This document shows, in pieces, positions 1 to 35,155 of a stretch of DNA of 35,155 nt. The stretch is from the NCBI GenBank assembly GCA_019721075.1, contig JAHEAD010000019.1:1-35155 (forward strand), read 5' to 3'. Position numbers and translations under genes: made by a program. The notes beneath the pieces were generated by a model. It worked only from the letters and a program-made list of their open reading frames with translations, had not been told where the DNA came from and made no database searches. Source of the DNA: Candidatus Sysuiplasma jiujiangense (GTDB lineage: Archaea > Thermoplasmatota > Thermoplasmata > Sysuiplasmatales > Sysuiplasmataceae). The first letter of the stretch is position 1. Each line of letters begins with the position of its first letter.

Positions 1-1
1 G

Positions 2-76
2 CTGACACTGCTCCTGCAAGAATGGAAGGTCGGTCATGTTTCAGAAGCTGATGTATCTGCGGCACTCATTGCCTAA
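2..76 (+). CDS. Possible 3' end of a gene cut by the window edge
   Basis: The second reading frame is open from the window edge to a TAA at 74-76 and gives 24 residues ending in VSEADVSAALIA. The composition is protein-like (alternating hydrophobic and charged residues), but the piece is too short to assign. It could equally be a chance open frame. Confidence 0.3.
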   Translation: MTLLLQEWKVGHVSEADVSAALIA

Positions 77-634
77 CCCTTTATGTCCGCCATAGGTCGA
101 CACATCCTCGTTCACGAATCCGACGAAGGGTGCAACATCAATGAAGGGATAAGAGATGCTAACTGTCACAAGCTCGGGAGAAGATCCTGAGTGGTAGGCG
201 TTTTGATCCTCATCGACCAGAGGAAGCTCTACCTCGCGATGGGGGGAAAGTCAAAGGTTCGTCAATATGGCACTCTAGCTGGAGGCTCCATAGAAGGCGC
301 GAGTATTTGAGGTGATAGAATTGCGTCAACACTCGTGGGTGCTCTTGGAACGGGTGCTGCAAGTAGGCAGAGTTCGGGCTGGAGGGGGACTGGAGCCAGA
401 AGTATGAGGTGGAGGTCACCAATAGATTGCTGCCAGAGGGGAAGGAAGGAACATTGCTGCCGATAGGGATGCAGAGGATCTGAGTATAGTGTTATTTTTG
501 CCTCAGTAACGAATCACCCTCACTGAGCGGGTATGAAGGGATCAACTCATTTGGTGCATTTGCTTCATTAACCGCACGCATGTCGCAACACAAGGAAATG
601 GAGCGTTACTATGCACGGCACAACTTCGTTCTCC
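77..634. other. Gene-poor stretch with possible decayed coding sequence
   Basis: No intact gene is seen. In the plus frame beginning GTG at 191 there is a 39-residue open stretch, with LILIDQRKLYLAMGGKSKV near its start and GGSIEGASI just before a TGA at 308-310. The same frame stays open after the stop for another 50 or so codons. This reads like a small gene broken by a nonsense mutation, but I do not recognise the family. The minus-strand 70-residue ORF over the same bases (210-422) has no start signal or motif that favours it. Confidence 0.3.
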
Positions 635-1675
635 TTATTTCAATTCAGAAAGAATGTTTGTAAAGGAATGCACTTTGGAGGCCTCAAGTAAATCCTGCTC
701 GGCTTCTTGGTAGGACGGATTGCGGATTACGTCTTTAAACTGGATAGTTTGCAGGATCCCGAATCTTGAATAATAGAGACCTAACATCGTCACCTTTGGA
801 AATGAGTTATCTTCTTGCTGATGTTTGTTGGCTAATATTCCATAACCAACTAGTTGAGCCGCATATTTTCGTTGATCCATGGCCTTCACAGTTTTGATGT
901 CAATCAAGAGAGAACCTGCTATCATATCGGCGTCGGCTCCACACATCAACCTTGAATAGTCCCTGAAGGATGGATTGAGCAAGGTGCGCTGCCCAAGATA
1001 TGGGTCTAGGGTTGACCAAGGGACAATCTTCAGTAGGTTTCGCAGATCCTCGACATCTTCTTGGTCGACGTCATCAAGTGGTATATCCACGAATCCCGCA
1101 CGAAAAATCGAATCTAACTTTGCAAGCTTCAACGAAGATTCGCAAAGCCTTTCAATCCATGACTCGTCCCTTGATTTCAGATATTTGTGCAAGATAGATT
1201 TCGTTTTCCCGACTAATGCATTCCCTTGCTTCCACAGGACGGGAATCAGCTTCGGAGGGATATTTCCATTCTTGTCTTTCAAAGCGGAGTTGCCGGTAAT
1301 GACACGTGATTCGGTAGATCCTGTGATTCGCTCAATCTTCTTCAAATCAGAGGCTGTCAGACTAGGGCCGGTCTTCTTACCCAAAGCAGAACCGAGCAGT
1401 CTTGCTAACGCTGCTTCAGCAATCCAACCTCTTACTTCAACTGTGTATCGTTTCTGGATTTCAAACCTCAAAAGATAATCGAACGCCGTGCCTACTAACC
1501 CATAATGATTGGTTAGGGGCGGTGCAAGCAGGGCGTTATTCTTGGTTACGGCAGGTGTCAACTCTGGTAATAATAAACTCAGTTTTCGAGAAAGCGCGCT
1601 GTTACCTTTCAGGATTTTCGTTAGGCTCAAATTTCTACCTTGCTGAATGTAGACGATCATAATAAAGCTGGTCAT
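635..1675 (-). CDS. Putative PD-(D/E)XK (RecB/Cas4-like) nuclease
   Basis: A 346-residue protein of no named family that carries the ordered signatures of RecB-type PD-(D/E)XK nucleases. Around residues 59-73 lies GLVGTAFDYLLRFEI, which resembles the motif I helix (G-x-x-[FH]-x-x-L). At 247-261 is an acidic strand followed by the D259-I-K261 core. At 274-278 is Q-L-V-G-Y, the Q-x3-Y helix typical of RecB/Cas4/lambda-exonuclease relatives. The middle (about 100-235) is a family-specific helical insertion without recognisable motifs. It lies downstream of a second nuclease-like gene on the same strand, with a hairpin between them, and near the 3' end of a tRNA gene. A role in defence or mobile-element DNA processing is inference; the nuclease fold is moderately supported. 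Confidence 0.6.
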   Translation of the reverse strand: MTSFIMIVYIQQGRNLSLTKILKGNSALSRKLSLLLPELTPAVTKNNALLAPPLTNHYGLVGTAFDYLLRFEIQKRYTVEVRGWIAEAALARLLGSALGKKTGPSLTASDLKKIERITGSTESRVITGNSALKDKNGNIPPKLIPVLWKQGNALVGKTKSILHKYLKSRDESWIERLCESSLKLAKLDSIFRAGFVDIPLDDVDQEDVEDLRNLLKIVPWSTLDPYLGQRTLLNPSFRDYSRLMCGADADMIAGSLLIDIKTVKAMDQRKYAAQLVGYGILANKHQQEDNSFPKVTMLGLYYSRFGILQTIQFKDVIRNPSYQEAEQDLLEASKVHSFTNILSELK

Positions 1676-1724
1676 TCAATTCATAAAGTAAACTATTCCA
1701 CTTGTTGTAGGTGATTTCAATCAG

Positions 1725-1752
1725 GATCCCCTGTTTTTCAAAAAACGGGATC
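1725..1752 (-). terminator. Hairpin between the two nuclease-like genes
   Basis: GATCCC (1725-1730) and GTTTTT (1733-1738) pair with AAAAAC (1741-1746) and GGGATC (1747-1752), leaving a 2-nt loop and a 2-nt bulge. It sits 30 nt past the stop codon of the upstream minus-strand gene and 50 nt before the start of the next. It looks like a terminator or an mRNA 3' structure, which would uncouple the two genes. Confidence 0.55.
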
Positions 1753-1781
1753 TTGCACATTTTGGGAAGTTTAATCGGACA

Positions 1782-2330
1782 TTAATATCCGATGACAAGG
1801 ATACCATTCAATGGTAATGCTATCCTGTTGCTCGCGTATAAAGTCTCGAAAAACGTAATCACCTTTTCAAAATCATGACTGTTTCTGTAAACTTTCCTGA
1901 CGGCTATTACTAGGAACTCGACGTTTACCATGACACAAGCTTCGAAGAGGTCTTTAAGGAACTGATAGTTCGTCACGGCTCTCCCAGCCTCTATCTCTAT
2001 AACTGTCTTCTTCACTTCGGCGAAAGCATCTGCATGAAACCACTTCTCGACTTGTCCATTTTTCCCGAACAAGACTGGAACACGGATTTTCCCATCAGTA
2101 GAAGAACTCTTCTCGACTTGGAACCCTGCCTGGATGAGACCCTTTGATATCTCCTTTAGAACAGCGTTACTATTCAGTTTGTTGGTCTCAGAACTAATTC
2201 TCTGTGAGGCATCTTGGAATGATCCTATTACTTGGGCTAAATGGTCAGGGAGCTTACTGGACAAAGGGAAAAATTGCCACTCAACTTGATTAGCTGGTCC
2301 CGTGGTTTTCGAAATCAAATTCTTCGCCAT
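1782..2330 (-). CDS. Putative restriction-endonuclease-like protein (EIEAGR motif)
   Basis: A 182-residue protein. Residues 82-145 carry the informative part: a hydrophobic strand (VPVLFG), an aromatic turn with D101, then VIEIEAGRAVTN at 110-121, a helix with KDLFEA, and a second strand FLVIAVRKVY. The order strand-acid-strand-E-x-E-helix-strand is the PD-(D/E)XK core as found in several type II-like endonucleases, where the second motif reads E-x-E rather than E-x-K. The N-terminal 75 residues look helical. The start ATG at 2330 has a weak upstream signal. The gene is the first of two minus-strand genes in the segment abutting tRNA-Arg. Activity and partner are inferred; no methyltransferase is present in the window, which argues against a classical restriction-modification pair. 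Confidence 0.5.
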   Translation of the reverse strand: MAKNLISKTTGPANQVEWQFFPLSSKLPDHLAQVIGSFQDASQRISSETNKLNSNAVLKEISKGLIQAGFQVEKSSSTDGKIRVPVLFGKNGQVEKWFHADAFAEVKKTVIEIEAGRAVTNYQFLKDLFEACVMVNVEFLVIAVRKVYRNSHDFEKVITFFETLYASNRIALPLNGILVIGY

Positions 2331-2735
2331 TAGGTACTTCCCTTCGGTTACCGGTTCTCTGATCCTGAGTGCTCTCTAAAGATGAGTCGACTTTAGGTGA
2401 TCCTGAAACCGTGCTGATGCCGAAGGCCTGTATCCGATTGGAATGATTTCTAGTTTACCTGGCGGTGGAACTCTCAAGGAGGTTAAACGATCGGTTTCGT
2501 ATCCCTTGCCAGGTGCCATCATAGAGGCACATTCCGAGTTTTCTTTTCCAACGGTAAGCTAACGATTAGAAATCTTCAGCTTGAATTCCTCACTTTCCTG
2601 CCGATAACGCCCTAAACCAGTATGTCTAGATCCTTTAACAGATGCCTATTGAGGCGTTGGTTGACGTAGCCGCAGTTATGCCTTTCGACTCGAAGAGGAA
2701 ATCGAAGAAATAAACGGGCGCGCACCTGAACAGAG
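2331..2735. other. Intergenic stretch with a possible gene remnant
   Basis: About 400 bp between the 182-residue nuclease-like gene and tRNA-Arg. A plus-strand frame open from about 2408 to a TAA at 2560-2562 encodes roughly 50 residues. It includes an ATG at 2443 and the protein-like segment MISSLPGGGTLKEVKRSVSY. It has no upstream extension past a TGA and I do not recognise it. The rest holds no feature I can support. Confidence 0.25.
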
Positions 2736-2810
2736 CGGGCGTGGTGGGATTCGAACCCACGACCACTTGCTTAGGAGGCAAGTGCCATATCCTGACTAGG
2801 CCACACGCCC
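2736..2810 (-). tRNA. tRNA-Arg (anticodon CCT)
   Basis: On the minus strand the acceptor stem GGGCGTG (2804-2810) pairs with CACGCCC (2737-2743), followed by discriminator G at 2736. The D arm is GCC...GGC, the anticodon stem is CTTGC/GCAAG, and the 7-nt loop CTCCTAA places CCT as the anticodon, reading AGG arginine codons. The T arm is GTGGG-TTCGAAT-CCCAC. All four stems pair fully. No intron and no encoded CCA are seen. Its 3' end faces the nuclease-bearing segment at lower coordinates, the usual orientation for tRNA-targeted integration. Confidence 0.95.
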
Positions 2811-2866
2811 TGCTGCAGGCCGGATGTTGCCTGTCATCCCGGCCATCACAGCATGTCCCGGGATTG

Positions 2867-3700
2867 CTAATTGCTCTTCTGTTCCTGGGTCTCACTTTTT
2901 GCTTCAGGCGCGCTTTCAACCGCTGTCTTTTCCTCCACTTCCCCTTCCTGCTTTTTCTCCGTGGCGGTCTCAGGCGTTGATTTTACATACTTTTCGATAA
3001 AATTCACTTCCTTCATTCCGGCGGATTCATATGCTTCAGCCACAAACCTGAGTTTCACATTCATCCATCTGGGGTCCAGCCTGCATGAGTCAGGCAGGAC
3101 AACCGAGACCGAATCGCCGTTTATTGTTATTTCAAAGCCGGTGTCTGTTCCGTAATACATTTCGAGGAAGGCCCTCAGCTTCTCCTCCCTGTCCTCCACC
3201 TTCTTGATAATTTTGCATTTGTATTTCAGCGAATGGCCGGCGAGCGGATTATTGAAATCAACCCTGACCCTGCCAACGGTTACCTGGGTAATCCTTCCTA
3301 CCCTGTCACCTATCCGGACATCCTCGCCGACCTTCGGCTCCACATTCATCCTTTCAAACTCCCTTACTGAATAAAGCCGCACAAGCGCCGGATCCCTGTT
3401 TCCCGCCGCTTCCTCCGGCCTGATGCTTACTTCAAACTCATCCCCGACGCCAGCAGAGACAATCGATTTTTCCAGACCCGGGAACAATCTGTTCTTTCCA
3501 ACGATCTCATAGACCGGGCCGTATACTGTCTTGTCGTCGTATATCCCCTCCTTCCGGGCATTCTCCTTGCTTGTAGTCTGGAAAAGCTTCCCCGTTTCAG
3601 ATATCCAGGCATCAAGTTCCAGCTGAACTATGTCGCCCTGTTTAATTGTGTCTCTGACTTCACCACTGCTTTCAGTTTTCACCTGGGCGTCTTCAGTCAT
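2867..3700 (-). CDS. FKBP-type peptidyl-prolyl cis-trans isomerase, archaeal long form
   Basis: A 277-residue cytosolic proline isomerase and chaperone. Residues 18-115 form the FKBP domain with an IF (insert-in-flap) segment: the GDIVQLELDAW strand, the YEIVGKNRLFPGLEKSI stretch typical of SlyD-like FKBPs, and VGDEFEVSIRPEEAAG. The hallmark VRVDFNNPLAGHSLKY at about 147-163 is the C-terminal strand pair found in nearly all SlyD/archaeal FKBPs. A further domain (about 170-240) matches the extra C-terminal domain of archaeal long FKBPs. The last 35 residues are a Lys/Glu-rich disordered tail. The ATG at 3700 is the first in frame, and no signal peptide is present. The gene is divergent from the secreted protein at 3911 and likely has its own promoter. 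Confidence 0.9.
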   Translation of the reverse strand: MTEDAQVKTESSGEVRDTIKQGDIVQLELDAWISETGKLFQTTSKENARKEGIYDDKTVYGPVYEIVGKNRLFPGLEKSIVSAGVGDEFEVSIRPEEAAGNRDPALVRLYSVREFERMNVEPKVGEDVRIGDRVGRITQVTVGRVRVDFNNPLAGHSLKYKCKIIKKVEDREEKLRAFLEMYYGTDTGFEITINGDSVSVVLPDSCRLDPRWMNVKLRFVAEAYESAGMKEVNFIEKYVKSTPETATEKKQEGEVEEKTAVESAPEAKSETQEQKSN

Positions 3701-3910
3701 TTATTACCACCGGCATTAATGTGATGGGATTACGGGTGCTGTTTTTAAAGCTTTTCAGTTTTGAAGCTCAGATTCGTGCACAGGGCACGCTTTGCGGCGT
3801 GGCTGAAGCGCCTGCTGAACGCGAAACGGCACCAGGCATGTCCTTAAATCGGGATATGTTCGACGGCTGTCAAATAATGTTTATAGACCCTCGTTTCAAA
3901 TAAGCGGATT

Positions 3911-5074
3911 GTGAGGAATATGACTGGTCTAAGCAAAGCAGTGGCAATTTCGGTTGCGGCGCTGATGTTTCTCTCAGCGGCTTCATTCGCCATGGGTGAC
4001 ACACATCCGTCGCCTGCACCGTCAGTGCCAAAGATAGAAAACCACGACAATTCGATAATCGTATCGAACAGCAAGATAACCGTGTGGTTCCAGGACTTCA
4101 AGCCCATGCTGCATATATTCTACAGGAATCAGAGCAACAATACGGGTTTCACCATTGACGTCCGCGGTGTCTATGAATTGAACAGCACAGGCGTGCCTGT
4201 TGCGGTGCTTTCCACTGTCAGGGCATTCCCCGATATGGGAGACATGACACAGGGCGGAATGTTCAACTACAGCAGCGGCGTCGCTGTATCATACGACAAC
4301 GCATCCCAGATGGTAAACATAACATTCAACCTGACTTCCGAAGAATTTGCGCTCGGCCCCATGCATCTGTTTAACGTCTCCGGCGGAAACGACAACAATA
4401 ATGCTGCGATTGCGGCCGAAGACGGCACGATGCAGCCCGTTCATGGCATAGGCCAGGGCAGCATTTCAGTAGTCTTCCATGTCAACGAGTCTTCGGCGCA
4501 TGTGAAGTTCGATCTGTTAGTGAACAAGTGGACATGGTTCAACAATACCGGCGACAAGCTTGCGCTTGCCGTTGCAGTTGTCGGGCACAACATCGTGAGA
4601 GACGCGCAGGGCAATGAGCCCTCCTCGGCCGGAACGCAGGTTGGAGACAACAGCCAGAACAACAATAACAACCAGAAGGACAGCGCTGTTGCGAATGCAA
4701 ACGGCAATTCCGGCGCCAATCAGAACAACCACGGCAATGACAGAATCAACATCGACCAGAGCAGCTTCTCCGCACTGGGATTTATCTCATGGGGCAGTAG
4801 CGCCACAGCGACCTACAGCAACGGAACATCAGCGACCGTCAATGTGACGGCGAAGATGTTCAATCACGGCTTTGAAGAGGCAGGAATGACGCACATACTC
4901 TTCATATTCAGCACACCGGCCGGATGGAACACAAACTACAGCAAACTGGCATACGACCCGACCGTCGGGCTCGACAGCTCAATGACAACGATGGGTTACA
5001 CACTCATCGGAGGAATAGCTGCAGCGGCAATCCTTGCCGGAGCGGCAGTTATCCTGATGATCCGCAGACGCTGA
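3911..5074 (+). CDS. Secreted, membrane-anchored Asn-rich surface protein
   Basis: A 387-residue protein of unknown family. Residues 1-30 are a signal peptide (VAISVAALMFLSAASFA core, likely cut near Met-Gly-Asp), and residues 361-387 form a C-terminal membrane anchor ending in RRR, so the body faces outside. The body is beta-rich and has about a dozen N-x-S/T sequons, suggesting dense N-glycosylation as in S-layer-associated proteins. Residues about 228-272 are a low-complexity Asn/Gln/Gly segment. No catalytic motif was recognised. The start is GTG 3911 or ATG 3920. A TATA-like TTTATA at about 3880 would place transcription start close to either codon, which fits a leaderless mRNA. It converges with the hydrolase at 5201. 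Confidence 0.75.
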   Translation: MRNMTGLSKAVAISVAALMFLSAASFAMGDTHPSPAPSVPKIENHDNSIIVSNSKITVWFQDFKPMLHIFYRNQSNNTGFTIDVRGVYELNSTGVPVAVLSTVRAFPDMGDMTQGGMFNYSSGVAVSYDNASQMVNITFNLTSEEFALGPMHLFNVSGGNDNNNAAIAAEDGTMQPVHGIGQGSISVVFHVNESSAHVKFDLLVNKWTWFNNTGDKLALAVAVVGHNIVRDAQGNEPSSAGTQVGDNSQNNNNNQKDSAVANANGNSGANQNNHGNDRINIDQSSFSALGFISWGSSATATYSNGTSATVNVTAKMFNHGFEEAGMTHILFIFSTPAGWNTNYSKLAYDPTVGLDSSMTTMGYTLIGGIAAAAILAGAAVILMIRRR

Positions 5075-5146
5075 ATCTTCAATGCTGTCTCTTTCAGAAA
5101 AACACTTCAAACCACTTAATTTCCTTTTATATAATCCGCTCTTCAA

Positions 5147-5165
5147 AACAGCTGTAACAGCTGTT
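5147..5165. terminator. Perfect 19-bp palindrome between convergent genes
   Basis: AACAGCTGT-A-ACAGCTGTT has 9-bp perfect arms around one central base. It lies between the stop codons of the surface-protein gene (5074) and the hydrolase gene (5201), where a bidirectional terminator is expected. It also sits just outside the duplicated block that begins at about 5170. Confidence 0.5.
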
Positions 5166-5169
5166 CTGA

Positions 5170-5414
5170 TTCGGGTGCATGCCATTCCGGGATTGTGCCG
5201 TTACCTTGCCATTCTGAGTGCAGATCTCAGCTCTGTCTCGAATTCATCGGGTCTGGAGAGGTTTATCAGATGGTCTGCCCCCGGGACAATGACCAGCCTG
5301 GAATCTGGAATTTCTCTGGATACGAGTTTTGCAAAGGGCAACGATGAAGGATTATCCCTGTCACCCACAAGGACTGTTGTCGGCGTATGAACCGCTTTCA
5401 GAAGAGGGTAGGCA
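5170..5414. repeat. Dispersed repeat, copy 1 (3' end of hydrolase gene)
   Basis: This 245-bp block matches 34533-34777 in the same orientation without gaps, with roughly 15-20 mismatches by eye. In this copy it is the 3' part (about 70 codons) of an intact hydrolase gene plus about 30 bp beyond the stop. Confidence 0.85.
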
Positions 5415-6052
5415 GGCTTTCCCCTCTCAATGTGCTGCATGCTGTTTTCGGTGAATATCTCAGCCATGTTCTGCTCAACCATTTCTCTGAAGAGTTCCAG
5501 ATTCCTTCCCGTAAGCTCCGGGCACCAGAGCCTGCGGAGCTTCTCCGATGCTTCGGATGCTCTCCCTTCCGACCAGGCCTGAGCTATTTCCTTTGATTTC
5601 GTTTCATCGTATTCGAAAGCCGGAAGATCTTCTTTGCTGAATGCCTCAAACGGTGTCCCGGACACACCCGGCGCTGCCAGGAAGAGCCCGCTCACCTCCT
5701 CCGGAAATTCAATTGCATAGCTTACTGCGAATCCGCCGCCCATGCTGCAGCCCACAAGGAAAGGTCTTTCGAGGCGCAAATGCTTTACGAGAGCCCTTAT
5801 GTCTTCGACACAGGAGAATGGCGCGGAGGCAGGCGGCGATTGTCCGTATCCCCTCATGTCGAATCTGACAGTCTGATGGTCCCCAGCAAAGACGCTCATC
5901 TCGCGGTTCCACATCCTCCTGTCTGCAATCGCCGCATGTATGAAGAGAACGGGAGTGCCTCTGCCGGCCGTATCATATGCGATTTGTCCACCTCTCACCG
6001 CCAGTAGAGAATGCCCCATCCCTTTCTCTGATCCGTTCCCCTTTTCCGTCAT
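5201..6052 (-). CDS. Alpha/beta-fold hydrolase
   Basis: A 283-residue soluble hydrolase of the broad 3-oxoadipate enol-lactonase/epoxide-hydrolase-like group. The oxyanion region is VLFIHA (35-40). The nucleophile elbow is G-C-S103-M-G. The acid is probably D231 in VLVGDRDN, and the catalytic His is H261 in PGADHL. FDMRGYGQS (64-72) is the typical strand after the oxyanion loop, and a helical cap covers about 125-215. The length is normal for the family. The substrate cannot be told; a lactone from the neighbouring sugar cluster is possible but not shown, because that cluster starts 630 bp away on its own promoter. The C-terminal quarter is duplicated as a fragment near 34.6 kb. Confidence 0.85.
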   Translation of the reverse strand: MTEKGNGSEKGMGHSLLAVRGGQIAYDTAGRGTPVLFIHAAIADRRMWNREMSVFAGDHQTVRFDMRGYGQSPPASAPFSCVEDIRALVKHLRLERPFLVGCSMGGGFAVSYAIEFPEEVSGLFLAAPGVSGTPFEAFSKEDLPAFEYDETKSKEIAQAWSEGRASEASEKLRRLWCPELTGRNLELFREMVEQNMAEIFTENSMQHIERGKPAYPLLKAVHTPTTVLVGDRDNPSSLPFAKLVSREIPDSRLVIVPGADHLINLSRPDEFETELRSALRMAR

Positions 6053-6683
6053 TATACAGCAGGCACATCACCGATGTATTTTAACATATGAGGCAGCTCA
6101 CCGATTTGCTAAGGAGTAGTGCCGTGAGAACCTGTCGGAAGACTACGGTATTCGTATTTCGAAACTGTCGATCTGAATCCCTGTGATATGGCATCATTGG
6201 TAAAAGAAATTATAGCTGTGGATCTTGCAATCTATGGACAGATTTCATGTAAAAGGCGCTTTTCTATCAGGTTTTTACAGTCCTTTGTTAGATGCTTGCA
6301 GTTTTTCACCGAGATAAACAGATCCCTGTATCCTCCAGGTGCATTCTATCATGTTTAGGAAACCGAAGTCCTCTGTGCTGATGCCTTTTGCCGAAAACCA
6401 TGGGGCAGTGATAGCCTGTAGGTAAATGCCATGTGAATTCTTGGGTGACTTATCTCCACACGTGTTGTAGATGACATTCAACATCAGCTCGGGAATTGGA
6501 GACTGTAGCTCATTTTCATCCTGGTACAATCACGTCGATATCCGTTAAACCAGCCATTATGCTGTATTGTGTCTCTTGTAAAACAAACATAGGAAACTGG
6601 ATGATTTTCATATACGTGTTAGTTTTTCCCGCTGAATGTTGGCATAGATGCACGCCTGGCAGTCGATGTCAGGAAAACATATT
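6053..6683. other. Intergenic stretch with one doubtful small ORF
   Basis: No confident gene. On the minus strand a frame is open from a TAA at about 6627 down to 6275. It contains an ATG at 6529 (84 residues) and a protein-like upstream extension (for example TIQHNGWFNGYRRD) without a conventional start. It could be the tail of a decayed gene. The ORF has no recognised motif and no clear ribosome-binding site. The remainder (6053-6274) is AT-rich and holds nothing I can name. Confidence 0.3.
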
Positions 6684-7607
6684 TCATAACCTCCCATAGC
6701 ATGCCGGAAACACCCTATGTTTTAGTTCGGTAAGCTGTCGGTCTGTCAGAGGTATGCAAGGCAATCTAAGGCCAGAGTTTGCCACCACCCCTCTAAAAAG
6801 AAGAAGTTCCTTTTCAATCGCAACGAACTGATCGAAGTGGCCATTGATGAATTTGAAGTAGGGTTCAAGGTTAGACAAGATTTTTACTCCTCCATTCCTT
6901 TCACTGCGGAAGGCATCAAATGCTCTTACGAAGATGTCTGAAAATGAGAGACCTGGAATGGTTCCTGAGGCACCATTGTTCAACTCTTCGGCAAAATTTA
7001 TTCCCAGTTTGCCTCCGAGAATGGAAACTTTTGAAGCGAAATTTCTGTGCAGCTGCCTTATAATCCGTGTAGCATTATTGCCTTCGATTTTAATTGCTGC
7101 AATATTCTGAGATTCAGCTAACACGTCCTTCAATTCCGCAACGCCGAGCGGCATCGCATTTTCAGTGTAAAACAGTTGCAGAATGACCGGGCAGGAGCAC
7201 AAGTCGCAGAACTCCCTTATAAATCGAACTGTGGTTTCTTCGATCTCCTTTCTCATTGGATAGAAGTACGGCGGAGAAAGTATGACACCGCTAGCGCCAT
7301 TGTTCACTGCATGCCTCGCAAGATCGACAGCCGGCTTTAATCCTGAGTGTGACACACCGATGAACACCGGCAGACGTCGATGCGCCGTTCCAATTGCCGC
7401 AGAGGCCACTCTCTTCCTTTCATTTTCATTCAACTTGTAAAATTCGCCTCCAATAACAAGAACTGCGAGACCGGAGACACCGCACTCAACGGCGAAGTTT
7501 ATAGCCGACCGCAAATCTGAGTAGGATAATCCCCCTCTCTTTGTGAAAAATGTTGGCATAGCGGGAATGATGCCTCTAACCTTTCCATATCCGTTCAAAC
7601 CGAACAC
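6684..7607 (-). CDS. DHDPS/N-acetylneuraminate-lyase family aldolase, probable 2-keto-3-deoxy-sugar-acid aldolase
   Basis: A 307-residue TIM-barrel class I aldolase. GIIPAMPTFF near the N-terminus, VIGGEFYKLNENER (51-64, matching the G-x-x-GE-x-x-L-x-x-E-R motif) and SPPYFYP (111-117) mark the family. K173 in AAIKIEGNN is the expected Schiff-base lysine. In context it probably cleaves 2-keto-3-deoxy-L-rhamnonate (or a similar 6-deoxy acid) to pyruvate and lactaldehyde. Oddly, the segment that normally reads Y-N-x-P after the barrel strand VIL is here QLFYTENAM, so the usual catalytic Tyr is not at its normal position. The start is GTG 7607; the next possible starts would cut into the conserved first strand. 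It is divergent from the dehydratase gene across a 93-bp promoter region. Confidence 0.8.
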   Translation of the reverse strand: MFGLNGYGKVRGIIPAMPTFFTKRGGLSYSDLRSAINFAVECGVSGLAVLVIGGEFYKLNENERKRVASAAIGTAHRRLPVFIGVSHSGLKPAVDLARHAVNNGASGVILSPPYFYPMRKEIEETTVRFIREFCDLCSCPVILQLFYTENAMPLGVAELKDVLAESQNIAAIKIEGNNATRIIRQLHRNFASKVSILGGKLGINFAEELNNGASGTIPGLSFSDIFVRAFDAFRSERNGGVKILSNLEPYFKFINGHFDQFVAIEKELLLFRGVVANSGLRLPCIPLTDRQLTELKHRVFPACYGRL

Positions 7608-7668
7608 AACCTTACAATATAATGGGAATTATGCGGTTAAAATTTATGACGAACAAATCCGGAAACTC

Positions 7669-7677
7669 TATTAAATA
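7669..7677 (+). promoter_or_regulatory. TATA box for the dehydratase operon
   Basis: TATTAAATA lies 24-32 nt ahead of the ATG at 7701, the archaeal TATA spacing for a leaderless or very short leader mRNA. An AT-rich element at 7638-7649 could serve the divergent aldolase gene on the other strand. Confidence 0.55.
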
Positions 7678-7700
7678 CTGACAATTGGTGATCAAATGAA

Positions 7701-8816
7701 ATGTCGAGAATTTCGAATATAAGCCTTACAGAATTCGAGGAGGTACGGCAACCGATATACCCTTATGTTAAACCAACAGACTACTACAAGCAATATCTTG
7801 GTGAAACTTCCCCTGTAGAAGCAGCTTTGCTCAGCAGAATATGTTTTGCAAGAATGACCACGGAGTCTGGTCTCAGTTCTTATTTGGCTGTTTCCGAACC
7901 TGTTGCAGATTTCATCTCTAACATATCAAGCAGCATAATCGGTTTCGATACAGCTGAAATATCCAAGGCATGGGATTATCTCTACAGAAAAACCCTACCA
8001 CTGGGAAGGGCAGGTCTTGCGATGCATGCGATAAGCGCAATCAACCTTCTAATGTATGATCTGCTGGGTAAAGAGCTGAAAGTACCTGTTTACAAGCTTA
8101 CTGGCGGTGCTACAAGGGATGCCATAAGGGCATATGCGAGCCATCTCCATCCGCTTCCCCCTAAGGAACTCCAGAAGGAGGCGCTGAAGTACGTGGAAGA
8201 TGGCTATCGGACAATGAAAATGAGGTTCGCCGCGGGCCCTGCAGATCCTTTTGCAGTTGAAAAAAACATTGCGCTTGTCAAGACAATTCGCGACGCAATC
8301 GGCTATGAAGTGGAACTCGCTGGTGATGCTTGGATGTCATGGAACTATAACTTTGCAGTATTCATGATATCGCGTCTGGAAAAGTTTGAGATGAGGTGGG
8401 TTGAGGAGCCTCTGCTGCCTGACGATTTTGAGGGTTTTTCACGGCTTACTAAGTCTGTAGCAACACCAATTTCAGCGGGCGAGCATCATTATTACATCTA
8501 TGATTTCAAAAAGCTTCTAGACAGCGGTGTTACGATACTCCAGCCCGATACCACTTGGGTTGGAGGCATGACAGCTATGTTGAAAATCGCTTCACTTGCC
8601 GAAACATATGGTGCATGGGTCATCCCACACTCCGGAAACATCTACAACCTTCATTTCATTTTCAGTCAATCGGAATCAGTAGCGCCCATGGCTGAATACC
8701 TCACAAAGTACAGAGAATGGATGGAACAGCATTCCAGTGGAATACCTGTTCCGGAGCTTGGATATATAAAACTTGATGAGAAACCTGGTTTCGGGGTCAC
8801 TCATGACTTCAAATAA
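7701..8816 (+). CDS. Enolase-superfamily sugar-acid dehydratase, probable L-rhamnonate dehydratase
   Basis: A 371-residue mandelate racemase/muconate lactonizing enzyme relative, expected to dehydrate L-rhamnonate (or L-fuconate) to the 2-keto-3-deoxy acid. Metal ligands are readable as D209 (LAGDAW), E235 (WVEEPL) and E261 (SAGEHH). The general-base dyad is D283 (QPDTTW) with H310 (VIPHSGN), and K173 in TMKMR sits at the second-strand base position. The pattern EEPLLPDDFEGFSRL, GEHHYY and QPDTTWVGGMT closely follows the rhamnonate dehydratase subgroup. Length is normal (about 370-400). The next gene overlaps its 3' end, indicating a co-transcribed, translationally coupled operon with the beta-lactamase-fold protein, transporter and SDR. 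Confidence 0.85.
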   Translation: MSRISNISLTEFEEVRQPIYPYVKPTDYYKQYLGETSPVEAALLSRICFARMTTESGLSSYLAVSEPVADFISNISSSIIGFDTAEISKAWDYLYRKTLPLGRAGLAMHAISAINLLMYDLLGKELKVPVYKLTGGATRDAIRAYASHLHPLPPKELQKEALKYVEDGYRTMKMRFAAGPADPFAVEKNIALVKTIRDAIGYEVELAGDAWMSWNYNFAVFMISRLEKFEMRWVEEPLLPDDFEGFSRLTKSVATPISAGEHHYYIYDFKKLLDSGVTILQPDTTWVGGMTAMLKIASLAETYGAWVIPHSGNIYNLHFIFSQSESVAPMAEYLTKYREWMEQHSSGIPVPELGYIKLDEKPGFGVTHDFK

Positions 8817-9570
8817 GGGAGAGTACCGTATCAGGGTCATAAAAACAGGCGAATCAGAAGTTCCCGCACCCGAAGTTTACTGGATGTCTTCGTGGGACAA
8901 GTGGGAGAAGCTATCCTTTCACATGCTTCTTGCATATAATGAAGATACGAATTTTCTGATTAATACAGGCCTTCCTGATGATCTAATGCTGAGAAATGCT
9001 GAAATGAGGAAGTTTGCTGGCGAAAGATGTATTTTCAAACAATTTGATGCTATTTCCGAACTTGAAAAAATAGGTTTTTCGCCTCGACAAATATCCAATG
9101 TATCATTTACCCCAATACAGGATTACACAGTGGGTGGCCTGAAGAGGTTCCCGGCGGCAAACATATTCATTCATCGACAGGGATGGGTCGACGACATACA
9201 GGCACCTATGTATTCCAAACATTTGCCGAGAAGTCTCTTCATACCGGACGACATACTGCAGTATATTGAATTTGAGGCTTGGGAAAGAGTCAGGTTCTTC
9301 GACTGCCCGAGGCTCGTAGAGCTGATAGAGGGTATTGATGTGATGTGGGTCGGTTGCCATCACAGATCCAGTCTCGCATTCGTAATCAGCACTAAAGAGG
9401 GAAAGGTCGTTTTTACCGATTGCGCCTTTAAAACGGCTAATATATCAAATATCCATCCGATTGGTATTGCCGAGAATATCTTTGAATGTATAGATGCCTA
9501 CAAGGCGTTTCAGAAAATTGGAAGAGTTCTGCCTGCCTACGATCCATCTATTGATGGACTGGAAATTTAG
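8803..9570 (+). CDS. Metallo-beta-lactamase-fold protein with a degenerate metal site
   Basis: A 255-residue protein with the layout of the N-acyl-homoserine-lactonase branch of the beta-lactamase fold. In the pathway a lactonase would be expected here. However, the H-x-H-x-D-H metal motif is replaced by T103-P-I-Q-D107-Y. The last His before the C-terminal Asp-Pro is Tyr (PAYDPS, Y246). CHH at 185-187 and D206 (FTDCAF) remain. It is therefore either an unusual lactonase with altered chemistry or a non-catalytic paralogue. ATG 8803 is preferred over TTG 8773; it overlaps the dehydratase stop by 14 nt. The operon position between dehydratase and transporter ties it to sugar-acid metabolism. 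Confidence 0.7.
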   Translation: MTSNKGEYRIRVIKTGESEVPAPEVYWMSSWDKWEKLSFHMLLAYNEDTNFLINTGLPDDLMLRNAEMRKFAGERCIFKQFDAISELEKIGFSPRQISNVSFTPIQDYTVGGLKRFPAANIFIHRQGWVDDIQAPMYSKHLPRSLFIPDDILQYIEFEAWERVRFFDCPRLVELIEGIDVMWVGCHHRSSLAFVISTKEGKVVFTDCAFKTANISNIHPIGIAENIFECIDAYKAFQKIGRVLPAYDPSIDGLEI

Positions 9571-9708
9571 AAAAATTCGCTTTGAGGTGAAGATGTCGTT
9601 ATGTGGTGTTATTTCATCCATCTGCTTCAGCTCCGGGATGCGATACCGGAACTGTGCGGAACCCTGCTTTTATAACTCCAAGCGATTTATTTACAAGAGG
9701 GGACCGAT

Positions 9709-11061
9709 ATTACAGAGATAGATATAATTGACAATGCCAAGCTGAGTCGAAGGCACTATAGCTGGACTTTTATCGCATCTCTGGGCGATTTTCTAGATGC
9801 TGGCATGTTCGCTGGCACTGGCATTACGCTCCTGGCTCTCATTTCATATCTGCATCTGAACGTTTTTGAATCAGGTCTTCCAGCGCTCATAACTCTTCTG
9901 GGAACGGCTTTTGGCGCTCTGTTTTTCGGTCCTTTGGGGGACAAGTATGGTAGAAAGTATATCTATCAGCTGGATATGGTAATTTATGCCATTGCTTCCA
10001 TTCTTTTGGCATTCACATTCAGTATCTATTGGGCATTGCCACTCTATGGACTTGTCGGAATAGCAGTGGGAGCAGATGTACCCACCTCGTGGTCGCTCAT
10101 ATCAGAATTCTCTCCCAAGAACCAGCGGGGAAAGCTGATGTCCATTACAAATGTGATGTGGTATGTTGCTGTTCTCGTCGAGCTCGCCATAGCCATCGCA
10201 CTCTACAACACAGGAATGATACTTTTCAGAACAATCTGGCTCATGCTTGGAATAGTGGCAATAATTGCCTGGGTTCTGAGAAGGAGGCTTGCAGAGTCTC
10301 CAAGGTTTGACGTTCTCTCAGGACATGAAGACAGGGTAAAAAAGACAATATCAGAACTCGGAGAGACTCCGTCAGCTGCAGATACAGGAAGAAAAGCGTC
10401 TTACAAAAAGCATCGCTATGGGGAGTTGTTTACAAAGTATTGGAAGCCACTGGTGTTTGCTTGGTTTCTTTACCTTATGTGGGGAATTCCAGCCTCAACA
10501 TATGGCGAATTCTTTCCGTATATATTCAGCTCTCTGCATCTTGTGAGCACCCAGGTCGTATTTGCGTTCGAAGCGATCTATTTTGGCTCTGCAATAGTGC
10601 CCGGTTTGCTTATCTACGCATATCTCTCTGACAGAGTTGGAAGGGTTCCCCTGTATCTTACAAGTGCCATTATGTGCTCTCTTTCGTTTTTCCTTCTTGT
10701 ATACCCGCCATTTCTGACAAATGTGCCGGTGCTCCTTCTCTCTTTCCTTCTGTTCGGTATAGGTCAGGGTATCGGTGTCTGGCCGGTTACTAGGCTCCTC
10801 TCACTGGAACACTTCCCGACGAGTGTCAGGAATTCCGGGCAGGGCTTTGTCTGGTTCACGATGAGGTTTGAGGCTGCAATATTCGGTCTGTTTACACCTC
10901 TTATAGTCGCCGTAAGTGTCACATATATAGGATGGATAGCGGGTATATTTTTCCTTGCAGCAATAATAGTTGTTGCCGCAGTGTCGCGCACCAACCCGTC
11001 ATTTGTCGGAACCGAAAGAAAATCACTAGAAACTACATCCAACGAACAGTTTTCTAAATGA
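9709..11061 (+). CDS. MFS sugar/organic-acid transporter
   Basis: A 12-helix major facilitator permease. The loop 2-3 signature GPLGDKYGRKY and its repeat SDRVGRVPLY in the second half are clear, as is the sugar-porter-like helix-4 region VPTSWSLISEF. It probably imports the 6-deoxysugar degraded by the surrounding enzymes. The first in-frame ATG (9805) would cut off half of helix 1. The frame is open and clearly coding upstream (SRRHYSWTFIASLGDFLDAG) but offers no ATG, GTG or TTG before a TAA at about 9671. A GAGGGG Shine-Dalgarno-like box (9697-9702) sits 6 nt before an ATT codon at 9709, which is used here as the tentative start. A shorter form or a sequence error remains possible. Confidence 0.8.
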   Translation: MTEIDIIDNAKLSRRHYSWTFIASLGDFLDAGMFAGTGITLLALISYLHLNVFESGLPALITLLGTAFGALFFGPLGDKYGRKYIYQLDMVIYAIASILLAFTFSIYWALPLYGLVGIAVGADVPTSWSLISEFSPKNQRGKLMSITNVMWYVAVLVELAIAIALYNTGMILFRTIWLMLGIVAIIAWVLRRRLAESPRFDVLSGHEDRVKKTISELGETPSAADTGRKASYKKHRYGELFTKYWKPLVFAWFLYLMWGIPASTYGEFFPYIFSSLHLVSTQVVFAFEAIYFGSAIVPGLLIYAYLSDRVGRVPLYLTSAIMCSLSFFLLVYPPFLTNVPVLLLSFLLFGIGQGIGVWPVTRLLSLEHFPTSVRNSGQGFVWFTMRFEAAIFGLFTPLIVAVSVTYIGWIAGIFFLAAIIVVAAVSRTNPSFVGTERKSLETTSNEQFSK

Positions 11062-11087
11062 AATCCGATGAGCGACAAGGAAGCCAC

Positions 11088-11861
11088 ATGAAGAACGTCC
11101 TATCTTTCAAAGGAAAGAATGCCATGGTCACCGGTGGGTCAAGGGGCATAGGTCACGCTATTGCGCTTGGTCTTGCCAGCAGGGGTGCTAATGTCTGTAT
11201 TTCTTATTCGAAGAGCGACGGTGCCGCAAAAGAAACAGTGGAGTCGATGTCCCGTTATGGTGTGAACGCCGTTTCATATAAGATTGATCAGAACAATATC
11301 GAGGAGATCCCGGGGCTGTTCAGATTTGCAGAAAAGAATATCGGTGATATCAACATACTTGTCAATAATGCAGGCATCTGTCCGTTCAAAGATTTTTTTG
11401 AAATAGACAGGGAACTGCTGGAAAGCGTATGGCGTGTAAACTTCGAGAGTCATTTCATACTCACGCAGCTTGTCTCAGAGAGAATGATTGAAGATAAGAT
11501 AGAAGGCAGAATACTGTTTATAAGTTCGATAAGTTCAAGGGTAGGTGGTGAATTTCAGACACACTACACACCGACAAAATCTGCAATCAACGGCCTTGTT
11601 CATTCGCTTTCAATAGTCCTTGGAAAAAACAGGATACTGGTAAATTCGCTGGAGCCTGGAACAATTCTGACAGACATAAACAGGGAAGACCTATCCAACA
11701 GGGCAAAGAGGAAATATATGGAAAAGAGGGTGGCTATTGGCAGGATAGGAAGGCCGGAGGATATGGTCTGGCCCGCTCTCTTCCTTGTTTCCGACGAGAA
11801 CACATATGTGACTGGAACTGAACTGCTCGCTGATGGCGGAATGCTTGTGAATCTTCAATGA
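11088..11861 (+). CDS. SDR-family sugar dehydrogenase, probable L-rhamnose 1-dehydrogenase
   Basis: A 257-residue short-chain dehydrogenase: nucleotide-binding TGGSRGIG (15-22), NNAG (93-96), catalytic S147, Y160 and K164 (Y-x-x-x-K), and the C-terminal GRPEDM...LADGGM pattern of classical SDRs. It is expected to oxidise L-rhamnose (or another 6-deoxy-hexose) to the 1,5- or 1,4-lactone with NAD(P). SDR-type rhamnose dehydrogenases are known from Thermoplasma, which supports the assignment. ATG 11088 has a GGAAG box 5 nt upstream and begins just before the first beta strand. An in-frame ATG at 11058 overlaps the transporter stop. It is the last gene of the plus-strand operon. Confidence 0.8.
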   Translation: MKNVLSFKGKNAMVTGGSRGIGHAIALGLASRGANVCISYSKSDGAAKETVESMSRYGVNAVSYKIDQNNIEEIPGLFRFAEKNIGDINILVNNAGICPFKDFFEIDRELLESVWRVNFESHFILTQLVSERMIEDKIEGRILFISSISSRVGGEFQTHYTPTKSAINGLVHSLSIVLGKNRILVNSLEPGTILTDINREDLSNRAKRKYMEKRVAIGRIGRPEDMVWPALFLVSDENTYVTGTELLADGGMLVNLQ

Positions 11862-11902
11862 TCGCTGCTTCTTATGCCGAACTCACATTGTGCTACAAAA
11901 AT

Positions 11903-12208
11903 TCAGTCTAATCTGTAAATTTCACGCAACCCTTCCGAAATCCGATCGTCAGAAGGTGTCTCAAGCACTTCCGACATGTGGTTCTGCCAGTCAGCATTTA
12001 TTCTGCTATCTCTCAGAAACTTCAGTGTCTCATTTATGTCATTACATTCCCAGTATCCAAATACATCCAGACCGTCGATGTAGATCGAATAATTTCTTAT
12101 ACCCGATCTCTTCAGCTCATCAATCATCGAAGGCCATACGTTCCTGTGCCTTGCGACGTATTCCGTCTCCATATTTTTCCTTATCTTTAGATGAAAGGCA
12201 TATCTCAT
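11903..12208 (-). CDS. rhaM: L-rhamnose mutarotase
   Basis: A 101-residue protein of the RhaM/YiiL family, which interconverts alpha and beta anomers of L-rhamnose. Diagnostic features are H21 in ARHRNVWPSM, the GIRNYSIYIDGLDVFGYWE stretch (36-54) and W74 near the end of the ferredoxin-like fold. The start is ATG 12208, preceded by a GGTGGAAG box with 5 nt spacing; longer in-frame starts would add a non-homologous N-terminus. It is transcribed with the upstream Bat-type regulator on the minus strand, 40 bp apart. This is the gene that most directly names rhamnose as the substrate of the cluster. Confidence 0.85.
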   Translation of the reverse strand: MRYAFHLKIRKNMETEYVARHRNVWPSMIDELKRSGIRNYSIYIDGLDVFGYWECNDINETLKFLRDSRINADWQNHMSEVLETPSDDRISEGLREIYRLD

Positions 12209-12248
12209 CTTTACTTCCACCCTTTTGTTTCGCATATTCACTTTCTTT

Positions 12249-12965
12249 TCAGCATTCAACTGAATTTTCATACATCCATTTAGCAAGTAATTTATTCTCC
12301 GCCCTCCTGAGGTATTCCTGAAGGGTGGATTTTGAAAGATTTAGCATCGTGCACATATCCTCCAGATGAAAAGTTCTTGGTATTGCATAGTAACCAAGGC
12401 GGAATGCCATGATGAGTGCATCACGTTCGGCATCCGTAAGGTCAAGCACCACTGGCGCCTGCTCGCTCACGTGAGCGTTCGAGAGCCTGTAATAAGAAAG
12501 GGTTCCCAGACAGCTGAGATCGCTGTAAAGCCTGTTCACCTCACTTTTTGGAATCACAGCCGTTATGTGCTCAACGTCTCCTGAAATCAGGTCATTCTGA
12601 TAAATGGAGGAGTGTTCATAAAGAAGGGATGAAACCATTCCGTCATAAACTTCCCTGAATGTTACTTTGAACAACTTGCGCTGATAGTTAACGGGCGCAA
12701 TCTCCAGTATTTCCGTGATTTTTTTTGATCTTTTGAAGGAGCGTAGAAATCTTTTGACCGCATCAAGGCTCACGCTCTTCACCTCGATAACCCCAAGTAT
12801 GCAATTCTTCTCCTTAAACGGCTTACTTATGAGCGTGTGCACCTTTACTGTATTCTCTCCTGTTAATTCCGTCCAGCAACCTTCGTGCTTTATCCCGAAG
12901 CGCACAGTGGCGAAGTAGGTTCCAGACTGCGTCTTAAGTTCCATTGCTGCCCCCATTATCCGCAT
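12249..12965 (-). CDS. Bat-type (HTH_10) transcriptional regulator
   Basis: A 238-residue archaeal regulator. The C-terminal part (about 170-235) is the HTH_10 domain: LTDAERDALIMAFRLGYYAI, a loop, then the helix-turn-helix MCTMLNLSKSTLQEYLRRAE. The N-terminal 165 residues lack known motifs and are likely the sensing domain. A GCWTEL motif and alternating strands suggest a small alpha/beta fold. It lies between the two halves of the deoxysugar cluster, just ahead of rhaM, and is the obvious candidate for its sugar-responsive control. The first ATG is 12965; an ATG eight codons in is also possible. Confidence 0.85.
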   Translation of the reverse strand: MRIMGAAMELKTQSGTYFATVRFGIKHEGCWTELTGENTVKVHTLISKPFKEKNCILGVIEVKSVSLDAVKRFLRSFKRSKKITEILEIAPVNYQRKLFKVTFREVYDGMVSSLLYEHSSIYQNDLISGDVEHITAVIPKSEVNRLYSDLSCLGTLSYYRLSNAHVSEQAPVVLDLTDAERDALIMAFRLGYYAIPRTFHLEDMCTMLNLSKSTLQEYLRRAENKLLAKWMYENSVEC

Positions 12966-13026
12966 GGTGATTCAACGGTTAACTTCTTTTCGCCTTTGGT
13001 AGCGGTTTTAGGACTATAAAGTCAGC

Positions 13027-13125
13027 ATGCCTGATTTTCTGAGGAAAGGTGTGGAAGTCACACTTGTAGCCAGCCCGGAACTGTACGGACAAACGTTATT
13101 GAACAACCGGATTATGAAGTTATAG
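13027..13125 (+). CDS. Possible 32-residue leader ORF before the alcohol dehydrogenase
   Basis: ATG 13027 opens a 32-codon frame ending TAG at 13123-13125, directly abutting the GTG start of the dehydrogenase. The product (for example GVEVTLVASPELYGQTLL) looks protein-like, but it matches nothing I know. A TATA-like ACTATAAAG lies about 10-15 nt upstream, too close to serve this ORF. It may therefore be a fragment, a leader peptide or chance. Confidence 0.25.
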   Translation: MPDFLRKGVEVTLVASPELYGQTLLNNRIMKL

Positions 13126-14148
13126 GTGATAGAGTTGAAGTCACTCCTGTGGGCAGACATAGGTCGCATTAAGGTTACCGAATCTGAGAAACCGCATCCG
13201 CGTAATGGCGACTTACTGGTTAAGGTGAAATATTGTGGTATATGCGGTTCTGAATTGTCTGCATACACAGGGCATAATGAATTGAGAAAGCCTCCAAGCG
13301 TAATGGGTCATGAATTTTCAGGGTACATCGTTGAGACAGGTGACAATTCACTCGAATGGATGATAGGCAGACTTGTGACAGTCAATCCTCTCGTGACATG
13401 CGGCAGGTGCAGGTACTGTGCGAACGGCGACAGGCAGCTCTGTCCGGAAAGAAAGATAATCGGCATAAACTTCAATGGAGGCTTTGACCAGTATGTTTCT
13501 GTTCCTTCCTACGCTGTGCATGAAGTGAACGATGCCCTATATGGTTCGCTGACCGAGCCACTCGCATGTGCTGTAAGAGCTGTAAGGCAGGCAAATGTTT
13601 CAGTAGGGGACTATGTCCTAATTGCTGGAGCCGGAACCATCGGGCTCCTCTCTGCCAGGATGGCGCTTGTGTCAGGGGCGTCGGAGGTTGTAATGGTTGA
13701 GACAAACAGTTTTCGCAGGGAACTGTCGTTGAAGTACGGAGTCACCGCTGCCTTGATTCCAGAAATGGTTGAGGAACATTTAGACAGGGCAGGAAACAAA
13801 ATTGGATTTGACAGGGCGATAGATGCCGTAGGGTACAATGCAACCAGGAATCTGCTTGTAAGGCACGTGAGAAGAGGTGGGACAGTATCACTCCTTGGGC
13901 TTCATGAGAATAGGATGGATCTAGATGGAAACAATGTGGTGAGAAGTGAGACAGGCATTTCAGGCTCATTTTGTTACAGTAATGAAGATTTCAGAGTGGC
14001 GGTTGACTTCATAAACAGGGGACAGCTGAGGGGTGCAGAAAAGTGGTTTGAAGTCAGGGGTGCTGGAACAGCGGATGAGAGCTTTAAGGATCTGCTTAAG
14101 ACAGACTGCAAAGTGTCCAAAATAATTCTCGATATGGAAGATATATAG
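13126..14148 (+). CDS. Zinc-dependent medium-chain alcohol/polyol dehydrogenase
   Basis: A 340-residue MDR-family NAD(P) dehydrogenase. Catalytic zinc ligands are C37 (YCGICGSE) and H62-E63 (MGHEFSG). The structural zinc is held by C92, C95, C98 and C106 (CGRCRYC...C). The Rossmann motif is IAGAGTIGL at about 166-174, and LTEPLACAV carries the usual substrate-side Glu. The fold matches threonine/sorbitol dehydrogenase relatives. In context it could reduce or oxidise lactaldehyde, or oxidise the 2-keto-3-deoxy acid; the sequence alone does not decide. GTG 13126 has AGTTATAG ahead of it; TTG 13135 is an alternative. It heads the second plus-strand group with the LutA- and LutB-like genes. Confidence 0.85.
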   Translation: MIELKSLLWADIGRIKVTESEKPHPRNGDLLVKVKYCGICGSELSAYTGHNELRKPPSVMGHEFSGYIVETGDNSLEWMIGRLVTVNPLVTCGRCRYCANGDRQLCPERKIIGINFNGGFDQYVSVPSYAVHEVNDALYGSLTEPLACAVRAVRQANVSVGDYVLIAGAGTIGLLSARMALVSGASEVVMVETNSFRRELSLKYGVTAALIPEMVEEHLDRAGNKIGFDRAIDAVGYNATRNLLVRHVRRGGTVSLLGLHENRMDLDGNNVVRSETGISGSFCYSNEDFRVAVDFINRGQLRGAEKWFEVRGAGTADESFKDLLKTDCKVSKIILDMEDI

Positions 14149-14214
14149 GTGCCAAATGAGAACGTAAAATGTAATGCCGTCGATACATGTGATTAATACA
14201 GCAGGAAAAATCGT

Positions 14215-15147
14215 ATGAGTGAAAGAATTGATATTGACCCCAGGAAGACGAAAAATCAGCTTATGACCATCAGAAAAACCGTTTTTGAAAATCTTATGGA
14301 TGACTTTGTCCCATTTCCTATTAACAGAAAATTATGTTCCGAATGGGCGAGAAGACTGAATATTCCCATGAAGGGGGAAGTGATACTTTACACTTCATAT
14401 ATGTACCAGCTTGCCAGTCTTTTCCATCAATATGAGAGTATAATTGCAAGGGTTGGAAAGCTCGCTGGTGTGAAGGCACTCTCCCGTATTGGCACGCTGG
14501 TTGTCAGAACGGACAGAGATGAGATTGAGCGCGCAGGAAATATACTGTCCAAAATTTCCAGTCTGCTGACGGAAGCTGGCGTTGATTTTTCCTATCTTTA
14601 TGAAGAGGAGCCATACAGCGGAGCTATACTTCTGGAACTTGGGATGATTCAGGAATTCCGTTCGTACGGAGAGAAACTTTCCAGTTTCCTTGCGTCTAGG
14701 GGAATAACAACGGTTATTACGGTTGACCCTCACACACTAAATGCACTTTCCAGACTCAAGGAAATGTCACTTCTTGAAGCCGAAGTCAAAAGTTACCTTG
14801 ATCTCATTAAAGTCCATAGCCTCAGTGGCACAAGCAAAACTTACGTCTTCCATGACTCGTGCCTCTATTCACGCTATCTCGGAAGAAGGGAAATTATAAG
14901 AAAACATCTGATTGATGCAGGTATGGATTTGAAAGAGGATGACGTAGTTACTGGATTGCGAACATCGATGTGTTGCGGAGCACCGGTGGGTTCGGTAAAT
15001 CCTGCACTCAGCAACAAAGTAGCAGAGGTGCGCGCTAACTCCCTTAAACGTGTTTCTGGGAAAATACTCGTCGCGTGCCCCCTTTGCTATCAGAATCTAT
15101 CAAAGCATGCAGATGGCATCATGGATATAATGGAAGTGATCATCTGA
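14215..15147 (+). CDS. LutA-like (Fe-S)-binding protein with CCG domain
   Basis: A 310-residue protein of the LutA/GlcF/HdrB group that passes electrons in L-lactate (or glycolate) oxidation. The C-terminal CCG module is intact: HDSC (213-216), CCGAPVG (253-259) and ACPLCYQN (287-294). The N-terminal half has the family's degenerate first module, ending EEPYSGAILLELG (131-143) without the CCG pair. LutB follows and overlaps it, so the two are probably co-translated. The partner LUD-domain protein LutC is not in the window. It acts in the cytosol or loosely at the membrane. It fits conversion of L-lactate, derived from lactaldehyde, to pyruvate. Confidence 0.8.
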   Translation: MSERIDIDPRKTKNQLMTIRKTVFENLMDDFVPFPINRKLCSEWARRLNIPMKGEVILYTSYMYQLASLFHQYESIIARVGKLAGVKALSRIGTLVVRTDRDEIERAGNILSKISSLLTEAGVDFSYLYEEEPYSGAILLELGMIQEFRSYGEKLSSFLASRGITTVITVDPHTLNALSRLKEMSLLEAEVKSYLDLIKVHSLSGTSKTYVFHDSCLYSRYLGRREIIRKHLIDAGMDLKEDDVVTGLRTSMCCGAPVGSVNPALSNKVAEVRANSLKRVSGKILVACPLCYQNLSKHADGIMDIMEVII

Positions 15148-16289
15148 CTTCTGAATGGGAAAAAGCAGTCGACCGCGCTATAAATAACAATGTCCGAAGT
15201 GTGAATAGGATACTGTCCAGTTTCAGCGATTTGAGCTCTATGGCAGATGAACTCAGGACAGCAAAACTTGAGGTACTGGACAACCTAGAGCATTATATTG
15301 AGCTGACAATAAAATCTGTCGAAGCCTCCGGAGGCAAGGCTTATCTTGCGAGAACCAGAGAGGATGCAGTAAAGCTGGTTACAGACCTTGTAGGGGAAAG
15401 GAAAAAAATCGTTCTGTCCAAGTCCAACGTCATGCTGGAAATAGGAATAAGAGAAAGGCTGGAATCCTCAGGCAAGGATGTTTGGGAAACAGATCTTGGT
15501 GAATTCATTGTCCAGATCGCAGAAGACTCCCCGTCACACATTGTTGCACCTGCATTGCACTTCACACGGCAGGCGATTGGTAGGCTGTTAAACGAAAAGA
15601 TTGACAGATCGATCAATGAAAACTCATCGACTGAGATGATGGTTTCAACGGTCCGTGAATTTCTCCTGCAGAAGTATCTGAAGGCAGAGGTGGGTCTCAC
15701 TGGTGCCAACTCAGTTGCTGCAGACACAGGATCTGTTGCTCTTCTTGAGAATGAGGGCAACATACGCATGGTCACGGTCCTTCCCCAGATGCATATCGCT
15801 GTGACAGGAATTGACAAGATACTACCATCGCTCAAAATGGCGATGATGGAAACACTCGTCCAGTCAGCATATGGTGGTCTTTATCCCCCAAGCTATATCA
15901 ACATAACATCGGGTCCGAGTTCAACGGCAGATATAGAGCTGCATAGAGTCAGCCCTGCCACGGGTCCCAAGGAGTTTCATCTGGTTCTAGTGGATAATGG
16001 CAGGTCTGAGGCAAATCTGGACCCCGAGCTCAGGGAGGCACTTCTGTGCATAAAGTGCGGGCGGTGCTATTTCTCATGCCCCGTTTACAGGGTACTGGGC
16101 AAGGACTGGATAACCCCTCCATATGGCGGGCCTACAGGCGCTATGTGGACAGCCATTGTCAACAGGGACATTTTTCCGGCCAACCTCTGCACGCACTCCG
16201 GCGGATGTAAGGAGGTTTGCCCCGTCGGTATAAACATCCCTCGCATCCTCGAGCATATCAAGGAACTTGGTTTCAGCAACCAGGGTTGA
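15075..16289 (+). CDS. LutB-like LUD-domain ferredoxin protein
   Basis: A protein of up to 404 residues combining an N-terminal LUD domain (about 60-310, including TGANSVAADTGSVALLENEG) with a C-terminal ferredoxin region (about 320-390), as in LutB of lactate utilisation. The first cluster motif is complete (C325-IK-C328-GR-C331-YFS-C335-P). The second reads C372-THSGG-C378-KEV-C382-P, with Ser375 where a Cys usually stands and Cys372 where LutB often has Ser. The GTG at 15075 overlaps lutA by 73 nt; no ATG, GTG or TTG in frame lies closer to the expected N-terminus except GTG at about 15200, so the exact start is uncertain. It is the last gene of the group. Confidence 0.8.
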   Translation: MPPLLSESIKACRWHHGYNGSDHLTSEWEKAVDRAINNNVRSVNRILSSFSDLSSMADELRTAKLEVLDNLEHYIELTIKSVEASGGKAYLARTREDAVKLVTDLVGERKKIVLSKSNVMLEIGIRERLESSGKDVWETDLGEFIVQIAEDSPSHIVAPALHFTRQAIGRLLNEKIDRSINENSSTEMMVSTVREFLLQKYLKAEVGLTGANSVAADTGSVALLENEGNIRMVTVLPQMHIAVTGIDKILPSLKMAMMETLVQSAYGGLYPPSYINITSGPSSTADIELHRVSPATGPKEFHLVLVDNGRSEANLDPELREALLCIKCGRCYFSCPVYRVLGKDWITPPYGGPTGAMWTAIVNRDIFPANLCTHSGGCKEVCPVGINIPRILEHIKELGFSNQG

Positions 16290-17178
16290 CGCAACATGTG
16301 CTTCCGTTCAAATTTGTTCGCTCGTCCGTTAAGTGCAGACTGCAAATGTCTGCACCACTGCACGCCGGGATACCATTCATTTCCGTCCCATGAAAGTCCG
16401 TGGCTGGTCAGCTTCGGAGAATTCTGCCGCTGGCGGGCAGGATAATGCCTGCTGTTGTTTTGACGGTTGTGGTTTCGCCTGCGCCGGACTTCTACATCAG
16501 GTGCGAGAAAGTGAGATGCGGGATGATGGAAAAGGCGGACATGCAGGGACAGAGGAGGGGCAACGCACCGAGGAGGCTGCTCGTCCTGCTCAACAGACTC
16601 CATCCGCCGCCGAAGTCACTCGGCTCCATTCAATCCGACGCGGAAGCACTCCTCGAGAGGATGGAGTGGTTTGACCGCACGAGACGTGTGCTCAGGTATC
16701 GCAACGGACCCATACCCCTGAGCACGAAGCACACGCTTTCCGACACTGAGCTGGAGAAGGGAAGGAGGAGGCTCGACTGACTTCACTCGATGATTGGAAG
16801 AGAACTGGGCATCGGCGGTGGTGCAAAAAGGTGTGAATTCCACAGGGTGCTGTGCTCAATAGACAGCGACCTCATGGAAAGGATGGATAAGCTGTTGGCA
16901 CCCAATGTGATTGTACAATCGGAGTGCGGACAGGTCATCAGGCGGCTGCGCAGGCACAGCAGGAGGGATCACGGGCAATGCACATGTCGACGACCATGTT
17001 CAGAACAAAAGACCCGGCATGCTGCTCCTCGACAATCTGAAGAACGGAGTCTAAGTCAGGGAGGTAAATGGTTCCATCCCGAACCTGCCGAAGCGTTTCT
17101 CAACTGTCTCGCAGAAGTCGCTGAATAATGCAAAAAATATTCTGCAGTGTTCAGGCACAAATGAATAGGAACAACCGC

Positions 17179-17193
17179 CTATTGCCACAATAG
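17179..17193. promoter_or_regulatory. 15-bp palindrome, copy 1 (one mismatch)
   Basis: CTATTGCCACAATAG: 7-bp arms around a central base, with one mismatched pair. It closely matches the perfect copy 47 bp further on. It could be a regulator-binding pair or the relic of an element; no start codon lies close by. Confidence 0.4.
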
Positions 17194-17225
17194 GAAGATT
17201 CTGGTCAAAACTGGCCGGCAGTTAT

Positions 17226-17240
17226 CTATTGTCACAATAG
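17226..17240. promoter_or_regulatory. 15-bp palindrome, copy 2 (perfect)
   Basis: CTATTGTCACAATAG is a perfect 7-bp inverted repeat around one base. Copy 1 lies 47 bp upstream start to start. Both are on the downstream side of the mercury-type operon (which ends at 17627, reading leftward) in gene-poor sequence. Confidence 0.4.
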
Positions 17241-17626
17241 CAGAATAGCACCCATATTCGCTGATCCCGCCATTTAAGTTGATATTGCAAATCCGGCATT
17301 GCAAGCTCCATATGGCCGGAGCAGAGTTTTGCGGAAAAATGCGTATGACGTATGAGACGCAGCCGTGCCGGAGTAAAAACAATTCGTATCTGTTGATGTA
17401 TCTGTTAACGTAAATAGATTTGCCGGAAAGGCGCGCCCTGTCCGACTCTGTCCCTCCCTCTGCGGCACATTAGGGGCACTCGGGGCACTCAGGCTCCTTT
17501 CAGTTTCCACCTCATCCGTCAGTTAGACAAAGCCTGGGCAGAATTTCTTCCATGCCTTTCGGGCAGGGTGTGACAATATGCGGGAAGTCTGATGGTCCGG
17601 CAGCCGTATAACGGACCGGCCGGTAC

Positions 17627-18310
17627 TCAGCTGCAGCAGACAGCTGATTCCAGTTTTCTGTATGAATAGACGGCTGAAAAAAGCATCAGCAGCGTGAATG
17701 CGATATTGTCCAGGATCTGATAGGTGTATGACAGTGCATAGAGTGCGCCGGTCTGTGACAGTGAAAGGTGAAAGAGCGACACCGCTGCGATCAGTCCGAA
17801 CGGAGCATAGCAGCAGCTGCCGCTGAATACTGCAGGTATGACTGATGCGAGACTGGCCATGCCGCTTCTGCCCGAGGATCTCCGGCGGCGGATAAGCCCT
17901 GCAAATATCAGCATGTTGACGGCAAAGAGCAGCGACAGCACCGTCGAGAAGAATAACGGCCCAATGAGGAGACTGAGCATGAGGTTAGGCGTGACGAACC
18001 AGAGCAGGCCGGATTCGTAGACGTTTGCGGGATACTGCCAGTATGCAAGGAAGTTGACAACGATCGGATTCGTTCCTCCCGCCGAGATAACCTGCGAAAG
18101 CGCATTGTAGCTGAAGTACGCAATGATGCCTGTGCTCATAGCATAGAGGAGCCAGTAACCGGCCAGTGAAGCCAGGAAAAGGATCCTGCCGCCGGCAGTC
18201 CTCAGGGAGTGATGCACGAATGCGCGCAACATGCGCATTGTGTCCACTGCCTTTATCCTCCCCGCATCACGGGTGAATGCTGTCCCTGAAACCGTGTTGC
18301 CCGCAGACAT
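17627..18310 (-). CDS. Membrane protein with intramembrane Cys-Cys, candidate metal (Hg) transporter
   Basis: A 227-residue polytopic membrane protein of no family I can name. Hydrophobic helices lie at about 42-68, 103-140 (probably two), 152-182 and 190-216. The helix at 152-182 carries SGSC166-C167-YAPFGLIAAV, close in pattern to the first helix of MerT (S-T-C-C-x-x-P...), where the Cys pair takes up Hg(II). The protein also ends in VCCS (C225-C226), like the C-terminal pair of MerF. It is downstream of the MerA gene and the small CC protein on the same strand, so a mercury or related thiophilic-metal transport role is inferred. The N-terminal 40 residues are cytosolic and basic. ATG 18310 is the first in frame. 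Confidence 0.65.
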   Translation of the reverse strand: MSAGNTVSGTAFTRDAGRIKAVDTMRMLRAFVHHSLRTAGGRILFLASLAGYWLLYAMSTGIIAYFSYNALSQVISAGGTNPIVVNFLAYWQYPANVYESGLLWFVTPNLMLSLLIGPLFFSTVLSLLFAVNMLIFAGLIRRRRSSGRSGMASLASVIPAVFSGSCCYAPFGLIAAVSLFHLSLSQTGALYALSYTYQILDNIAFTLLMLFSAVYSYRKLESAVCCS

Positions 18311-18621
18311 GGTCAGTCAGACCCGCCTGTTTCCGTATCTCTAACTGTGCAATATGTCTTTGGCATCTTCAGCAGATTTAATTTAAATCCGGCATTAGTC
18401 CGACGGCCATCAAATCGGCGCATAAACCGGCGGACACCGCAGTTATTCCGAGACACAGACCACCTCTGCTCCATTTTAACGATATGTTCTGCGTTATCGG
18501 CCGTCCCGGGCTGCGTGGCATTGTATCCTTTCAGTGTGGAACACTTCTGTTTCATATCAGCCCCCGCCGCAATGAATATCAGTTTTAAATCCGGTTTCAG
18601 GCAGGTTCAGTCTGCACCCGG
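18311..18621. other. Intergenic, no gene supported
   Basis: About 310 bp between the two Cys-Cys membrane-protein genes. Short open frames on both strands (for example 80 residues on the minus strand) lack motifs and ribosome-binding sites. AT-rich TTTAAAT sequences near 18370 and 18584 might be promoter elements; nothing else is seen. Confidence 0.35.
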
Positions 18622-18819
18622 TCATTTTTCGCCGTTCCTGTTCTTATTCACGAAGATGGAAAGAATCAGCGGGATTGCACAGCAACCGAACAGAGCGATC
18701 ACAACAGCTACAGTACCAAGAGCAGCGCCGAACCCGGCGGCGTAATTACGGCCGGCAACAAAGAGCAGAGCGAGAAAAACCAGTATTGCGGCAGCAATCG
18801 TCAAGTACCTTGCCCTCAT
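18622..18819 (-). CDS. Small two-helix membrane protein with intramembrane Cys-Cys (MerF-like)
   Basis: A 65-residue protein with two hydrophobic helices (about 5-24 and 32-57). The second contains FGC46-C47-AIPLILSIF, a vicinal Cys pair followed two residues later by Pro. This is the arrangement seen in MerT, MerC and MerF, small inner-membrane carriers that hand Hg(II) to MerA. The size and two-helix layout are closest to MerF. ATG 18819 has GGTGG 6 nt upstream. It follows MerA by 90 nt on the same strand. Homology to MerF is not demonstrated; the inference rests on the motif and on position. Confidence 0.65.
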   Translation of the reverse strand: MRARYLTIAAAILVFLALLFVAGRNYAAGFGAALGTVAVVIALFGCCAIPLILSIFVNKNRNGEK

Positions 18820-18908
18820 TAAAAACCACCATACTGCCAGTCCGCCATTTTATTTCCCTGCTTCCCCATTTATCGCCGTTAATGCCGTGGCCTGATTTTT
18901 GTCACATT

Positions 18909-20351
18909 TCACTCCACGCAGCAGCTCATTGTTTCCACATCTCTCACGAACGCCTGAGATGCAATCTTGATGCTCTCTGCAAGCGTAGGGAACACGTGTG
19001 TTGTGTTGATTATGTCGTCGTACGTCAAACCCAGTTTGACCGCTGTTGCCGCCTCCATTATGTATTCGGTTGCCAGTGGTGCAAGAATCTGAGCTCCGAC
19101 AATCTTGTTGTTCGAGGGATTTGCCACCAGCTTTACCAGCCCCTCTGTATCATTGAGTATTCCTGCCTTCGGAACGCGATCAAGACTCAGCGAGCTGACC
19201 GAACATGAGCCAAGCATTCTCGTGACCTCCTCCTCGGTAAGCCCGACAGCCGCTATCTGCGGATTTGTGAACACGGCCCATGGTACTGCCGCATAGTCTA
19301 TCTGCATCGGGTGACCGAGCATGTTGCTTGCAGCCACCACTCCTTCGCGCCCGGCCAGCGTTTCAAGCATCAGCTTCTTCGAAATACAGTCGCCCGCGGC
19401 ATATATGGAGGAATTCGTAGTCCGCATTGAGCTGTCGGTCCTTATGAAACCGCGGCTGTCGGTTGCAACCTTTGCAGCTTCCAGATTGAGAAGTTCCGTG
19501 TTCGGAGCTCTGCCTGTTGCCACAAGCAGCGCATCGCTGCGCACCTCACTCCTGCCCGCTGCAGTAATGACCTCCGTTATCTGTTCATCGCCCTTCTTTT
19601 TCACCCTGTTGATCCTTGCTTTGATGTAGAATTTCATCCCCTCGCTCTCGAGCCTTCTCTGCAATAGTTCAGAAATATCGCCATCCGCCTGGGACATTAT
19701 CCTCGGCATGGATTCCACGACGGAGACCTCCGTTCCAAAGTGGCTGAAGGCCTGACCGAGCTCGAGACCTATCGCACCGCCGCCTATAACCGTAAGCCTG
19801 TCCGGTCTTTCATTCAGATTCCACACTGTATCGCTTGTAAGGTAGTCCACTGCATCCAGTCCCTCGATCGGCGGCGCAGTCGGTCTTGATCCCGTTGCAA
19901 CAAGTATCCTGTCCGCGGCGTATGTTACGCCACTGTGTCCGTCATTGCCATTCGCTTGGGAAATTATTTCCACTTCGCCAGAGGATACGAATCTAGCCTT
20001 CCCCTCGAATACAGAAACGTTCGGATAACCGTCTATTACTGTTTCATACTTGTCCCGTCTCTGTTCCTTTACCAGCTCCCTCAACCCGGACATCATACTG
20101 CCGAAGTCAAGTTTTGGATGCGTCTTCCCTATGCCGGTGAACGAGGGATGGGCAGGGTAATACAGGCTGTGGGAAGCCTCAAGAAGGTATTTGGAAGGCA
20201 CGCACCCGACGTTGACGCAGGTTCCGCCCATCGGGCCGCTCCCAATCATTGCTATGCTGTCCTCGCCCCCGGATATCTCGGTGAGTTTAATGGCAGCAGA
20301 AAAAGCCGCAGCACCCCGGCCAATTATGATGTCATCGAATTTTTGGGTCAT
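18909..20351 (-). CDS. merA: Mercuric reductase (MerA) without N-terminal HMA domain
   Basis: A 480-residue FAD/NAD(P)-disulfide oxidoreductase that reduces Hg(II) to Hg(0) with NADPH. The redox-active pair is C45 and C50 in GGTCVNVGCVPSK, the exact MerA form. The NAD-binding motif GGGAIGLELGQAFSHFG and FAD-binding AAGDC are present. The protein ends MSCCVE, and this C-terminal vicinal Cys pair (C477-C478) is the MerA hallmark that separates it from lipoamide dehydrogenases. It lacks the fused N-terminal HMA domain found in many bacterial MerA proteins; that domain is encoded by the next gene upstream. ATG 20351 is preferred; TTG 20360 abuts the HMA stop codon. It is co-transcribed with the HMA gene and probably the two CC membrane proteins. 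Confidence 0.9.
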   Translation of the reverse strand: MTQKFDDIIIGRGAAAFSAAIKLTEISGGEDSIAMIGSGPMGGTCVNVGCVPSKYLLEASHSLYYPAHPSFTGIGKTHPKLDFGSMMSGLRELVKEQRRDKYETVIDGYPNVSVFEGKARFVSSGEVEIISQANGNDGHSGVTYAADRILVATGSRPTAPPIEGLDAVDYLTSDTVWNLNERPDRLTVIGGGAIGLELGQAFSHFGTEVSVVESMPRIMSQADGDISELLQRRLESEGMKFYIKARINRVKKKGDEQITEVITAAGRSEVRSDALLVATGRAPNTELLNLEAAKVATDSRGFIRTDSSMRTTNSSIYAAGDCISKKLMLETLAGREGVVAASNMLGHPMQIDYAAVPWAVFTNPQIAAVGLTEEEVTRMLGSCSVSSLSLDRVPKAGILNDTEGLVKLVANPSNNKIVGAQILAPLATEYIMEAATAVKLGLTYDDIINTTHVFPTLAESIKIASQAFVRDVETMSCCVE

Positions 20352-20360
20352 TGTTTTCAA

Positions 20361-20603
20361 TCACCGCTCTTTGATCGATGCGCTGTAGTGGGAGGGAGGC
20401 CTGAATATCCTGAGGGCAAGTATATCATCCGGTTTCACCCTTTCCGGTTCATAGACAACATTCGCGTCTCCCGTCTTCAGGTCGACCTTTGCATCCGTCA
20501 CACCGTCAAGGCTCAGTATTGCCTTCTTCACGTGCATAACGCAGTCCTGGCAGGTCATGCCCGAAACACGCAACATGACAGATTCACGATGATTTTCGTT
20601 CAT
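20361..20603 (-). CDS. Free-standing HMA (MerP-like) metal-binding protein
   Basis: An 80-residue heavy-metal-associated domain: LRVSGMTCQDCVMHVKKAI carries the M-T-C-x-x-C metal site, followed by the usual GVTDAKVDLKTGDANV strand pair. There is no signal peptide, so unlike MerP it is cytosolic and more like the detached N-terminal domain of MerA. The C-terminus ends in a short basic tail (PPSHYSASIKER). It sits directly upstream of merA (9 nt between stop and ATG) and is the first gene of the operon. It probably delivers Hg(II) or protects against it before reduction. Confidence 0.85.
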   Translation of the reverse strand: MNENHRESVMLRVSGMTCQDCVMHVKKAILSLDGVTDAKVDLKTGDANVVYEPERVKPDDILALRIFRPPSHYSASIKER

Positions 20604-20638
20604 GATTGAATTTGAATCATTAATTGCTAAATAAACCG
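20602..20638 (-). promoter_or_regulatory. Promoter and candidate operator of the mer-type operon
   Basis: On the minus strand a TATA-like GGTTTATTTAG (20628-20638) lies about 25-35 nt ahead of the HMA start codon at 20603, consistent with a leaderless transcript. An inverted repeat ATGATT-N7-AATCAT (20602-20620) covers the start region and could bind the divergent HxlR-type regulator. Confidence 0.45.
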
Positions 20639-20830
20639 AAAAGCGTCATTTTCTGAATGTGCTTCAAATTTTCGAAGCAGGCTAAATTTTCTGGACCATA
20701 TCCGAAAACAGTCTGAAGAATGAGGCGCAATTTCAGTTGCTGTCACGGCTACCGTGGATGGAACTGCCGGTGATGCACTTCGACCGTCACAGGCAGTGCA
20801 GTTATCTGGACTTAATCCAATTTTTTAAAG

Positions 20831-20850
20831 TATATTAAAAGCTTAATATA
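20831..20850 (+). promoter_or_regulatory. 20-bp palindrome over the regulator's TATA box
   Basis: TATATTAA-AAGC-TTAATATA has perfect 8-bp arms and includes a TATA element about 25 nt before ATG 20864. A palindrome on top of TATA is a classic autorepression layout in archaea: a regulator bound here would block TBP. Confidence 0.6.
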
Positions 20851-20863
20851 AGTGTGTCCTCAT

Positions 20864-21241
20864 ATGACATCCTGTATGGTAAAAGCAAAAGAGAATGCAT
20901 GCATGATAATGCACGATTCGAGGGAAATATGCATTCTTCCGTCTGAATCGGTGCTGAAACTGATCGGAAAGAGATACACGCTTCTTATTATCGGACTCCT
21001 GGGCAACGAGAGAAGCATGCATTTCAATGAGATACTCCGGAGCGTGGGAGCTGCCAGATCCAACCTGATCTCGCAGCGCTTCAAGGAGCTTGAGTCTGCG
21101 GGTCTTGTCGATAGACGGATAATCAATACCCGTCCTGTAGGCGTGGAGTACTCACTGACGGAAAAAGGTCTCGAGCTAAGGGAACAGCTGATTCCGTTGT
21201 TTGACTGGATCGAAAAGTCGTCCGGTGCTAAACCGAAATAA
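20864..21241 (+). CDS. HxlR-family winged-helix regulator, Cys-rich N-terminus (probable metal sensor)
   Basis: A 125-residue regulator. ICILPSESVLKLIGKRYTLL is the typical HxlR opening (C-x-x-x-x-x-[VL]-x-x-[IL]-x-[GK]-[KR]-[WY]). It is followed by the helix-turn-helix HFNEILRSVGAARSNLISQR and the wing RPVGVEYSLTEKG. The N-terminus before the domain is unusually rich in Cys, Met and His, so a thiol-based response to mercury or oxidants is plausible. It is divergent from the HMA-merA operon, separated by 260 bp. ATG 20864 suits the TATA box; GTG 20852 would add MCPH in front. No MerR-type regulator is present. Confidence 0.8.
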   Translation: MTSCMVKAKENACMIMHDSREICILPSESVLKLIGKRYTLLIIGLLGNERSMHFNEILRSVGAARSNLISQRFKELESAGLVDRRIINTRPVGVEYSLTEKGLELREQLIPLFDWIEKSSGAKPK

Positions 21242-21453
21242 AGTACCGAATTTTCCGTTTATCATTCCGGTTGCGCTTCTCTTTGAATTGAAGCGTGTAA
21301 ACAGGTTGCGCCTGAAATTCAGTTCACTTATCGCCTGCGTTCCATGACTGTATTCGGCACATCATGAACATCATGAATTTCCGCGGCTGTATATTCATGC
21401 TCCCGCACCTGCTGCCACATGCATGTTGTTTTCATGGACGAATCATGATCGAA

Positions 21454-21906
21454 TTATCTTTCATTGGAATTTTTGTGAAAATTCGGGCCGGCGGCGTTCG
21501 CCCTCTCCGCCTTATTCAATGTGCCTCCGCATTTTCTGGAGCTGATGAAATAGGCGGCTGCCGCAATGATAAACTGTACGGCAAGCCCTGCATAGTACTG
21601 TGAGACAGGAACAACATATCCCGCCCCCTCGTTTAGTGTCGGACCAATATGGTGGCCGCTTGCCAGTGCTCCAATTAGCCAGAAGAGATTCCAGAAGCTT
21701 TCCGCAAAGAATATGACGGAAACGGAAAACAGGACTGAGCCAGTCCTCTCAAGAGCGACGCCGCCGATAATCAGTATCAGCAGATTGAGACCGACATAAT
21801 AAAGCAGCGGGATTGAGAGCAGCGAGCTGAGATCAACCAGGGCTATTCCGAGTCCTGCGGCAATGGACGCCGCCAGGAATAGACTCTCCGGCGATGCTGC
21901 CCTCAT
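21454..21906 (-). CDS. Four-helix membrane protein of unknown function
   Basis: A 150-residue protein with hydrophobic helices at about 6-24, 28-50, 55-80 and 100-121 and a basic cytosolic tail (SSRKCGGTLNKAERANAAG). I recognise no family motif. ATG 21906 lies 4 nt after the stop of the GtrA-like gene, so the two are a tight pair and probably function together in the membrane. The conserved-looking FFAESFWNLFWLIG helix has an acidic residue and aromatic side chains. It might take part in glycolipid or polysaccharide handling through its neighbour, but this is a guess. Confidence 0.6.
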   Translation of the reverse strand: MRAASPESLFLAASIAAGLGIALVDLSSLLSIPLLYYVGLNLLILIIGGVALERTGSVLFSVSVIFFAESFWNLFWLIGALASGHHIGPTLNEGAGYVVPVSQYYAGLAVQFIIAAAAYFISSRKCGGTLNKAERANAAGPNFHKNSNER

Positions 21907-21910
21907 TTAC

Positions 21911-22369
21911 CTATATCCCGACCTTCCAGACGATAACGGATGAGAGATAATAGTCAACGGGAGTGGCGACAACCGAGGCGACCAGCGTACCTATAAGCGG
22001 TTCCAGGGCAAGATAAGCGAGAAGCAGAATTTGAATGCTGATTATGATTGCGTTCCCGGCTGCATTTACGCCCTGAAACGCAACAATCCGTTTAACCAGC
22101 GATTTGCCGGCAGCGCCCGCAGATACACGGTTCCCGAATGTCCAGTATTCATTGAGCAGGAAAGCAACAAATGTGCTTGACACGGCGGCGGCAATATCTA
22201 TGAAGAGTATGCTGCCTGTGGCAAGAAGCCGCAGTCCGGTGAATAAAATCGCTTCAAAAAACAGGAAACCCGCGAAACCGGAAATGGAATACCTGTATCC
22301 TCTGGACCAGTTTCTCCTGAGCAGGGCTGATATGCTCCCGATGCGGAGGTGAGGCGTTATACTGGACAT
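21911..22369 (-). CDS. GtrA-like membrane protein
   Basis: A 152-residue four-helix protein. RYSISGFAGFLFFEAILF, the central AFLLNEYWTFGNR stretch and the closing VDYYLSSVIVWKVG match the GtrA/DPMS-accessory family (G-x-x-G in helix 1, F-x-x-N-x-x-W-x-F after helix 2). These proteins are thought to flip or present polyprenyl-linked sugars for cell-surface glycosylation. ATG 22369 gives the usual length; a GTG at 22423 would add 18 residues. It is coupled to the unknown membrane protein downstream. No glycosyltransferase is next to it in the window. Confidence 0.75.
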   Translation of the reverse strand: MSSITPHLRIGSISALLRRNWSRGYRYSISGFAGFLFFEAILFTGLRLLATGSILFIDIAAAVSSTFVAFLLNEYWTFGNRVSAGAAGKSLVKRIVAFQGVNAAGNAIIISIQILLLAYLALEPLIGTLVASVVATPVDYYLSSVIVWKVGI

Positions 22370-22556
22370 CACAATTTCATACTTTGTTGGACCGATGCAA
22401 ATCTCTTCGATATGAATTTCCACCGGCAGTCGCTTCTGCCTTGTTCATTGCAGAATGTGTCATCCTCTCATGCCTGAAGACCGGGGAATGCCCTCGCTAT
22501 TCTTTCAGCTTTGTCCTGAATGCCGGGGGTGACCGTCAGACACAAATAGTAATAAT

Positions 22557-22568
22557 GTACTATAGTAC
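22557..22568 (+). promoter_or_regulatory. 12-bp palindrome before vapB (probable operator)
   Basis: GTACTATAGTAC is a perfect palindrome ending 2 nt before the vapB start codon. VapBC complexes commonly repress their own promoter by binding such sites. Confidence 0.5.
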
Positions 22569-22570
22569 TT

Positions 22571-22804
22571 ATGGCCGAAACTCTTAAGGTCGATTTGGAC
22601 AGTCAGCTGGTGAAGAAATTCAGGAAGAAGGCCATGGAGACTTACGGATACAGGAAGGGTTCGATGAAGAAGGCGATGGAGGATCTGCTGAGGCAGTATA
22701 CCAGGGAGGGGAAGCCGGACTGGGGTAAGATGATTGGTGTTCTGGATCACTTAAAGAATGATTCCGTCGAACTCCAGCACATGCTGTGGAAAAAGATAAA
22801 ATGA
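22571..22804 (+). CDS. vapB: VapB-type antitoxin
   Basis: A 77-residue basic protein with a short N-terminal strand (ETLKVDLDSQLVKKFRKKAM) followed by helices, the ribbon-helix-helix layout of VapB/CopG-like antitoxins. The C-terminal part (DWGKMIGVLDHLKNDSVELQ) would wrap the toxin. The stop codon TGA overlaps the toxin's ATG (ATGA at 22801-22804), so translation is coupled. It lies right behind a 12-bp palindrome, consistent with autoregulation. Confidence 0.75.
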   Translation: MAETLKVDLDSQLVKKFRKKAMETYGYRKGSMKKAMEDLLRQYTREGKPDWGKMIGVLDHLKNDSVELQHMLWKKIK

Positions 22805-23223
22805 TACTCCTGGATTCGAATATATTCCTTGAGATGTTCCTGAGGCAGCCTAAAGCAGCTCAATGCAAGGACCTGCTGGACATGGTATCTGAAGGCGCTC
22901 TGGAGGCCGTGGTAACGAGATTTTCAGTACATGCAATAGAGGCAATACTTGGCAAAGCGGAATTCGTATCCATGTTCCTGCGGAACCTGGAGACAAGCAC
23001 AGGGCTTGTGGTTTATGATACAGGAAATGATGATGAGATCGCAGCAACTATTGTTCAGCAGAAAACAAAACTTTATTTCGACGATGCCTTACAGTACTTT
23101 GTAGCAAAAAAGCTGGCGGTGGACTGTATCGTTTCCTTCGACAAGCACTTTGATGGTCTGGATATAGAACGGACGGAACCGGGTATGTTGACCGGTGAAG
23201 GGAGACGGTCAGCACCAGGTTAG
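22801..23223 (+). CDS. vapC: VapC-type PIN-domain toxin
   Basis: A 140-residue PIN ribonuclease. The four acidic positions are readable: D in MILLDSN, E in VHAIEAIL, D in YFDDALQYFVAKK and D in IVSFDKHFDG. This is the standard Mg-dependent RNase site of VapC toxins. It starts at ATG 22801, overlapping the vapB stop by 4 nt; a GTG at 22786 is less likely. It probably cleaves tRNA or rRNA when freed from VapB. The last 12 residues beyond GMLTG are Arg/Gly-rich and may be dispensable. Confidence 0.85.
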   Translation: MILLDSNIFLEMFLRQPKAAQCKDLLDMVSEGALEAVVTRFSVHAIEAILGKAEFVSMFLRNLETSTGLVVYDTGNDDEIAATIVQQKTKLYFDDALQYFVAKKLAVDCIVSFDKHFDGLDIERTEPGMLTGEGRRSAPG

Positions 23224-23512
23224 TCGTAAGGGTGGTTCCCGGCACAACACTTTCAATCAACGGCGTTGCAGGTAAACCGGCACTTTGAGGCGAATCGCTT
23301 CTCCTGAAAATCGCTTATTTTTCTTATTCGTTATCCGTCTTTATGCAGCATGACACGCGCCATCTTTCAGTGATATGAAGCAAACTGTTGTGCTGCCCAC
23401 GACCGTTATGCTGCCGTCATTGTTCAGCGACATAACAAGTCTGAGAACGGACATGGTCAAATTCCGGATTAATGACACCGATCAGTTTTCTTTCTTACTT
23501 GTCCGGCAGCAA

Positions 23513-24673
23513 TCAGTCTATTGACCGGAATGCATCAAGAATTGCAGCAGAGAACTCGTCTTTAGTTCGTTTATGTTCTTCGGATGGTGCTTCGAAGCTG
23601 ACTTCCGGGGCCGGTCTCGCGTAAAAATTGCCCGAACCCATCGCCGCCTTTCCTTCCCCGGTTTCGATGAAGCAGTAGCCGCCTCCTGCGAATCTCTCCT
23701 CGTCTCCGAACCCAAGTCTTGATGCAATGTTTGCAGCCACGACGATACCCTCCTGTAACGCAAATACGCCGGCCATTGGAAGGAATACTCCATTGTGAAG
23801 TTTTATTGACACTATGTCGCCTATCGCAAACAGACCCTGTTTCTTCGTTTCAAGCGTTTCCGGATTTACTGGAATCCATCCTGTTGAATCGACGAGACCC
23901 GCTTTGCGTACCGGCTCGGGGGCGATGTGCGGCGGCACATAGGCCATGACATCGTAGCCCGCATCATCCGTCTCAAACAGTATTTTTCTGTTTTCATTGT
24001 CCACTTTCAGAACCATGTGCTCGGTGTTGTAGCCGATTTCACGCTTCTTCAGCATGCCTACGAGTCCGTCCCCTACCATATTGCCTGCCGCAAGCATCGG
24101 TTGCCATTCAGGTGTATATATGTCTACAGAGCATCTGTCCCTGATTCCCTTTTTCCGGAGTGTGGAGTCGATAAGAAATGCAGTCTCATAGGGCGCAGCC
24201 GGGCACTTGAAAGGCGTACGTGTGATAAGGACGGCGACACGCCCTTCCTCAATGCGTTCGAGCTCATGCCGAAATGCCACCGCACCATTCTTTTCATAGA
24301 TGTTGTAGCCACCGCCGGACAGACCCGGAATTATTGCGGGCGACATTTCCGCCCCCATCGAGATTACTATGAACTCTGCGCTGAAATCACCCTCTGTTGT
24401 CTGAACAGTCATGCCGGCAGCATCGATGTTTCTGACTTCTGCATTAATGAACTCAATTCCGCGTGAGTTGAGTGCCGAATAATCGCCTTCGCCCGCAGCC
24501 GGATCACTCAATTCACCGCTCACAATTCCTATGTTGTAGGCACATTCGTAAAAACGGGGCTTGCGATCTATCAGTGTTACGGTGTGTTTTCCGCCCAGCA
24601 GTTTTGTGAGCTCTGTAGCAGCTGATATACCGCCGATTCCGGCACCCAAAACCAGGACGGTTCTCGTCTTCAA
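23513..24673 (-). CDS. Sulfide:quinone oxidoreductase-like flavoprotein
   Basis: A 386-residue FAD protein of the SQR/FCSD/NDH-2 superfamily, expected at the inner face of the membrane and passing electrons from sulfide or another thiol to quinones. It has N-terminal GAGIGGISAATEL, C157 in FKCPAAPYE (the catalytic Cys motif of SQR), the FAD-contacting FAIGDIVSIKL and C-terminal YCFIETGEG. Further Cys are C44 and the one in GGYCFI; the normal third SQR Cys cannot be matched by eye, so sulfide as the substrate is likely but not certain. It overlaps the DsrE gene by 4 nt, pointing to a coupled sulfur-transfer function. Confidence 0.8.
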   Translation of the reverse strand: MKTRTVLVLGAGIGGISAATELTKLLGGKHTVTLIDRKPRFYECAYNIGIVSGELSDPAAGEGDYSALNSRGIEFINAEVRNIDAAGMTVQTTEGDFSAEFIVISMGAEMSPAIIPGLSGGGYNIYEKNGAVAFRHELERIEEGRVAVLITRTPFKCPAAPYETAFLIDSTLRKKGIRDRCSVDIYTPEWQPMLAAGNMVGDGLVGMLKKREIGYNTEHMVLKVDNENRKILFETDDAGYDVMAYVPPHIAPEPVRKAGLVDSTGWIPVNPETLETKKQGLFAIGDIVSIKLHNGVFLPMAGVFALQEGIVVAANIASRLGFGDEERFAGGGYCFIETGEGKAAMGSGNFYARPAPEVSFEAPSEEHKRTKDEFSAAILDAFRSID

Positions 24674-24999
24674 CCGAAATTCACCATCCTGTCAGCATCT
24701 TCGGTAAGGGAAACCAGCGTATCCATAGTGGACATGGGACAGGCTTCACTCGCATCCGCTTTACGCAGTCTGAGACATGTACCGCAGCTGAGTGCTTCCC
24801 CGCCGAGCTCTATGAATCTGTTGAGCACTTTATGGACTTCGAAGCGGCTGTTGTCGACAGAATCTATTTCCACGGCCGGTCCAAGGAGAAAGACCGAAAC
24901 CCTGTGCCCCTTGGAAAGAGCGGCGCTTGCAAACCGGAATGCGTTCCACATCGTTTCTGATTCCTTTGAATTTATTATTACCGCATATTTCATTTTCAA
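24670..24999 (-). CDS. DsrE/DsrF-family sulfur-carrier-like protein
   Basis: A 109-residue alpha/beta protein starting KYAVIINSKESETMWNAFRF, typical of DsrE proteins. Conserved Cys are C72 and C75 in SCGTCLRLR, plus C87 in EACPMSTM; the last two thirds follow the DsrE2/YchN pattern. Such proteins carry persulfide sulfur. The gene directly precedes, and overlaps by 4 nt, the SQR-like flavoprotein, so it is a probable acceptor of the sulfane sulfur formed there. ATG 24999 is used; ATG two codons further (24993) is possible, with a GGAG box close by. Confidence 0.85.
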   Translation of the reverse strand: MKMKYAVIINSKESETMWNAFRFASAALSKGHRVSVFLLGPAVEIDSVDNSRFEVHKVLNRFIELGGEALSCGTCLRLRKADASEACPMSTMDTLVSLTEDADRMVNFG

Positions 25000-25472
25000 T
25001 CTCCTCTCTGAGTTTCACCTGTGAGCGTTTGAACAGACAACTCCAGCCTGTATTCTCTTCTTCCGGCATCCTTCCAAGTACATCAGATAAAGTTCATCCG
25101 CGACATCCTTATCGGATATGATCCGGGGCAACCGTGTTCCATGTTTTTCGTTCAGGCAACCACACACACATCTGTTTTCATGGATTCTGTAGATTCTGTC
25201 TCACACCGATCAGGTATTCTTTGATGTGATATAAAGAATACGATATATTGCAAGATATGCAAGCTTAATATCAACTAATTCTCCAGCATGACAACGCATG
25301 TTCCCGAAATGTTTGATTGCCATGCCCATCACGAGTTCCGGCGTAATACTGACGTCATGGTATTGCAACGTGAGCCGCATGATTAGTACCCGCATAACCG
25401 TCGCCTCAAAGCAGTGATGTGCGCTTCAAGCCATTCGGCAGTGAATGACTGTTACAAAAGGGGAATCCAAAA
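25000..25472. other. Intergenic with a doubtful 61-codon minus-strand ORF
   Basis: No gene is supported. An ORF at 25210-25395 on the minus strand (61 residues, for example LVMGMAIKHFGNMRCHAGEL) has a GAGG about 9 nt upstream of its ATG but no recognisable motif. The rest, including the AT-rich 25220-25270, may hold the promoter of the dsrE operon on the minus strand. Confidence 0.3.
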
Positions 25473-26000
25473 ATGATGCCGGCAGGGCATGTGGGAATGT
25501 ATGGCATCCGACAAGTGCATGTGCCTGACTGTCTATCACTGGCAGCCGGATGTTTCACGGCAGGAACACAGGGGATGGATGCAATGGCCGGGGCTCCTGA
25601 AGCATAATGTCGGCGCAACCCGCCTTACGGCGCTTATGCATCGTCAAATATTCCAGGTGTACACCGGACAGAGGAAGAAATGGAATTGGCAGTGGAGAGC
25701 GATGTCCCCATTGTCTACACTGCAACCAATGCAGGCTGGAAGAACCCTATGGAGAGCAATGTTGCCGGCTATGCAGTCATTGCACCATCAGGCGCAAGTC
25801 ACAGTGGCTGGAGGCAGGGGGCGGGCACTAGTCAATGCGGTCAGTTATGGAATCAGGGACAGATGGCCGCTATGCATGAAGTCCAGGGGAAAGGAAAAGG
25901 AAACACACTAAATCTCTCCAGATTCTGCAAGGGACCAAAGGCCATTGTGAGCCGATACAATCAATTTGCCACCCCCTATGGAATCATCTGCTTCAAATGA
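25473..26000 (+). pseudogene. Broken open reading frame of unknown family
   Basis: From ATG 25473 a frame reads 43 codons (including VPDCLSLAAGCFTAGTQG) to an in-frame TAA at 25602-25604. It then continues open for 131 codons to a TGA at 25998-26000, including CRRNPPYGAYASSNIPGV just after the stop and TATNAGWKNPMESNVAGYAV further on. Composition on both sides of the stop is alike and protein-like, so this is best read as one gene of about 170 residues with a nonsense mutation. An ATG at 25680 gives a 106-residue remainder. I do not recognise the protein; the Cys/Gly-rich part (SQCGQLWNQGQ) is unusual. Confidence 0.4.
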
Positions 26001-26229
26001 TGAAGACTTCTTACAAGGATCTTTAAACCCAATGCGCCCGAAACGGAAAGATGTGGTGTTAAGCATTTTCCCTCCAAAACCTTACCCTTGATTCGGAGTT
26101 AACATTATTACTGTCAGGAGACTTTTTACATGAAAATTCCTTGATATTGCAATCCGTCCGCCCAACCCGCATTTCCTTTGGGCAATAGAGATATAATGGA
26201 CTGATTAATAGATGTTCAGGTAGACTGGT

Positions 26230-26895
26230 TTGGAAAAATATATTCTTGTCGCGACAGTGGGCGAAGACAATGAGGGCATCTATCATGCCGTGAAGGAATT
26301 TCCTGTCAAAAAATATTACATAATCTCCAACGACAAGAACCATGCATCTGCACTGGACATCAAAAAGGAACTGGTCAGATTCAATATCGACGTTCCGGTA
26401 GTGGCGGTCAATGAGCCCCTTTTGCCTGAAATGATCAAGGCGTTCTCGAAAATTAAACAAACAGAGGATCCAACCAGTATACTGGCAAATCTGTCTTGTG
26501 GAACAAAGGTTGCTACATGCGCAGCGCTGACTGCGTCCTTCATAAATGGTCTCAAGGCATTCTACATTGTTGATGGGAGGGTAATGTTTTTTCCGATAAT
26601 GAAATTATCATATTACAACCTTCTTTCTGAAAGAAAGAGGAAGATTTTGGCGTTCCTGCGTGAGGTACCGGATTGCTGCAGCTCAATGGATGACCTTTCA
26701 AAGAAGATGAATATGAGCCTCCCTCTGATATCATATCACATCAACGGTACCCCGGAAGCAAGAGGACTCGTAGAGGAAGGGCTGATCGAGCTGACATCCG
26801 GACAACACGGCAGGAATCAGATCAGGTTGACCGAAATGGGTAAACTGATCATTGAAGGTTACCTTGGCGCGGAATCCGATTTGAAGATACAGTAA
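26230..26895 (+). CDS. CARF-domain winged-helix regulator (Csa3-like, orphan)
   Basis: A 221-residue protein. Residues 1-125 form a Rossmann-like CARF domain: YILVATVGEDNEGIYHAV at the start and ILANLSCGTKVATCAAL (84-100), where N-L-S-x-G-T-K is the usual nucleotide-binding loop. Residues 134-212 form a winged helix (RKRKILAFLREV, DDLSKKMNMSLPLISYHI, ending IRLTEMGKLIIEGYL). This is the layout of Csa3 and related archaeal regulators that respond to cyclic oligoadenylate or similar ligands. It starts at TTG 26230 with AGGT about 10 nt upstream and a TATA-like GATATAATG near 26190. No CRISPR or cas genes are in the window. It converges on the OsmC gene. Confidence 0.8.
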   Translation: MEKYILVATVGEDNEGIYHAVKEFPVKKYYIISNDKNHASALDIKKELVRFNIDVPVVAVNEPLLPEMIKAFSKIKQTEDPTSILANLSCGTKVATCAALTASFINGLKAFYIVDGRVMFFPIMKLSYYNLLSERKRKILAFLREVPDCCSSMDDLSKKMNMSLPLISYHINGTPEARGLVEEGLIELTSGQHGRNQIRLTEMGKLIIEGYLGAESDLKIQ

Positions 26896-26900
26896 GACAC

Positions 26901-27392
26901 TCACAGCATCAATTTGGTTTTCCCGTTGATGATAACCCTTCCTGTTACTCTGCAGGCCTTCTTGAGGGTGTTAGTCACGTAGCAATCGTGTTCGGCAATC
27001 CTTGCCAGTCCTGCCAGTTTCTGTTCATCCTCACCGCTCTCAAGATAAACAATGTAACCGATTTCCTCAAAGGATCTGGGATGAGCAAGAGAAAACGTTC
27101 CTGTGACCTCTATCTTCAGCGACCTGATGTCGATGCCATCCGACGCCGCATGCTCCGAATAATGGACCATCTGGCACATCGCAAGACTGGAAACAAAATA
27201 ATCCAATGGGCTCGGACCGTCTTCATCTGCTGTCCACTTCAGGCCGTTCCTCGATACGGCTTCCGAAAGCTGATTGTCAAGTTTGACAACTGTGACCTTT
27301 ACGTTCGATTTCGCCTTCTTACGATCGGCCTCTTCCAAAAGAGCAAGTTTCTTCTGCATTCTATTTCTGAAATCTTCAGTAAACACAATCAT
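26901..27392 (-). CDS. OsmC-family peroxiredoxin-like protein
   Basis: A 163-residue protein of the OsmC/Ohr family. The two redox cysteines are readable in SLAMCQMVHYSEHAA and AEHDCYVTNTL, and GPSPLDYFVSSLAMC is the hallmark of the central helix. The core strands VTVVKLDN and GRVIINGK flank it. These enzymes reduce organic or lipid hydroperoxides. ATG 27392 with GGAGAGG 7 nt upstream is preferred; the frame is open further upstream, but that part overlaps the zinc-finger gene region and is not coding-like. It lies 90 nt downstream of the zinc-finger miniprotein on the same strand. Confidence 0.85.
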   Translation of the reverse strand: MIVFTEDFRNRMQKKLALLEEADRKKAKSNVKVTVVKLDNQLSEAVSRNGLKWTADEDGPSPLDYFVSSLAMCQMVHYSEHAASDGIDIRSLKIEVTGTFSLAHPRSFEEIGYIVYLESGEDEQKLAGLARIAEHDCYVTNTLKKACRVTGRVIINGKTKLML

Positions 27393-27460
27393 TATTGCAC
27401 CTCTCCTGATATCTGAAAACACAGCCACCTTGAAATTATCCGGAGAACCCGGTAAAATAC

Positions 27461-27661
27461 GTAAAAGGTTTCTCCATGTATTTACATGGAGTGCGATTTC
27501 TTTCCGTGCGCCATGAGTTCGTCCTGCGTTTCGAACTCTGCGCCGCATGCCTTGCACTTAAAGTGCTCATGTGCATGCGTCTCCTGCTTCGCTCCATGGG
27601 CAGTCTGTCCATGCTGCATCAGTGCCTCCTGTGTCGGGAATGACATGCCGCAGGCAGGACA
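27461..27661. repeat. 201-bp duplicated block, copy A
   Basis: It matches 29352-29552 over 201 bp with about six substitutions and no gaps (about 97% identity). It covers nearly the whole zinc-finger miniprotein gene and 20 bp beyond its stop, including the palindrome. Confidence 0.9.
27472..27491 (-). terminator. Palindrome over the zinc-finger stop codon, copy A
   Basis: CTCCATGTA-TT-TACATGGAG: perfect 9-bp arms with a 2-nt centre, covering the TAA stop (minus strand) and followed on that strand by a short T run. It could be a terminator or a regulatory RNA hairpin. It is duplicated at 29363. Confidence 0.5.
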
Positions 27662-27679
27662 CCTATTTGTTTCTGTCAT
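27482..27679 (-). CDS. Two-zinc-finger (C2H2) miniprotein
   Basis: A 65-residue protein that is little more than two C2H2 fingers: CPACGMSFPTQEALMQH with its second His in QTAHG, then CKACGAEFETQDELMAH with its last His in KKSHSM. The linker AKQETHAHEHFK is His-rich, which could bind extra metal. Small C2H2 proteins are common in Thermoplasmata and may bind DNA or RNA or buffer zinc. It is nearly identical to the C-terminal 58 residues of the membrane protein at 29373-30179. A TATA-like TTTAAATATA about 45-55 nt upstream suggests its own promoter; OsmC follows downstream. Confidence 0.8.
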   Translation of the reverse strand: MTETNRCPACGMSFPTQEALMQHGQTAHGAKQETHAHEHFKCKACGAEFETQDELMAHGKKSHSM

Positions 27680-27818
27680 GTATTATCACTGTTGTAAAAG
27701 AGTCATATGCCTGTTTATTACTATTATATTTAAACATTAAAGACAGACCATAATAAGTAAAGATTAAGTTTTGTTATGCTTTGCTGATTTACTCAGCCGA
27801 CGGGAGAAAGGATGCCAA

Positions 27819-29276
27819 TTACACCAGAGGCGGGGAAAAAGTTGCCCTGAGCAGCCTGTGGTATTCATCAACACTCGTGTGGGCCTGTACAGCACGCTGC
27901 ACGACTTCAGTTAGAGAAGGATGGATGTGCATGGCGTGTGAGATCGTATCCGCATTTCCATGCGATGTGTACATGAGGTTAGTAACTTCCTGAATCAGCA
28001 CGGATGCTTGGGGTCCAATAATGTGTGCGCCGAGTATGGAGTGATCACTGGCGAGCATGATTATCTTGACAAAGCAGTCATGAACGTTCATTGCCTGTCC
28101 TTTTGCTGTATCCTCATATTTTTTGAAACCAATCAGTATGTTTTCCTTTCCATGCACAGCCGTAGCCTCACTTTCGGACATGCCCACACCTGCAACCTCA
28201 GGCATCGTAAAAACAGCATGCGGAACAGCATGATAGTCTGCAGATATCTTCCTGCCAAGAATTGCGTTGTAATAGACTATAATGGATTCGTAATTTGCGA
28301 CATGCTTGAACAGGTGTTTTCCATTCGCATCCCCGAATGCCCATATGCCCGGCTGCGTTGTTTCAAGATATTCATTTACACGGATCCAGCCCTCAGTAGC
28401 GGTCTCAATGCCGGAACGCTCGGGATGCAGAATATGGGAATTAGATCGTCTGCCGGAAGCAATCATTATCTCTTCAGCCGACACACTTCCCGGAGATTTA
28501 TCTGATTTATTCATGTATTCTATCCTTTTCAATCCGTTCTCCGACGTTACCGCAGTCACTTCGCAGTTAGTCATCACACGCATCCTGCTAGAAAGATTTC
28601 TTCTGGCGAGTTCGGATATTTCAGGTTCCTCCCCGGGGAGGATTCTCCTGTTTCTTCCTATGACTGTAACCTCAGATCCCATCGAGGAAAAGAAATGACC
28701 GTATTCAGCCGCGATGTAGCCGCCCCCCACGATGCATACCGAGGAGGGCAGCCTCTTGAGGAACAGCACGGAGTCGCTAGTCAGATAATTAATGCTCTCA
28801 AGCCCTTTTATATTCGGGATAGCAATCGCGGAGCCCGTGCAGAGCAGAATTGTACGGGCCCTTATTGTATGCTCTCCGATCTTCATGGTATAGGGTTCAA
28901 CAAATTCGGCCACATCATGGTAATAATCTACGTTCGGCGAAGATGTCAATCCCTTTCTTATCGTCCCTATTTCGCTGTCAATAATATCGCGCATTCTCCT
29001 CATAACACTGGCGAAGTCAATGTTCCGAATATTCGCAGATATGCCAAATGCCTTTGCGCTGTCTATGGTTGCAACAACTTCAGCAGGGTAGAGTAGAAGC
29101 TTCGAAGGTATGCATCCGCGCGTAAGGCATATCCCCCCCGGCTCGTCCTTATCTATTACTGCAACACGCGCCTCCGGATTATTTTCCAGGTAGGCAGTGA
29201 CTATGTTCATCGCAGAACCAGTACCGACTGCGATTATATCGTACTCTTTCGTTTTGCGTATATTTTGTAATTTCAT
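27819..29276 (-). CDS. Pyridine nucleotide-disulfide oxidoreductase (dihydrolipoamide/mercuric-reductase-like)
   Basis: A 485-residue FAD/NAD(P) enzyme. It has the FAD site DIIAVGTGSAMN, redox pair C50 and C55 in GGICLTRGCIPSKLL, NAD motif VGGGYIAAEYGHFFSSMG, AFGDANG at the second FAD contact and HIHPSLTEVVQRA (the His-Pro...Glu dyad of the partner subunit). It lacks the C-terminal Cys-Cys of MerA, so it is not a mercuric reductase in the strict sense. Family members reduce lipoamide, mycothiol-like disulfides or CoA disulfide; C-L-T-R-G-C differs from the usual C-V-N-V-G-C. It lies between the two zinc-finger copies on the same strand and may serve low-molecular-weight thiol homeostasis. No lipoyl-dehydrogenase partner genes are near. 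Confidence 0.85.
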   Translation of the reverse strand: MKLQNIRKTKEYDIIAVGTGSAMNIVTAYLENNPEARVAVIDKDEPGGICLTRGCIPSKLLLYPAEVVATIDSAKAFGISANIRNIDFASVMRRMRDIIDSEIGTIRKGLTSSPNVDYYHDVAEFVEPYTMKIGEHTIRARTILLCTGSAIAIPNIKGLESINYLTSDSVLFLKRLPSSVCIVGGGYIAAEYGHFFSSMGSEVTVIGRNRRILPGEEPEISELARRNLSSRMRVMTNCEVTAVTSENGLKRIEYMNKSDKSPGSVSAEEIMIASGRRSNSHILHPERSGIETATEGWIRVNEYLETTQPGIWAFGDANGKHLFKHVANYESIIVYYNAILGRKISADYHAVPHAVFTMPEVAGVGMSESEATAVHGKENILIGFKKYEDTAKGQAMNVHDCFVKIIMLASDHSILGAHIIGPQASVLIQEVTNLMYTSHGNADTISHAMHIHPSLTEVVQRAVQAHTSVDEYHRLLRATFSPPLV

Positions 29277-29351
29277 TGAATCAAGACCATTCCAAGTTCA
29301 TGCTCGCTGTACGGTAACATTCCGAATGAAATAACTGAACTGTTCAGAAAG

Positions 29352-29552
29352 GTAAAAGGTTTCTCCATGTATTTACATGGAGTGCGATTTCTTCCCGTGC
29401 ACCATGAGTTCGCCCTGCGTTTCAAACTCCGCGCCGCATGCCTTGCACTTAAAGTGCTCATGTGCATGCGTCTCCTGCTTCGCTCCATGGGCAGTCTGTC
29501 CATGCTGCATCAGCGCCTCCTGTGTCGGGAATGACATGCCGCAGGCAGGACA
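29352..29552. repeat. 201-bp duplicated block, copy B
   Basis: The partner of 27461-27661, same orientation. Here it forms the 3' end of a larger membrane-protein gene. Confidence 0.9.
29363..29382 (-). terminator. Palindrome over the stop codon, copy B
   Basis: Identical to the palindrome at 27472-27491: 9-bp arms CTCCATGTA/TACATGGAG around TT. It covers the TAA of the membrane/zinc-finger fusion gene. Confidence 0.5.
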
Positions 29553-30179
29553 GGTAAGTTCTTTCCTGCCGCTGCTCTCTCTTGAAACAAACATGCCGGC
29601 CCCTGCTCCAAGTATGGCGCCCCAGGTTATTCCGAGCAGCAGGTGTACAAAGAAAAACGCCCCGAGAACAGAGGGCAGCATTCCCGTAAGCTTCTGCTTG
29701 ACCATTGGCATTACTGCCGCAACAGACATGCCTGACGAGCTCGCCATGTAATACGATACAGCCAGCACCATCGATTTTTCCAGACTCAGCATCATGACAG
29801 GGAGACCGAAGACGATAAAGAGTACAACTCCGGCGAGAATCCCGACAAGGAATCCCTTTCGGACGCCGTTCACAAAGAACCATTTCTTCAACCCTAATGT
29901 AACACCTGCGCCTATCAGTCCAAGAAGCGCACCGTCGAAAAGATGTATGGCAAGTCCTCCCATTACGGTTGACGTACCGCCTGAAACAGGTAACCCGATA
30001 GTTAAGCCGAGTGCCATCATCATGGCCAGGGGAGGCAGCCCCATTGACGCAAGAATCCCGGTCATTACAAGACCCATTACGAGTGCGCCTATCAAACCTG
30101 CAAACACCGAGAGACCGACATATTTTTTGTAATTCACCAAACCTTCGCTTTTTTTGACTTTTGTATCAGACTCTGACAA
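29373..30179 (-). CDS. Polytopic membrane protein fused to two C2H2 zinc fingers
   Basis: A 268-residue protein. Residues 20-198 form several hydrophobic helices (about 21-48, 52-66, 72-98, 110-132, 136-158 and 168-198), rich in Gly and Met, with no family I can name. Residues 208-268 are two C2H2 fingers (C210-x2-C213 with its His pair, then C-K-A-C with its His pair) joined by the His-rich linker also seen in the free miniprotein. A fusion of membrane helices to DNA/zinc-binding fingers is unusual. Its zinc part is a 97%-identical copy of the 27.5-kb gene, so the fusion is young or kept alike by gene conversion. The N-terminal 18 residues are charged and cytosolic. ATG 30179 starts the frame. 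Possible roles are metal transport with a cytosolic metal sensor, or a membrane-tethered regulator. Confidence 0.7.
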   Translation of the reverse strand: MSESDTKVKKSEGLVNYKKYVGLSVFAGLIGALVMGLVMTGILASMGLPPLAMMMALGLTIGLPVSGGTSTVMGGLAIHLFDGALLGLIGAGVTLGLKKWFFVNGVRKGFLVGILAGVVLFIVFGLPVMMLSLEKSMVLAVSYYMASSSGMSVAAVMPMVKQKLTGMLPSVLGAFFFVHLLLGITWGAILGAGAGMFVSRESSGRKELTCPACGMSFPTQEALMQHGQTAHGAKQETHAHEHFKCKACGAEFETQGELMVHGKKSHSM

Positions 30180-30345
30180 TTACATCACTGACCTTCTCAG
30201 ATGCGTTCCTTTTGAAGATGGTTCTGTTGAATGATTAAAAATCAAACCAGATCATCAAAACGGTACTTTAAGTCGTGAAGAATGTGGCGGCTTAACCTAT
30301 GGGCATGATATCGATGTGTACGCTCGGATACTGCGGCGATATTCT

Positions 30346-30711
30346 TCAGTTTTGCATGAATTTCAGTATTATGCAATCTTTCTCGCTTGCATTCTCTATC
30401 GCCCATTCGATTATCGGAAGGACCGCATTTCTGAGCCTTATCCCTTCTTCTGTCAGACGGTATTCAACCCTCGGAGGAATTTCGCTGTATGCTCTTCGTT
30501 CCAGTATTCCTGCTTTTGTAAGATAGCCCAGTGAATCGGAAAGGCTCTTGGGGCTTACCCCCTGCAGGCTGTCCATGATTTCCTTATAACGCATGGAATC
30601 TTTGCTGCCCACGACAGCAACAAGCAGAAGGGACCACTTTCTGGAAATCACATCTGCTATGCCCTGTACCGGGCAGTTAAACAGCACGTTTCCCTTACTT
30701 TCCCCTGCCAT
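30346..30711 (-). CDS. HxlR-family winged-helix regulator
   Basis: A 121-residue regulator: FNCPVQGIADVISRKWSLLL is the HxlR opening with its conserved Cys, MRYKEIMDSLQGVSPKSLSD the recognition region, and IPPRVEYRLTEEG the wing. HxlR proteins often sense aldehydes, quinones or thiol stress through that Cys. It is divergent from the HMA protein and the P-type ATPase, separated by only 53 bp holding a dyad. It therefore probably controls metal export. It is a distant relative of the regulator at 20864. Confidence 0.85.
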   Translation of the reverse strand: MAGESKGNVLFNCPVQGIADVISRKWSLLLVAVVGSKDSMRYKEIMDSLQGVSPKSLSDSLGYLTKAGILERRAYSEIPPRVEYRLTEEGIRLRNAVLPIIEWAIENASEKDCIILKFMQN

Positions 30712-30726
30712 ACTTGATACAGCACT

Positions 30727-30753
30727 ATAAAGTAAATACTATTAATACTTTAT
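30727..30753. promoter_or_regulatory. Dyad operator between hxlR-type gene and HMA gene
   Basis: ATAAAGTA (30727-30734) and TACTTTAT (30746-30753) are perfect 8-bp arms 11 bp apart, in the 53 bp between divergent start codons 30711 and 30765. They overlap AT-rich TATA-like sequence on both strands, so one bound regulator could silence both genes. Confidence 0.6.
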
Positions 30754-30764
30754 TTTATATACTA

Positions 30765-30995
30765 ATGCCGCAGAAGGCAACAGAAATGCAGGAAAGGATA
30801 CTGGTTTTGAAAGTGAAGGGAATGCATTGCCAGGGCTGCTCCGACTCGATTGCGAGGGAATTGAATGTGTCCGCAGGCGTTAAGAAAACAGCGATCGAGC
30901 TGACTACCGGTAAGGTAAAGATTGTTTTCGATCCGGATGAAACTGATGAAGAACTGATCAGGAATAAGATAATCGGAATGGGATTTGACATATGA
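30765..30995 (+). CDS. Small HMA metallochaperone (CopZ-like)
   Basis: A 76-residue heavy-metal-associated domain. LVLKVKGMHCQGCSDSIARE carries the M-H-C-x-x-C site, then GVKKTAIELTTGKVKIVFD and IIGMGFDI complete the ferredoxin-like fold. It is a cytosolic metal chaperone that probably hands its ion to the P-type ATPase encoded 20 bp downstream. ATG 30765 is preferred, while ATG 30786 would leave just the bare domain. It is divergent from the HxlR-type regulator. Confidence 0.85.
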   Translation: MPQKATEMQERILVLKVKGMHCQGCSDSIARELNVSAGVKKTAIELTTGKVKIVFDPDETDEELIRNKIIGMGFDI

Positions 30996-31015
30996 TGATC
31001 CGGTGAAGACAGAAT

Positions 31016-33505
31016 GTGGAGGCACCCGAATTGAGTCACAATGCAGCCGGTGATCCAGCGCATGATGCTGGTGGTCTGATGGAATCCAAACACAGGGTGA
31101 AAATTGGAGGTGTTCACTGCTCTTTCTGCTCGAGTACAATATCAAAGGGGCTGTCAGCAATCCCCGGCATAACGGGCGTTAATGTAAATCTTGGCCATGA
31201 AGAGGCACTCATTCACTATGACGCAGAGAAGGTGCAGCCATGGCAGATCGAAGAAGAGCTGCGGAAGCTCGGATATGCTGTCAGAGATCCTGACAAAGTC
31301 AGAACATTTGAAGAAGAGGAGACGGAACTCAGGAAAGAGCAGAGAAGACTGATACTCAGCGCAATATTGACATTTTCAACGATTGCGGTCATGGGACTGA
31401 AGTATTTTCATGTCATAAAAATGTATGTCGCAGCATACTCTGTCCTATCATTTGCGACTGTAAACGTCTTCTGGTTCGGCAGACCGATTCTTAAAAGCGC
31501 TGCATACTCATTGAGAAGAAAAATACTCAATCAGCACGTGCTCATGGAATTTGCCGCTTTTGGGGGTCTGGCCGGAGGTCTTTTGGGACTCTTTATCTAC
31601 AGGGGATTCCCTGCAGTCGAGTTTTTTGCAATTGCTGTTTTCATAACGTCATACCACATTCTGGGAGGATATGCGTCTCTCCGAGTCAGAACGCGCTCGA
31701 CACAGTCGGTACGTAAGCTCCTTTCACTGCAGCCTGATGTTGCGCACCTTGTCGATAAAGACGGAACTGAAACAGTTGTTCCCGTCGAACAAGTTAATGC
31801 CGGCGATCTTGTGCGAATAAGACCCGGCGAATCAATACCTGTAGATGGAAAGGTCGTCGAAGGACAGTCGACCGTTGACGAAAGCCTGGTTACCGGAGAA
31901 TCGGTGCCATCAGAGAAGTACATCGGGAGTGAGGTCATTGGTGGCACACTTAACGGTAACGGAACTCTTCTGGTGCGTGTGACCAGGATCGGGAAGGAGA
32001 GCTTTCTGCAACAGGTTGCAGAATATATCGAAGACGCAAGATCTCTGAAACCAGGTATACTGCAATTACTCGATACTGTACTTCGCTACTTTGTACCTGG
32101 TGTTTTGATTGCTGCCGTTTCGGGTTTCATCATCTGGAGTCTGGGCGAATGGTTATTCACGGGTGCTCCAGACTTCTATCGGGCTGTCTTCGCTGCGCTG
32201 GCTGTTCTCGTTATGGGTTATCCATGTGCGCTCGGAATGTCAACACCGCTTGCTATGATGAGGGGAAGCACAATGGCTGCGGAAAAAGGTATACTTTTCA
32301 GGAGTGCGGATGCATTCCATGTATTTCACGAGATAGACACAGTGGTGTTAGACAAGACTGGCACCCTTACAGAGGGAAGGCCCGATGTTTCTTCGATACT
32401 GTGCGGCTCAGGGTATGGCGAGAAGGAAGTTCTCGGTATTGCGGGCGCGCTGGAGAGATATTCGGAGCACCCATACGCAAGAGCGATAGTGAGGAAGGCG
32501 ACGGAGTATCCCACGGAGATAACAGCAGTCGAGAATTTCTCTGCCGTACCCGGGAAGGGAGTGACAGGCACTGTCAAGGAAAAGAGAGCGGCTGTCGGAA
32601 CAATCGATTTTCTGATCGAATCCGGCAACAGGCTGTCAACCGGACTGCTGCATGGATCCTCGGGGCACACAAACGGAGATGAAACCGTTGTCGGTGTGTC
32701 GTATGATGGCGATATCATAGGATTAATCACCCTTTCGGACAAAATTAAGGACGATGCAGCCAGTACTATTGCTATTTTGAAAGACAGATATCATCTCAGA
32801 ACCGTGATGATTACAGGCGACAGTTACGGTCCCGCAGCACGTGTGGCCAGAAAGACAGGCGTGGACATGTTCTTCGCATCCGTGCTGCCAAACGGCAAAG
32901 CGGAAAAGATCCGTGAGCTCCAGTCACAGGGGCACCGGGTGCTGATGGTAGGTGACGGGATAAACGACGCGCCGTCACTCATGCAGGCTGATATAGGTGT
33001 TGCACTGGGCAGTGGCACAGACATTGCGATAGAGTCGGCTGATGTGGTGATTGTCGGCAGAAGTCTCGGCGCAATAGCAGATGCTTATAGTATAGGACTG
33101 AAGAGCTACAGGAAGACAAAGCAGAATCTGGCAATTGCTTTCTCGTTCAACGGTGTGGGAGTTCCCATAGCCGCCACCGGCCTTGTAGACCCGATATGGG
33201 CAATGATAGCGATGGCGCTCAGCGTAACTGCTGTACTGTCAAATTCATTCATTGGAACATTGTTTATGCGGGGAAGAGCGGGGGCTGATCGCAGGACATT
33301 AGTCCATACATTGTCGCTCGATGTACCGTGGGTAGATTCTGTATCGTCACTGGAAAGGGTGGTGGACGTGGTTTCCGATCTGGACGGTGTCCTTTCAGTG
33401 AGCGGGAATATTTACAGAAAGGAGCTTACTGTACATTATGAAGACGGGGACGGCAGATCGATAGAGCAATGTATCCGCAGGACTGTGGATAATCGAAATT
33501 ATTGA
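31016..33505 (+). CDS. P1B-type heavy-metal ATPase with atypical metal-site motifs
   Basis: An 829-residue metal-exporting ATPase. An N-terminal HMA domain (26-90) holds C35-S-F-C38. Core motifs are TGES (293-296), phosphorylated D446 in DKTGT, H485 in SEHP and GDGINDAP (646-653). Eight membrane helices are expected. The helix-6 motif reads GY402-P-C404-ALG, where copper pumps have C-P-C. Helix 7 has F711-N712 for Y-N, and helix 8 M733-A-L-S-V for M-x-x-S-S. It is thus related to CopA but its ion is uncertain (Cu(I) or another soft metal). Residues about 765-829 form a second HMA-like fold without its Cys. GTG 31016 has a GGTGA box 8-10 nt ahead; ATG 31079 is an alternative. It is co-transcribed with the metallochaperone. 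Confidence 0.9.
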   Translation: MEAPELSHNAAGDPAHDAGGLMESKHRVKIGGVHCSFCSSTISKGLSAIPGITGVNVNLGHEEALIHYDAEKVQPWQIEEELRKLGYAVRDPDKVRTFEEEETELRKEQRRLILSAILTFSTIAVMGLKYFHVIKMYVAAYSVLSFATVNVFWFGRPILKSAAYSLRRKILNQHVLMEFAAFGGLAGGLLGLFIYRGFPAVEFFAIAVFITSYHILGGYASLRVRTRSTQSVRKLLSLQPDVAHLVDKDGTETVVPVEQVNAGDLVRIRPGESIPVDGKVVEGQSTVDESLVTGESVPSEKYIGSEVIGGTLNGNGTLLVRVTRIGKESFLQQVAEYIEDARSLKPGILQLLDTVLRYFVPGVLIAAVSGFIIWSLGEWLFTGAPDFYRAVFAALAVLVMGYPCALGMSTPLAMMRGSTMAAEKGILFRSADAFHVFHEIDTVVLDKTGTLTEGRPDVSSILCGSGYGEKEVLGIAGALERYSEHPYARAIVRKATEYPTEITAVENFSAVPGKGVTGTVKEKRAAVGTIDFLIESGNRLSTGLLHGSSGHTNGDETVVGVSYDGDIIGLITLSDKIKDDAASTIAILKDRYHLRTVMITGDSYGPAARVARKTGVDMFFASVLPNGKAEKIRELQSQGHRVLMVGDGINDAPSLMQADIGVALGSGTDIAIESADVVIVGRSLGAIADAYSIGLKSYRKTKQNLAIAFSFNGVGVPIAATGLVDPIWAMIAMALSVTAVLSNSFIGTLFMRGRAGADRRTLVHTLSLDVPWVDSVSSLERVVDVVSDLDGVLSVSGNIYRKELTVHYEDGDGRSIEQCIRRTVDNRNY

Positions 33506-34532
33506 TGCACAATCTCAAGGCCGGTCATTTCGACTGAAAGCGGTATGCAATTCGTCGAAGTGCTGTTCGCCCAATTCGGGGTTCTGTTCGTATGTCATGT
33601 ATGTTCAGAGCAATCATGTCGCTGTTATCCGGCATTATTCCAGGAAAGACAGTTGTTCCTATGCTGCCTTGAAGATTCCCCCTTTCCATTTATTTGCAGG
33701 AATTTCTCCTGAGCGTTCCAAGCAGCCTTTAACCAAACTGTCTCTCTCCGAACTGCAGCCATCGCCGGCACCGTTGAACGGTAAATAGCCATAGATGGGA
33801 ATGAAAGTGTCTGTCAGGCAGTGCAATGAGGACCAATGCAGCACAGACAAATTTAGAGGTGCCTGTGGTGTGCATTTCGGCGGACACAGCAGTGTATGCG
33901 CTTTACCATTTGTGCTGGCGCCCGAAGTCTCCGTCAGCAGGTGCCGTTGCCAGTGACTGAGATGCTGCACTGGTCTGTTTTTCATTTTTCCATCCTGGAG
34001 AGTGCCCTTCTTCGCCTTGAATATAATATAAACCTGAGGCCGGATTTTGGCAAAAACGGAAGTGAATTTGATACAAGCGCGCAAATGACGGTAACAACTG
34101 TTCGATGCGGGTATGATTAAACAACCAACGGATGCAGTTTACCTTCATATATCCGGAATTTGCCCTCTGAAATTCCATGTCTGGCGTTATTATTTTCTCA
34201 ATCTGGAAAGCTCTTTCCTTCAGTCCTATTGCATACGCAAGATGCAGAAGATCCGCCGAACTTAGCTTTGTTTCCTATATGAGTTCCAGACCTGCAGCAA
34301 TCATGCAGGAAGGCATTCTGATGCGTCAATAACGTGTGTTGCTGTTCTTTCCTGCCCTTGGTGAATGGCCTGATGTAATATTTCTGCATGAGATTGAAAA
34401 GTCTGAAAACGCCGGAACCAGAGTGCGTCAAGCGCTAATGGCTTAATTGTACCGGCACCCCCCTCGTTTCTACCGTCGGGTTCAAGGCCGACCACATTTT
34501 TTACTTCCAGCTTTCAAAACATCTACGTCTAA
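33506..34532. other. Gene-poor, probably decayed region
   Basis: About 1 kb without a convincing gene. Open frames on both strands (for example 141 residues on the minus strand at 33659-34084, and 74 residues on the plus strand at 33896-34120) overlap each other and have no motif, start signal or consistent composition. Near 34200-34500 short coding-like pieces in several frames with stops between them suggest an old, broken gene or mobile element; no transposase motif could be made out. Confidence 0.35.
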
Positions 34533-34777
34533 TCCGGGTGCATGCCATTCCGGGATTGTCCCGTTACCTTGCCCTTCTGAGTGCAGATCTCAGCTCTGTC
34601 TCGAATTCATCGGGTCTGGAGAGGTTTATCAGATGGTCTGCCCCCGGGACAATGACCAGCTTGGAATCTGGAATTTCCCTGGATACGAGTTTTGCAAAGG
34701 GCAACGATGAACGATCATCCCTGTCACCCACGAGGACTGTTGTCGGCGTATGAACAGTCTTCAGAAGAGGGGAGGCA
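34533..34777. repeat. Dispersed repeat, copy 2
   Basis: The partner of 5170-5414, same orientation. Similarity ends at about 34777, in mid-gene, so this copy is a fragment. Confidence 0.85.
34564..34777 (-). pseudogene. C-terminal fragment of an alpha/beta hydrolase gene
   Basis: About 71 codons that are the near-copy of the C-terminus of the hydrolase at 5201-6052, including the VLVGDRD and PGADHLINL segments with the acid and His, but without the nucleophile Ser and the rest. The frame is still open and ends in RRAR-stop instead of RMAR-stop. It cannot make a working hydrolase by itself, so I read it as a relic of a duplication or of a deleted second gene. Confidence 0.7.
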
Positions 34778-34818
34778 TGTCGCCGATTTTGCCAGGAAAC
34801 GGAGCGCAGACGGCTGGC

Positions 34819-35070
34819 TCAGTTTACATTCACAGTGGCTATGTCCCCCACTTTCCTTCCTTTTACCAGGGCATAGATTATGCCTGCGATGATCCAGATG
34901 CCTGCAATATACGCATAGACGTTGTACGGAAATGCCGGAAAGGGAACAAAGGAATAGTAGATGGCAAGGATGAGAAGGGCCGAACCAAGCAGGGGAATTA
35001 TGACATGCGTTACGGGATTCAGCTTTATTGCTTTCTTCCTGACATACCGGATCAGAGCTATGGCGGCCAT
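34819..35070 (-). pseudogene. C-terminal remnant of an APC-family amino-acid permease
   Basis: An 83-residue frame with two hydrophobic helices (HVIIPLLGSALLILAIYYS, then AYIAGIWIIAGIIYAL) separated by PFPAFPYN. This is the pattern of the last two helices of APC amino-acid permeases. A stop codon lies two codons upstream of its ATG, so the preceding ten helices are missing. It could be translated as a small membrane protein, but a truncated permease gene is the simpler reading. It lies beside the hydrolase fragment on the same strand in a decayed region. Confidence 0.6.
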
Positions 35071-35155
35071 AAAGGGTTAGGAAAATAAGCGTTTTTGATT
35101 CGATTTTTGAATTGCCAGTGTGCTCGGACCGAAGAGTCTAAATAGTTAGTAGTAT

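Follow-up and report, generated by a model that had tools for sequence, protein, structure and literature searches.

A CysCys membrane protein encoded behind merA in Candidatus Sysuiplasma jiujiangense is a candidate Hg(II) importer from a two-branch Thermoplasmata family

The mer cluster of Candidatus Sysuiplasma jiujiangense encodes, behind merA, a 227-residue membrane protein (p227) that we propose as the membrane Hg(II)-uptake or transfer part of an archaeal mer system, MerT-like but with no detectable MerT homology; we put the probability of this reading at roughly 0.52. The cluster lies in the window, i.e. the whole stretch of 35,155 nucleotides of contig JAHEAD010000019.1 that was analysed, and the proposal builds on gene order, family membership, cysteine conservation and purifying selection, all of which were observed directly. 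By sequence comparison, p227 is a member of a genuine, small, unnamed Thermoplasmata family with two branches, and the chief competing reading has copper or another soft metal in place of Hg(II). A published survey found archaeal mer operons without known Mer membrane transporters (PMC3466566), which makes p227 a testable candidate. In this acid-loving archaeon, p227 and the smaller membrane protein p65 may fill the mercury-uptake job that is missing from archaeal clusters according to the literature; together with a third family (A4, below) they provide named candidates for the route of Hg(II) to archaeal MerA.

Gene order and conservation of the mer cluster

The four open reading frames of the first-pass annotation were all recovered at their positions on the minus strand (Table 1). 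An 80-aa open reading frame at 18313-18555 was rejected as a gene: this DNA consists of the 3' flank of p65 and the 5' flank of p227, and it matches relatives piecewise.

Table 1. Features of the mer cluster in the window, and A4-family genes located at other Thermoplasmata loci
Feature	Position	Strand	Match or conservation
HMA metal-binding protein, 80 aa, GMTCQDC	20361-20603	minus	PF00403, 61 bits
MerA mercuric reductase, 483 aa	18909-20360	minus	TIGR02053, 530.4 bits (cut-off 454.45)
p65, membrane protein with two helices, C46-C47 in the second (FGCCAIP)	18622-18819	minus	
p227, four-helix membrane protein, candidate Hg(II) importer	17627-18310	minus	
HxlR-family regulator, Cys motif ACMIMHDSREICIL, candidate Hg sensor	20852-21241	plus	PF01638, 62 bits
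Inverted repeat TATATTAA-N4-TTAATATA, candidate operator/promoter	20831-20850		Block invariant in five mer loci
TATA-like GGATTTAAATTAAATC, possible p227 promoter	~18375-18400	minus	Mostly conserved in L001
A4-family members	L095:355-900, L078:2239-2850, L100:2604-3194, L092:7392-8006, L089:1861-2424		

MerA exceeds the TIGR02053 cut-off and carries both cysteine pairs first ascribed to it, in the active site CVNVGC and in the C-terminal tail MSCCVE; the HMA protein is indeed encoded by a separate gene 5' of merA. The same annotation had taken the HMA domain to be usually fused to MerA and its separation to be a novelty, and neither holds for this class. Among 300 Thermoplasmata genomes, 61 encoded a MerA above the cut-off, and in the 61 MerA loci that we read in 60 stretches, a separate HMA gene touched merA or lay just 5' of it 41 times, an ordinary arrangement also in view of the merA plus merP reported for acid-mine-drainage plasmas (PMC3750248). 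A merP homologue has also been reported for Ferroplasma acidarmanus (PMC3466566). The HMA protein of the window scored 36.1 bits against the MerP model TIGR02052, far under the cut-off of 92.55, and no hydrophobic lead or export signal was visible by eye in its N-terminus (MNENHRESVMLRVSGMTCQDC); it is therefore better viewed as a detached NmerA. One genome of another family (G067) has two MerA genes with a transposase in between (L089:3996-9783), the second of which has a CMNVGC site and the end SKASCYVE, i.e. an altered CysCys tail, and is accompanied by an HMA protein that has lost the CxxC.

The archaeal mer arrangement of Sulfolobus is merH-merA-merI. Like that arrangement and the merA plus merP of the plasmas (PMC3750248), the window pairs its archaeal merA with a distinct gene for a small metal-binding protein; unlike these systems, it has extra CysCys membrane proteins and an HxlR regulator, and a MerH/TRASH gene was not seen in it.

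The smaller membrane protein, p65, has two hydrophobic stretches (hydropathy) with a single CysCys in the second, and the earlier description of a Cys-Cys inside a helix followed by Pro was correct. It had no match above cut-off in Pfam or NCBIfam, none to MerF in these databases at E 0.1 and no HMM match to MerT (PF02411). It resembles MerF in being short, with two helices and a membrane CysCys followed by Pro, and differs from it in giving no HMM match and in having a single CysCys, located in helix 2. All clear homologues that we found were at merA loci, in the window, on three G001 contigs and in the sister genus (G004), representing two genera. Short CysCys membrane proteins of another Thermoplasmata family lie directly 3' of merA at L078:5396-5884, L081:3746-4066 and L100:5696-6064, and one of the three gave a sub-threshold MerT match (E 0.046).

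The nearest named records to the window were contigs of Ca. S. superficiale, also a Thermoplasmata archaeon. On a 5.3-kb contig of this species the order HxlR, HMA, MerA, p65, p227 is the same as in the window, and p227 breaks off at residue 102. Compared with this locus, dN/dS was 0.07 for MerA and 0.14 for HMA, and values of 0.20 for p65 (0.15-0.20 over all estimates) and 0.24 for p227 (first 102 codons) denote purifying selection on both membrane proteins. A third contig of the Ca. S. superficiale bin is a 91% copy that stops before p227 would start. Another contig of that bin, L052 (G001:C55), matches window positions 18596-22372 with 99.4% identity over 3.8 kb and ends before the start of p227, a near-identity across species that reflects either recent transfer or cross-binning; the bin also contains 89-91% copies. 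In the sister genus, the mer locus holds HMA-MerA-p65 without p227. Around 8400-9500 of L019 (G001:C13), a decayed merA 3' end is followed by a decayed p227 with a disrupted CysCys region, and this remnant is located near lut genes, as is the cluster in the window.

Regulator and candidate operator

An HxlR gene was found near merA in 35 of the 61 Thermoplasmata loci; among the tabulated matches, 25 of 34 were divergent and upstream of merA and 33 of 34 had the two-Cys motif. HxlR is a candidate archaeal Hg sensor that would replace MerR/ArsR, and in the cluster of the window the divergent regulator, with its paired cysteines, probably controls the genes. Between HxlR and HMA lies a block that is invariant across five Sysuiplasma-family mer loci and includes a perfect inverted repeat, and TATATTAAGCTTTTAATATA is a candidate target DNA of HxlR. 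Among the papers searched, none contained both "HxlR" and "mercuric reductase".

Sequence and predicted structure of p227

All four cysteines of p227 occur in two adjacent pairs, C166-C167 (SGSCCYAP) and C225-C226 (CCS end), an arrangement that four randomly placed cysteines would show with a probability of 2e-4; the helix pair followed by Pro and the C-terminal pair were thus both present as first described. The C-terminal pair is so far unique to the window protein, being absent from relatives, and the Ca. S. superficiale copy ends before it. The view that p227 does not look like any named Mer transporter was supported, with no family above cut-off in Pfam or NCBIfam and no HMM match to MerT (PF02411). 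Nothing was found by a genome-wide search for MerT in the host, a search that likewise gave no match in control genomes.

AlphaFold predicted four helices for p227 using 13 sequences (pLDDT 73.7, pTM 0.66). The prediction using 8 sequences was poor (pLDDT 51), and we used the 13-sequence model instead for a fold search, which gave no significant match in the PDB. That model confidence rose (pLDDT 51 to 74) once the CysCys homologues were included fits with their being true homologues. In the model, helix 3 is broken at 167/169, that is at C166-C167, just ahead of Pro170. Loop 2 has five K/R (+5) and loops 1 and 3 have zero, a charge pattern that would place both ends of the protein inside.

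Two branches of the p227 family

The search for p227 homologues proposed by the first-pass annotation yielded a CysCys branch and also CysCys-less homologues in cytochrome-oxidase clusters, which had not been foreseen. The CysCys branch was seen in eight genomes, among them Sysuiplasma, G067, G301, G263, G327, G413 and G385, with the homologues outside Sysuiplasma belonging to other families. The respiratory branch consists of seven proteins of the Sysuiplasma family, all without CysCys, whose neighbours are COX1, COX2, CtaB/UbiA, cytochrome b, Rieske or DUF1404 genes. Using hhalign, a profile of four CysCys homologues matched the window p227 over the membrane region with a probability of 97.9 (E 4e-13) and the eight-sequence set with an E-value of 1e-16. 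Across 13 sequences, S100, G101 and W104 of an SG..W..T motif are invariant and T107 nearly so; the CysCys is aligned in helix 3, with C166, C167 and P170 invariant in A6. p227 is like the membrane proteins of about 200 aa in Cox clusters of Sysuiplasma relatives in family, motif and helix layout, from which it differs by its CysCys and by its neighbours, theirs being COX1/COX2, CtaB, Rieske and DUF1404 genes. With these CysCys-less paralogues, nature provides a control for what the cysteine pair contributes.

We built a tree from five near-full-length CysCys rows and seven respiratory rows, omitting the CC columns, and one branch separated the two sets (support 100/99.6); the tree is unrooted, so gain and loss of the CysCys are indistinguishable in it, and the exact place of the window p227 is less sure owing to its long branch. 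Grouping p227 with the respiratory copies of the same genus was rejected (p-AU 0.004). These results bear on the idea of p227 as a passenger that arose by duplication of a respiratory-cluster protein and has no mercury role, as might be suggested by its paralogues in oxidase clusters, within its genus and within its own genome (L020), its absence from the sister-genus mer locus and its decayed copy in G001. We consider this improbable given the separation from the respiratory copies in the tree, the CysCys common to p227 and its merA-adjacent relative, and the purifying selection.

Linkage to merA and other genomic contexts

The first-pass annotation had raised the possibility of homologues occurring mostly without merA. 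This is not so for the CysCys branch, in which all eight genomes carry a MerA above the curated cut-off, while direct adjacency was found in two lineages only: Sysuiplasma (two species, plus the G001 remnant) and, independently, G067, whose homologue follows merA on the same strand after a gap of 27 bp. Like MerT, p227 is located in a putative mer operon in both lineages, where it follows merA. By a hand count, MerA is present in about three quarters of the sampled f17 genomes; since it is common in these families, its co-occurrence with p227 is only mild evidence, and we rejected it as proof of a role.

The CysCys homologues of G301, G385, G263, G327 and G413 are not adjacent to merA. That of G413 overlaps by 26 bp a CopZ-type gene (zf_CopZ + Fer2_BFD + HMA), that of G263 precedes a same-strand ArsA ATPase gene by 164 bp, and that of G327 is split across two contig ends. 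The overlap with a CopZ-type chaperone gene, the presence of the CysCys-less branch in COX1/COX2/CtaB/Rieske clusters, which require copper, and the fact that CysCys motifs can bind both Cu(I) and Hg(II) would all fit p227 being an importer or transfer protein for copper or soft metals in general, with an ancestral function in metal supply, that settled beside merA by chance. Two separate placements directly behind merA, the occurrence of p65 only with merA and the MerA found in all CysCys genomes argue against it, and on balance we regard this explanation as rather unlikely.

In f17, the G327 member and A4 adjoin a thioredoxin-like gene, and a DUF929 gene is also next to the G327 member. Such neighbours would suit membrane thiol-redox proteins with a CcdA- or DsbB-like role, by which p227 and its CysCys relatives would hold MerA, HMA or exported proteins in the reduced state. 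The pair is however adjacent (CC) and mid-membrane, not a CxxC, and a thioredoxin gene was not seen in the Sysuiplasma mer locus, which leaves this role very improbable.

Proposed mechanism of Hg(II) uptake

We return to p227 as a mercury importer, the reading that we favour, in which topology, metal, direction of transport, transfer relay and regulation are all deduced. Hg(II) from outside would bind the vicinal C166-C167 where helix 3 breaks, ahead of Pro170, and would then be handed to the C-terminal C225-C226 on the cytosolic side, from there to the CxxC of the stand-alone HMA protein, and from HMA via the C-terminal CysCys of MerA to CVNVGC, where it would be reduced with NADPH to Hg(0). 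The step through C225-C226 is the least certain, because this pair was seen in the window p227 only. The p65 hairpin, with its one membrane CysCys, may serve as a second, MerF-sized conduit or as a helper. Hg(II) relays of this manner are known for MerT and MerA. p227 is like MerT (PF02411) in its place beside merA, its vicinal CysCys within a helix ahead of Pro, and its additional Cys pair, presumed to be cytosolic. It is unlike MerT in having four helices instead of three, the CysCys in helix 3 instead of helix 1, the second pair at the C-terminus, a length about double that of MerT and no HMM match.

The suggestion that p227 is a new type of Hg(II) importer thus gains from homology, context, predicted topology and cysteine placement, which fall short of proof. 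Several observations speak against it: most CysCys homologues do not adjoin merA and p227 is missing at the G004 mer locus; the partner in G413 carries a copper-type annotation; the respiratory branch indicates that the p227 fold can serve without a CysCys; and the C-terminal CysCys is limited to the window protein. p227 may also be transcribed separately, given that its 311-bp distance from p65 includes a TATA-like TTTAAATT conserved with a relative, and a promoter of its own would likewise count against the importer.

Direction cannot be read from sequence and a CysCys relay is symmetrical in principle, so p227 could also be drawn as an exporter of Hg(II) or Hg-thiol adducts. We consider export highly unlikely: a Pfam search of p227 revealed no energy-coupling domain, the CysCys mer membrane proteins are, to our knowledge, importers, and there is no need for export beside a cytosolic reductase.

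Other CysCys families of Thermoplasmata

Membrane proteins of about 190 aa with a CysCys-Pro motif ("ALCCTPxIP") form a further unnamed family, A4 (Table 1). Nine of 19 A4 matches, in eight genomes, were within 3.5 kb of merA. A4 is like p227 in being a CysCys-Pro membrane protein that is often near merA, in other Thermoplasmata. Homology between the two was tested and was unsupported (hhalign probability 3-58%), as was homology of p227 to A2, a 269-aa CysCys protein of oxidase clusters. A membrane protein of 268-269 aa with the motif GGA(S/T)CCISLPD, for which there is no Pfam family, was observed in sister-genus oxidase clusters (L018:10071-10880, L016:6023-6829).

It is conceivable, and we say so tentatively, that Thermoplasmata evolved their own Hg(II) importers, the transporter and sensor sides having each arisen separately around a common core of MerA and HMA. 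One importer would then have come from an oxidase-linked membrane family, A4 would be another near merA, and many loci would use a Cys-containing HxlR. In f17, A4 is accompanied by a thioredoxin-like gene.
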